Positions 1 to 64,000 of a DNA stretch of 64,000 nucleotides are shown here, piece after piece (position 1 is the stretch's first letter; every line of letters starts with the position of its first letter). Source of the DNA: Tricholoma matsutake (lineage: Eukaryota; Basidiomycota; Agaricomycetes; Agaricales; Tricholomataceae); NCBI GenBank assembly GCA_026075535.2, contig AP026544.2:8246001-8310000 (forward strand), read 5' to 3'. The translations under genes and the position numbers were made by a program. Under the pieces are notes generated by a model. The model was given only the letters and a program-made list of their open reading frames with translations, had not been told where the DNA came from and did no database searches.

Positions 1-2309
1 ATGTCTGATGATGTTGAGATGTCTGATGATGTTGAGATGTCTGATGATGTCAATAACGCCTTGTTTGTCCCACCCTGCTCTAAGAAGACTGTCAGTGAGG
101 ATGACTCTGCTGTTGAAAGCAATGACCCACCTCCTTCCAAAAGGTCAAAGGCTCAAACAGCTGGGAAAGCCATAGCCAAAGTGGGAATAAAAGCAACTGG
201 AAAAGTGGGAAGGAAAACAAAAGCTGATAAGTATGATGAAGAAATAGTGCCAGAATGAAGAGCAACCTCAGGAACCCAAGCCAAAGAAAGTGAAAGTGAA
301 GGTGCTCAATGAGATCAACATCATGGCAAAGAAAATAGAAGACAAGACTCAAGGGACACAGAGTAAGTATGGTGATATAATGAAGTCCATGTCTACTACA
401 CAAGCAGAAGATGGATCAAACAAGAAGCCAGCTTCCAAGACCCCATTGCAGGCCCAGGCGATGGGTGGCAGGAGGTTGAAGAGAGAGGGGGTGATAGCCA
501 ATATTAATACATTGTATAACTCAGATGCAAAACCCAATTTCAGGCTGTCAACAAACTGTTCTGATCTGATGGAAGTCAATAACAGGTATATTTATATTCT
601 TCTCACCATATATTCATGCTTTCATTGCTGACACTTTATCGATCCACACTGTTTTATTGGACTCAGTGATACCTCTCACAAGAAGCAAAAACATGCCTCT
701 GCAATCAAGGATTGGGCCTTGGCAGTTCCTGCCACTGCTAAGCCTACCTTGAAAGCTCCATCCAGCCTTGCCAAGTCTGATGTTCCCCCACTTACTACAA
801 GTGGCACTAGCCACTCATCTGCTCCATCAGTTCTTACTGACAATGTCAAGATTATCAGCCATCAAGCATTGGACTCAGTTAAGGTAAAAGCTGAACTGGA
901 ACCCACCCTCTCATTGCACATTGATGGTGGTCTCTCTGACAACAACAAGAGGAGAGGTGAGGAACAGGAGGCCATGATCAACAGTCCTCCCAAGGGAAAG
1001 AAGTGAGTGACTAGCAAGGTAAGTTTACTTTAGTTGATTTAACAAAATATTCTAAGCACTATCAACCAGCAACTCATAATCCAAAAACCATTGAAGGCCA
1101 GCAAAATGGCTACCAGAAAGCCTCGAAATGAGGAACTCCCACAATGGGTTGAGGCACAATGGTTCTGACATATGTTCATCACAACTTATATGGCATTTGT
1201 TGGTCAAACCACCAATCCTTGGGATGTGCCAGTTAAGCAATCAGTCCAGGTGATACAAAAGATCTGGGATGCAACCAGTTGCTATGAGTATGAGATAACA
1301 ACATCTGCTGCAATCTATCAGAAAGTATGTGACCAACTTCACTCAAGAACAATACTAAAATATATTCCAGATGGTTCAATGCCTCTCTGACTCCTGGCGC
1401 AATATTATTGGATCCACTGGCATTGCAGTCCTCTTGGTGTTTTGTGATACTCAAGAAAGCTTACAAAATTCAGATGAAGAACATGTAGAGTTTGCAAAGT
1501 ACTACCTGGAGGATCTTCACTTTTTGTATCAAGTGAGCAAACATGATGACAAAAAGGTATGTGACCCCAAATGCTCTCTCTTTATATGTCTAATAATAAC
1601 ATAATACTTTTCAGAAATGGAAGGGGCTCTTTCACAGCCCCTTTGTCCTCCAGATGTTTGCTGCTCACCTCATGGCTATTGAAGGTTTTGCAAGGGTTCC
1701 CAATCTCCATGACAAACCCACAACCACTGCAGTGGGTGGGTTAGGCTTGGCTGCTGCCTCAGTATGTACTGTGTATTTTGCTTGCAGTGTTGTTCTGACT
1801 GTTGATAGGTCAAGAGGGCTCTAACTCTAGTTGCCACTAGGACATTGACTGTAGCAATGACATGCGCTAGCAAAGGCAAGATGGTAACACTTTCTTGGAC
1901 TCTCAATCACTCCACTGGGAAGGAGTCCATGCAACAGACAGGCTTCAGCAATACCGCTTGGGGTAAGGCCACCCATTGGACACCCCAGAGGTGCCCTATA
2001 GCAATGGCAAGGCCATGAGATGGTATATCAATGCTGAACTATGACAATGTGACTACATGGCTCTACCAACATGGTCACATGACTACCTGGAGTAGGTAAC
2101 CACTCACCCTACTCCACCGTGGGTATGCCAAATTGGCATGCACGCTTGCAAACACCAAGTTTGAGGCCATCATTAAAGATGCTCAAGAGTTCATGAAGCC
2201 AATTCGTGCTCACAACAGGGACCCTACAGAAGTTATTGACATTGACAACAATGACAATGACAAAAGGGCATGCCTGGTTGATAACTCTGGCTCTGAAGCA
2301 GAGTGTATG
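1..2309 (+). pseudogene. Decayed member of an expanded uncharacterised Agaricomycete protein family
   Basis: Coding-like blocks run left to right and probably begin before the window. They are: an acidic start with three MSDDVE repeats; a Lys-rich stretch (about 270-590); a Ser/Thr-rich stretch ending PPKGKK (about 660-1005); and a C-terminal part with the conserved-looking pieces SDSWRNIIGS (near 1384), LEDLHFLYQ (near 1510) and GLFHSPFVLQMFAAH (1623-1670). The order and these blocks match, from memory, a copy-number-expanded family of unknown function common in Laccaria- and Suillus-like genomes, often beside transposons. The blocks are in different frames. Some breaks look like introns (GTATGT at 1557, GTATGT at 1761), but a shift near 257 and an in-frame TGA near 1167 (EAQWF-stop) suggest decay. 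Function unknown. The family match is recalled, not searched. Confidence 0.5.
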
Positions 2310-2964
2310 TGGTTTTCCTCTTTTATGATCTCACTAACGTGATCTTTAGAATCTGCAAATGGTTTGCTGTGGACATATTTACTTCCTAGCAAAATCCCCA
2401 TCCTGTTCTCATTTAGTTCTATGTTGCTGCCTCCCACCATGCCAGATTCAACTCTGGCTCATCATGCTTGTCCCACACTTTTCATGGCCCCTCACATTGC
2501 ATAATGATTGCTTAACACATTTGGCATGTCTTTATACCCATGGTTGGACATCCTTAGTACACAAATATTTGACAAATATATGCTTTTTGTGTGCTTGACA
2601 AATGCTTAGCATGTCTGAACTACGATTAAGGTGTTCAAGGCTTTGATTTGCTTTTCAGTTTTTCCATTGCTTATTGAGCTTATAAGCCACTTGGATTCTC
2701 AGTTTGCCTTTCTTACTGGTGGAATTTTGGTTGAGGTTTGACTTAAAAAGATTGCTTAAATCTTTGCTTAGCCCTAAGTCAAAAATAAGTTGAACTTAAG
2801 CCTCTGGTAAGCCAAATCCATGGGACAACTTGGCTTAACCCAAGTATGGCTGGATTTAGAGACCTTCTACTTAATGGTGCTTAGAATCATCATTTAGCCA
2901 CAATAAGCATGACTAAGTTTCATTAAGAAATTTCTATATTTTCCTGATGGTCAAGGCAACACTA
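2310..2964. other. AT-rich non-coding stretch with repeated GCTTA/TTAAG motifs
   Basis: No open frame with protein-like composition on either strand. Between about 2600 and 2940 the pentamer GCTTA and its complement TAAGC recur many times. The same motif enriches both ends of the element at 47.5-49.2 kb and the last 60 bases of the window, so this may be the remains of a related non-autonomous transposon. No ends or target duplication were found. Confidence 0.35.
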
Positions 2965-5875
2965 CTAAGCTGTGTTATGGATGCATCCAGGCCTGGGCTC
3001 CAGATTGTATCTGTAAGTGCCCTCTTTATTGCATCTCATTGCCAATGAGCCTCATTCAGGTGTTTTGCCCTCACTAATTCAACTGCCTCCTCTCTTGTGA
3101 TGCACTCCACCCTTGCTCTCGCTCGCACTCCCCTTCTGTGCCCTACATGCCACAATTTACAGTCATCGATCATGTACTCCAATGCCCAATGTTTTGCCCT
3201 CCTCCTTGCCCTCATGCTACACCCTTGGTCTAATTCCAGCAATGACTTGATCACCTCCAAGAGAATAGGCTCCTTTGCAAATCGGTGTTGCAGCTCCTCA
3301 GTACTGCCCATCATTGCTATGCAGAAGATGTTGTGTGTGAGTCCAGTTGCTGCCTCCCAATCCTTGCACACCATCCATTCGCTACCATCCCCCTCTTCCT
3401 TCTCAGTCCCTTCCCTTGCCTGGCTGAGGCCATCAGCTATGACATTAATCTTCCCTGGGATGTGTCAAACATCTAGTGTTTAAAGGTCCGGTCCATAGGA
3501 CTGGGAAAAGACCAAAGACCGAACTGAACCAACACACAGTCCGGTCCATTTTTCAGTTGCGGTTGCTTACTTTCGAGCTCAGGCCGGTTGCCAGTTGCCT
3601 TGTTTGGAAAATATTTCAAAACCATTACAAAACTGGTTGCAATCAGTTGCAACCAGTTTTCTCGCAGTATATACAATGTACTATGTACCTGCTTAGAAGT
3701 AAGAAATTATAACTAACATAACTACTAATCATAACTATTTATCATACGGTTACACTACATTACACTACAATTACACGCAGTGGGACAAGTCGGGGTAGTT
3801 ATTTGGTGGGTACTTATATACCCTGTGGCCATGCACAGACCATGTGGTCATGTGCTCCTGAAAAAAAGAAAAGTGGCACCATTGCCAGATGACTCCCACA
3901 ACAACAAACAACTCCCACAACTCCCATCCCATCCGTCCACCACCACCATCAACACATGCACACCACCTGCCCCAAAACCACTGCCAATGAACAAATGCAA
4001 AGCAGATGGCCCAAACGATGACCAGCGTTGTTTGGGCTGTCGGGTATGATTTTTTTGTTTAATCTTATTTCAATTACTAATAATTCTTTTTGTAGTGTCT
4101 CTTTTGCAAACGACGTTGCCTAGACATGACGCAACACACCTGGGCCCTCACCGTACCCATGCCCTACATCACCGCTGTGAGCCTCTGCTCACAGGGTGGC
4201 AACGGGTCCCATTTCTGGACAATGACAACGACACAACAATGTGGCACCAACATGCTGCCACGTCACAGCACCACCACGCCGCCACATCACAGCACCACCA
4301 TGCCGCCACATCACAGCACCACCATGCCACCGTGCTGACGACAACAAACAAGAATGCGAACAGGGAGGATGACAGGGAGAAGACAACAACAACAGCAAAA
4401 ATGGGAGGGTGGTGACAGGGAGGAGACGACAAATGCCAGCATGGGGACGACAACACGGGGATGATGGACAACAACACGAGGACGACAAATGACAATGCAG
4501 GGACAATGAACAATGGGGCTGACCATAACAAATACCCGGGACAACGTACGATGCCCCGCTCTCACTGCAAATGCAAGTCTGTGGGTTCTTTTTTCTTTTT
4601 CTTTTCTTTCTTTTGTTGTGATGGATGCACCTTACAGGTGTTGTTCACTCTTTTTTTTTCTTTCTTTCTATTAGCAACACCCCACCACTGCGAGCACCTG
4701 CTTGCAGGGTGTGTTGTAATTAGTTGTATTTAATATATAGTAAAATTAAAATATGTATTGAAAATTGCTGGAAAAACCAGTGGCAACCAGTTTTTCGAGG
4801 GCAACCGAACCAACTAGGACTGGTCCTAGTCGGTTTGGTTGCAGTTGCCCTAAGTTGGGCACCAGTTGCAACCGGTTGCAGTTGCCAGTTGCCCATCTTG
4901 GGGTCAAAAAACTGGACTGAACCGGACCTTAAAACACTACGAACATCCACTATTTGTTGGCTTAAGATTCCATCCCTCCACCTCACATGCATTGCGTTCA
5001 ACTTATCATTCATCATGACATCTCACAGTGCCTGACCATCCATCTCGATCTCCACAGGGAACCCCCAGATGATGTCTGAAAACCTGTCTAGAGCAAACTT
5101 CAATGCTGCAAACTCCAGCAAGAATGGTTTGTATTTGCCCTCAGAATGTGATGTATGCTTTGATGCAAAACCAATGGGGTGAAGCTTGTTCAACCTGCAG
5201 CCATCTGGCATGACTGTCTCAAACCATTGTGGGAGCACCACACCAAAAGCATCCTGACATCCATCACTTGTAATGATGAAGTGTGTTCCATCCCAATTGG
5301 GCCCTTGGAGAATAGGCTCCAATGTCAAGATCTTCTTTAAAGCCAGAAATGACTTTGCATGTTCCAGTGTCCAACAATTTCCAAGCTTGTAGTTCAGCAA
5401 TGTCCTCCTGTATACTGATTTCATGTATTTCTGTGGTAGCTTGACCCCATGCAACAAATCTCTCAATGGTTTCTTGACCATCGCATAGCCCTTAATAAGA
5501 TCCCAAAACCAGCTGGTCAGGCCCAGGAATGCTGCTAGATTAAGTGCATCTGCAGGTTCCTCCCAGTTCACAACTGCAGTTAACTTTGTGAGGTTGGGCT
5601 GGACCCCTCTTGGGCCAACCGTAGCACCAGCAAACACTGCCATAGTCATGAACAGTTTTGACTTACTTGCAGACAAGGAGAGCTTTCGCTCTTGTATCCT
5701 CCTGAATATGGTAACCAGCTTAGTCATCATCTCCTCAAGTGTGTCTGCTGCTGTGCCACCATCATCAATGAAAAGCTCCATTATTTCCCATGCCAGAAGA
5801 TCATGTAGGTGCTGTGCAGTCATATGTGCAAAGGTACAAAGGTGCCCCAGTGACTGTAATTTACACTGCCCCACC
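2965..5875 (-). pseudogene. Ty3/gypsy pol fragment A (RT to integrase N-terminus), truncated at both ends
   Basis: On the minus strand 5874-5023 encodes the second half of a reverse transcriptase, with catalytic FIDDGG (a [YF]xDD motif), the thumb/connection region (GVQPNLTKLTAVVNW) and an RNase H-like part. The frame resumes after an in-frame TGA at 5023-5025 with NDKLNAMHVRWRDG, is cut by an inserted element (3474-4939), and continues with HIPGKINVIADGLSQ and the integrase-proximal region to about 2965 (DTIWSPGLD). In-frame stops at 5023, 3465 and 3036 are all TGA. The RT fingers and palm before FIDD, gag, protease, the integrase core and both LTRs are absent, so it is a dead fragment. It belongs to a different lineage from elements B and C, judging by motif wording. 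Confidence 0.8.
3474..4939. mobile_element. Non-autonomous hAT-like element inserted in Ty3 fragment A
   Basis: The left end TAGTGTTTAAAGGTCCGGT and the right end, read in complement, TAGTGTTTTAAGGTCCGGT form near-perfect terminal inverted repeats of about 19 bp. They are flanked by 8-bp direct repeats CAAACATC (3466-3473) and CGAACATC (4940-4947), 7 of 8 matching. Eight-bp duplications and TAG..CTA-type ends are hallmarks of hAT transposons. Subterminal GTTGC/CAGTT repeats crowd both ends (3540-3660; 4780-4890). The target is the pol frame of fragment A, whose two halves match up across the insert. No transposase is visible. The middle is rich in CCACCA and GACAACAA and includes an intron-like junction (GTATGATT at 4044, TTTTTGTAG near 4095) beside Cys pairs (CLGC, CLFC), possibly decayed cargo. 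Confidence 0.8.
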
Positions 5876-6037
5876 TATTCTGGTCGGACTCTGGTTATTC
5901 CGGTCGGACTCCAGTTATTCCAGTTATTCTGGTTGGATTCTGGTTGGACTAACTGGAATAACTAGAATCTGGTATAATAGACTAACTTGGTTTTAGAAAT
6001 GTATCCATATAAATAACATTGAACATAGACAGAATTG
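5876..6037. repeat. Short direct and inverted repeat cluster
   Basis: Between about 5880 and 5985 the words GGTCGGACTC/GGTTGGATTC and CCAGTTATTC recur, and AGTTATTCCAGTTA is answered in inverted form by TAACTGGAATAACT. This could be a small foldback element or the end of a larger one. It lies exactly where pol fragment A stops, so it may mark the junction that truncated A. No coding seen. Confidence 0.4.
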
Positions 6038-6539
6038 TTACATGTCATCATCACTATCACTATCACTATCACTATCACTATCACTATCACTATTGTTTGC
6101 CTTACTTGCCTTTTCCTCTTGTTTTGCAATAACATGTCTAGTATGATAAAATAGCATGCTATGCAGAAACCAGTTGAAGTTACCAGCTGTCATTTTCTTC
6201 AACATTGATTCATATCCTCCCATCCATGCATTTAACTGTTCACAAGCCTGTTTGTTGCATGTTAGTCAGTATTATTGTTACATGAAACTAGTATCAAAGC
6301 TTGCCTGTGTGTTGAATGCACGTCTGAAACAAGATTTGCCTTGTTTATCTTTGGCTTCAACAACCAGATTAGGTGCATCTGCTGGTGCAGGATTACACCA
6401 TTTCTTGCAAAGTTCATCATCATCTTGATGGTTGATGTAATGATAAGCATCAACAATAAATCATGTTGTCATTTCCCATGCCCTTTCCCATGATCCATTC
6501 CTGAGCACAGTTTGAAGTACCAGACATGCTTTATCAATG
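6038..6539 (-). pseudogene. C-terminal part of a KDZ-transposon-associated protein, cut by element B
   Basis: Minus-strand reading begins at the edge of the LTR of element B (6539) and gives LQTVLRNGSWERAW, an in-frame TGA, then FIVDAYHYINHQ, KKWCNPAPADAPNLV and RRAFNTQ. A 57-nt intron with GC-AG ends (6304 to 6248) precedes ACEQLNAWMGGYES and GNFNWFLHSMLFYHTRHVI. It ends in a (Ser-Asp)n tail encoded by the microsatellite. From memory these blocks resemble the C-terminal region of cysteine-cluster proteins annotated in Agaricomycetes as associated with KDZ transposases. The N-terminal part is missing because element B starts there. Assignment is moderate; the protein's biochemical role is unknown. 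Confidence 0.45.
6048..6092. repeat. (CACTAT)n microsatellite inside coding sequence
   Basis: About seven tandem hexamers. On the minus strand they are read as alternating Asp-Ser codons forming the acidic C-terminal tail of the KDZ-associated fragment. Confidence 0.85.
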
Positions 6540-6958
6540 CATGTCCTTGACATTGGATCCTTGAGATTGGATCCATGACATTGGATCCATGACATCGGAC
6601 GCCTCATGCTAGGCATGAGGCCTATTGGTTCGATTCTTACTTGATACACATCTATCTTTCCAATTGGACAATAAGGACCTCCCTTGTAGTATAAGTACTG
6701 CAACTTGTAGTAGGGATATCCTTAGTTTAGATCTAGGCAATCTACAGCCTTAACTTTCAACTCGCGAACTTACTCGAAACCACTAAGGAAGCCCCTTAGT
6801 GTGCAAACCTGAATGACTCTATGCAGAAGGCCTGTTAGAGTGCACTATCCATCTTACATCGGATGCTCTGAGTAAGACTAGTGCCAAATGACTTGTCGAG
6901 GAAGCACCTCACCAAACGACATCAACTAGATCAAGTGGTTGAGGCTTTGCCCTTAACA
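6539..6958 (+). repeat. 5' LTR of element B, truncated at its 5' end
   Basis: About 420 bp aligning with 14031-14438 of the 3' LTR with scattered, mostly transition differences. It ends in CCTTAACA, as the 3' LTR does. The part equivalent to 13744-14030 is missing, so most of the U3 promoter region is lost while the TATA-like box and transcript start region remain. Confidence 0.9.
6690..6697 (+). promoter_or_regulatory. TATA-like box in the LTR of element B
   Basis: TATAAGTA lies 33 nt before TAGTTTAGATCT (6723-6734), the spacing expected between a TATA box and a transcript start. The same box is kept in the 3' LTR (near 14168). Confidence 0.5.
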
Positions 6959-6960
6959 TA

Positions 6961-6972
6961 AGATCTAAACTA
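6961..6972 (+). other. Predicted self-priming site of element B
   Basis: AGATCTAAACTA starts 2 nt after the LTR end and is perfectly complementary over 12 nt to TAGTTTAGATCT at 6723-6734 (and 14201-14212), the predicted first bases of the transcript. Tf1/sushi-type elements prime reverse transcription by pairing the 5' end of their own RNA with such a site rather than with a tRNA. Confidence 0.65.
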
Positions 6973-7124
6973 TCTGCTAGCCCACCTACCTAGGTGTAGG
7001 CAATACATCTCAATACACACCACAATGACCCAGGTCTAGACAAACCCCAGACTGACCACCAAGAGAAGCGGAACCACAGCCAGGTTCATCTTGGTACCGA
7101 TACAACAGAAGACTAGTCCATTAC

Positions 7125-8171
7125 TTGACCCCAGCACAACGTTGGTTCTACAGATCAACCGACAGACAACGAGGAGATTTCCTCACTGATAAAGACTTTG
7201 AACAACTGGACACACCCCCACCCGAAACATCCACCTGCTTCTTAACAGATGAAACCAATGACCTCTATAATGAGATGTCCAAACCCACAACCATGCCGAT
7301 GATGTCTGTGAAGGACATTCGAATCCAATCACCCACAGACTTCTCAGGAGAGTGGACCAAGACTGCCAAGTTCCTGCAGGAAATAGACCTGTACCTGTGA
7401 ATCAACAACCAGGTCTATGACACAAATGACAAGAAGATTATCTTCACGCTGTCCTTCATGAATGGAGGGACAGCAGCTGCCTGGGCACAGGCATTTGTCA
7501 ACCAACACCAGTCCAAGGGACTCAGTGAATATGCAGACTTTCAACAGAAGGTCCTAGAGGCCTTCTCAGGGATTGACGATGCTGGAATGGCAAAAACTGA
7601 GATCAAAAATCTCAAACAAGGTTCAGGGAACCTCGAAGAATACGTGGCGAACTTTCGCATCCTGAAAGACAGGATGGGAATCACAGAAGATGCAGCCATG
7701 ATCAAATATTTCATGGACAGACTGCACCCCAAATTACTGAAGAGGGTACATATGATGGAAATGGTACCCAACACTCTCGAAGGCTGGATAAAGGCAGCTT
7801 CGAAATACGAAGGCCAATGGAAATGGGCCATGGCAATCCTGGGAAAGACCAGGCAGAACCAGAAGACAAATGAAACGACAAAGAAAGGACAGCCCTCTCT
7901 TGACATCAACCGACTGACGAACCAAGAATGAGTGGAACACCTCTGAAAGGGATTGTGTTTCATCTGTCACCAACCGGGACACCGATCGTCCGACCACAAG
8001 GATGGAAAGAACCCCACCCAAATGGGGTCAGCACCCCCTCCTTACCGAAACCGCTTCACCCAGAAGAAGACTGGGGTGGACACCTACCAGAAGATCTGCA
8101 CGATGCTGGATGAATTAGATGAAGAAGAGAAAGAATGAGCCCTCAACCTCATGGAGGAATCGGGTTTTTAG
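7125..8171 (+). pseudogene. gag of element B
   Basis: One frame from 7125 encodes a capsid-like protein: an N-terminal region, a gag core with WAQAFVNQHQ, DFQQKVLEAF, LKQGSGNLEEYVANFR and MIKYFMDRLHP (about 7380-7790), and a zinc knuckle CFICHQPGHRSSDH near 7954, in which His replaces the usual last Cys. It is interrupted by TGA at 7398, 7929, 7944 and 8136 but otherwise stays in frame to TAG at 8169-8171. The product would form the retrotransposon particle and bind its RNA. The TAG directly follows a slippery heptamer, so this end may be the authentic gag terminus. Confidence 0.8.
8162..8168 (+). promoter_or_regulatory. Candidate -1 ribosomal frameshift site, GGGTTTT
   Basis: In gag frame the codons are TCG GGT TTT TAG. 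The heptamer G GGT TTT fits the X XXY YYZ rule, and slipping back one base gives GGG TTT TTA GAA, which enters the protease frame. The stop immediately follows the slip site. A simple one-T deletion in the run would look the same. Confidence 0.45.
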
Positions 8172-11100
8172 AACAGCAGCCTGATACGACGCCAGTCACC
8201 ACTGAAGTCTCCATAGGATCTGTACTCTTAGCTACCATGAATAGACAATCTATGCGCCTGTCTATTTGGGTAGCTGAGTCAGACAATGGAAAAGACGTCG
8301 CAATGAATGCGCTCCTTAACTCTGGAGCAGGAGGAGTCTTTATTGATTTGAAATTCATTGAACGAGAAGGGATCAAGACATATCCCTTAGGCTACACCAT
8401 CTGGGCCACAAATGTGGATGGAACCCTGAACAAGCAGGGAATGATCACAAGATATGTGAAAGGGAGGCTCCACATCAATGGACAGAGCTACCCAATGAAA
8501 TACCTAGTCGCTGGACTAGGCAAGGACTCAGTAATCCTGGGCCTGTCATGGCTGCAGGAGGTGAACCTGATTATTGACTGGAAGAAAGGAACTCTTGAGT
8601 TCCGAGACAAAGAACAATGGGCTCAAATCCAATGAATCTTGGAGAAGACAAGAAGAGCCAAACAGGCCCTCCCGAACACCCTAAAACTCCCCAGGGTCAA
8701 CACTGAAAGGGAAGCACCCAACGACAGAATGGCATGAATTTGATGCATCATAGCCAAGATGAGACAGAGGCTCTCTGAAGAGAAAGAGAGGAGCCTTGCC
8801 CGAGCCAGATTGGCTGTGGCAAAAACCAGAGAAAGACTCTCCAAAGAGAAGGAGAGAAACCTTGCCCGAGCCCAAATGGCTGTGGCAAAGATGAAGGAAA
8901 GGCTTTCTGAAAAGAAAGCCAAAGAACTGAATTCCACCCAGATAGCTGTCGCAAAGACCAGGAGCAGCAGCACTCCTAAAGAAGACAGGAACCTCAAAGC
9001 AGCAAGACATGCCATTGCGAAGACCTGAGAAAACCAGAAGAAAAGACAACTGGAGAAAGGAAAGAACAACAAATGCGACAAGACACAGCGAATCCTACAA
9101 AAAGTAAAAGAATTGCTAACCTCCACAGGGGAGAGAAGCACTGGCAAAAGAAACTCGAAAACAACACCACGGAACAGGACAATCGACCCTTGACAAAGCA
9201 CTACCCCGACCCATGATATTAGGACCCCAGATCACGGTACCATCAATGCTGAAGTACCTATGCCCAGGGAGACTCCCCCACAGGTGAAAATCAAGGAGAT
9301 ACCTGATGAGGAACTACTAGCAGACACCGGCATGGAAATACGAGCAATGGGAGAAACCCATGAACAAGATGCAACAGACCTCCTGATCGCATATGTATGA
9401 GGAGAACCAGTCATTGGCATATTTGAACCACCAGAAGAACCACCCCTCACCAAGGAACACTGAGGACTGACCCATACATACATACAGAAAATGAACATGA
9501 TCTCCAGGATCACAAAAGCCAAGGACTCCCCACGATATGTATTCTCAAAGAGCGCATGGATCAGAGCAAAGACATCCATTTCCCAGCGACTCACGCATGA
9601 ACAAGATGAGGGGAAGGAGGCCAGCAAACAAACACTGGACAACCTACTGCCACCGGAATACCAGAAATACAGGCAGGTATTCGAAAAAACCACATCTGAA
9701 CGATTCCCGGAATCAAGACCGTGGGATCACACGATTGACTCGAAGGAGGGCTTTGTACTGAAGGATTGCAAAGTCTACCCACTGACACTGAAAGAACAAG
9801 AGAAACTCAACGAGTTTCTTGATGAAAACCTGGAAAAAAGATACATCCAATTGTCAAAATTGCCCATGGCATCCCCATTCTTCTTCATGTCGAAGAAGGA
9901 CTCTGACGCTCTGCGACCTTGCCAAGACTACCACTATCTGAACAAAGGAACAATCCAGAACAACTACCCCTTGCCACTGATCGGAGACCTCTTGGACAAG
10001 CTGAAGGGAGCAAGATTTTTTATGAAACTTGATATTCGATGGGGATATCATAACGTATGGATAAAGAAAGGAGACAAGTGGAAGGCAGCATTCAAGACTA
10101 ACCAAGGGCCTATTCGAGCCAATGGTGATGTTCTTTGGGCTGTGCAACTCACCGGCAACATTCCAGGCCATGATGAACGATCTCTTCCGAGATATGCTAG
10201 ATGAAGGATGGCTCATCATCTATATGGATGACATCCTGATCTTCTCGAAGACAGAAGAAGAACACCAGGCAAGGACTGAAAGGGTCCTTGAGCAATTATG
10301 GCAATGTGATCTCTACCTGAAAATAGAGAAATGCAAGTTCAACATGCAAGAAGTCGACTTCTTGGGCATGATCATCAGGCCCAATGAACTCGCAATGGAC
10401 AACACGAAACTGGCTGGGATCAAGGACTGGCCCACACCAAAGACAGTGAAGGATGTAAGATCCTTCCTAGGATTCGGAAACTTCTATCGATGATTCATCA
10501 GACACTTCACAGATCTGGCCAGACCACTGAACGATTTGATGAAGAAGAACCAGAAATTCAAATGGACAAACAACTGCCAGCAGTCATTTGATGTGCTAAA
10601 AAGGAAGTTCAACAAAACCCCAGTACTACTGATGCCAGACACAACGAAACCATTTGTGGTGGAATCTGATGCCTCAAAATTTGTGACAGGCACAGTACTC
10701 AGACAACAGGATGCCAATGGAGACTGGCACCCATGCGGATACATCTCGCATTCTTTCAATGAAGCAGAAAGAAATTATGAGATATATGACTGGGAACTAC
10801 TGGGAGTGATCCGAGTGCTGGAAACATGGAGACACTACCTACAGGGGACACTGTTCCCTGTGACAGTACTATCTGATCACAAGAACCTGACATACTTCCA
10901 TCAGCCACAGAAACTGAACCGATGACAGGCTAGATGGAGCATCTACCTGTCACAATTTGACCTGAAGCTACAACACGTACCAGGATCACAGATGGTACAA
11001 TCTGACGCCCTATCAAGGAGAGCAGATCACATAGCCAAAGAAGACACTGATAATAAGGACAAGACCTTCCTCGCTGACGAACTGTTTGTCAAAATGATCG

Positions 11101-12548
11101 ACACCGAGCTCCAGGGAACCCTGGTCTCAGTGATAATGAAGGACGACCTCGTAAATGACGCTTTACGAGCCCTGAAGAACAACGGAACTCCCCCAATCAA
11201 GTCTGCATTGGAGGACTGGAAATTTGAAGATGGCCTGCTCTTTTTTAAAGACAGATGCTACATGCCACAGGATGAAACCCTCTGCCAAGCGATCATACAG
11301 AAATATCATGACAGCATCACGACAGGGCACCCTGGACAATGGCAAACAATCAAACTGATCCGACAAGACTACTGGTGGCCAGGAATGGCCAATTTCATCA
11401 AGAAGTATGTCAAAGGCTGCACAAAATGCCAGCAAATGAAAGTGAACACACACCCAATGACCCCCCCACTGACACTGATATCATCTGATGCCAGCAGACC
11501 ATTCGAGCTGGTAATGACAGATTTTATTATGGATCTGCCCGTAATAAACAGATTTGACTCAATCATGGTTGTGGTAGACCATGGTCTTACAAAGGGGGTA
11601 ATTTTTATCCCTTGCACGAAGATGATCGATGCACTTGGTCCCACAGACCTTTACCTGCGCCATGTATACACAGGATTTGGACTCCCTGGAAGAATCATCT
11701 CAGACAGAGACCCTCAATTCGCATCCAAACTCTTTCAAGAACTCGGACGATTGCTTGAGATTAAGCTATCCATGAGCACCACCTATCACCCCCAGACCGA
11801 TGGAGAAATGGAGCGAGTAAACCAAGAGCTAGAGGTTTACCTCCACATGTTCTGTTCAAACAAACCCGAAGATTGGGAGCGTTATCTCCCAATGGCAGAA
11901 TTCGCACACAACCAGAAGATGCACTCTGCAGTAAAACACTTGCTGTTTTACTTGATGATGGGATATCAACCACGCACTATCCCCACCCCATATGAAAAGA
12001 CAAACATGCTGGCTGCCGAACAGAGAATCCAAGAACTTCTCTCTGCAAGAAGGGAAGCTCTTGCCACACACAAACTGGCCAGACAGGCTATGGCTGCCCA
12101 AACGAAAGGGCGATACAAACTGTTCAAGGTTGGAGAGCAAGTATGGCTCAACTCCAAGAACCTGAAGATTGGCTACCCAATGAGAAAACTGGCGCCAAAA
12201 TGAGAAGGGCCCTTTGTGATTGAAGATGCCTTGTCAAGAATGACATACCAACTGAAACTGTCGCCGAGATGGAAGATCCACCCGGTATTCCATGCAGCTT
12301 TACTCACACAATACCATGAGAACGACACTCATGGGCAAAACTTCCTGACTCCACCACCTGACCTTGTGGAAGGAGAAAACAAATATGAGGTGGAAGTGAT
12401 CACCGCACACAAGAAGCACGGCAAGACACGCCGTTACCTCATGAAATGGGTTGACTACCTGACATCCGAAAACACATGGGAACCCAAATCGAACCTGAAG
12501 AATGCCTCCGAGATCCTGATGGCATATAAAAAGAGGTACCACCTCTGA
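8165..12548 (+). pseudogene. pol of element B: protease, RT, RNase H, integrase, chromodomain
   Basis: Frame 2 from 8165 encodes an aspartic protease (LLNSGAGGVFID near 8310; the catalytic Asp of DSG is Asn), a four-unit coiled-coil repeat (8759-9028), then reverse transcriptase from about 9490 ([24 protein letters not shown]). Near 10110 an extra base shifts to frame 3, which carries catalytic YMDD (10234-10245), RNase H with its first Asp (VVESDASKF near 10660), the integrase HHCC finger (H-X3-H near 11300; C-X2-C near 11420), integrase core (TDFIMDLP; DRDPQF; QTDGEMERVNQE) and a chromodomain (YLMKWVDYL, ENTWEP; 12420-12490). In-frame TGAs are at 8633, 8735, 8741, 9026, 9191, 9398, 9461, 10491, 10923 and 12201, several at positions where Ty3 proteins have Arg. 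Confidence 0.9.
8759..9028 (+). repeat. Tandem repeat coding for a charged coiled coil in pol
   Basis: About four imperfect units of 21-23 codons built on the pattern RERLSKEKERNLARAQMAVAK. The product is a Lys/Glu/Arg-rich helix with an Ala/Leu seam lying between protease and reverse transcriptase, a position normally occupied by a short linker. Confidence 0.75.
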
Positions 12549-12584
12549 TGAAACCCAGAACCCCTCCCCTTTTTCCCACCATGA

Positions 12585-12605
12585 CCCCCCCCCCCCCCCC
12601 CCCCC
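12585..12605 (+). repeat. 21-nt poly-C tract
   Basis: Uninterrupted run of 21 C just after the chromodomain stop and 5 nt before the ATG of the next frame. Length may be unstable in both the genome and the assembly. Confidence 0.9.
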
Positions 12606-12609
12606 GAAA

Positions 12610-13335
12610 ATGCCTGCTGAACGATGATTCACCCGAGAATACCTACGAAACCAATCAAATGCTGATGCCCTTCACATTCACCTCGCCCATGACCCACCAA
12701 AATACCATCTTGCCAGGATGTGCTTCTACTACACAAGCACAATCAAACAGATGGAACAAAACCTAGAAGAAGCGATGAACGATGCAGATGCCCTGGGGAT
12801 CAAACAGACGATCCAGGAGATGATTGCACCGCAGTCAGACAGACCGAGAATAGCTGAGGAAAGACCTCACACCCCCCTAGATTGACACAGACGACCACTG
12901 ACCTTGCCCTCACCATTCAGCAAGCGGAACAACAGAGATGAACGACGAGCTCCCTCTGGAGACTCCTCCCATTCTATGAAGAACCTGAAGATTGTGCCTA
13001 GGGCACCTGAAGTAATCGATCTGACCACCCCCAAACCCGAACTGAAAACCACCCAATCGCCTTGGTCCCCCCCACACATGAGACATGCCAGATGTTTCAT
13101 CTGCCAAGAGATAGGCCATTTTGGCCTGATTTGCCAACAATATATTTGCAAGTATTGCAAACAGCGAGGCCCTGGACACTATAGGATGAACTGCCTGGAG
13201 AAACCTCAGAAAGATTGAGAGGCCGATCAAAGAGAAACCAAACACAGACAGCAGCTCTTCTTTAACTCCAGATACAATGATTTTGATGATGACACGATGG
13301 GAAACATGACAGGAGAGCCATATGGAAGGATTTAA
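12610..13335 (+). pseudogene. Extra ORF3 of element B: zinc-knuckle protein
   Basis: A single frame from ATG 12610 to TAA 13333-13335, about 241 codons, with TGA at 12625, 12883 and 13216. Visible are a helical segment (IKQMEQNLEEAMNDADAL, near 12745-12800), a basic region and two zinc knuckles: CFICQEIGHFGLIC (C-X2-C-X4-H-X4-C) and CKYCKQRGPGHYRMNC (C-X2-C-X6-H-X4-C). It lies between pol and the 3' LTR where retroviruses keep env or accessory genes. The knuckles suggest nucleic-acid binding; the gag of this element already has its own knuckle. I do not recognise the whole protein. Confidence 0.6.
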
Positions 13336-13353
13336 AAGGCAGAGCTCAAGACG

Positions 13354-13641
13354 ATGGCATGACAAGACAGACCCATGCTCACAGGAATTATGATCCTCAC
13401 CATCGTCATTGGCATGATCCTGGCTGCAGCGGCAGCCCTAACCTTTGCATTTTGCCTCTACACCATCTTCCGAACAGAACCTGAACCCCCGATTACAGAC
13501 ATTGAATTTGCCATCCCGCAACGCCCCCCTTTCAATGATACCACTGACTCCTTGACACCGCTACCTAGGGCAGCACAAACCAGAAGAACCCGATCATGGT
13601 CTGAGTTCAGACATGAACTATTCCTCCATTGTATCCCTTGA
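13354..13641 (+). pseudogene. Extra ORF4 of element B: small single-pass membrane protein
   Basis: In the same frame as ORF3. It starts at ATG 13354 (with a TGA at 13360) or at ATG 13375. From 13375 the product has a long N-terminal hydrophobic stretch of about 30 residues (LTGIMILTIVIGMILAAAAA and following) and then a polar, Pro-rich tail of about 55 residues. This looks like one membrane anchor with a short cytosolic or lumenal tail. No fusion peptide, cysteine-rich ectodomain or glycoprotein features are visible, so calling it an envelope protein is not justified. Confidence 0.5.
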
Positions 13642-13730
13642 CCCTGACCTACCCACATAACCAGACCATGCCCGATCAGACCACAAAGGAGAGACAAAGA
13701 TTTAGGTCGAAGCGTGGAACCTTCGACCAT

Positions 13731-13743
13731 AGTGGGGGGGTAA
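13731..13743 (+). other. Polypurine tract of element B
   Basis: AGTGGGGGGGTAA directly precedes the 3' LTR, the expected site for plus-strand priming. Confidence 0.7.
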
Positions 13744-14438
13744 TGTTACAATTTTCCTTGTAACTCACGAGACCCAACCGACCCAACTGACCTGATGATC
13801 CCCTCCAGACAGGAGGCACTACCTGATTCATGCCTAGGGCATGTCCTTGACACCAGACACATGCACAACGCATGCCAACTGCATGCATTTGATCCCCTTC
13901 CCGTGGAAGGCACCCTTGACACATGATGACTCCATGCACCCAAACCCACACCCACACATGCTGTGATATGACAGTCCCTTGACATGAGGTCCATGATGTC
14001 GGACTCTCATGATCGACATGCTGCACCGCAGCATGTCCTTGACATCGGATCCTTGACATCGGATCCGTGACATCGGACGCCTCATGCAAGGCATGAGACC
14101 TATTGGTTCTATTCTTACTTGATACGCATCTATCTTTCCAATTGGATGATACGGACCTCCCTTGTAGTATAAGTACTGCAACTCGTAGTAGGGATGTCCT
14201 TAGTTTAGATCTAGGCAATCTACAGCCTTAACTTGCAACTCGCAAACTTACTCGAAACCACTAAGGAAGCCCCTTAGTGCGTGAACCTGAACAACTCCAC
14301 GCAGAAGGCCTGTTAGAGTGCACTATCCATCTTACATTGGACGCTCCAAGTAAGACTAGTGCCAAATGACTTGTCGAGGAAGCACCTTGCCAAACAACAT
14401 CGACTAGATCGAGTGGTTGAGGCTTCGCCCTTAACAGG
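13744..14438 (+). repeat. 3' LTR of element B, full length
   Basis: 695 bp from TGTTACAATTTTCC to CCCTTAACA, with canonical TG...CA ends. It holds tandem GACATCGGATCC-type repeats near 14040-14080, a TATA-like box near 14168 and the predicted transcript start at 14201. Confidence 0.9.
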
Positions 14439-14785
14439 AAGAGTTCACACTCTTCCTTCTTCTGTGGGTTATAGTGGCCATCAGCACTGTAACCACATGG
14501 ACTTTACAGGCCCATCAATTATTATCGGCAGCCTTTCATGATGCCAAACGTGATGGACTATCTAGCCTCATTGACCCGGAGCTGGTCAGAGCCATTGCCG
14601 AGCATCTCCAACATCAACCATCCAGTTCCCACCTAGTGCCTACCTGAGGCCAAGCAACACAATTCCTGACCTTGACAACTCTCGACCACCACCACTCAAA
14701 ATTGAACCACCACACCAAACAAGGTTTTAGAATGATACCGGTGACCCTAAATGATGTTTCTGTGTTGGGCCTTAGGGGGAGCGAT
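14439..14785 (+). pseudogene. Coding remnant of an unidentified retroelement
   Basis: A reading with protein-like composition runs about 14515-14645 (SAAFHDAKRDGLSSLIDPEL, followed by VRAIAEHLQHQ) to a TGA. The segment ends in a purine-rich GGGGGAGCGA (14775-14784) just before a TG start, as a polypurine tract precedes an LTR. Not assigned to a family. Confidence 0.35.
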
Positions 14786-15199
14786 TGTCACAGACATACC
14801 TCCTGAGGTACATGGGCCAAGGTGAGGGTAAGGCATTGGTGCCTTGTACATACATATGCATCTCTTCACTCTCTGAGTTGAGATTGCAATGAGGGCATTG
14901 CTATTTGGAGGAGGGGCACATGTAGCTGTGGCAGTAGTGCACATAGCAGAGTCCATAGCAGAGCCGTGCCAGAGTCCAGCATTCCCCTTAGTGGTCACAT
15001 GACATTGTAGATAGAGACGTGTGTGCGCAGATAGGAATTCATCTTTGCTTGTCTGCATCCTTTCCAACTCACATCTAGTAGTAGACTCGAGCCCTGTCCA
15101 AACTGTCTCGTCTAGTAGTAGACGAGACCCTGAGAGACCGCACGGCTCCAGCATACTTCACCTGGTGGCCATCATCTGATCTATCGCATTAACCCTCCA
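14786..15199 (+). repeat. Candidate LTR of another element
   Basis: Starts TGTCACAGAC after a purine tract and ends CCTCCA. It is followed at 15201 by TGGTATCAG, which matches the first bases of an initiator-tRNA primer site used by many Ty1/copia elements. No second copy lies in the window, so the ends are unproved. An alternative is an ordinary splice donor at ATCAGTAAGT (15205-15214). Confidence 0.35.
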
Positions 15200-15397
15200 A
15201 TGGTATCAGTAAGTGTCCCAATTACAAGAATTGATGAGTTATTTTATTTTTTTAGCCCAAGGCTCAACAAGACTCCTGTAATATCAACATGAACACAATG
15301 CATGAAAAGAAATAGTTTTATGGAATTATCATTGTATGCTTTGTATTGTACTCACTAATTCAATAGATGTGATGTGGAACAAACAATGAACATCAAA

Positions 15398-18300
15398 TTA
15401 TAAGTCATCTTCTGTACTTATCATAGTATCTAAAGTAATCTTTTTGCCTACTACAAAGCAATTTTTAAGTGCTGCATAAGTTTCAGGATTGCTGTGCTCC
15501 TCAGGTTTGAGAGAAAATGGAAATATTGCAATGACACTCTTGATTGCCTTGGCATCAATGACAGTGACATTTTTCTGAGAACCTCGATATCGACAGACAC
15601 GAAGTGCTTGGCTAGAATCTTGCAGGTAAGTTTGTATTGGTTCAGAGTACAGGCACAAAACAGCAACGGCATGTGCTTGCTCCATGAATCAAAGGTGGCA
15701 AAAGTATTGAACTTCAGCAAAGTAGATGTGTCCATTGACCTCAAACTAATTGAAGTAAGCTTGGGGAATCAACATGGTGAGAGACTCACATACCTTGACA
15801 TTTTGAGAGACACGAGGTTGTGTCAGCAATTTCTCCTTGAAGGCAGACCGAACTCGCTGTCCATCGGGCAGCTGCAACCATGCCCAGTGGTGTATCAAAA
15901 ATGAGGTTCATTGTTCAGGATAGATTTCCTCCAGGTATGCCTGAATTGCGAGATCTTCTGTTGAGCCTTCCAATGGAAAATGTCGGTGGTCTTCCTTCTC
16001 TGGCAAGAAAGCATAGCTGTCTCCCAGATCACAGGCAGCATGAGGCAGTGCATTAATTGTCAGATCAAAGTCACAAACAAGCACTTTCGCAGCATTTATT
16101 TGTGCACAAAGGAGGCCACATTCTGATAAGTTCATGAAAGGATTCGAGTGTTGATGGATTTCGTGGACGAGATTACCAATCGTGTTTTCAAGCACCCATT
16201 GAGCATAAAGACCAAGGGGACCCAAGCATGCAGTTTCTGTTGCAAGATGAATCACAGTATGGACACAGGGCAGTACAAGATGAATGCGATGGAGATCCCT
16301 GTCGCAGTAGGTCCTCTCAAATTCCTTGGCCCATTCCAAAAGAAGCATGTGAGTGTGTTGAAGCTCAGATGCGGGAATTGTCTGCTGATGGATAACACGA
16401 CAGCCAGAAACTACCTTACAGAAATGGATCCAGATTTCGCAAGGGAGGATGAGACAAAAGACAGCAGGACCAAGTACCCAGAAGTAGTTGATCCATTTGA
16501 TTGCTTTGTACCCAGTATTGATCTTCTCTTTAGGGTTTCGCGGGGTACAACCAAATGAAGAGGGAAAAAATGGAGCCATCGAAGCAACAAGTTCACCATG
16601 TTCAACCCAAGTGGCTTCATTGTGGAGGACTTGGAAACTTGATTTGGGTCCAATTATGTTAACCTTGCCATGCCAGAGGTTGAGAAGGTGCAGAGGGAGG
16701 TTGTTGCCATTCAAGTGCATCAAGTCAACAGTGAAGAGGAGAGGAGGCGGATACATGGAATTGGGCTGGAAACCAAGACAAATAGTTGGATGCATGATCC
16801 CAGTATTGAGCCGACGTTCTTCAAATGTGGTCTTCATTGAACTGGTGAGGACAAGTTGAAGGTTCGCCAAGTATTGCTGAGGATCGCCAACAGTAAGGGT
16901 CTGTAGATGAACATCTGGGTGCCGACAGTTATCCAGTACCTTGCAATTCTTGATACAGTTCCACGATGGATGGTCATTGCAATCATAAGGAAGTGTCGCC
17001 ATAGGATAATAAGTACCTGCACCTGGTTTATGGCGCTCACCAGCTGGGCATTGAATGCGACAGCCATGAGCTCCCTGGTGTCCAACGAAGCCAGTAAGAT
17101 CCGTGAGAGACACTGTGTCTGCATTGCCTGCCACGAAAAAAATGTTCGAATCGGAAACTCGTTGTCTCTGACCATCCCAGATAGCAAGGCCACCCTCACG
17201 TTGAATGGCAGAGATGTGTCAAAAGCTTGGAATTAGGTATGACTCGACTCTCTTAGGAGGATTGGGTCCAGGAACGAAGCCACCAGGAAGTATATAAGCC
17301 TTTTTGTAGCCCAAGTCAGGGCTCAGATTGAGAATGATCCAGACAAAGAAGTAGCAGTCAGAATCTTTGTCATGGTAGAGCTGGGCGCCATAGAGAGAAA
17401 ACAAGACGAGAGTGTCGTCCTCCTTGATAAGCCCAGATTTCACAGCCTCAAGGTACTGGTAGCCGTCATAGATGTCTTCGTACACATCAGTAGGCTTTCC
17501 TGGGTTCCAATTGAGCTTCTCGTGGATGGCCGCAGTTTTGCGATTCCTATAACGCATCCAATTTGCCCCTTCTGGTGTCTGCCATTGTGCTTGTATTTGC
17601 GGACCCAGTGGAATCATGTAAAACCGCTTGAGTGGGATCTCACCCGGCTTCTTGGGGTCATATCAGCACTCAGCACATTCAGGACACTGTTGCAAGTTGG
17701 CGAAAGGACCAGTGAAAGCGACACAAGAATTTGGACACATGTCCGTTTCGATTTGCGTAATCCCAGAGAGCTTCTCGAGGCGGCTTTTTACGACCCAGTA
17801 TGAATGGAGAGGGCTGTCAGGACGGGTTTTGTTGAATACGCGACGCGCTTCGTCGTAGGCCGACTTCGGGTGAGCAGCCAAGGCACTGAACAGCTCGAGG
17901 GAGATTTGAGTCTGCTCGTCGAGTTCAGGAATGTCTCTTGATGGATTTCGGAGCTGATAGAGAATATCATCATCGATATCATGTTCTAGTCGTCCGATTC
18001 GGATGCTGGCTATCATATCCTGCGAAAGCGCGAGATTTTCGAGAAAGGCACGAGGGAATGTATCGTAACTGAGAGGCTGCATGGGCTGGACAGGAGTAGT
18101 TGGAGGAACTGGAGGAACTGGAGGAATGTGATGCTCCTGTGGCTCCATGTCAACATCTTGATTAGAGAAGTTGCCGTAGTAGTTGTCTGAGTTGAGGCCA
18201 TCCTGCTGAGGAGTTGTATCTGGAGCACGAGAACCTGTACCAACACCTGCTTCGGATGCAGCCTAGAGAACACAAAAGCACAAGTCAAGATTGCCAAGCT

Positions 18301-18462
18301 ATCCAGAGGAGCGTCGTTTACAGATCGAGAAGCCTGTGTTGCTGCCGCTTGATTAGCATGATATCGTAGCTGCCTTGGTGTAACCCAAGCTCCTCCAGCG
18401 CAGTATTTCACACACTTGCATATCTTAGTTTTGCTAAAATCAGTGGGAGGGGGTGGGGGCAT
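15398..18462 (-). pseudogene. Plavaka/Tnp2 (CACTA-type) transposase
   Basis: Exon 1 (18462-18322) starts MPPPPPTDFSKTK and has a zinc-finger-like CKCVKYC...RYH motif. A 59-nt intron (18321-18263) follows. The next exon runs through LSYDTFPRAFLENLAL, KSRLEKLSGI, a CPNSC/CPEC cysteine cluster, then DGYQYLEAVKSG, LVLFSLYGAQLYHDKDSDCY, KKAYILPGGFVPGPN, LVGHQGAHGCRIQCP-type and ERTYCDRDLHRIHLV blocks. A 48-nt intron (15793-15746) precedes the tail AVAVLCLYSEP...VIDAKAIKSVIAIFPFS and TAA. This order matches the basidiomycete Plavaka lineage of Tnp2 transposases, a DDE-type cut-and-paste enzyme. TGA codons interrupt it at 17663, 17219, 15908 and 15689, so this copy is inactive. Terminal inverted repeats were not found. 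Confidence 0.85.
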
Positions 18463-19077
18463 AAGACGTTCAAGTTGTATATTTACGGCCGCAGACGACG
18501 ACGATGCACGAAATCGTCGACTTAACCAAAAAATATTTTTTAGCTTAGGTAAGACGACAAACATCATTTTTGTTTATTACCCCAATCCCTTCGATAAGGA
18601 ATCAAAAGGGATCTCCAAGGGATCCGCAGGGATACCCAGGTACGGACTTTTGACTGGGAGTCACGGCCAGGCCAATCATCAAACTGTAAGATTAGACTAT
18701 GTACTATAAAATCATTCTAAAGACGAATAGAGAATTCCCCGTGACCTGCGACCTCCGCTGCGGTCACGGCCGATCGCTGACTCAGCGGGCACAGCCACTC
18801 GTCCCGCCTCCCTCCACTGCCGAGGTCACAGCGTGTTCGAACTCCACACGCCGAGCTTCCAGGATGCCGCAGCGTCCGCTTGTGCTGGCCGCCAACCATG
18901 ATGCCGGCCGCTCTTGCCTGCTGCCTTTCTCAGAGCTCGAGGAACTTGGCCTCCGGCTCACGAACAAACGAAGTCTCCACGTGCTGCGGGTAGATTTTCT
19001 GGAGGCCTCCTTCACGGTTTTCATTTTATTTTGTGAGCGTTTGGCGCTCCCTCCTTCCCTTTTCTAAATTCTATTAT
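18463..19077. other. Tnp2 upstream region and a GC-rich island
   Basis: 18463-18730 is AT-rich and non-coding; it repeats the word GGGATC/CCCTT near 18590-18640. From about 18733 to 19060 the base composition changes sharply to GC-rich. This piece has open frames on both strands (for example 18699-19067 plus, 18782-19024 minus), but neither resembles a known family. It begins with GTGACCTGC and GGTCAC words that recur near 23320-23365, beyond the Crypton gene. Confidence 0.35.
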
Positions 19078-19446
19078 CTATTTTGCATGCTTCGTTGGGA
19101 GCTGGAGGGGACGCAGTTCTGGGTGTTTGCCAGCTTGAACATGGACAGGCATGCGGCGAAATTTTGCATTGCAGCTATCAAGCCAGAGGCTATCATCACA
19201 CAGAATAACATTAGTATTTTGCTTGTGGAATAAAAAACAAGCCCAGTAGTACCTGATATCAATGCCAACACGCAAGGCATGTTCTCTGTTATGATTGCGC
19301 ACGAAATCTTCCAACGTTGCAAACTCGCGGAATGATATTTTTTCTTTCACTGGATCAACTACCTATTGAGTTCAGGGAGCAGTGAGCTCATTGTCACGAT
19401 GACCGAATTGCAGAGGACATACCTCCCACAGTCTTTCTACACCCAT
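19078..19446 (-). pseudogene. N-terminal fragment of an XPG/Rad2-type (GEN1-like) nuclease
   Basis: Minus strand: ATG at 19446 gives MGVERLWE; an intron (GTATGT...CTCAATAG) leads to VVDPVKEKISFREFATLEDF and RVGIDI. A second intron precedes SLWLDSCNAKF and HPELRPLQL, then a stop at 19078. MGV.xLW and GIDxSLW/GIDASIW are the start of the XPG N domain, where the first metal-binding Asp sits (D of GID). XPG nucleases cut branched DNA; small Agaricomycete GEN1-like relatives are common. The rest of the N domain, the I domain and its acidic residues are absent because the sequence changes to the GC-rich island, so this is a broken copy. It lies 160 bp downstream of the Crypton gene on the same strand. 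Confidence 0.6.
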
Positions 19447-19608
19447 CTTGCAAGTCTGTTTCAACAAGGGGGTTAGACTGACTCAGCGACATGCCAAATA
19501 CAATTTCTTTTTTCTTCTTTCAAACGAATACATAGATATGACATTGAAGTAACATGTATAGTACATGAAGAGGATGATATAACTACTCGAACATCAATAA
19601 AAAAAGAA

Positions 19609-22600
19609 CTAGACTAGACCTTTTTGTTTTTTTGACCGCCGAGGGTCAACAGGTTGCGCTCGCCGTTTTTTGACAGAGTTGCCAGAACCAGAGAGACCAG
19701 ATTGAGAAGAAGAAGCATCACCCAGGTTATTTGAGGCCATTGAACCTTCGGACGGGATCGAGTCACTCGACGACAGGTCAAGCATTGATGGCAAGCTAGC
19801 TTCAACTTTCAAGCGAAGTTGCCAGGAATTGATGTTTCCGTTTCTCACCCTTTTCTCGAGCATCCTTGTAGCGTAGCTCTTTGATTTCCTTCGCGAGTGC
19901 ATTGAGTCCTTTCTTCTTTTTGCCCTCGCCACGCATCTTCTCAAGATCCTGAATGACAACACGGGGCGAGAGTTTTTCTGATGCCGCTCGAGATTCAATC
20001 CATTCCAGTATTTCACGGAACCTCTCCCACTGTTTTCTTTGCTGTTATTCTTTTGTTAGAAGGTGGAATCTTAGATCCAAAAAAATAAGAACGTGCATTT
20101 GGCCCTTTACGCCATTTCGATGAGAAATATTGTTCAACAAGACGGAGTGGAGGTTTGATGCCTATCTGAACACCATCGTCGTCGAAAACCTGCTCTCCAA
20201 AATTGTAACATGCCCAGATTTCTTCAAGCGAGAATTGATCAACAGTTTTTGATGGGTGCCAGGAGCTCCATAGGAGTTTTGGTTGTTTGATGAGCGCAAA
20301 CACATCGCTCCAAGAGGCAGACATCTGTCTGAGAATAGGTGGGAAAAACAAAGCTGGCTGGCCTGCAAAACATTATCTCATGTCAACGATGCAAGCAAAA
20401 ATGGATGGCTAACCTGGTTCGCAAAATGCTTCAACTGGTGGAAGATGGAGTTCAGGCCGATTTGGCAGATCATGTAAACTTGAGTGCTGAGGCTGGCTCT
20501 CGCTTTCCGTGATATTGATATCTGAATGAGGGTCATGGGAAATGTCGGAAGTTGTGGGCTCGTTGTGGTGTCGAGTATTTGAGGATGGTGGTGCCGGATG
20601 TGCAAATGTATTGCTAGCAGCTTAAGAGTGATTTGTTTGGATAAGCGCGAGCGATTGAAGACATAATGCAAAACACATACTGGCTTGAGCAGCATAACGC
20701 TCGCAGGAAAATCCTTTTGCAGGCGACAAAGCGGCGGTGCGACGCAGAACACTTTGGATGGCCTGCTTCATCTCCAAGCGGTGCACATCTATTAGGCTGC
20801 GAACCTCCTCTAATGTCGTACGAACACATTCATCCTGAATCCGTGAAAGGTCCACCGGATTCCCCCTGGTCGCCTGCAGCAGCGCAAGTTCCGTTGGGAA
20901 GGTCGTCCGCATCCAATTCCGGATATCTTGACTGGCTAATGCTGGGAGCTTGAAAAGAGACGACTCGGGGCATAATTGATATATTGCTGCACCACACTAA
21001 ACATAAATTAGACAAATCTAACACGAAGAAAGGTTGTTGATACCTGGAAAAGATATGGACCAGTAGTTAGCCGTTCCAACTAAGTTCTCTCGCCCTTTCA
21101 AGCAACAAAAATACTCGGTCAGACAAACACAGAAAAGGTGTCAAAAGAAAATGCCTACCAACAACTTCGGAGTATAGGCGCTCTGCCATTGGGCAGACAA
21201 GCTTGAGGAACTGTTCTAGGACTTGGACATGTCGCCAGACAGGGTCATATACCTCGTGTGCCTTGTAACCGTGCGCTGCAAGAATGGCCTACAATGGAGG
21301 ATTAGAAACTCAGCATATTAAAATAGCAACACACATTTTTTGGGAGTGCTGGGCCCTGGCGCATATACATCAAAATAGGTTTCGCCGCGGACCCAACCCA
21401 TCTTCGCAGTTTCTCTGGCATCAACACTGCGAAGCGACAGTTCATCGATAACCCTTTCAATGCCCAAGAATTGAACGTACCCGAGACCTTCTTGTTTATA
21501 TCCGAGAATATGACGTGGCAGGTGTACTTTGAGCCGTGAGTTGAAACCTGCTGTCGAGAATGCTTTGACATAAAGATTATATAGATTTTGTTCATTATAT
21601 GGAGTTGTTGGTGACTCTACTCCATGAAGAATCCGAATCGGTGATGACCTTCGTGAGTATCCAATCATCAGGTTATTTTGAGACCTACTTGTCGCCAGCT
21701 TTTGTTCTTAGACCAGTTAACGTCGAGCATTGCTGTGATATCCTTGACATCATAATATAGTGATGATAAAAAGCAAATGCGCCAAGTGGACACATCTCAG
21801 GCCTGTTGTGAGCAACGAAGACCGAGTACGACGGGTTCACTGTCTTGGGAGCCTCAGATAACAAATTGATTATAACATAAGAGCGATTCCTACCATCCGC
21901 ATGCCCCTGCGTCCCGCTTTTTCTTGCCCTTGCAGGCCCAGCCCAGCATGTATTTCCGTCTGCCTGTTGGGATGCAGCAGTGTATACGGTTGGAGCTCGG
22001 CTAACTTGAGTGCACGGAAATCGTCGCCGCGATTTCCAGTTGCATGCTGGCATGTCCATGCGAGGTGGCCATTGATGACGGAGCGGACTGCGAAAACAGT
22101 TATTGGCAAAAAAAAAAAGGTATTAAAATAGGTACTCACGCTCTCGATGTTTGAGAAACGCTATACCAACTGAATCCAACTGTTTCTGTGTGATCTCGGC
22201 GAGGAATGTGTTCGCGATGATGTCAGGTGCATCTTCACTAGGCACCAGGCCAGTGGCCACTGGATACAGCTTGGTTAGCAATGGAACCACAGCGTGATGA
22301 AGGCGTCCGCTTACTCTCGAACTCGTTCCAAGGCCTCATCCATTCGATTCTTTATAGCATCCCAGACTATAACTGACGTGACTGGTCGGCGATCCTTCAA
22401 AGAGAAATCAGACGCATCTTGCTCCTTCCGAATCCGTGATACACCGAAAAAGAGCTTCTTCAGTTGAGACTGCGAGAAAATGAAAAATAAAAACATTATG
22501 TAAAGAATAGAGACTCACAGCCCCGATGAAGGTGCCAGGGATATCCTCTCCGCGCCGGTTACGCTTGGGACGCTCAGCCGAATATTTGATGAACACAAGA

Positions 22601-23185
22601 AGTGAGTGTTCGTCGACGATATCATCTGATATATGATTTTTCTTAATGGCTTGATCGACAAACTCCTATGAATGAATGAGGACAAGGGTGACTGCATACC
22701 TCAAAGGAAGAAATCTGACCTTCCATGCACGTACCATAGCACGCTGAGTTTTCAGCCCTCCGGCCCTCCGATTGCCTTCTGCACGCCTGGTAGCATCAAC
22801 TCGGACTTTCTGCTGGAATGCACGAAGCTGGGGAGTTTTCGGTCTCAAGCTCATGTTCTTCGTCTTCACTTTGTTCTCCAGAATATTCTTCGTCTTCGTC
22901 ATCTTCGTCGTCGAAGCCGAGGAGTTCATCTGCATTTGCTCCGGTAACGCCGTAACTGTTCACTAACGAGGGCTCCCAGTCATCCTCTGCATTGTGAGGC
23001 AAGCCACTGTCCCTTGATTCGTCTGTTTGATTGCGTGGAAGGCGAATGAACGGCAGTTGGTGGACTTCGTTACTTTCGTGCGAGTCCTGTCCGGCAAAGT
23101 TAGCTGGTCCATTTGATGGAGTTCTAGGTGCTACAGAATCCATGATTGGCCTCGCATAATGAGAAGTAACCGCGGGCGAAGACAA
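19609..23185 (-). pseudogene. Crypton tyrosine recombinase with GCR1_C-like tail
   Basis: Multi-exon minus-strand gene, start MSSPAVTSHY (23185). An acidic N-terminus is followed by a SAM-like DNA-binding region (AFQQKVRVDATRR, EFVDQAIKKNHISDDIVDEH). The catalytic part has GHLAWTCQHATGNRGDDFRA (first Arg), HLPRHILGYKQ (H-x-x-R) and ETYFDVYAP (nucleophilic Tyr). Then come VWRHVQVLEQFLKLVCP, a helical region and a C-terminal GCR1_C-like domain (WSDVFALIKQPKLLWSSW, EIWACYNFGE, RLVEQYFSSKWR). Tail rich in Ser/Lys, TAG near 19609. Cryptons move by tyrosine recombinase and lack inverted repeats. Frames fail to join near 22850 and by 2 nt near 21745 (YHHY then YDVKDITAM), so this copy looks recently inactivated, though catalytic residues are all present. 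Most introns are 40-60 nt. Confidence 0.7.
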
Positions 23186-23582
23186 GCGAGGTGCAGTGGA
23201 AGCGTCTGCAGAGGGTTGACTGCGGCGGGCGGGAATAGTAATACGGAATCGAAGCGGGGACCTCTCTGAAATGAAAGGGCTGGTACGCAGTACAAGCCTA
23301 TGGGGAAGACCTCAACGAAGTCACGACCTCTTTGTGACCTGCCGCTTTCGGCTCGCCGGGAGGTCACCGATCATGAAACTCGTTGATGAGTTTGCGTGCT
23401 TGAATCATGTTATCATCTCATCCTGGAGATAACTCAACTGCCCCAACTCTTTTCGTTACACTTATAGTTATATCGTGCTGGTATGCAAATTAGAAAAAAG
23501 GGTGTGGATTGCTGGCAAGATCTAACTAAGGCCAACTCACACAATCTGAGGCTATTCGGAAACTTCGAAATCATAAAAAGCT
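23186..23582. other. Spacer between Crypton and aldo/keto reductase remnant
   Basis: No convincing coding. Contains GC-rich GTCACGACC...GTGACCTGCC...GAGGTCACC (about 23320-23365), related in wording to 18733-18780 on the far side of the Crypton/XPG segment. It may hold the right edge of the Crypton. Confidence 0.3.
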
Positions 23583-24371
23583 TCAAAATCGTACTGGCTG
23601 ATGCTCGTATCTGCAGAACACTTTTATGCATGCCCAAACGTCAGATCGAGAGCTAGACACTCACGGTTCCTCTAGGAACTTGATTTCTTCGTCAGTGAGT
23701 CTTTTACCGGTGATTATGGTCTCTAAAAGTTTTTCGGGCTGTAATTGCAAGTGAGAACGAGTAAAAGTGACCTTCAGGTGTGATTTTTACCGTATTCGCC
23801 CCGACAACTGGACTGGTGATTTTCGTCACAGACCACGCTAGGGCAACTTGACTCATCTTCCATCCACGCTTCTCGGCTATTTCCACCACCTAGTTGATAA
23901 TCTTGATGTCCGATTCCCTGCGTTTCTTCTCAAAGAAAGTCCCGTCAACACGCTTCGTACGAGTCGTCTCAATCCCAATAGGTCTCGCCAAGTGACCATC
24001 CATCAGTGGGGAATATGCAGTGATACCGATCCCTTTGCAGTGGCAATACGAGAACAATTCCAGTTCCTGTTCAAAAACAATTAATGAGGAATAAATCGTT
24101 ATGAAATAACGAACCTCCGTGCGATAACATAAAGAATGTTCCATTTGCACACAAGAAAACTGTGCCCATCCATTGAGTTGAGCGACGTTATTCATTTCGA
24201 TGAATTTCCAAGCTCGAACGTTCGATGCCCCCAAGTAACGAACCTTGTTTGATCGCACAAGATCGTTGAGTGCACACATTGTTTCTTCGAACGGGGTTTC
24301 GTCGTCGGTCATATGGATCATAAGGATATCGATATAGTCAGTTCCAAGCCTTGCCAAGCAATCATCAACCT
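23583..24371 (-). pseudogene. Aldo/keto reductase, C-terminal half only
   Basis: Minus strand: an intron acceptor (CAATCAG) at 24372 opens an exon encoding VDDCLARLGTDYIDILMIH, ALNDLVRSNKVRYLGASN, NNVAQLNGWAQFSCVQ and GIGITAYSPLMDGHLARP. Later exons give MVEIAEKRGWKMSQVALAW, ITSPVVGANT, KRLTDEEIKFLEEP and the end YEHQPVRF, stop at 23583-23585. This is the second half of the NADPH-dependent AKR barrel, with the coenzyme-binding C-terminal blocks. The first half, carrying the catalytic Asp, Tyr and Lys, is absent: the sequence switches to retroelement D within about 15 bases of the exon edge. Not functional as it stands. Confidence 0.8.
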
Positions 24372-24384
24372 GATTGAAGATCGC

Positions 24385-27300
24385 TGTGTGGGACAGATGG
24401 TTTTCTTATCGAGTATGGGCATCTTGGAAGATAGTAGTTATACTTCTTCTTTTCATCCACCAGAGGTATCTGGTGGTTAATCTCCCATAGTGGAGGTAAC
24501 TTGTCAGGTACTCCTTTAAGGATATCCTGACACAATTGTTTCTGGAGGCATGGAATGTCCTTTTTGGTAAGAGGACCCTTAGATTTGGCTTTTCCAGCCA
24601 AGTCTCTGCATATTGCAAAGAGCACATTGTTCAGATCATTGATCTGTTCAGGTGGAAGTACTGCAGGTATAGAGGCATTGAACTTGGGACGTTCGAATCT
24701 GGGTCCATCAGGAAATCTATCCTGAGTGAATTCCTGGACAATCTCTTCATCTTTGTTGCTCACAGGTTCTTCTTCGAGTCCTAGTAATACTGGGCCCAAA
24801 GCTTTGTTTGTCAATATCGTCCACTTCTTCCATCTCTACTTTCCTTCGTTGAACAGACGGGGGCTGTACTTTTGTGGAACTCAGACCCGGCTTGTCCAGG
24901 TCTTTTATTTTTTGAGTGGCCAGGTGGCTGCTACTGAGTCACTCATCCTTGGGAGGTTGAGGATGCATAGCATGCCTGCAAGCCTGTTTGAATGTATTAG
25001 GTCCCTCAATGATAGTATTGAGGTGTTTTCCCTTAATGCAAACTTCGTCGCATTCAAAATCTAGCAACACCATGTTTTCTCATAAACATGGTTCCTAGAA
25101 TGGTGTCATATCTATCGATGTTAACAACATCAAAGTAGTGGGTGTCTTTCACTTCACTGATTTGAAAATCAGTGAACAGTCCAAAGTTGATCTTTGAACG
25201 GCTGCCTACAATGCCTAATTGTAGTGGCACTGGTTCCTCCAACTCATGGGCTTTAAGATTCACTGACATGGAGAACTCAGGCAAGATTGAGTCAGACATA
25301 CAGCCTGAATCAAGGAGGACATAAGCTTCCAGGTTGTGAAGGGTCATCTTTGCAATGAAACATCTGTTATCTTTCTCTGATTGAGGAGGATGGGCAATTT
25401 TCTTTGAAGATTTTCTCAAAGTGGCCACTGGCCAAAGCATGGCTTATTTTTGAATAGGTTGTCCATCATGACACCTAGTCGCTATGAAAAGGACAGACTT
25501 TTTCTATCTGTCTCTTACTCTGAGTCTTCCTCAGAGTCTGACACCAACTGGGCAGAAGGGCAGCTATCAGAGTCATACTCTGATAGAATCTCTCAGATGG
25601 CACCAAAGTGCTCTGAGCCTGACCAGTCACTGGGAATATTTCCAGTGTCAGATTCCAAGTTGCACAGTTCACCTTCTGAACTGTATTGGGATCTGTAAGG
25701 ATCCATGTCTGACAAGGCAGACCCATACTCAGAGGCAGGATTATCCTCTGAGTTGCTACAAGCAGCGGCAAATCTCTCCTTCATTCCTGAATGAAATTTT
25801 GAATCCTGGGTTCCACCCTCTTCCCTTCCATTTTCATGGAAGGTCTTGGGATCAGCTGGTGAGGCTGACCTTTCTCTAGTGGCATACATCTTCACCGCTG
25901 GTTTAGGTTGCCCATATTTGGGGCATGTCTTATCTGTGGAGTAATGCAGTCCTCCACAGGTGTAGCAAGTAGGTTTATTGCTGTCATCAGACTTTTTGTC
26001 TAATTTGTAGACATTATTTCTGGGGTTTTTCACTCCAGATGATTGCCGTGTAACACAATGATCATTATCCCGGCGATTCTTTTCACCATGACTCCAAAGT
26101 CCCTTACTAGGATACTTCGAACTTGAACATCGTGAAGAATCATGATACTTTGTATCATGTTTGTGAGAACGATCTTGGGGTCATTCGTGGGACCTTTCTG
26201 GTGAAGGGCCCTTGGATTTGGAAGTTTTTGTCAGAGAGGAAGTGTTCTTTGACTTTGTGGAGTCCATAATACGCTTCTTTTCAGTGAAGTGTTTCCTCAT
26301 CCTTCCAATCTCCTCTGCCTGGCAGGCAAAGTGTAAGATATCATCAGCTGAGCTGGTCTCAGTGGAACATCCTTTGTTGAGGACAAAGGATATGATACTT
26401 GTGGGCAACCCAGCCACCAGTTGCATCTTGAATGTAAAAGGGTTGGGTGCCTGAATCATTCTGGTAGCATAACACTCCAGTTTATGGCAATAACTCATAA
26501 CACCTTCTGTGGTGTTATACTCGATGTGCCAGAATTTGTCAGTAGCATTGTGGGTCGCATTTTCATGCACAAACTGGTCATAAAGGCCAGTGATGACTTC
26601 CTTGAAAGTCCAAGCAGTTCGTTGACAGTATGCACTGTCAATGCTGTCCTCAAACCACGTTAAGGAACATCACTGTATATTCAATGCGGTCTGAGTCTAG
26701 CTCAGATTGGCACACCTTGTTCACTTTCAACCAGTGAAGGAGACCATTAAGCCATCTTTCGAATCCTTCCATGTTGGGTGATCCACTATATTTCGACGGA
26801 TTGGGGACCCGGGGACCGTTCTTGCCACCAGTGGCAGGAACTTCAGTTGAGACAGCAACCTTGTTGTCAATCTGTCTGTCTATGGATCTTGGCATGAATG
26901 TCTCTCAAATATTTAGAGGGACAGAGATTGGAAGAGCTAGACCAATATAGGGTAGTCATCTCTCATTGGGTTCCTAAATTTCCAGACATATGTCTGGAAG
27001 AAGTGTGTGTTCTTGCACCTCATCGTCTACTCGACAAGGTCCTTGTGGATGTCTCTTCCTCAAGATGGGAAGAGCATTTGGAACTTTCATCACTCGACGG
27101 ATTATATGTCAAGTCACTATTGCTTCTGTCCCCATCATCCCTGTCTCCATCCCCATCTGGTGGTCCTCCACAGCCTGCATGACTCTGCGCAGGCTGTCTG
27201 GAACTCCCAGATGGCGGGCTCTCTCGCTTCTGGTGGTGAGATGGAGGGTCATCCTTATCCCAAGGATGACCTTCTTTGTCAAAGTGGATCCCTTGATCAG

Positions 27301-28269
27301 GGATTGAGGTTGGGTGACCATCCCGGATATCGCCATTGTGTATCCTTTGCAGGACAATCCTGTCCTTGTTGATGTAATGTACCTTTTTTTAGAAGGTACT
27401 TCACCAGGAAGCTCAGGGTTGTTGAGACGTGGGGTACCATGTTGAAATGTAGGGGGCAATTCTTGTTCTGCCTGTTGGGCATGGTGAGGCTTGGTAGGGC
27501 TGGGTGCTGTCCTACAGGGAAAATTACTGGCGAAACTAAATGTCAGTTCTCTAACTTGGTTTTCCAACTTAAGAAGTTCGAAGTCCCTTGCATCCATGCA
27601 ATGGACTAGCATATCCATTGCGAGCTGAGCAAACTGCTCAGCCCCAAACTCTTCATCTGACTTGTCATCTCGAGGCTTGACCTTGAGTGCTCTTTTTTCT
27701 TTGTGTTGGCATAGCCTAGCGCTTTCATTCATCGGTGTTGCAGGTGCTGATGGGGATAAATTTGACCATATGGGCCAGAACAGTCATGGATTTTCATATC
27801 CCAGGGTGTTATGGGGGAGGTCAATCCCACTACTGGGTGTGACCCGGTCCTGCTGATCCTCAGGAGTCAATTTTTCCAGAGGAGAAAGCCTACTTAACCA
27901 AGGAGGGGCCCCAGGGTGCAACTGAGCACTTTGTCGACTGTTTTTTGATGATGATGAATGTTTGGAGTCGAGGTCACTGTTGTCAGCATCCTCCACCATG
28001 GCACGACGGCCATGTAGGCCTAGGGCTGGCAAATTAATATGCGTCAAAGTGACTGCATGCATTTTGATGTTCAATGAATCCCTTGTAGGTGAGGGGCTTA
28101 TTCTCGAGGTGCTTGTATGCACCTCAAGAGTTTGTGCAATGCTCACCTCTTTTTGGGCACACCAAAGAGGGTCTGAGCCTGACAGCAACGGATTATTTGT
28201 GCCTTTGGTGGTCTTCTTGGAAGAAGCCTTCAATTTGTTCTTGGTTTTGGATCTGGTTGTCAGAGCCAT
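24385..28269 (-). mobile_element. Ty3/gypsy element D, 3'-truncated inside RT
   Basis: Minus strand from ATG 28269 (MALTTRSKTKNK): gag N-terminal and capsid region (28269-26181), zinc knuckle CYTCGGLHYSTDKTC (near 25970), protease with active LLDSGCMSDS motif (near 25310) and the start of RT (LPPLWEINHQIPLVDEKKKY, 24480-24410). It ends there, before the catalytic YxDD, and aldo/keto reductase sequence begins. In-frame stops at 27784, 27109, 26650, 26181, 25593 and 25054 are all TGA. RNase H, integrase and the 3' LTR are gone, so mobility would need full-length partners. Wording differs from elements A-C, so it is a separate lineage. Confidence 0.8.
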
Positions 28270-28929
28270 AGTGTCGGTCTTGAGCAGCAGTCTTCAGCAA
28301 GGGAGAGAGAGAAAAAATTTTGGTCGTGAAAAGCATTTGAAAAGCAACGAATCTAATGCAAAGTAACTGGGGTCAGTCCTAGCGATGGATATGCTTCAGT
28401 TGCTGTGGCGCGACAAAATTATTGCCCTGCCCCTTGTGTGAGCAAGGTTGCCTTCTCCTCCAGATCACATGACCACAAAGCACAAACACTCTACCCCAAG
28501 CAAACCCCAAGTGGTGTTTCAATGTTACCTAGTCTCCAGGGCATTCTATTGGATTTTGAGTGAGCTACATTTCAAGTTCATGATGAGTGACTCCTAATTT
28601 CTGCTTTTGAATTTCAACTTTTACTCAGTGATAACTCAAAGAGTCCATGCAGCTTCCATCACTATATACAGCTGCCTTCTTGTCTTTGCAGAATAAACTG
28701 GGAATCTAAAGATGATATGGAAAATCTCTGTTTCACATTTTAACTTGTTACCACAGAATTTCTACATTCTCAGAACAATGGTGTTATCAAGATCAGACAA
28801 GCCAGCTGGCCCTGTTCATGTGAGACCACAGGGAGCTAGCGGATTTAAAAGGGCTCTTTGCAGGGATATCTGCTCATGAGTCATGTACGATTTTACTTTC
28901 ATACTCTGATAATTGATTGCAGTCCAGGT
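28270..28929 (-). repeat. Leader and probable 5' LTR of element D
   Basis: Non-coding sequence directly upstream of the gag of element D. A TATATAG box (minus strand, near 28665) is consistent with an LTR promoter. With the 3' LTR lost there is no copy to align, and I could not fix the LTR ends or a primer site. Confidence 0.35.
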
Positions 28930-29860
28930 TTACTGACATAACTTACCTTCCTCTATTTTGGGATGCCGATAGGTATTTCGACCACGAAGAGTCATGCACG
29001 TCGCAATGGCTCTCTTTCGGATCATCATCTTTTTGCGATGTCGACACTCCTGGTAATAGGCGTTCTTGTGTAATTGGACAGAATCTTGCGGGGGCGATGT
29101 AATGGCAGCTGCGGTTAGGCAGTAAAGATTTTGATGCACTGTTCTGTGTACACAGAAAGTCGGTCAATACATACTTAGGTCAAAATGCGAGAAATGATAA
29201 TCACCGGTTGCGCTGCGGTGTTACATAAGTACTTCCCCTATGGCCGGTGTTTGTGTGGTGCGATGATATCTTTGTCTACGAATCGGTAATCGTCGGAGAT
29301 TTTGTCCTTGATTGCGTAGGCATTGCGGATGGATCTGGACACTGCCGGTGCGCTCGTCCCTGTCGATCAAGCTGGCTCCTTGAACGAAGAAACAAATTCA
29401 GTTCATCTCAATCCACATCATGATGCTTGTGTATGTCAGCTCCAAAATATGAATATTCAAAATTCACCTTTTGCTATCCGACATTCGGAATATTTTTGCT
29501 GCAGCGGGCGATTGTAGAGACTGGCCATATGGGTCGAAGATTGGTAGCCATTGGATTCATCGGAAATGCGGTTTCTCCTATGGAAGACCAGGGGTGTTTT
29601 TATTCGGAAGCATGGCAACTATACCAACTAGCCTTGGCCATGGTGACATTTGCTAGTCAAAATGACTCGACTCTGGGAGCTGCTTACTATTTAAGTTTCA
29701 GGATTACTTACGTTGCTGGATCGCGAAGAATCTAGCCAGCTGTGAGGTTCAACAGCTTAAGTATAGCGTACAAATCGGCTGGGCACTGGCATAATGGCAG
29801 GGAACTCCTTAATAGAAGTACACTGATACGTGCTAGAATTTTGATGTAAACATTCTAACC
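28930..29860 (-). other. Possible exons of an unrecognised gene
   Basis: Minus-strand stretches with protein-like composition sit next to splice-like sites: a basic segment HKNAYYQECRHRKKMMIRKR (near 29050) ending at GTAAGT (28946), and a segment SIRNAYAIKDKISDDYRFVD (29335-29275). I do not recognise the product and cannot join the pieces into a firm model. Plus-strand frames here (29323-29517, 29427-29735) are no better supported. Confidence 0.25.
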
Positions 29861-30105
29861 ATGCGAGAACGGGTTCAAGTTCAAATGCCTGACGAGGATC
29901 CTAATACGCTATCACTGCGACAGATGGAGCTTTTACATCGTAAATACATAGGAGAGTCGGATGGGGACAGGGTGCATGGTATAGCGAAGAGGTTGTTTGC
30001 GTTTCAAATTTCATCTTTTGGATTGCAATTTACGTGGCTTATAATACATACCAACAGCGTAAATCATCTTGATATACAGACAAGTCCTTACACTCCGGGA
30101 CACCC

Positions 30106-32897
30106 TCAAGCCTGCGTCTGACTAACAGGCTCATAGCCCGCCCTACTCGCACTCGCACTCCCTCCGCTCCTCCCAAGACCAAATCCCCCCATGCCCATGA
30201 ACAACCCCTTCCTCTTCCTCCCCGTACCACTTCCAATCCCATGTCCCTCCCCCCCAACTTCCTCTTCCTCCCTCCTTCTCTTCGCCTCCTTAAATCCCTC
30301 CACCGGCACATCATACAAAACCTCATACTCCACCCCAAGTTCCCTACCTTTACCCCAGAAATCCCTACAATTCCCAACCACACCAAGATCAAACGGATTA
30401 CTCGCCTTACTTGCACGCGCTAGCCCATTCGCAGCTTTCCCTCTCGTGAATCTATCAAATCCAAGTAAATTCATCAAAAACCCGCTCCCATTTCCACACC
30501 CAGCACATAACCCATGTTTCACCCGTCCATTATGCACTGATTCCCCAGCACCCGCACCAACTCCCACTAAAGCCGTGTCCTCCGTATCCACACCAGGCAG
30601 AGCGCTCAAGCCAGATAAACTCGAAAGGCGCTGATGCCGATGACCCATTTGCCCGCTCATACTTGACCCGCCACGCCCGCCCATATATCCGTACCGCCCG
30701 AGGTTGGAGACCTCGAGAGTGGTCATCTGACGAGCTATTTGCCAGAGTTGGGTGGCGAGGAGGACCAGGGTCCAGGAGAGTTGGAGGGTAGACCAGAGGG
30801 CGACGGAGATGAGGAAGGGGTCGTACGCTGCGAGGAGGCAAAGGGGAGTGGGGAGAATGCAGGATGGGTTTGTGGAAGAGGGGACAGGGGAAGGGAGGAT
30901 GAGGGTAGAGAAGTCTGGTGGGTGAGATAGGATTAGATTTACGCGGAGGGAGGGAGGGAGGAAGGGAAAGACGTACATGCATAGGTCAAGTAGTCGAAGA
31001 GGATGATCCCAATGACAAGTGTAGATACGAATATGACAAAATGGCGGTGGTTGTTGCTGCCCACTGATAGTTTTGTGAGGATCAGTTCGTAAGTTCGTAA
31101 GTTCACTCACCGCAATTCCATACCCAGGGACAATGGCTGAAAATGACATCCATCTATTAGCAAAAAATAGGAAAAGAAACGTAAACGCACTGGTCACTCC
31201 GAGCGATGCATTTGTCACACAGCCTACAATGTTTCGAACGTAGCGGTTTACGCGCCTGTTTCGACGAGGCAACAACCATCAACGACTTCAAACACTCCAT
31301 AATTAGAAAACAAACCATGCACTGGATACAGAACGTCTGTCCGTTCAACCTTCCCTCCGATGCCAGGTCCTCAATGATCTACACAGCGATGTTAGCACCC
31401 ACAAAAGTGCAGAGGGGATATACCGACAGATTTGAGTTCTGCGTCGCTCGTAGGCCTGGGGCACGTCCCCGGGTCGAGGGTGATGGAGCGGAAGAAGTTG
31501 TACGCGCACAAGCCGACGGTGAGTGCGAATGTAAGGTGTATGAAAGAGTGGGATTTGGATTCTATTCAAGTGGGATGGGTTAGTGGTAGTAGTTGTTGTT
31601 TACTTACGTGGGAGACTGACGTTGGACTAGGCGGGTGAACCAGCAGAAAAGGACCCAGACCATAGATCCACTTATAATACCGGCAAAGTAAGGTGTTTGG
31701 TTGACGGTATCTGTGTATGTGTTGTTATTGAGGAGAACGCGTGTTACGATCTATTCGAAAAATATGAGATGAATGAGAACGGATGAAGATAGCACCTTAC
31801 ATGGTGCATGCCGAAAAATTCAGCTAGTGCAAGAAGTAGACCTGTGTACCATGGCAAGATGGTTAAAGTCAAGAACATGAGATAGAAAAATAACGTGGGT
31901 AGAAGGAAGATAGCGATTTTGGTATTTCGCTGAATTGAACTTGGGTTAGCGCTTAACATTAACGAGCACGAGAGCACTTACTTCACTTAGCGGCTTGCCC
32001 TTCTTGACACCATACTCGTTCATACCGCCCTCCTCCAGCGCCCTCTTCCACGCGCCTAAACTCTTCAGCTCGACGGCCATATCCCTCGGAGTCCTATCCT
32101 CCCCATCCTTGGCGCCCAAATCCGCCCCCTTTTCGACTAGTTTCCTAATAATCATCCTATTCCCTCTCACCACAGCCCAATGCAACGGTGTCAACCCGGC
32201 ATCATCTTTCGTGTTCGGATCAGCGCCGTGCTTCAACAGCAACTCCACCGAAAGGCCATCACCCTGATACGCAGCCCACATCAAACTCGTATGGCCCTGT
32301 GAGTCCCTCGAGTCGACACTAATCGGTTGATGTAGGAGATACAATAATGGCATGATGGAAGAGCTGTGGGTGACAAGGTGTAGAGAATTGTAACCTTGGG
32401 AATCAGCGATGGTAGGGTCTGCGTTGTGCGCGATGAGAAGCTGGATGACGTAGAGGTACCCGTTACGGGCCGCCCATTGCATTGGAGTAGCGACGAGGTC
32501 TCCACCTAGAGCATCGACCTCTGCGCCTTGTTCCAGAAGATACCGACATGCAGCAACGTGAGCGTTAATAGCAGCCCAATGAAGAGGGGTGATATTTTCA
32601 GGATCGCGATCTGTTGCTTTAGCTTGTCCTGACTCTATGAGTTGGCGAATCAGGTTTGCATCTCCTCGTTGAGCAGCAACGAATATGTTTATCTGTTTTA
32701 AAAAATTAATTGGAAATCCGTGCTGCGCAACTGCAAGATCGTACGTCAGATGAAGTATCTTGGCGAGGAGGAAAGGACAAGCTTGTGGCCATCGCAGACT
32801 CTGGTGTCACAGATGCCGATGGTTCTGATTTTGCAGTAAGCAGCCCAACTTGGTCGTCCATTAGAATCAAGTCGCCGTCGAAGTCGATGACGACCAA
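30106..32897 (-). CDS. AKR1: Ankyrin-repeat DHHC palmitoyltransferase
   Basis: Multi-exon gene with consistent splice sites. Exon 1 (32897-32745) starts MVVIDFDGD and joins at SSD to [19 protein letters not shown] (intron 32744-32693). About six ankyrin repeats follow ([49 protein letters not shown]). Then come two membrane helices ([35 protein letters not shown]), further helices, a Cys-rich domain CIQCM...[11 protein letters not shown] and the catalytic [19 protein letters not shown]. Two more helices and a Gly/Ser-rich cytosolic tail end at TGA 30106-30108. The enzyme transfers palmitate to cytosolic cysteines at Golgi/endosomal membranes; in yeast Akr1 modifies Yck2. The catalytic Cys lies in a 26-nt microexon (31111-31136). 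Appears intact. Confidence 0.9.
31111..31136 (-). other. AKR1: 26-nt microexon encoding the DHHC catalytic core
   Basis: Flanked by introns 31190-31137 (GTGCGT...TTTTCAG, 54 nt) and 31110-31064 (GTGAGT...CTATCAG, 47 nt). The exon supplies the last base of the first His codon through HCPWVWNC. Skipping it or using the nearby in-frame alternative acceptor (CTAATAG at 31158-31164) would remove the active site. Confidence 0.75.
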
Positions 32898-33764
32898 AAG
32901 GCTCCAAAAGGCTGTTCAGAGTGGATTGATTATGTCAGCACGTGGTTGCCAAGCTTCCACGGGAGTATCGCGGCTCGGGCAAGGCTCGGGTGTTGCAAAA
33001 TATTTTAGTTTGACCACTTCCTGTCCACATATCTCCCTCGGATATGCCGGATTATATAGCTTTTGACTACCTTACTATGCTCTAGTTTTCAGTTCCTTTT
33101 TATTTGACTTAGTCGTCATCCAATACGTGGTCCGAACCAATTCACCTAGAGTTGCAAAACACGTGATTACGCGACCCAGCGAGGAGTTCACGGCTTTGGG
33201 AAAGAAAAAGTAGCAGAGCATCTTCGGAGAGGCTTATTGTAATGGATTGTGTCCAAGACTCAAGTGATTGAGGCTTGGAACATCCATTTTCAAGTCTTGC
33301 AACACTAGATGAATTTGCAACGCCCGGGCCGTGATAGTATATGTACGGGGATACGAGGAGGACTTGTGTGTGTGTTATCCAGACACTCGTTGTCTGGAAC
33401 TGAATTTAACACAATGAGCACCAGATTGGTCTTTAGTAGGAATGGTGCGAAGAGTTCTAGCAGACACTACGAGAAGGAATGGAGAGTGCAAATGCGAAGC
33501 AGCCAGTCACCGAAGAATGACGCTAACCCACCGCATCGTTTGACGATTAGTTGGCGAAGGTGGTCAAGACGACAAAGCAGACACAAGAAAGAGGGAATGC
33601 CAAAGCACCACTACGCTAAAGATCGAAGAAGTATATATACACAATCATTTCAGTACTCAAGTTGGGGATGTCCAATGTAAGATCACCCCGTATAAACCCT
33701 TTTCTATCGAGATTGTTAGCCAGGAAGCAGAACAATCGGAATGGTAGATGTACTGTATACAAGT
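32898..33764. other. Intergenic region between AKR1 and eEF1B-gamma copy 1
   Basis: Upstream region of AKR1 and downstream region of eEF1B-gamma copy 1, both genes pointing left. Open frames at 32710-33066 and 33309-33680 have no recognisable features. Nothing else seen. Confidence 0.5.
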
Positions 33765-35367
33765 TTACTTGAACTGCGAAAACATCTAACGTTAGCTCAG
33801 GGATCGCAAGAAAATACGACAAGACATACCGCCTTCCCATCCACCCACTTCTTCCCGTCGATCTCCAGATCCCACGCAAGCGCAGCTTCGAAGAATGCTT
33901 TCTGCTCTGCATTCTCGAGGTCGAGTTTCGTGAAGGAATATGACTCCCAATCTGGTGCAACCTGAACAACGGGTACGACGTCCGGCCCACGCGCAATGAA
34001 GACACCCGCAATCCTCGAGTCATTCGCTTGGCCGAGCACACCGACGGAACCGAAGCCATACTTCCTAGACGCTTCCAGGCGGTTAAACAGTCCTGCAATC
34101 TGGTTGGATGACATGTACGTCTGCGTGAGCTCCTCGTTGTACTTGAAATCCACACGCCAGACGGAGAATCCTTCTTTGTCGAACCTGCAATAACATTAGT
34201 CAATGCCATCCAACACCATACGTATCTTCATACCGCTCGTAAAACCATTCTATAGCACCTCCCGATCCACGTGTGTCCATGTTAGAATATGCCCGCTTCC
34301 AGTCTTCGAGGTTAAACGATGACTTTGGGAGATCATCAAGAGGGTTCTTGGCTGGTGGAGGAGCAGCAGGCTCGTCTTCCTCATCGTCCTCTTCAGCCTT
34401 CTTCGCAGGCTTTTTCTCTGCTTTGGGGGGAGCAGCGGGTTTGGGCTCCTTTTTTTCTTTGGCGGGCGGCACGTATTGCAGGGCTTTCTCGACGTACTGG
34501 ATGGGATCGAAGATACCTTTGAATTTGGGTTGGTTGACGACGGTCTCCAGATGACGGGTGAGATGAGGAAGTTGTGCTCGCAAGGGCGCATCGATGGTTA
34601 TGGTGACAGCCCGCGCGATGAATACGCCCACAACGATATCGGCCAGAGTTAGACGTTCGCCCACGAAGAAAGTACGCGTAGCGAGATGAGCATCGAGGGT
34701 CTTCAGTGCTCGTAGCTGGCGTTCGGCAAATGTCGTATGGATCTGGAGACGGATGCATCAAGTATTAATATAAGGAATGATGAAGTGGACTTCAGACCAC
34801 ATACGGGCTTGTTGTACGGAGTGATATAACCACGGATAAGCTGGAATATCAAAGAAGTGTATGTATTGACTTCTGTATCTACGAGATGAATCCATTGATC
34901 GACCAGAGCAGCATCTTTCGCATCGGCACCGAAAAGTCCAGAATTGGGCGCAAGGTGAGCGACTGTTTGGAAAAAATTCAGTCCAAGTCCAGCAATTGAA
35001 GTGGTCGAACATTAATTGAGAACAGCAGTAAGAAAAGCACGAATGGCCTCGAGACTAGCAATCAAGATCGATAAGATGGACGATAAAACTTACTGTATCG
35101 AGCAATGGCAACACCCTCGACGACTTTGAAGCCATCACTGCCTTCAAAAGCAGGAATCTTTCCATGGGGGAATTTTGACAAGAACTCAGGTTTCTTGTTA
35201 TCTACCTGATGTTCATACGCAGTTGGTAGGTCAATCGACACCCCACCCCATGCGGCAGTTGCTCGAACCTAAAGAGCAATTCAGTGGGAACAACGAAGAA
35301 CTAACAGTAGACGAACGAGTTTTCCCAATTCTTGCCCGTGAAGGGTCCAGAGAGTACCAGCAGACAT
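33765..35367 (-). CDS. Translation elongation factor eEF1B gamma, copy 1
   Basis: Exon 1 (35367-35317) encodes MSAGTLWTLHGQELGKL; a 48-nt intron (35316-35269) follows. The GST-like N-terminal domain continues with VRATAAWGGVSIDLPTAYEH, FPHGKIPAFEGSDGF, APNSGLFGADAKDAALVDQW and FFVGERLTLADIVVG. A charged Lys/Glu/Pro linker (KKPAKKAEEDDEEDEP) leads to the EF1G domain: LDDLPKSSFNLEDWKRAYSN, GGAIEWFYERY, FDKEGFSVWRVDFKYNEELT, NRLEASRKYGFGSVGVLG and WESYSFTKLDLEN. The last exon holds only Phe-Lys-stop (33765-33770) after an intron with CGCAG acceptor. The subunit anchors the eEF1B nucleotide-exchange complex that recharges eEF1A. No break seen. It is one of two tandem same-strand copies. Confidence 0.93.
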
Positions 35368-37091
35368 TGTGTGCAAAATATGAGTCAGTGATGGAAGGAA
35401 GAGAGTGGCAAAATTTTTGACACCACGACGATCGATCACGTGATAGATAAATCTTATCATCGTGATCGATAAAAAGATTGTCCGATGATCGATTGGACAT
35501 GCATATGTGCATGAGGAGGGTCCGACGCGGCAGACCTGGTTCACAACAAGAGTCATTTTTCAGGATTTGTATTAATTTACAACACTAGTTTAGCTGAGCG
35601 AGCATAGTACAACAAAGTCACTTACTACCTGCCTGTTTACCCACTCCTTCGCAAGTAAGGTCCATGTTCTCGAGATGTGATCACGAGAGGGAGCAGCAGG
35701 CTCATGGTCGTCATCATCCTCAGCAACTGGTTTCACAGCTTTCTTCTTCAATGCACGACATAACATTCCAGCGCTTTTCCACGCACACGTGCACGGTGAA
35801 GACCTCCATGAACTCGGACTGCAATCTCGATAGAGAACGAGCTTTGCGACGCGGAAGTGTCAAGGATATGCGTTTGGATGACAACGATCTAGCGGGAAAA
35901 GGTGTGCGGAAGAAGCTGGCGGTCAGCGAGGCCATGCGTATGTGAAACATCATTTGAAAGATGAAGATCGATGAAGCTTGGCTGTGGCTTACGGGTTTGT
36001 TGTTAGGGGTGAACTGTCAAAGAGCAGCTGAACAATCAAAAGTCACCGATTTCTGAATCGCTTGGAGGAATCGGTATATCAACAAAAGCGGCATGTTTCG
36101 AGCATCGTGCAGTGCAGTGCAGAAGTGCAGCCGTAATCCATCATACAAACGGCTAGAAACTCGGGTGAGATGCCAGCCCGATCAGAGCTCAGACCAATCC
36201 ATATATCATAAGCATGTATTGGCAATGACCAACACAACCTGTGAAGGTGATAAGACCAGTAGAGCTTTTAGAAATATGTTAATTGCTGTATTTGATCAAC
36301 CTATTGGCTCATAGTACGACTTAAAAGGACCAATATACAAGACTTACACTCTTTGCAATTGATTGCTTAACTGTAACCGAATCGTCAATGCAGAAAGTGA
36401 TGCCCAACAAAGCGCTTACCTGTCCAAGAAAGCATCCGGTGACAAGGAACGTGCATCTGAGTGAAGGGCGGCATTTGCCACGTGTCGAGGATTATTCTGA
36501 GGCCAGGAGGTGATGGCCGTTACCATCGAAAGAAAAGATGACTTAAAAAATCATGTGTTAGTCTGTGATACGAGGGTCGCCACTGAAAAGCCCCTAGAAG
36601 TAACCCAGCAACTGCCGGTAAAACAGTTAGCATGCGTCAGTCTTTGGAGAGGTAGAGATAACTTGTTCCCTCTCGAAGAACACAAAACGATGAAGTCTTT
36701 CGCAACGCAGGCATCGTCCATGGTAATCCCTGCGTGAACATTTTTTGTCCAATCGACGCGCCTCCTCAAGCTGCATCTACCACAAATGGCACTTCAGAGC
36801 CCAGCCTGTATAGTCGCGAATAGCGTTAGTAAGGTACAACGATCCGAGCACATCAGGATTCATGATATAAGAGAGCTGTAACCAAGCAAGTATGAGTAAA
36901 GAAATATAACAGCGTAAAGTAGCAACATACCAAAAACTATTACATTTTCTTAACTGTGTAAAAACCTACAAGACTTTCAATTAACCAAATCCTCCAGGGA
37001 TGGAACAGTACTTACTATCCCTTCCTATCTACAATTACTCACCACCACGGTCATTAGCTGAGAAGGTTGTGAAGACTATCTCCACTAGCTT
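35368..37091. other. Spacer between the two eEF1B-gamma copies
   Basis: Mostly non-coding. A minus-strand patch at about 35760-35690 reads KKKAVKPVAEDDDDHEPAAPS, similar to the linker of both flanking eEF1B-gamma genes (KKAEEDDEEDEPAAP), and may be the only readable trace of a third, largely erased copy. The rest holds no supported feature. Confidence 0.35.
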
Positions 37092-38670
37092 CTATTTGAA
37101 CTGCAAAAAGACATATGTTAACTCAGGGACTGACAGAAGCACAGCAAGACATACCGCCTTCCCATCCACCCATTTCTTCCCATCAATGACCAGGTCCCAA
37201 GCAAGCGCAGCCTCAAAAAATGCCTTCTGCTCCCCATCATCAAGGTCAAGCTTCGTAAACGAATACGATTCCCAATCCGGGGCAACCTGCACAACGGGCA
37301 TGATGGCCTGCCCACGCACAATGAAGACACCCGCTATCCTCGAGTCGTTCGCTTCGCCGAGCACACCGACGGAACCGAAGCCATACTTTCTGGACGCCTC
37401 CAGGCGGTTAAACAGTCCTGCAATCTGGTTGGATGACCTGTACGTCTGCGTGAGTTCCTCGTTGTACTTGAAATCCACACGCCAGATGGAGAATCCTTCT
37501 TTGTCGAATCTGCAACAACACGTCAGTCAATGTCTTCCAACACCATACGTATCTACATACCGCTCATAAAACCATTCTATAGCGCCTCCAGGTCCACGAG
37601 TATCCATGTTAGAATACGCCCGCTTCCAGTCCTCGAGGTTTAAAGATGACTTTGGGAGGTCATCGAGAGGATTATGGACCTTGGGCTGTGGCGGCACCGC
37701 AGGCTGGTCCTCGTCCTCGTCCTCAACAGCTTTCGCCGGCTTCTTCGTCGGCCTTGGAGGTACAGGAGGCTTTGCCTTTTCTTTTTCTTTTTCTTTCTTC
37801 GGCGGCACATAGGGGAGCGCTCTCTCGATGTACGGCAGGGGCTGGAATATGTCCTTGAATTGGGGTTGGTTGATCACTGTCTCGAGGTGACGGATGAGAT
37901 GAGGGTGCTGTGCACGTAGTGGGGCGTCGATCGTGATCGTAGCAGCTCGTTGTATGTAAGTCGCGACGACAAGGTCCGCAAGGGTTATACGCTCCCCAAC
38001 GAAGAAGGTCCGTGTGGACAGGTGTGTATCAAGAGTCTTGAGTGCTTTAAGTTGGTTCGCGGCAAGAGTAGTATGGACCTAGAAAAAAAGTTCCGATTGA
38101 AAAAGGAACATAGCAAGCAGAAAAGTTGAGAAATACAGGTTTATTGTATGGCGTCATTTTCCCAATCAGCATGAATCTGATAATATTGTTCGGTAAAGCG
38201 ACCTCTGTCTCTACAAGATGGATCCATTGGTCAACGAGGGCTGCATCCTCAAGACTATGCCCGAGGAGACCGGAGTTTGGAGCCAGCCCTGCAACTATTG
38301 AAAAATCAGTCCAATTCTTAAACCACACAAAAGCCCACAAGTACGTGTGCCTTCATATCGTCGAAATGGGGGAAACGCTTACCATATCGAGCAATAGGCA
38401 CGCCCTCGAAGAGCTGAAACCCATCTTTGCTTTCAAAGGCCGGAATCTGGCCGTGCGGAAATTTTGACAAATACTCAGACTTCTTGTTATCGACATAATG
38501 CTCATATGAATCTGGCTGGTCAAATGATAACCCTGCCCATGCAGCAGCGGCAAGTATCTATGTGAGACAAATACGGTCACAAACAAGAAAGACCAAAAAC
38601 ACAAGTCTGTACTCACAAACTTCCCTCTCTGTTGCGTAGGCGTATTCCAGAGCGTACCAATCACGGGCAT
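37092..38670 (-). CDS. Translation elongation factor eEF1B gamma, copy 2 (snoRNA host)
   Basis: Starts MPVIGTLWNTPTQQRGKF (38670), intron GTGAGT...CACATAG, then ILAAAAWAGLSFDQPDSYEH and FPHGQIPAFESKDGFQLFEG (GST-like domain), LEDAALVDQWIHLVETE, FFVGERITLADLVVA, a Lys/Pro linker and the EF1G domain nearly identical to copy 1 (DLPKSSLNLEDWKRAYSN; NRLEASRKYGFGSVGVLG). The last exon is Phe-Lys-TAG (37092-37100), spliced exactly as in copy 1. The N-terminal third differs clearly between the copies while the C-terminal domain is conserved. Upstream, non-coding exons predicted at 38953-39122 and 39293-39353 are separated by three introns that each contain a snR38-like sequence, so this copy likely doubles as a snoRNA host gene. 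Confidence 0.92.
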
Positions 38671-38837
38671 TAGCTCTAGGCGTTGTTCGAGATGGTGGTC
38701 GGGAGGAAACACGGGGTTGTCCTACCGAAATTCCAAGTATAGATTTGGTCCGTGACTCGTTACATAAACTTGGTGGTTACAAACTATATCGCTCCGTCTA
38801 AGAACGATAAATCAGAATAGTGAGAACGGAAATAATG

Positions 38838-38906
38838 GGATCAGATTTTCAAGATCTCGACATAATTGGTAAGACAGGGATAACTGAAAAGTTGTATTCT
38901 CATCTC
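38838..38906 (-). ncRNA. snR38: snR38-like C/D-box snoRNA, copy 1
   Basis: Minus strand: C-box-like ATGAGAA (38903-38897; 5 of 7 to the consensus), antisense CAGTTATCCCTGT (38886-38874) followed by a D'-like CTTA, then D box CTGA (38844-38841). The 13-nt antisense pairs with the universally conserved ACAGGGATAACTG of large-subunit rRNA. By the fifth-nucleotide rule, counting from CTTA, the target is a G in that GGG, agreeing with snR38 guiding Gm2815 in yeast 25S rRNA. Lies in a predicted 155-nt intron (38952-38798). Confidence 0.65.
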
Positions 38907-39176
38907 GAAGTGGATACATTCTCAATCAAGAAAGCGCAAAAATGATACGTACAGATGTCACAGAGAGGGTATATCCACTTCGAGGGAATTCTTGAAGTTC
39001 AGCGCCAGCATATTGGGCGCAACTCCCACACGATGACAGATCAATGTGCATCATAGTCGACCAAGGAAGACTGAAGTTGATACACTTCATCAAGGTTCGT
39101 TACTTTCCGATCAAGTATTCACCTGGATGGCAATACGTCAGAATAACCCAAATGATGAGCATCCGACAGAAAAGGA

Positions 39177-39247
39177 GTATCAGATTTTCAAGGTCTCGAC
39201 ATAATCGTTAAGACAGGGATAACTGAAAATTGTATAATTCTCATCTC
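39177..39247 (-). ncRNA. snR38: snR38-like C/D-box snoRNA, copy 2
   Basis: Same layout as copy 1: C-like box 39244-39238, antisense 39225-39213, D box 39183-39180. The antisense is identical to the other copies while flanking bases differ. Lies in a predicted 170-nt intron (39292-39123) with GTCAGT donor and CATCCAG acceptor. Confidence 0.65.
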
Positions 39248-39408
39248 GCCGATGGGCGGTCTGTCCCGTCTAAATAACAAGGTTACACTGACCTAAGATG
39301 CGCTGCTTTGACAATTGTCTGTTCATGGTGTCCTTGGCCTGTATCATACGCATCTAGAGAGAATGGGCGTCAGTACATCAGAAATACTTTATCGAACACG
39401 AGATGTAT

Positions 39409-39487
39409 AGATCAGCTTTTCAGTCTCGACATAATCATTAAGACAGGGATAACTGAAAATTGTATGATTCTCATCTTCTCATTGTGG
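39409..39487 (-). ncRNA. snR38: snR38-like C/D-box snoRNA, copy 3
   Basis: C-like box 39484-39478, antisense 39465-39453, D box 39415-39412. The segment between D'-like box and D box is 5-6 nt shorter than in copies 1 and 2. Lies in a predicted 171-nt intron (39524-39354) with GTGAGT donor and CTCTCTAG acceptor. Confidence 0.65.
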
Positions 39488-39619
39488 CATAGCAATGGAA
39501 TAATGGGTACAAAATATGACTCACACAGCATAAGACCCAGTTCAACGCGTGGACAGCAAAGACTAAAGAGTTACGAGGCAAGCAAATTTCAAATTTTAAT
39601 TTGAAAAACGAGTTTAGGG

Positions 39620-40065
39620 CCGGTAATTGCGCAAGCTAGTCTCTGATGGGACCTGCTGCATCTTCTCTGTCAATGAGCAATGCAAGCGCTTTGGCAACAT
39701 CAGCTCTGGGGTAATCAGATAAATACATGTTGTGCTCTCTTTCTAGTTGCCTGTTCGTTTATCAATGGACCAGGACGAAGGATAGTCCACTTAAACTTGT
39801 CGCGCTTCAGAAGATTCATGTCGGCCTCATACTTCCAATCCATGTATTGACCCAACCACACCTCGGACTGATTATTGCAAGGCAATTTCAAACTCGTTCA
39901 GGAACAGACGACCTACATAATGATCCGGAACTTTTCCTTACATCCAACGCCGATACCAGGACCAACCGCGGCCTCGGCTCTCGTACTGCCTCACATAATT
40001 AAATTTGACGATAGCATCGATACCTTCGTAGTCCACGCGCTTAGTGCGCGCCGGCCATCATGAGA
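39620..40065 (-). pseudogene. Decayed paralog of the adjacent SDR gene
   Basis: Minus-strand patches, in several frames, match the intact gene at 40416-41304: RVDYEG (near 40045), QYMDWKYEADMNLLKRDKFK followed by WTILRPGPL (39860-39770) and RADVAKALALLIDREDAAGP (39705-39640). The order is the same, but stop codons and frame changes separate the patches and the N-terminal Rossmann part is missing. Confidence 0.7.
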
Positions 40066-40415
40066 GAGTGCGTACGACTCCATACGCCTATCCTCTAGAC
40101 ATCTGTTCAAGGCTATGCACATGGTAGTGCAATAGCTACACGTTCGGAATCAGGTAGTACCATGGTTTTCCCGTCTGTCTTGCAGGACCTTTTGAGAACG
40201 AGGGTCCAAAGGCGCTTGCATCGGATGTAGCTGTGTCATGAAGTTATCACTAAGCTGGTTCCAGACCCGAGAATATTGAGCAGAAGCCAACGCGTCCAAG
40301 TGGCCACGATGTGGCAAGCAGAAAAAAACTCGAAACCATCGGCATCAGCCGCTTGTGAGCAATGAATAATGCCATTTGATTTGTTCATAGGACTTGTCTG
40401 TACGTCGCGCTGGTG

Positions 40416-41304
40416 TCAACCCAAGAAATCTGTCTCTCCCTTCTTGATCATCACATCCAGACCCTCTTCAATTGGCGTCTCTCCACCAATAATATCGATC
40501 GCAAGACCTGCCGCATCCTGTCTATCGGCAAGCAACGCAAGAGCCTTCGCGACGTCGTCTCTCTACAGCCACAAAGAAATCAACAAATCGCGACGCGTGC
40601 GATAGAATTCGAACCCACCGAAATCATGTCCACTCGCGTCCTTCCAACAGATGCTTTCCCCGTACCTGGATTGTGAGTAAGTCCTCCAGGACGAAGGATG
40701 GTCCATTTGAACGCATCGCGTTTCACGAGATTCTTATCTGCCTCGTACTTCCAATGCATGTACACCGGGATCCTTTCCCACAGCCTCTTGGACGCCACGA
40801 TATCCGCTTCTGTCTACTCATTGCTGAATCGGTGATCCAGGTTGAAATCTCAGGAAAAACCACTCACATAATGTGCAGGCACCTTCTCTGGATTCCTGAT
40901 ATCGATACAAGAGACCAAGATCAACCTTGGTTTCGGTCCCTTCACTGCCTCAATAGCATCAAACACCTTCAGTGCGCCCTCATAGTCCACTTTTTCAGTT
41001 CTGTCTGTAGCTGAGCCTGCTCCAGCAGAGAAGTAGACGATTTCTTGCCCTTCAAAGACCGCACTAAAGTCGCCGACTGGGGAGTCTTCAAGAGACAGGA
41101 TAACGGGCTCTGCATAGGCCGCCCTGATATCAGCTCCGTGTTCTGGAGTGCGGATTATTGATTTAACGGCGTTTGTGGGACCTAGGAGACGTGCAAGGCG
41201 AAGGGAGACCTGACGTATCTCGATCAGACAGCGTGTGCTCAGTCTTATGTATTTACCATACGAACATTTCCGTGACCGCCGACGATAGTAATGTTTTTTG
41301 ACAT
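40416..41304 (-). CDS. Atypical short-chain dehydrogenase (NAD(P)-binding, NmrA/YwnB-like)
   Basis: Exon 1 encodes MSKNITIVGGHGNVRM with the glycine-rich GGHGNV dinucleotide-binding loop; an intron (GTAAAT...CGTCAG) follows. Next come VSLRLARLLG, SIIRTPEHGADI, VYFSAGAG, VDYEGALKVFDAIEA and PRLILVSCIDIR. Introns precede ADIVASKRLWERIPVYMHWK and KWTILRPGGLTHNPGTGK, then DDVAKALALLADRQDA and the end GETDFLG, TGA 40416-40418. The layout fits the atypical SDR family of NAD(P)H-binding reductases or sensors; substrate unknown. Length about 250 residues is normal. A broken sister copy lies directly downstream. Confidence 0.85.
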
Positions 41305-43090
41305 ATTTAACGCGATTGTTGAACTGAAATATTTTCTAGGAGATCGAAAATGAGAGGGCTTGACTTGGAGTCCAAGCCGGAAGAGCATAAGACAACATCA
41401 CGTGAATCTTTGTATAATGAAGATCTTATCCAAATATTGGAGAGAGTCTGCATGTTTTGAGGGAGGAGTATAGCTATAGGTTTTCGTCCTGAAATTGAAA
41501 TAACATTTTGATTTCTGATCAATTGACGATAGTACTCCTCTGTCGGTCACAATTCAGAAGCTTCAGAAGCTGACAGCACAAATTTTGTTTTGACCAACAC
41601 TGACTGCAAAGAGCTTTCACTAGAATGCGTAAGCGCCATTGCGGCCCAAAGCAATATGGGAGAGCTCAGGCAGGTACTTAAGTCGAACCGATTCCATAAT
41701 CAGGAACGTCAGCGCTCATGCCAGTTCATTTTAGAAATCTTTGTAAAACTTTTCCTCGGTTTTCTTTTAAAAACCAATGCTGGATGACAACCCCAATATC
41801 AGCTTTCGGTCAGGGCGCAAGAGATTGCGGCTATTTTTAAGCTGGCATGGTGGGACATCTGATTATCTGGGGACTGACATCGGAAGTTCTGTGACCTGCG
41901 CCCGCTGGCAGCTCAGGCACAAAGTGTTAAAAATACTACCAAGTTCAACTTCTACAACGCAGGCCTTGGAAACGAGTCGAGATACCTTGCCACCTCATCC
42001 TCTTCGAACGCTCACGACTTTGAGGTTTCGATATATGCGATCGGCCAATCCGTGCCCAGTATGAATGGCCCGGGCATCGTGTTGGAGATCTAGGAGCAAA
42101 TTGCATTAGTGATATCGTCCCATGTCCAGTGCTCATAAATTCAAGACTTCACAGTAAAGGTACACCGTAACCATGGATCGTGTGTGCTAGTCACACGGAT
42201 GAGCCAGAGGACCGCCATAAAAGACACTGCCACTTGATGTCAAACCGCGGGGAGGGAGAAAGAAATTATTCCCAAGTTATTATCATCCACCGCTGGCTTG
42301 ACGTCTGGCAGTGGATGTGAAATACATAATTCTTCAGCGGAGGCAGATTTTGGCGCAAACCTCGTGTCAGCACAGCATCATCGATTTGATATACGGAAGT
42401 ATATCAAAAGGACGAATTTGAAATGAGGCCAAATGCTGCCAAGTGTCCATGTTTTGTCCAGTTTAAGAAACAATAACATCTGCACCAAATGGGTAGTGTT
42501 GGAATGGAACTTAGAGCCAGACGACCATTCTAGATCTGTTGACAAAGGGTCGATATGTCCAGCACTGGAAGAAAACTTAGGGTGATATGATATTCCGGGG
42601 TGATAACGGAAATTGAATGAAAATCTGTTATCTGAGTGTGTGTGGCACAGTCGGTTATCGTGCGAAGAACATATCAAGTCATAACCTTGAATACCAGAAA
42701 CGTCTGAACTTTGTTGATTGAGACTTGAGTCTCACTGTTGACGATTTTCATCCCAACTGCTCTATTTCTGTTGGTCGTTAACTTACCTGCCTTTAGCGTT
42801 ATTGAGGAAGCAATCTATCCAGATTCCACTTTCTATAGCAATGCTGTGCGCGCTGCCTGCAGCCGAGGGTTTCACTGGCTGTCCTATGTCGGAACCACAC
42901 CAGAACCGAACCGAGACCAACATGTGGTCTCGGAACTCGGTTTGTGTATGTACTTTCTTTCCCTTCGCATTAGCCCGCGCGTTGAAAATGTCCTTTTTAA
43001 GAAGGTGTATATGGAGAAGTGAAGTATTCCGCAAGATACACATCGGGCACGATCGGTCACAATTGTGCACTCCTCCCCTGACCTGTTTCC
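41305..43090. other. Intergenic region, no gene recognised
   Basis: About 1.8 kb between the divergent SDR and DUF6534 genes. Short open frames on both strands (41590-41787, 42783-43217 minus) lack domains or codon-like structure. No repeat or RNA feature identified. Confidence 0.5.
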
Positions 43091-43099
43091 CTATATATG
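43090..43099 (+). promoter_or_regulatory. TATA-like box before the DUF6534 gene
   Basis: CTATATATGA about 105 nt before the ATG at 43201. A pyrimidine-rich stretch (43115-43160, TTCTTGTTCTTC...CTTTCC) between the two is typical of fungal core promoters. Confidence 0.4.
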
Positions 43100-43200
43100 A
43101 CGGCGTTATTGTGCGTTGTTCTTGTTCTTCATTCCTCTCCGCCTTTCGTTCGTTGCTTTCCTCAGGCTTCAGCGTTCTCAGGCTGTTGCCTTTATAATAA

Positions 43201-45191
43201 TGGCTTCCAGCTTGCAAAACACGTCACTGGACAATACTGTGGGAGTTATATTCATAGGGGCCACGGTTTCCTCCTTGTACGTCACCCTTGCACTTGAAAG
43301 GATCTCGAACGTGCTGAAGGAGGTGTAAGTGTTTTCGGTGTTAGCACTCTACAAGCCTATTTATATTATCACCGATTTCCTGAAGACTCTCTCCTCCATA
43401 AATGCGCTGTACGTACTGAGCTTATTCGTATACATTACCTAGGACTGAACGCCGAGCCATTGCAACAGGTTGCTGTTCTCTGGTATGTCCAGGATCAAGA
43501 GGTTCAGGCCCATACCAACTTCATTAATATAGGATACTTGATATATTCCATCTCGCAATATGTATCCACGTCGTTTACGCCTATAACGTCACAGGCTTTG
43601 GAGAGCTCGCCAATTTGTTGACCTTGTGCTGGTACGCGCGTTGTCGTCCTATCTCCCACATCTTATCTTATCTATACTTGTCTCTGCTTTCAGGTCACTA
43701 AGGGTTAGTGCACGAAAGTCAAATTTCTATCCTCATTATTAATGACAAATTCTACGCAGCTCCAGGTTGCCGTGAACGTATGTTTATAGTTTATAGTTCG
43801 ATTTGCACCTTCATGCAGTTTCTCACTTCTTTTGAAGGTGGTGATTGTCCTTCTGGTACAAACGTGAGTAATACTTTTGTTCGACTTGTGCCTGTCAACC
43901 GACGCTATGTTGGCAGCCTATACGCCCATAGAGTCTGGCTGCGTTAGTTCTCTCATCCTTTCAACGATATTGGAGTTTTAATGCTAGGGTTATCAGTTTG
44001 CGGTTATCTTCATGGTTTCTTGGGATATCTAGTGGTGCGTCTGGGTAGTTTTTCTTTACATCTACACAGTAAATTCACGATGCGAACGCTAGGCCGCTGC
44101 AGTTGCGGGAGGCTTTGGTATGATTAAATCACGTTAACAGAGGCTCCGTGAAACTCACGATTGTTTGCGTCGTTCCTATAGGAATCGGAATAGGTAATTT
44201 ACTCTCCTGACGGATTTGTCAACTTTCGTGCTAACAAACTTCGTTTAGTCCTGGCCTATGAAGTGTACGCTAGTATTACTTTGGCGTTGAAGTCACCTCA
44301 ATTTGTTTCTCCCAGGTATACCGCAAACACGTTCCTGGATCTTGAGCAAAAGGCTGTGAGTACCCTTGTGCACGTCATAGTTTTACTTGCTCATCATGAT
44401 TTTGTGCATGCAGTGGGCAGTCAACGCTTCTCTAGGAACGTCGACGGTCATCGATTTCTTCATTTCCATAACGATGTGTTATTACTTGCGACAGAGCAAA
44501 GGACTCGAAACTCAGTGACTACATCTCGCTTCACTACACTTTTCTAATGAGCTTACGGCTTCTTTCACAGTTTGAATTCGAGAATATCAAGATTGATGCA
44601 ATATACTCTTAGTTCAGGACTCTTCACCAGGTAAAATCTTCCACTCGAGCAAACCGCATCAAGCAACTGAAGCATTTTTACAGTGCTTGCTCCTTATCAG
44701 CAATGTTCTCGGTTCGTCATTATCCAGTACATTAATGATGCGTTTATCTTGACAATTTCTATATAGTACATCCTTCTGCCCAATACATTCATCGTCATTG
44801 CCTTGGGATTCCTCCTCACAAAGTGTTCGTTCCACGCTTAAGTTTTAAATCTTATGTCTTGGGCTTATGTTTCGTATGCAGTATACGTTGGTTCATTCCT
44901 AGCTATGTTGAACTCTCGTCAACGGACCCGGAGGCCTAGTGAAGAACCTTTGATTGGGACGCCTACTAGACCCTTCTCAAAAACCCAGACAGTCAGCTTC
45001 CGCAACCCTTCACTACCGCTGCATTCAGAATCATCACTACCATCGACTTCACGGCCATCAACATATTATCGGGTACGTCTCCTTTACCCTTTTCAATCGT
45101 GTAGTCATGCAACGGGCCGTACAGGACACGACCGGAGACAAGTTTTACCCCTGATGGTAGGATCTCAGTGCAGGATCAAATTATTTTGTGA
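43201..45191 (+). CDS. DUF6534-type multi-spanning membrane protein
   Basis: Starts MASSLQNTSLDNTVGVIFIG. Many small exons separated by 45-70-nt introns follow: LQAYLYYHRFPEDSLLHKCA (43340-43410), a VAVLW-ILDIFHLAICIHVVYAYN helix (43470-43590), VVIVLLVQT, a YLHGFLGYLV-like helix, TANTFLDLEQKAWAVNASLG, LMQYTLSSGLFTS, YILLPNTFIVIALGFLLTK and VYVGSFLAMLNSRQ. A Ser/Thr/Pro-rich cytosolic tail (RTRRPSEEPLIG) ends at TGA 45189-45191. The pattern, about seven helices with a final Y.xSLLATLNxR-like motif and hydrophilic tail, is that of the DUF6534 family, hugely expanded in mushrooms and of unknown function. No breaks seen, but exon edges are my own estimates. Confidence 0.75.
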
Positions 45192-45591
45192 GTATCCTCC
45201 GTCTATCTATTCATTGTAATACAAACGATCTTATGATTAGTTCCACTACCTTGAGGCTTACCGCAGCGCACCATAATCTTCTTCGCATTCATTGTACCCC
45301 TACCATCTCGTTCTTGCATGTTTCTTGGTATACGTCACTCCTTTGTACAACTGGTCTTCCATTTCAATTCAGCAGAGCCTGAAATGTACTACTAGCAATC
45401 ACTTCATCCCAAGGAACTATACCCTTATGTACCTGACCCCATGGACTATATATATAACCTGACAGTGATAAACAGTAAATTTAGATGCCGGATGACGAAT
45501 TGCCATGGTGGCATTTGATGTTTCCGCCAGCCTGAGTCCAGCTGCAGTATTCACAGTCAGTAGTTACACCATGTGGATAGGTTATGCGGCC
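45192..45591. other. Convergent 3' region
   Basis: Short spacer between the convergent DUF6534 and AA9 genes. On the minus strand an alternative reading past the AA9 stop gives a Cys-containing tail (TDCEYCSWTQAGGNIKCHH, near 45560-45500), but I cannot justify an added exon. Confidence 0.3.
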
Positions 45592-46874
45592 TCACACATC
45601 TGGACCAGGAATCGGATAAGGCTGTGATGTTCGATGAATCCTGTTTAATGGAAGAAATAGAGTAAAGCTCACATTGTTGGTATCTGTCCATGAATCAGAA
45701 TTTGCTAAGGCTAAATAAGAGATGATGCTCACCGGTGTATACATTATACAAGAGTCCTGTAGTAGACACAGGATGTAAATTTGACAACAAATTGCTCAGT
45801 CCTGTTACTAACCTCTAGTGTCGTTGTATGCACCGGGGAAAGATACAAAAGAAGTCGGGAATGCGCTGCCTGAGCCCGTAACTTGAACTTGAATACAACT
45901 AGGGTATAATTGAGCGCCAGGGTAGGTGGTTGCTGCCATGACGGGCGAAATTTGCTCAGATGTTCCGATGTTTACAACCCTATATGCTTACCTTTATGTA
46001 AAGCGATGCTATTACAGGATGTTCCAAGAGGTTAGTTCCATTGATTTGACAAGAATTCAGATCATCCGCTCACATTTCATTCCTGATGATGTACTGTCCA
46101 GCCTGGAGGTCCCGAGGAATGGTAAATGTGTATGTGTTATTCGAGGCGATGAGTTGGGATGTGGCCCACTGTGCAGTGCCACTGGCATCAGTCGATTTTC
46201 CTGCTTCTGCTATTTTGAACCATACAGCCCTAAAATGGAATGGATGAAGAACATTAATTAATACTGATGCAGAAGAGGCTAAGTTTTGCATACGATGTGT
46301 TGGGGTACCATTGGGTGATGTCGCTCCGAGCGCGTGCCATGTAAGTGATTATGGGTCCCTACATAATTGGAAAGAAGTTGGATATCACGTTGCTCAGTCT
46401 CGCCGAACAGATTAGGCTTACTACATGGGACGCAGGCCACTTCGTCCACTTCAAAGTCAAATCTGAGCCGGCAGCAACAGTGGCGAACAAAGGAGCAGGA
46501 GCGGAGCCTGGAAAACCGCCTGCAGTCCAACCATTGCATTGAACACTAAACGATGGTTAGCTACAATCACTAAAGATTAAATAAATTAAACCAATTATAT
46601 ACTCGATTGATGACACGTCTGTGACAGGGCCTGTGTGTAACGATAGGTGGCTTCAATCAATGTCAAGAGGATGAGAGAACTGCAATTCACCATCTCCAGG
46701 AATTTTGCGAATTATGCGCTTCGGTGGGGAATGATAATATGGGTCACTGTAAGGCAGATACCCAATGTACGTCGTCACGCCAGATATTATAACTTCCTGG
46801 ACGTAACCGTGTCCCTGAACAGAAACGAGAGTGGCGAGTAAAGAAATGGCTAGGGTAAGGATGAGCTTCAACAT
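45592..46874 (-). CDS. AA9 lytic polysaccharide monooxygenase (LPMO)
   Basis: Starts MLKLILTLAISLL; a 21-residue signal peptide ends at QG|HGYVQEV, so the mature protein begins with His, the copper-binding N-terminus that defines LPMOs. Later exons give CNGWTAGGFPGSAPAPLFAT, DLTLKWTKWPASHV-GPIITYMAR (second copper His in the SHxGPxxxY motif), WFKIAEAGK, YTFTIPRDLQAGQYIIRNE and GAQLYPSCIQVQVTGSG (active-site Tyr). The end is near YPIPGPDV, TGA 45592-45594. Introns are 40-65 nt. The secreted enzyme oxidatively cleaves cellulose or hemicellulose; no carbohydrate-binding module is visible. All copper-site residues are present. The last two exon joins are uncertain. Confidence 0.85.
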
Positions 46875-47502
46875 CACAGATGGAAAATTGCTTCTCAAGG
46901 CGAACGAGCAAGTTTTAAACCTGTTGTCCAAGGTCGTGCGTCGAGCGGCTCGCCAACAAGGTACCAGCGGTAGTCCAGGGTAGTCCTGGAAACGATTACG
47001 ACGAGACCAGGGGAGACCTGGTCTGGAAGTGCCTGTAGCCTGAGAGTCGCTATCTGGGAGGGAAAAGGATAGTTACGACCTGTATCATGGTAGCTGTCGT
47101 ACAAGGATGAAGGATGTAGCGAAATTTGATGTTCACAATATTGGGAGATCGGCGCGACGACGGCAAGGGTCCTCCCATCCATTGCACTGTTGCATAACAA
47201 CTTTAATCCTAAGTATGTATATCGGACCAGGCAACCGCCTGCAACCGCGCAATTCTTGTAGATATTCCCTTGTCGTCCCAACAACGCTACACAATCAATC
47301 CTCTGATTCCTGAAATATAACAGGTACAGCAGTATCAGTGACCTTATCTGGTTCGGTCGCTGGAACTCTGGAGATGTATATCGGACCGTCAGAATGTTTG
47401 CCAATCCAGATATTTGCCAGTCCTCAAACGGGAGAAATCAACAGACTGGAGGCTAACTTGAGACGGATAAAGTTGCAGTGGAAGCAATCCAACAGGCGGA
47501 TT
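46875..47502. other. AA9 upstream region
   Basis: A minus-strand frame covers 46895-47404, but its composition is not protein-like. A TTTAAAA box about 40 nt before the AA9 start could be its TATA element. Nothing else identified. Confidence 0.4.
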
Positions 47503-49245
47503 GCATCAGCAAAATCAATGGTCGACTTATTTAGCTTATTTAGCTTAGAGTCCAATTAAGGAAATTAAGCCTTATTAAGGAAAATAAGTACAATTTTTTC
47601 CTTAAAATTGATGACCAGTCAAGCAGATATAATCTATTAAGCGGATAAGTGACATTTCAGCAAATAAAGGCTGTAAGAATCTTGTAAGTCCTTAAGGCCC
47701 TAATAAGGACTGCTTGACTTATGTTCGAAATTTCTTCCAAGTCCCTCGGCATTTCCCGAAAACGGAAATTCACGTGTTCGTCATGCAACCACGACACGTC
47801 GTCATCAACCGTGTCTGCCAGGTCATCACCACCCGTCGATGCCGCCGATGCCATCGCTGCTGTCCTCCCTCTCTCCTCCCTCCATTACCACCACCGGTTT
47901 GTAAACATCCACACTCAATGCACCCACAGCTGCCACCTCGCCAGCAAATGACAGAAACGGGCCGCATCACACACAAAACAGGCACAGACGACATTTTCTT
48001 TTTCCTGCTTTTTTTTTGGGCTTCAACTAACATATAATAATTTATAGGTTCTAACAGTATTATAATGACAATGAAAAAAAGAAGCACCCATGCCTGATGA
48101 ACAATGACAAGAAGACAGGAACAGCAAAACCATGCCACCACGACCACCACAGCACCCCCAACCAATGCCGAAAGCAAGTGCTCACGGGGAGCAGCCTGGA
48201 TGGATGGAGAAGATGGGGAGACGACGACGAGGGAGAACGAAAAAGGGCCCAAGTGACGTCGTCGACATCTCTTGGGCTATAGGTATCTTTTCTGTTCTTT
48301 TCCCATTTCATTTTCTTGTTAACAAATATTTTTAGGTACAAACCTGTGATTTTGACTATGACAACGACTACCGGCCCCACCTGCCCCCCACCACTTCTGT
48401 GGGGGGGCGGCCAGGAGGTAGCAAGGACCAGCGACGACAATGACCAGGAGGGCTAGCGCCCACAACGAGGATGCCAACAATGGACAACCCAACAACAGGG
48501 ATGCGAAAGGTGCAGGCGGTGGGGGAAGGGTGATGAGGGGCACAAACAACGTCTATCATTGTTTGAGCCCCAGGTAATTTTTTTCCATGTTCGCTTCTTT
48601 TTTTTTCATTCAACTTATCAACTCTTTAACTTCTAGGTTTTACTGTTGCTGTATCTATGGAAAACTGCCACCACCGCCCTGCACCACCTCCACAAGCCAC
48701 TGCTCATGGGGAACGGGAATGGGATGACAATGACGGGGACGGGACAACAACAATGGAGATACTGGTGACAACAATGACAAGGATGATGAAACAAGGCCGA
48801 GGACAGGGACAACATGAGGAGAGCAGGACAGAGACAGCAGGGGCCACCACAACGCGCTGATGACAGGATCTGCATTTTTTTATTTATGTTGTATGCCCAC
48901 CCCCCTTGCATCTTGCGTGAGGAGGGTTAGTTAGCGGTGATGATGTATGTATGTAGTATACTCTATTTCAATAGCCAAATATATATATTTTTATGATTCA
49001 AATGTCTCCTTAAATGTCTTCTTAATTTCCTTATTGACATGGCTAGGCAGCCCCCTGAGAGCTGATACTTGCTGAAAAGCAGTTTAAGCAGCAATATAAG
49101 GATAAATTAAGCAAATTTTGCTTAATTTAGGAAACGACCCTACTTATTCTAAGCAAGATCTGCTTAACAGCCATTTGCTTAATTCTGCTTAATTCTGCTT
49201 GATTTTGACTTTAAGAAGCATTAAGCATAATAAGTCAGCATCAGA
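47503..49245. mobile_element. Candidate non-autonomous element with GCTTA-rich ends
   Basis: GACTTATTTAGCTTA (47522 on) is answered by the complement GACTTATTATGCTTA at the right (to 49236). GCTTA/TTAAG repeats crowd both ends. GCATCAG occurs at 47503-47509 and 49238-49244, a possible 7-8-bp target duplication, but the left copy is 12 nt outside the inverted repeat, so the left edge is unsure. The middle (47.7-48.9 kb) is rich in CCACCA and GACAACAA words like the core of the hAT-like element at 3474-4939. Long open frames there on both strands are low-complexity and not believable as genes. Confidence 0.45.
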
Positions 49246-49724
49246 TTTTCCTCATGTGACTGTTTGATGTTGAGGTCGAGGAACAAATAACACTTACTCT
49301 CGGAGGGGAAACCGTCGTGAAATTCAGTGGATGACAAAGTCAAAATGAGATTTTGAAAGAGAACTTGGAAATTTAGCAAGATGGGATGACATTTCCAACG
49401 GTTGTCGGTGAGCAACCTGTGCTTTTTGCAAAGAGAAAGGTCGAGGTAAGTACGATGGAGTGTCTGAATATTTTACCATTGCAGACTCACAGAGGAAACG
49501 ACCAGCCTGGGCTTGCTGAGGGTAGACGATATGAATACCTGGCATCTTTCTGTTTTTGATTGACGGCTGTGGTGGGTTGTCACGCTATCGGCTAGCTTAT
49601 CCAGGCCTGGATTGACTTATCATCTTATCATCTGATATAAGTACCCCTGAAAGTTGCCTGAAAGCTCTGCCAGATCCATGATCCAGGTCGTCACAATTTT
49701 GATCCGCACAGATTTTGGTGCCGA
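49246..49724. other. Spacer, no gene recognised
   Basis: A minus-strand frame at 49324-49545 has no features. Left flank of the 3.6-kb hAT-like element. Confidence 0.4.
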
Positions 49725-49743
49725 ATTTTATCAGGACCTGGAT

Positions 49744-50299
49744 TAGTGTTGCCAACGGCGTGGCTCAGAGCTGTGAGCCGTTGAGCCGAGCCGCTATTTT
49801 GGGCCAGCTGTGCCGATAAATCAGCTTGCAGCTCAAAGCCACCTAGAGCCGCTCAAGCCGTGCTCTAAGTTGTCTAAAGTTCAGAGGTGCTAGATGACTT
49901 TAAACCTTCTGAAAATATTATAGAACACTCTGTAGAAGTCCCTGCTGCTAATTTGAATACATATTTTCACACCCTATTCCCCACTGCCATCTCGCGAGCA
50001 TTTTTTGTAATAGGTAATGAGGAGATAAACACAGCCAAACAATCTCATCAATGATACGGATCCATACAAAACTCAATAGTATGCCATATTTGTTTTGTAA
50101 TAATGGTCTACATGACTTGCTTGATGTTAAAAAGCATAACTGAAGCATAATTACAAGTAGAACAGTGAGCCCACAACTTTGGGCAATTTCAATTGGCTTA
50201 GCCAGCTCAGAGTTGCTCAGGGCAACTTAGCGCCATTTTGATCAGCTCAAGTGCCTGAGCCACGCTGCAGGCGAGCCGAGCTGAGCCATGGTATCACTA
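49744..50299. mobile_element. 556-bp MITE nested inside the terminal repeat of the larger element
   Basis: Ends TAGTGTTGCCA and, in complement, TAGTGATACCA, with TGGCTCAG further in on both sides. It is flanked by ACCTGGAT (49736-49743) and CCCTGGAT (50300-50307), 7 of 8 matching. GAGCC/GGCTC subterminal repeats are dense. It starts with the same TAGTG as the element at 3474, supporting a hAT origin. Removing it restores the left inverted repeat of the host element. Confidence 0.8.
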
Positions 50300-50550
50300 C
50301 CCTGGATAATACCCTTAAAGGATATTCCAAAAATTTCAAGATTTCTGAGAATTTGTCTGGATTCAATTTGGTGATTTTGTCCAGTCTGGAACTAGTATAG
50401 TGGACTTTTTCAAGGGTTTGTCCGGAATCCAGAAACAGCCCTTCCAGACCCCAAAATTTGGCCAGATTGCGGGAAACAGCCTCCTCAGAGCCCCAAAATC
50501 ACTAAGGATGTACTCCAAACATGTAATATTACTTCTAGACAATAGACAAC

Positions 50551-50626
50551 AGTAAAAAAAGTCATTCTTAGTAAAAAAAGTCATTCTTAGTAAAAAAAGT
50601 CATTCTTAGTAAAAAAAGTCATTCTT
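50551..50626. repeat. Four tandem 19-bp units
   Basis: AGTAAAAAAAGTCATTCTT repeated four times with no changes visible. The AGTAAAAAA start resembles the ends of the foldback MITE at 51440-51635. Confidence 0.9.
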
Positions 50627-51403
50627 TGTTGTCCACTTTGTTGTCTTCTACCCGATTCCTTTTTCCTTGCTTTCTTGACAGTTTCATTGCATCCTTGAAT
50701 TTCGCAGCACCGTCGTCAAGAGTTTTGAACTGATCACCATCTTCATTTGTAAGCTCAAGAGTACCCAACTGAACATTGAACTTTGGAGGTGATGAAAGTA
50801 ATGCGAGAAACATCATTGCAGGCAACAAAGCAAACTGCCTTGTCTGCAGACATGATGTTGACTCGGGAGTGTGATGGAATTGTCGGCTGTGCATAAAAAT
50901 GCTTTTGGTGGGGTTGGTGTGGTGAAAAAGCCAGCCATGCTGGTGTGTGGGGGGTCTTTACTAAACCAGACTTTTGTCAATGTTGTGATGATTTCTGTCA
51001 ACTGCATGGGAAGACTAAGTTCTGTGAACTTTGTAATCAGTAGATTGATAGCTGGGAAGTGAGCCAGATACTTGTCAAGAATGATGAGTTGCCATTCTTT
51101 TTCGAGGTGAACATGCAATGGAATTTTGGACAACACATATTTTTTCCCAACACTGATCCATTGCTGAGCCTCGAAGACTGGAACCACATCAATGTTGTCA
51201 GGTAGCTCTTCCATCAAGCGTGCTATGTAGTGACATATAAAATGAGAATGGAAGGATGGTGCCAAACTGATGGACAGTATCCCTATCAATACCAACTTGC
51301 ACTTGAATATCTCTGGAGAGAGAAAAAAAACAAAGCGGTGATGATGCTCAAACCCGGAAACCCAAACAAAACCTACTAAATGGCTTCGGATGGTATAACA
51401 CAA
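50619..51403 (-). pseudogene. Unrecognised coding remnant inside the hAT-like element
   Basis: Two overlapping minus-strand frames, 51403-50813 and 50894-50619, look like one broken reading frame. The first has DNIDVVPVFEAQQWISVGKK, VHLEKEWQLIILDKYLAHFP and KAFLCTADNSI; the second has KFNVQLGTLELTNEDGDQFK and a Lys/Arg-rich end. I see no zinc finger, RNase-H fold motif or hAT dimerisation block, so it cannot be called a transposase. It may be captured cargo or a decayed N-terminal part. Confidence 0.35.
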
Positions 51404-51439
51404 GTTAGAGGAAGGATGCGAGGCCCTCTAGATGTCACC

Positions 51440-51635
51440 CTCAGTAAAAAAGGATTTTCCAGGAAGTCATGTGATTGTCAGATTATAGTCATGTAAATGT
51501 CAAAAAAATGACAAACTCTTGACTATTACCTGACCATTTGTTTTGACTATTACCTGACTATTTGTTGTTTTTTTGACATTTACATGACTATAGCCTGACA
51601 GTCATGTGACTATGGGAAAATCCTTTTTTACTGAG
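51440..51635. mobile_element. Foldback MITE of about 196 bp
   Basis: The first and last 75-80 bases are inverted copies of each other: CTCAGTAAAAAAGGATTTTCC at the left, matched at the right by GGAAAATCCTTTTTTACTGAG, then TCATGTGA, TATAGTCATGTAAATGTC on both arms. Flanked by TGTCACC (51433-51439 and 51636-51642), a 7-bp, possibly 8-bp, duplication. No coding capacity. Confidence 0.75.
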
Positions 51636-51704
51636 TGTCACCTGTCAAAAAGACTGCTTGTCGAAGCAATTGAAGCTAAAAAAAAGTGTTTTGTGGAATT
51701 TCAG

Positions 51705-52230
51705 AGAATTTCGTGGCTGGATCGATGAATTCAGAGTGCGCAAATATGTTTGGACTCAAGATTGGGGCCTAGATGAGTAGTAGAAGTGAAGCAAAGGCGA
51801 ATCAAGGGAAATGAGAGCGAAAATAGCGTAATGCAAAGATTTTTGAGGAGTTGCAATAATTTTCGAGATGTTGCAATATTTTTCAAGGTGTTGCAATATT
51901 TTTCGAGATGTTGCGATATTTTTTGGGATTGCAAAATAGACTGCAAAGATATTGGTGAGTGATGGAAAGGTTGATAAACAATGCGAGAGGTGAGCGACGA
52001 TGAATACGGGAGGATGACAATAATATCAAGAGGCAAAGTGAGGATGAACAAGTTTCAACAAAATCCGACAAATTTTTGGACTATTTCGTGGCTAGATCAA
52101 TGAATTTGGAGTGCACAAATATGTTCGGATGCAAGATCAGGGGACTAGATGAGTAATAGAAGCAAAGCAAAGGTGAATTGAGGAAAACAAGAGTGAGAAT
52201 AGCATAATGTGAGGATTTTTGAGGATTTTT
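51705..52230. repeat. Diverged direct duplication of about 145 bp
   Basis: 51705-51850 and 52081-52230 align throughout (ATTTCGTGGCTGGATC / ATTTCGTGGCTAGATC; AGATGAGTAGTAGAAG / AGATGAGTAATAGAAG; GGATTTTTGAGG end), with mostly transition differences. Between them, at about 51850-51930, a 20-bp unit GTTGCAATATTTTTCGAGAT is repeated about four times. Confidence 0.8.
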
Positions 52231-52914
52231 GAGGGAGTTTAGCATAAAACACCTAACTTTGGACTGAATAAGACTAAACTGAACTCTCAAATCACTGTGA
52301 TCTGGGAAGAAGACAATGACTTTCTTGTTTTCCTTTGTATCTAGTACATCTTTTTATATAAAATAAAGAAACTACCTAAAAAGGCTAGAGAACATGAGGC
52401 AAACATGTGGAAAACTCGAGGCAAAAGACAATAGAAGTATATTAGAACAATAAAGTGAGACTAGAAAGGGTGAATATAACACATGATGAAGAAATAATAA
52501 GAAAGAATAGCTAAAAGCGGACTGTCCTTGTTATAAATTGCATAAAACATCGGAAACTGATTTGAGCAGATTGTATGCATGCACATGCAGTCGAAATGTG
52601 TTTGATATACTCGAGATAGTGTCCCATGTGTCCAGCATGCATCTGAAGATCATTCAAATAGGAAATACTGTGTCTGAAGATGTTTTTTGAGGTTCAAGGT
52701 TTTTCAAAGATTTTCGAAGATTCTTCGGACTTCGTTCGTGCCCGAAATCAGTGTGATATTGCTCGAAACTGGTTCAGAACTCATCGATGATGTTCCAAGT
52801 GTATATTCTGAGCTGTACGAAGGTCGGGGGAATTGTATTACAGTGGCTGAAGGCATGTGAAGAATTTTGAAGCATTGTTTGAGGCATTGCGAGGATTTTC
52901 GAAGCATTTTTGTG

Positions 52915-53010
52915 ACTTTGTAGAGGTTTGTAGAGGTTTGTAGAACTTCAGAGGGGTTCGTATGGGTTCGTAGAGCTTTGTAGAGGTCTGTAGAACTTCA
53001 TAGAGCTTCA
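52915..53010. repeat. Degenerate tandem TTTGTAGAGG/TTCGTAGAGC repeats
   Basis: About nine imperfect 10-12-bp units on the plus strand. Nothing coding. Confidence 0.7.
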
Positions 53011-53097
53011 ACAATGATTGTAGATGTGTTTTCTGAGCTTGAACAACAAGGTGGACCTATCAGCAGTGCAAACAAAACTCGATGCAACAAAATATAC

Positions 53098-53180
53098 AGC
53101 ACCAAATGGGTATTGAACACAGGACCTCTATAACATGAATGCACTGACAGCAGCCGATTCACCACTAGACCAACCAAACT
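53098..53180 (-). other. tRNA-related (SINE-like) sequence with A and B boxes
   Basis: Minus strand: A-box match TGGTCTAGTGG (53172-53162) and a B-box-like GTCCTGTGTTCAATACC (53125-53109), correctly spaced for an internal RNA polymerase III promoter. A D-arm-like and T-arm-like layout can be seen, but no acceptor-stem pairing, so this is not a working tRNA gene. It lies near the right end of the hAT-like element. Confidence 0.45.
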
Positions 53181-53628
53181 TGTCTGGATATGGATGTAGC
53201 CTTCTCATGAACAGGGCCCTCCTGTCTGGTGGCCGGATCTAGCTATACCCCCATTTTTGCCCTGTTCTGTCTGGTTTGGAACTGGACGAAGGGCCTATTT
53301 TCCTGAAAATTTGTCCGGATGGGTGAATAGCCTCTAAGGGTATCATCTGGGGTCCTATTTTATCTGCACAATGCTTCAGGCCTAGGGTTTGGTTAAAAAG
53401 GGATAATATTTAACCCAGAATTATTAACCGGTAACTGGTTTCTAACCATGTCCTCCAGGAGGTCATGTCAAAAATTGTTAGAAACTCTCTGATGAAATAT
53501 ATTGGTTGATAGCTCGAAATTATGTATGGTGATTCAATCAATGCAACAGATGTATTGATCTTCTGGTTGGCTATTGCTGCATATTTGAAGGATTTGTTTT
53601 CAAAAAATTCTGATGAGACTGGAATAGT

Positions 53629-54052
53629 GTAAGGGGACTAGGGGGGTGCTCTGTGTGTTTTTCCTATTTTTTATGTTCGTCCTATATTTTTCCCCACCTC
53701 ATTTCCTTCTATTCTTCATTTTCTATGATTTTTCCAGATTTTATTACTAATTTTCCCTTGGTATCATGTTTGTACATGTTGACACTTTTATATTTAGAGG
53801 TGGAGTACCCCTTCCGACACATACCCCTTGGTATGATGTCATTCGGCAGCCTTGATCCGCCTATCTCTGCCTTTTTCTATTTTTAGGTTATATTTGATTT
53901 TTGTCGTCTTCACATATACTGGGCATCAGCAAGGGATCCTTAGAGTTTTCTCTTCGGATTTCCCTTTGCTAGGTGTGTCCCCAATGCCTGTATTATGTAG
54001 CATAATTTTAACTTCGGATTTCCCTTTGCTAGAGGCTTAGGTTGCCCTTATA
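53629..54052 (+). repeat. 5' LTR of element C
   Basis: From TGTAAGGGGACTAGG to GCCCTTATA; ends TG...TA rather than TG...CA. It contains ATATAC (53914-53919), about 28 nt before the predicted transcript start at 53942, and the repeated word ACTTCGGATTTCCCTTTGCT. Confidence 0.9.
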
Positions 54053-54054
54053 GT

Positions 54055-54064
54055 AGAAAACTCT
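54055..54064 (+). other. Predicted self-priming site of element C
   Basis: AGAAAACTCT starts 2 nt after the LTR and is the exact complement of AGAGTTTTCT at 53942-53951, about 28 nt after a TATA-like ATATAC. Same arrangement as in element B. Confidence 0.55.
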
Positions 54065-54218
54065 CCCCTAAGGCCTGAAAATCACGAATGCGCTGCCCAA
54101 GATAGGCAGGTACAGACTGGACGACGCTTCCCAAAGCTCCACAGAGTCCCTACACACCGTTCCAGATAATCTCACCTTTATTACGCCGCCATTTTCGCCA
54201 AATGCGCTCCCTAGCAAC

Positions 54219-55336
54219 ATGGATGCATCAGAACGCTTCGACGTGCTTGAAAGCAATGTTTCCGGAATGCGCACGCAAATCGACTCGCTTAAATCTACGA
54301 TTGAAAACTTTGTTAGGACCCTCCAGGCTAACCCTACGACCAATAGTTCCCCCTTTACAACTCCAAGCGCACCCAACAACGACGTTTTGCCAAACGCGTC
54401 CACTAAGGAACGTGCCCAGATCAAACCATCCCCCCCTGCCAAATTTAATGGTGCACGTGTGCAGGGACATGCATTCCTTAATTTCTGTGAGTTATACATT
54501 AGTCTCCAGTCGCATCAATTTGTCGATGAGGCTGCAAAAATTTATTGGGCCTTCACATACATGAAATCTGAACGTGCCTATCTCTATGTGGACTGTATCC
54601 TACATCAAACTAAAGAACTCGGTTCTCTACCTTTCTCCACTTGGGGTGACTTTTGAGCTGAGTTTGTACGCCACTTCTGCCCCCTCAATGAATGCCACTG
54701 AGCAGTGACACGACTTGAGTCATCCGCTTACCACCAGGGACGTCGATCCATGGACGACTATATCAATGAGTTCAAGGATTTGGTGGACATGGCAGGATAT
54801 GGGAGTGGGTTACCAGTGGTGGTGAAGTTCCGACGGGGGCTCAACCGAGAAATTCAGGACCAGATTGCACAGATGTTGGAAGGGTGCCCAGCGGACGATG
54901 ATATCCTTGCTTGGTATGAAGCTGCTTCACTCTGTGACGAGAACTGACTCACAAATGCAGCATTTAATGCTGCATGCCATGCTCCAACTACCACTCATAT
55001 GCTCTACACCTTCAATCAAAGCCTCCCCCACCCTAACCCCATTCCTGTTCATCAAACTCCCACACCAGCTGTCAATGTCCCAGTACCAATGGATGTTGAT
55101 GCAGCCCACAGCCGTGCACGTAAGCTGGATCTCTGCTACCATTGTGGGAACCTGGACACAGGGCTGGAGCGTGTCCCCATCATCAGGATATCCGCATGCT
55201 CACCCCTGAGGGATGAGACGAACTCCTGCAAGATTTGTTGGCGCTTGTAGATGTTGAGGAAGCGAAGGATCAAGTTGCAGAGGAGATTAAGTTGGAAGTT
55301 GTAGAGGAGCAGGATTTTCCTATTCACAGCGAGTGA
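54219..55336 (+). pseudogene. gag of element C
   Basis: Starts MDASERFDVLESNVSGM with a predicted coiled coil (MRTQIDSLKSTIENFVRTL), a Pro/Ser/Thr linker, then the gag core: GARVQGHAFLNFCELYI, YWAFTYMKSERAYLYVD, YHQGRRSMDDYINEFKDLVD and RRGLNREIQDQIAQ. It ends in a zinc knuckle starting CYHCGN. TGA codons at 54654, 54699 and 54945, then a one- or two-base shift inside the knuckle (near 55150), then TGA at 55214 and 55334. Confidence 0.85.
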
Positions 55337-55341
55337 ATTGT

Positions 55342-58300
55342 ATGCCCTCACTGCCTGTCCATAACCGCTTTGAAGTCTTGTCAGTTGAATCCCCAGAGAA
55401 TGAATCCATTTCTGTGACTGCTCCCCTCTCTGACCCTTCAAAGTTGGCTAAAGACGTACCTGCTCTCCCCATCTCTCCTTCTACTCCATGTCCCAAAATT
55501 AAATCATGGGAGCATAAACTACCATGCAAGTATATTGTGGCATCCACTCCCTCTGCACATTCCTTGAACCTAGCCATCGAACTGCAGATAACCGACACTG
55601 GACAGATACTCGGTGTCTCTGTGCTCCTGGACTCTGGTGCGACTGGTCTCTTCATCAATTCCCATCTGGTACAACAACATTGCCTAAATACTCGCTCACT
55701 CTCATGTCTGATACCTGTATATAACGTGGATGGATCCCCAAATGAAGCTGGTGCCATCCAAGAGGTTGCAGACCTGGTTCTCCATTACAAAGATCATAGT
55801 GAGCGTGCCCTTTTTGCTGTCACTCAATTAGGAAAGCAAAAGGTGATTTTGGGATATCCATGGCTTCGAGACCATAACCCAGAGGTTGACTGGCATACTG
55901 GGGAGGTTACCATGAGCCGATGTCCATCCCGCTGTTGGATGTGTTTCACAGAAGCCAGGCAAGAATGTCGTGGACAGAAGGCAGCGATATGACGTACTCA
56001 GAAGTGTCGTGCTGGACCCCTGCCTATACCTGAAGTGGAATTGGAAGGGGTTCCTGATCTAATGCTGGACTCGGATGATGATGATGAGGACCCAGAGGAA
56101 GTGGAGGAGGGTGATCGGATCTTCTACACTGCGATTCGCTCATCGCATGAGGTGTGTGCCACATCGAACATATCCCAACGCCTCGCCGAGGCCTTCCACA
56201 AAAACAATGCTGCTAAGTCCTCTACTAACTCCTTACTCCCTCATCTCCATGAGTTTGAAGATGTGTTCTCCAAGGAGTCATTTGACTCTCTTCCTGCACG
56301 CAAGCCATGGGATCATGTGATCGAACTCACCCCCGGCGCAACCCCTTCATCCTGCAAGGTCTATCCTCTCTCTCCAGAAGAACAACGGCAGCTTGACCAG
56401 TTCATCGATGAGCACCTGGCCTCTGGACGTATTTGACCATCAAAGTCACCCATGGCCTCTCCCTTTTTCTTTGTCAAGAAGAAGGATGGCTCACTTCGAC
56501 CAGTTCAAGACTACAGAAGGCTCAACAACATCACGGTCAAAAATCACTACCCACTACCCCTCATCTTCGAACTCGTAAACCAGCTCCATGGAGCCTGATA
56601 CTTCACCAAGCTCGATGTCCGTTGGGGCTATAATAATGTGAGGATAAAGGAGGGAGATGAGTGGAAGGCAGCCTTTTGTACCAACCGTGGTCTTTTTGAA
56701 CCACTTGTCATGTTCTTTGGCCTTACTAATAGCCCTGCCACCTTTCAGACCATGATGAACGACATCTTCCATGACCTCATCCTCAAAGGCATTGTCTGCA
56801 TCTATCTCGACGACATCCTCATCTTCACTCGCATGGTTGAAGAGCACCGTTGCATCGTGCACCTCATCCTAGAGCGACTTTGACAGTACAAACTCTACCT
56901 TTGTCAGGACAAATGTGAGTTCGAAAAGACCAAGATTGAGTACCTCGGCCTGATTATCTCGGAGGGTCAAGTGGAGATGGATCCTATCAAGGTAAATGGG
57001 GTCACAGCTTGGCCAATGCCCACGAACAAGAAGGAGGTGCAGTCTTTCCTGGGCTTCATCAATTTCTATCGGCGTTTTATCAAGGATTTCTCACATCATG
57101 CATGACCACTGTTTGACTTGACAGGAAAGGAGGCATGGAGGTGGGATAATGCACAACAGGAGGCATTCGAAAAGCTTAAGGAGATGGTCACTTCCGCTCC
57201 GATCCTTATCTTTGCTGACAATTCGCGTCCTTTTCGTGTAGAAGCCGACAGTTCTGACTTTGCAACGGGCGCCGTGTTGTCTCAGCAGTCTCCAGAGGAC
57301 CAGAAGTGGCATCCTGTTGCGTTCTACTCCAAAAGCCTTAGTGCTGTAGAGCAAAACTACAAGATCCATGACAAGGAGATGTTGGCAATAATGCGTGCGC
57401 TTGAGGAGTGGCGACACTTCCTCGAGGGTGCCCAACACAAGGTGGAAATTTGGACGGATCACAAGAATCTCGAGTACTTCATGACGGCCAAGAAATTGAA
57501 CCGTCATCAAGCTCGTTGGTCCCTGTATCTATCTAGATTTGACTTCTCCTTGCACCACCATCCAGGTTGCAGCATGGGGAAGACTGATGCCCTATCCCGA
57601 CGTGCAGACCATGGGGATGGCAGTGGTGACAACCAAAACATTGTGCTGTTGCAGCCAGACCTGTTTACCATTCGGGCACTGGAAGGCATCGCACCCCAGG
57701 GCGAGGAGCGGGACATCCTACATGACATTCGTCACGCAAACCATAGTGGTTTACATGAGGATGTTGTCGCCCGAGCTGTTAAAGAACTGAGGAAGGGATT
57801 GACCCTTTCCTTACATGCGGCAGAGTGGGCTGAAAAGGAGGACTTGTTGTATTTCAGGGATCACATCTATGTTCCCAATGACCCAGACCTTTGCTGGCAC
57901 ATCATATCCCAACACCATGACTCACAGATTGCTGGCCACCCCGGACGCTGGAAGACCTTGGATCTCACCTCACGGAACTATTGGTGGCCACAAATGTCAC
58001 GGCTCATTGGTCAGTATTGTCGCACTTGTGACCTTTGCTTACGCACCAAGGTTCCTCGTCGCAAGCCTATTGGTGAGCTACACCCTCTTCCTGTTCCAGA
58101 GAGTCGTTGGGATGTTGTCAGCGTCGACTTTGTGGTGGAATTGCCAGAGTCAAACAGGTTTGATGCGGTGATGTGCACAGTTGACTCAGTGGGAAAACGT
58201 GCTCACTTCATTCCCACTCACACCACTGTCAGTGCCCTAGGTGCCACTCGACTCTACCTCCACCACGTGTGGAAATTACATGGACTTCCTGGTGCCTTCC

Positions 58301-59235
58301 TCTTGGATTGTGGCCCTCAGTTCATGGCAGAGTTCACTCGTGAGCTGTACCGACTCCTGGGGATCAAACTCCTCGCTTCAACTGCTTATCACCCACAAAC
58401 TGATGGCCAGATGGAGCAGGTCAACCAGGAACTGGAGCAGTACATCCGCCTCTTTGTCAATGAACGCCAGGATGATTGGGATGATCTCCTTCCTTTGGCC
58501 GAGTTCAGATACAACAACCTTGTCCATGCTTCCACTCAACAGACCCCTTTCCTCTTAGACACTGGACGACATCCACGCATGGGATTTGAACCTCGCCAAA
58601 CTCCCTCACACATTGAGACAGTGAATGAGTTCACAGAATGCATGAGGGATAGCTTGGAGGAGGCAAGGGCAGCCTTAGCAAAGGTGAAGGATGACATGGC
58701 GCAATTTTACAACCAACGCCACTCCCCAACCCCTCAGTACAAGGTTGGTGATCGAGTTTATCTTGACTCCAGTGATGTCTCCACTACACGTCCATCCAAG
58801 AAACTCGCTCATTGCTTCTTGGGACCTTTCCCCATTGTCAAGTGCATTGGAATGCATGCCTATCGTCTACGCCTCCCAGCCTCCATGTCCAGACTCCATC
58901 CCATCTTCCATGTCGTCAAATTGCTTCCAGCTCCCCCAGATCCGTTCCTGGGACGCCATTCACACCCACCACCACCACCTACAGTGATCGAGGGAGAACC
59001 CCAATATGAAGTCGAGTCAATCTTGGACAGCCGTTTGCATTGAGGAAAACTCCAGTATTTGGTACATTGGAAGGGTTATGGGTATGAGGAGAACTCATGG
59101 GTCGAAGAGTCTGACGTAAATGCCCCTCGGTTAATCAAGGAATTCCACCGACGGCACACTGCTGCACCACGTCGCATTCAAGTCACGGACTTTGGTCGTA
59201 TGCGATTTCGAATGCATCAGGGCGATGCATCTTAG
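55342..59235 (+). pseudogene. pol of element C: protease, RT, RNase H, integrase, chromodomain
   Basis: A single frame from about 55342 to TAG 59233-59235. Protease has an intact VLLDSGATGLFIN site. RT runs from ESFDSLPARKPWDHVIEL through [30 protein letters not shown] and catalytic YLDDILIF (56803-56826). RNase H has EADSSDFATGAVL and WTDHKNLEYF. Integrase has an HHCC finger (H-X4-H near 57920; CRTCDLC near 58020) and core blocks SVDFVVELP, LDCGPQFMAEF and YHPQTDGQMEQVNQEL, followed by PVRKLA-type and SRLHPIFHVVKLL ends. Chromodomain: EVESILDSR, VHWKGYG, ENSWV (to about 59160). TGA at 55990, 56434, 56596, 56881, 57103 and 59041 disable it. No frameshift is needed in pol. Confidence 0.92.
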
Positions 59236-59246
59236 AGAGGGGGTGA
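59236..59246 (+). other. Polypurine tract of element C
   Basis: AGAGGGGGTGA just before the 3' LTR. Confidence 0.7.
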
Positions 59247-59672
59247 TGTAAGGGGACTAGGGGGGTGCCCTGTGTGTTTTTCCTATTTTTTATGTTCGTC
59301 CTATATTTTCCCCCACCTCATTTCCTTCTATTCTTCATTTTCTATGATTTTTCCAGATTTTATTACTAATTTTCCCTTGCTATCATGTTTGTACATGTTG
59401 ACACTTTTATATTTAGAGGCGGAGTACCCCTTCCGACACATACCCCTTGGTATGATGTCATTCAGTGGCCTTGATCCGCCTATCTCCGCCTTTTTCTATT
59501 TTTAGGTTATATTTGATTTTTGTCATCTTCACATATACTGGGCATCAGCAAGGGGATCCTTAGAGTTTTCTCTTCGGATTTCCCTTTGCTAGGTGTGTCC
59601 CCAATGCCTGTATTATGTAGCATAATTTTAACTTCGGATTTCCCTTTGCTAGAGGCTTAGGTTGCCCTTATA
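59247..59672 (+). repeat. 3' LTR of element C
   Basis: 426 bp, nearly identical to 53629-54052. Followed by AATAG, the second copy of the target duplication. Confidence 0.92.
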
Positions 59673-59677
59673 AATAG

Positions 59678-62215
59678 TGCCAAGTCTCACCAGAAAGGTC
59701 ACTGCAATTATCAATTGATGCTACAAGGAGTTCATTGATGAGTCATCTGGAAGTGGTGGTGACTGCAATATATATTTTACTGCTTTTTTCTTGCATCCAT
59801 GTACATAAATGACTGCAGGCTTTTCATTTATTGTGCAGTACTAATTCAATGTTAGGTTATTCTCAATCATCCATTCTGAAAAAGCCTACATCTATGCTGC
59901 ATACAGTCACAATCCCACCTAAAGAAAGCTGGACACAGGCTATATGTGGCTCTAATGAGCTGGACCCTACATCAACACCTTATCCCCGAGCCCATCAACA
60001 CATGAAGGAGTTTTTGAAGAAGATGTTATGAAGGGAGCTGGAAGCTGATGAGTGCTCAGCAGTTCCCCAAAACTCACCTATCTCAGTACTTGTTTGCAAG
60101 GTGGGTAGGTGTTGGTTGGAAAATTGTGGATGAGTTTTGTCTGCAAATATTGGGCTTTATAATTGCTCAAGGAAGGGGGGGCTTATTATTGTGCATGGTG
60201 AGAGTCACATCTCTCATATCCTCCTATTGTAGTAGTGATGCATACTATGATCTATATATAGCATGTACTAATAATAGCATTATTAAAGCCAAATCAAAGG
60301 TGAAGTGCATTTACTATTTACTGCAATTGTATCTGATTCCCAGCCAGTATAGTTCAGTGCAAAAAAAACAATCTTTGTCATGCCAATTTGGCCACAGTCT
60401 GTACAAAAGTCATGGTGATTAGGCTTGGACCATAGTTCTTGTAATGATTTAAATAAAGTTTGGTGGTGAAATGATGGACCAAATAAGATAGGTGTCACTC
60501 ATTTCCAGCACCTGTTTATGTAAGCAAAAAGTTGTCCTCATCCTCTACTCCCACAACATTGCACATTTAAACCTAGAGAAATGTAGGGAGGAACCCAATG
60601 GCTAACACTGTGCAAAAATATAGAATCATTTGTTCCTATTTGAGGAGAGAGGGTCACAAATTTATATTTTATTTTTCAACTCTAAATGAGTTTTATGAGT
60701 ACTCTAAACACATTTTTCGAGTTTGAGAATTTCTGTCCATCGACATTTGACTGCATCACATGACAGGCCATTGTCACTGAGCAGTGTCTATCAGTGAAGA
60801 ATACACCATATTTAGCTTGTGTTTATATAAACATATTCAAAGCAGCCATAGATCCACCACATATAATCACTTTTTGCATCAAAAAAGTTTCAAAAAAATT
60901 TCAGGATCAACATTTGGCCACTCTTGGCGCTTACTAAGCTAATAACATAGTGGTGCTGGAAAACGTGCGACGCCTAAGAGTTGCCCTGCTTGGCTTGCTA
61001 CCCTGAACAGCCCTGAACTTGAATTCCACGTTTGGTAATATATTCTCACTGAATTCTCCGACTCAAGTTATTTTTCTCTCTCATTCACCTACTTTACCTA
61101 CTAGTACAGCTGCGTCGAGATAGCCTCCTAGAGGTGATTCTGAGTCTCATTATGAGGCAAAGACGTATGTCAAACAAGTAAACAAGTATCTTCCAAAGCT
61201 CCTCCGCGACCCCGAAGATACGAGCACCCCTAGGCACCATTTACACGAGAATAGGCCAAGTTCTCATGGACAGATTGAGTCAACCGAGGAGGCTCAGCGG
61301 TGTTGTTCTCCTAACTTCTCGTCCCTATCTCAGATCAATTATTTGATCCTGACGCTGTACGACTCACAAATTGTATTCATTTCTCCTCATTTCCCAAGTA
61401 ATTAAGAAACTGAGGGACGCCTCTCTTGTGGAGCTTCCAACCAATCGCAACGTTCTTCGGGGCTATCACTCGTCATGATGGACGAATGGCCCGGCAAAGC
61501 ATTGCCGTGAAATTTTCCCCTGACATGGATTGATTGGACCGTCCGACGTCCGCATCGTAGTATCTAACATGTTTCAAGTTCGTCCAGATGACGGCTGTTC
61601 TGACGCGTGTTACCACTCCTGCGTGGACTTTGAAGTTGCTGAAGATTGTGCTGGATCCTGCTATATCAAGTATAAATTGCCATTACATATTACTGCCTCA
61701 TACTGTCAATCGGGACTTGACAATGATCTTGCCGATAAAGGCTCCGTACACGTGTACAAGCCTCGTTGTAGCCGGCGCAAAATGTTATCGAAAACATCGT
61801 GGGAGATCGTGGGCACATGCTGATTTATCATTTGATAAATGTTTCCTGTCTGCACAGTGCATGATCGGTAGCATTGCTCGCAAACTTTTTATTAATGTTC
61901 ATAGAGTTGAGGAACACAACTTTTCTGTACATTGAAGGGAAAATACTATGAGATGTGTAAGTACTTAACAGGTGAATTCCCCCCGTGTGAGCGACATCCT
62001 TGTCACGGTCACTGGTACCCCGTAACTTCGTAAGAGAAGTTCACAACCAACTGTCCACTACTGTCCATCTGGCATACCTCGACGTTGCCATTAATTGCTG
62101 CCTGTCATTATTGACACCCCTTGGGCGCTCTTTATCTTAAACCTCGACGCTCCTTGGCCATTATCAATACCAGTCCATACTTGCACCGCACAAGTTTTTT
62201 ACGCTCTCCATGCAT
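59678..62215. other. AT-rich region without a recognised gene
   Basis: Frames at 59831-60031, 60048-60422 and 61530-61935 (plus) show no domain, and splice-like sites do not join them into a sensible product. Homopolymer-rich, non-coding in appearance. No TIRs or LTRs found. Confidence 0.45.
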
Positions 62216-62898
62216 TTGCCAAAACTGGTTAGAAGGTGTACTACTGTATGTGTTATTCTGGGATGCCTTGCTGCGAGGACTTCTGGTAAGGGTCAAGACA
62301 GTTCTGCATGTCGAGGCTGACGTACATTTGACTAGCGTACTTCGTAATCACTGAACCAACTCTAAGTTCGCAGTGGGTGGAAGGTGGGGTACACCCAGTT
62401 CGTTGGACAAAGGGTGTCGATGCTATCAATAGTTTCGATGTTGAACTGTCGCGGCTAAGCCAGGATGGGCTAATTTTTGTGGCAAGGAATGGTGAGTAGA
62501 AGATATCTCGAGTTGTTTTTTTTGTGGCTCTGCTAATGTTTCGTTCATCAGTCCTAGGAAAATCTGCATCACTGAATATAAAAGTAAATGGCCTTGCGCC
62601 AGGAGACGATTACTTTCTGATATTCATCAATTCCACCCATGGGGTGCTACACGCTACCTCACCGCGCTTCACTATCCTTCCCGCTTCCTCATCCCCAAAT
62701 AGTTCACAACCATCACCTATCTCTGGCGCGACGACAGTAACAGTCAGTACTGGTCCAGACCCAACACAGCCGTTTGCAACAACGTTCGCCGCCATAGGGA
62801 GTGGCGACCTTCCGCGGTGGGGCAGCGCCAGCGAAGCCTGGGGCCTTGGAAGTGTGGTAGTGGGATGCTTCGTTGGTGCCGCATGGACGCTATGGTGA
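62216..62898 (+). CDS. Kre9/KNH-type Ser/Thr-rich GPI-anchored surface protein
   Basis: A coding exon at about 62371-62490 reads HPVRWTKGVDAINSFDVELS and DGLIFVARN; a 59-nt intron (GTGAGT to TTCATCAG) follows. The next exon gives VLGKSASLNIKVNGLAPGDD, YFLIFINSTHGVLHATSPRF and TILPAS, the beta-sandwich pattern of the Kre9/KNH domain. A Ser/Pro/Thr-rich stalk and a hydrophobic C-terminus (LGSVVVGCFVGAAWTLW, TGA 62896-62898) look like a GPI-anchor signal. ATG 62210 (MHLPKLVRRCTTVCVILGCL) looks like a signal peptide but its splice phase does not fit the next exon, so the 5' end is uncertain or broken. Probably a cell-wall glucan-associated protein; precise role unknown. Confidence 0.6.
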
Positions 62899-64000
62899 TC
62901 GTTGTGGACGTCACTGTCATGCCAAGATGAGATGCGTATATGTTCGTCGCCCTTTCTATTGCACGACCTAGAACATTCCCCGGACTTCTTCTACTCAACG
63001 GACCTGACATATAATTTCTCCCATTGCCCAGCTGAGCTTACCATATGATACAGTTACATGTGATGCAGTCATATATGCATGTGCTACCCTCTTTTGGTGC
63101 GAGGACGCATGGGCAGCATTGGATATGATCTAATCGCGTTGCAACGTCTGTCATATAGCTTCATTCGTTTGTTTTTCGAGGGTTTATTGGGACTAATAAT
63201 ATAATGTATGAATTCTCGATTAACCTTGATCATACGACTAAAAGAGTCGGACTGATCAATGAATAGCTTCTGAACGACAGTGAACACGATCTTACATGCA
63301 AAACAAGATAAATAAAAAATATCTATGAACCTTTCAATCCCGCCAAGAGAGAAAAGAAAGTCATGTGTATGTATGCATCTTCTCCGCACAAACAAATCCA
63401 AAAAGGACGCCGTCAGAACTCGTCCTAGCCCGTCCCTTTTCGTAACAAGGTAATCGGTGCCGAACGGGCGATGTCAACGCTGGACACCAGCCCTAAAAGG
63501 GCGGGTCGCGCTCATCTCTCTGCACCTGCAGTTATCGTCATTGGCGATTTTGATTGTGGAAGAATCGAAGAAATTAAAGGTGTGGATGGACCTTTATATA
63601 GTATTGAGATAATCCCACAGTCAAGTGATGGCGAGGGCGCTCGGGCCACTCTGGGTATCAACAGGTGCAAATAACAAGAGAAAAACTACAATAGAAAAGA
63701 ATTGACAGCTCTCACAGCAACCACTTGTACTGGTCAAGATTACAGGTGTTGGGTTGGGATTCATCACAGTTAGTCATCCATAGATTATAGCTTGCAAGTA
63801 GGGCTGCACACTGTCTGTTATATGGACATGGCCATACATTATATGGTGACTGATGGTATATGGCACATATGTTTACCTGGCAAGAAGGCTGATGGCATGG
63901 TATGGGTATAAAGATGGCTGTCTAACAGGAGTATTGAGTCTGCCCAAAGCTTAGTCAGCTTAGTGAGGCTTAGTCAGACATCTTCAAATTGTCCTAAGCA
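62899..64000. other. Right-hand flank, no firm gene
   Basis: A 67-codon frame at 63471-63674 has no recognisable features. The final bases (63945-64000) repeat GCTTAGT four times, similar to the GCTTA-rich ends of the element at 47.5-49.2 kb, and may be the start of another copy that continues beyond the window. Confidence 0.35.

Follow-up and report, generated by a model that had tools for sequence, protein, structure and literature searches.

RESULTS

Three snR38-type sequences upstream of an eEF1B-gamma gene

In Tricholoma matsutake, three closely similar sequences on the minus strand precede an intact gene for eEF1B gamma (gene A), and, judging from their sequence, we consider them with a probability of about 0.75 to be paralogues of the snR38/snoR38 box C/D snoRNA, one in each intron of a spliced RNA transcribed toward gene A. 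The initial annotation of the 64-kb window (the whole stretch of DNA analyzed here, 64,000 nucleotides) had described three minus-strand C/D-type sequences with one common 13-nt antisense, and this is borne out, with lengths of 66 to 68 nt from C box to D box and exact guides. When up to one mismatch is allowed, a pattern search of the window for CAGTTATCCCTGT returns three matches, all exact and all on the minus strand (38874-38886, 39213-39225, and 39443-39455), against an expectation of 0.06 and with three matches in 0 of 100 shuffles. Copy 1 (39412..39477, minus strand, 66 nt) has its guide at 39455-39443, its D′ box at 39442-39439, and its D box at 39415-39412; the corresponding positions are 39225-39213, 39212-39209, and 39183-39180 in copy 2 (39180..39247, minus strand, 68 nt) and 38886-38874, 38873-38870, and 38844-38841 in copy 3 (38841..38906, minus strand, 66 nt). 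Each unit consists, in order, of a C box, the guide, a D′ box CTTA directly after the guide, a C′-like stretch ATTATGTCGAGA, and a D box CTGA, and from the guide to the C′-like stretch, as well as in the D box, the elements show no difference among the three copies. Pairwise identities are 0.91, 0.88, and 0.91, each a level matched by 0 of 300 shuffles. Copies 1 and 3 each have two bases fewer than copy 2, and copy 1 differs in the stretch before the D box, where a second guide would sit.

Across 4,227 Rfam families, RF00213 (snoR38) is the top family for all three copies, scoring 36.8 bits for copy 1 (E = 4.2e-4), 37.1 bits for copy 2 (E = 3.6e-4), and 36.0 bits for copy 3 (E = 6.6e-4; E values for 1.1 kb), followed by Afu_328, ceN61, and TtnuCD17, which are likewise C/D families and carry a similar antisense. 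The covariance check suggested for snR38 thus has a divided outcome, since the expected family ranks first with E values from 3.6e-4 to 6.6e-4, but all three scores fall below its gathering score of 45 bits, which is a detection cut-off and not a biological feature; no Rfam family reaches its gathering score anywhere in the 64-kb window. The low scores weigh against the snR38 assignment, as do the imperfect C boxes (AAGATGA, GAGATGA, and GAGATGA in copies 1, 2, and 3, each with one mismatch to RUGAUGA) and the presence of CTTA instead of CUGA as the D′ box.

Predicted target in 25S rRNA and uniqueness in the genome

All 13 nt of the guide pair, in each of the three copies, with the 25S rRNA block ACAGGGATAACTG; counting back from D′, the fifth base lies opposite the G that corresponds to yeast G2815 (the second one in GGG). 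That yeast snR38 acts on this same 25S segment is confirmed by a source that places its target nucleotide 2815 in the ACAGGGATAACTG block (PMC8527467), and a published table has snR38 of yeast, human, and plant under RF00213, with the yeast site numbered Gm2812 (PMC3511168). With up to one mismatch, ACAGGGATAACTGGCTTGT occurs at one place in the assembly (L012; G000:C1:17847809-17850827), the surroundings of which look, beside a 25S sequence, like a degenerate piece of rDNA, so that working rDNA seems to be absent from the sequence searched. No working 25S gene was found in that assembly, where the target block is present at this one place only, and this weighs against our explanation.

In an RF00213 search across the 161-Mb genome, which scored 62 of the 24,691 candidates from a first look, the three copies are the three best of four matches in all (E = 0.013 to 0.023), the next one reaching 24.8 bits (E = 8.4). 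A DNA search of the whole genome gave no matches beyond the three copies, and a 17-base pattern with up to one mismatch recovered these three only (its reversed control had one match). In the 30-45 kb part of the window, a search with a sequence model derived from all three copies detected nothing further better than E = 0.71. At this search depth, the three copies are the genome's sole snR38 locus.

Predicted introns and a hairpin at copy 3

The three predicted leader introns, all on the minus strand, are intron 1 (39354..39524, 171 nt, GTGAGT..CTCTAG), intron 2 (39123..39292, 170 nt, GTCAGT..ATCCAG), and intron 3 (38798..38952, 155 nt, GTACGT..TCTTAG). Splice sites giving introns of 155-171 nt, as originally proposed, are plausible in view of the GT..AG ends and of the joint splice signal, the sum of the six best sites being matched by 4 of 1,000 shuffles (P = 0.004; the weights come from ten coding introns, of which one, the first of gene B, has a misplaced border). 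A CTGAC, CTGAC, or CTGAT motif is found 16, 15, and 14 nt upstream of the 3′ end of introns 1, 2, and 3, respectively. Between D box and 3′ splice site lie 58, 57, and 43 nt, and between 5′ splice site and C box 47, 45, and 46 nt, the latter values being inside the range of 41-60 nt given as the main one for intronic snoRNAs of Neurospora (PMC2780460). Taken singly, the sites have P values of 0.34, 0.08, and 0.50 (5′) and 0.14, 0.07, and 0.14 (3′) for introns 1 to 3, and two of the six best-scoring sites are unlike those proposed, namely, for copy 2 a 5′ site that precedes the C box by 102 nt and for copy 3 a 3′ site that follows the D box by 57 nt, which weighs against our explanation. We regard the snoRNA introns as likely real and their exact borders as predictions, none of them certain singly. 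Not all of the coding introns are about 50 nt long, as had been stated; those of gene A measure 51-88 nt and those of gene B 48-131 nt.

A hairpin with 15 contiguous pairs plus more extends from exon 3 into intron 3 (38904..38984, minus strand; z = −5.05, with 0 of 200 shuffles as stable; z = −4.65 in a second test). Its base falls within the copy 3 C box and its loop holds the predicted 5′ splice site, and stretches of like size before copies 1 and 2 have no such hairpin (z = 1.56 and −0.37). According to work cited in PMC13183374, Nop1 affects how Rnt1 cleaves snR18 and snR38 in yeast, which makes an RNase III entry site at copy 3 a fair guess at best.

Two tandem eEF1B-gamma genes

Gene A (37092..38670, minus strand) encodes 422 aa, has five coding introns, and is intact (Pfam EF1G, 141 bits). 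It is followed on the same strand by a tandem paralogue, gene B (33765..35367, minus strand), which lies outside the snoRNA unit and whose 418-aa product is identical over its full length to P0001, an annotated T. matsutake protein. An eEF1B-gamma gene thus does stand beside the snoRNAs, as claimed, with its open reading frame (ORF) downstream and on the same strand, but it is one of two, and the diverged one. Although A was the query, 110 of the 120 relatives listed score higher with B than with A (B itself, as P0001, among the 110), and the best match to A among 7,997 scored candidates of this protein search is B, at 71%, so that the search did not recover the protein of A itself from the collection. 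Ten other fungi share 158 invariant columns, of which 11 are altered in A and 7 in B. The two genes pair in a full-length tree (100/99), with a branch of 0.45 for A versus 0.15 for B; the pairing is absent from an N-terminal tree, yet it is not rejected there (p-AU = 0.414). Overall dN/dS between A and B is 0.116. Saturation of synonymous sites is seen for residues 1-225, unlike residues 263-355 (dS = 0.325), a region that includes intron 4, which is 86% identical. In this region and its intron the two genes resemble each other much more closely than elsewhere, which suggests that gene conversion has acted on an old pair.

Upstream of gene B, a comparison with the snoRNAs revealed no snR38 remnants, local scores being within those of shuffles (P = 0.19, 0.46, and 0.63), and the three-copy sequence model found no snR38 near B in the 30-45 kb covered. 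The best match between the upstream regions of A and B is 20 nt at 85% and, with E = 0.28, may be due to chance. It links, on the minus strand and with 17 of 20 positions alike, the 5′ end of predicted intron 1 (39504-39523) and the stretch just before the B ATG (35368-35387). Between the two genes, the minus strand at about 35660-35760 resembles by eye an eEF1B-gamma acidic linker and is perhaps a remnant of a third copy. Two eEF1B-gamma proteins each are also present in Hypsizygus marmoreus (P0002 and P0010), Termitomyces sp. T159_Od127 (P0016 and P0091), and Mycena sanguinolenta (P0059 and P0063); as the longest contigs of both members are equal in length in these three fungi, linked pairs may occur elsewhere.

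Two candidate promoter motifs were dropped. CCCTAAA (39619), like TTTAGGG, was present in 0 of 9 loci and AGTCACG (38757), searched as AGTCAC[AG], in 1 of 9, in the 800 nt before PF01248/PF00467 loci (9 of 10 loci, L022 being excluded because it and L021 are one gene; some of the loci may not be ribosomal protein genes).

DISCUSSION

Proposed mechanism and route of the tripling

The sequences, the boxes, the guide with its spacing to D′, the sole locus at the search depth used, and the intact downstream ORF are the observed ground on which we propose the following course of events. Splicing would free each snoRNA-bearing intron and may join the leader to the ORF; debranching and trimming of the freed intron would leave a C/D RNP, the common guide of which, before D′, would pair with 13 nt of 25S rRNA and direct 2′-O-methylation of the G equivalent to yeast G2815. 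The three copies would then raise the dose of a single guide and be kept by selection. In Fusarium, a putative intronic snR38 is described as dropping when the debranching enzyme is lost (PMC9606315).

The snoRNA intron had been taken to be triplicated in tandem. The likeness of the snoRNAs agrees with this, but their surroundings mostly lack such likeness, as five of six intron-flank comparisons (the exception being the 3′ side of copies 1 and 3, P = 0.027) and all four leader-exon pairs compared are at chance level. With snoRNAs that are 88-91% identical between flanks that mostly are not, the copies look old and selected. Either an ancient duplication involved whole introns, of which just the snoRNAs have been preserved, or the snoRNAs alone were copied, and both routes imply selection on all three copies. 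Copying of a snoRNA inside one host gene is a known route, termed "cis-duplication" (PMC2653536).

Alternative readings of the locus

It is improbable that one copy is active and the other two are dead duplicates: the imperfect C boxes, shared by all three, and the two bases missing from copies 1 and 3 relative to copy 2 would suit such decay, whereas the identity of guide, D′, C′-like stretch, and D across the copies, next to flanks mostly at chance level, speaks against it. The nature of the host transcript is a closer matter. Of the earlier claim that the snoRNA introns belong to the eEF1B-gamma 5′ UTR, the part that stands is the presence of plausible introns upstream on the same strand; membership in the mRNA has become doubtful, since leader exons 2 to 4 contain 8 upstream ATGs in 358 nt versus 8.2 in shuffles and thus show no sign of the depletion that one would expect in the leader if the mRNA were translated well. 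The snoRNAs could instead come from a separate noncoding RNA that ends before gene A, or only sometimes reads into it, with the A promoter in 38797-38671. SNHG16 and GAS5 are noncoding snoRNA hosts of this sort in animals. None of the upstream ATGs opens a frame running into the A ORF, which again fits a separate host, as does a run of 13 pyrimidines that stops 25 nt short of the B ATG (P = 0.012), together with a 9-nt run ending 30 nt before the A ATG that is not significant (P = 0.177); leader exon 1 has no pyrimidine run above shuffles. Noncoding hosts of fungal snoRNA clusters are, moreover, on record (PMC2780460, PMC3596301). On the other side, only 127 nt on the same strand separate the last predicted 3′ splice site from the A ATG, and the yeast host is the eEF1B-gamma gene itself. 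We therefore grant a separate host RNA a substantial chance, short of even odds, and consider it rather probable that a transcript joins the snoRNA introns to gene A, at least at times.

A similar balance applies to the origin of the host link. In yeast, the TEF4 intron houses snR38, as the initial annotation had it and as is borne out in print, and TEF5 houses snR18 (PMC3454408, PMC2705663). Comparing the two lineages, we lean toward a snR38/eEF1B-gamma link older than the ascomycete/basidiomycete split, because a double landing at the same gene family seems unlikely a priori, which is a judgement and not a computation. The same host might also be shared by chance, snR38 having arrived here independently of the yeast TEF4 arrangement, and to this we assign a considerable weight that falls somewhat below one half: the comparison spans two lineages with no intermediate, and in matsutake the predicted introns precede the ORF, whereas the yeast intron is inside the coding sequence. 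snoRNAs are also documented to move within genomes (PMC3511168, PMC8476143).

If the link is ancestral, as we favor, this snoRNA-host pair outlived the ascomycete/basidiomycete split, and it becomes directly testable what keeps certain snoRNAs with translation-factor hosts. The tandem eEF1B-gamma genes, A with snR38 upstream and B without a detected copy, form a natural contrast. Ancestral nesting may even have led, although this is speculative and on the unlikely side, to a division of labor parallel to TEF4/TEF3, with the tripled snR38 at a diverged A that serves mainly as an RNA host and with B taking over the protein duty; the hairpin at copy 3 could also be an RNase III entry for splicing-free release. 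The tripling suggests that guide dose was raised in matsutake as in mammals.

Comparison with known systems

The yeast TEF4/snR38 pair is like the matsutake locus in that a C/D snoRNA with the same antisense block and target is linked to an eEF1B-gamma gene and in that the gene so linked is one of two paralogues (in yeast the host TEF4, not TEF3). To our knowledge, yeast TEF3 is without snR38. Yeast differs in having one copy versus three here, and its TEF4 intron interrupts the coding sequence, unlike the matsutake introns, which lie upstream of the ORF. In humans, a single host bears three copies of the snR38 type in its introns, SNORD1A-C (snR38A-C); this host, SNHG16, is noncoding and, in contrast to the matsutake locus, involves no eEF1B gamma. 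The three human forms of the same guide, snR38a/b/c, appear in a published table (PMC2653536), and the derivation of SNORD1A-C from SNHG16 introns is stated in PMC7154078. Nc CD23 of Neurospora crassa is similar in being intronic, 72 nt long, and matched to snR38, with a D′ guide for 26S Gm2773, but it is given as a single entry (PMC2780460). The Rfam family RF02403 (Afu_328) has a similar antisense and is second best for copies 2 and 3, but the scores of 29.2, 24.2, and 19.3 bits stand against a gathering score of 70. A pattern search for relatives gave 46 matches in genome contigs and 74 in viral contigs, none of them confirmed, and yielded no DNA from a further basidiomycete. Titles and the beginnings of abstracts, not including the fungal snoRNAome paper PMC5824354, yielded no literature on snR38 hosts in basidiomycetes. 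The arrangement is of a known kind; its novelty lies in the instance, namely, three copies that stand, in a basidiomycete, beside one of two eEF1B-gamma genes.
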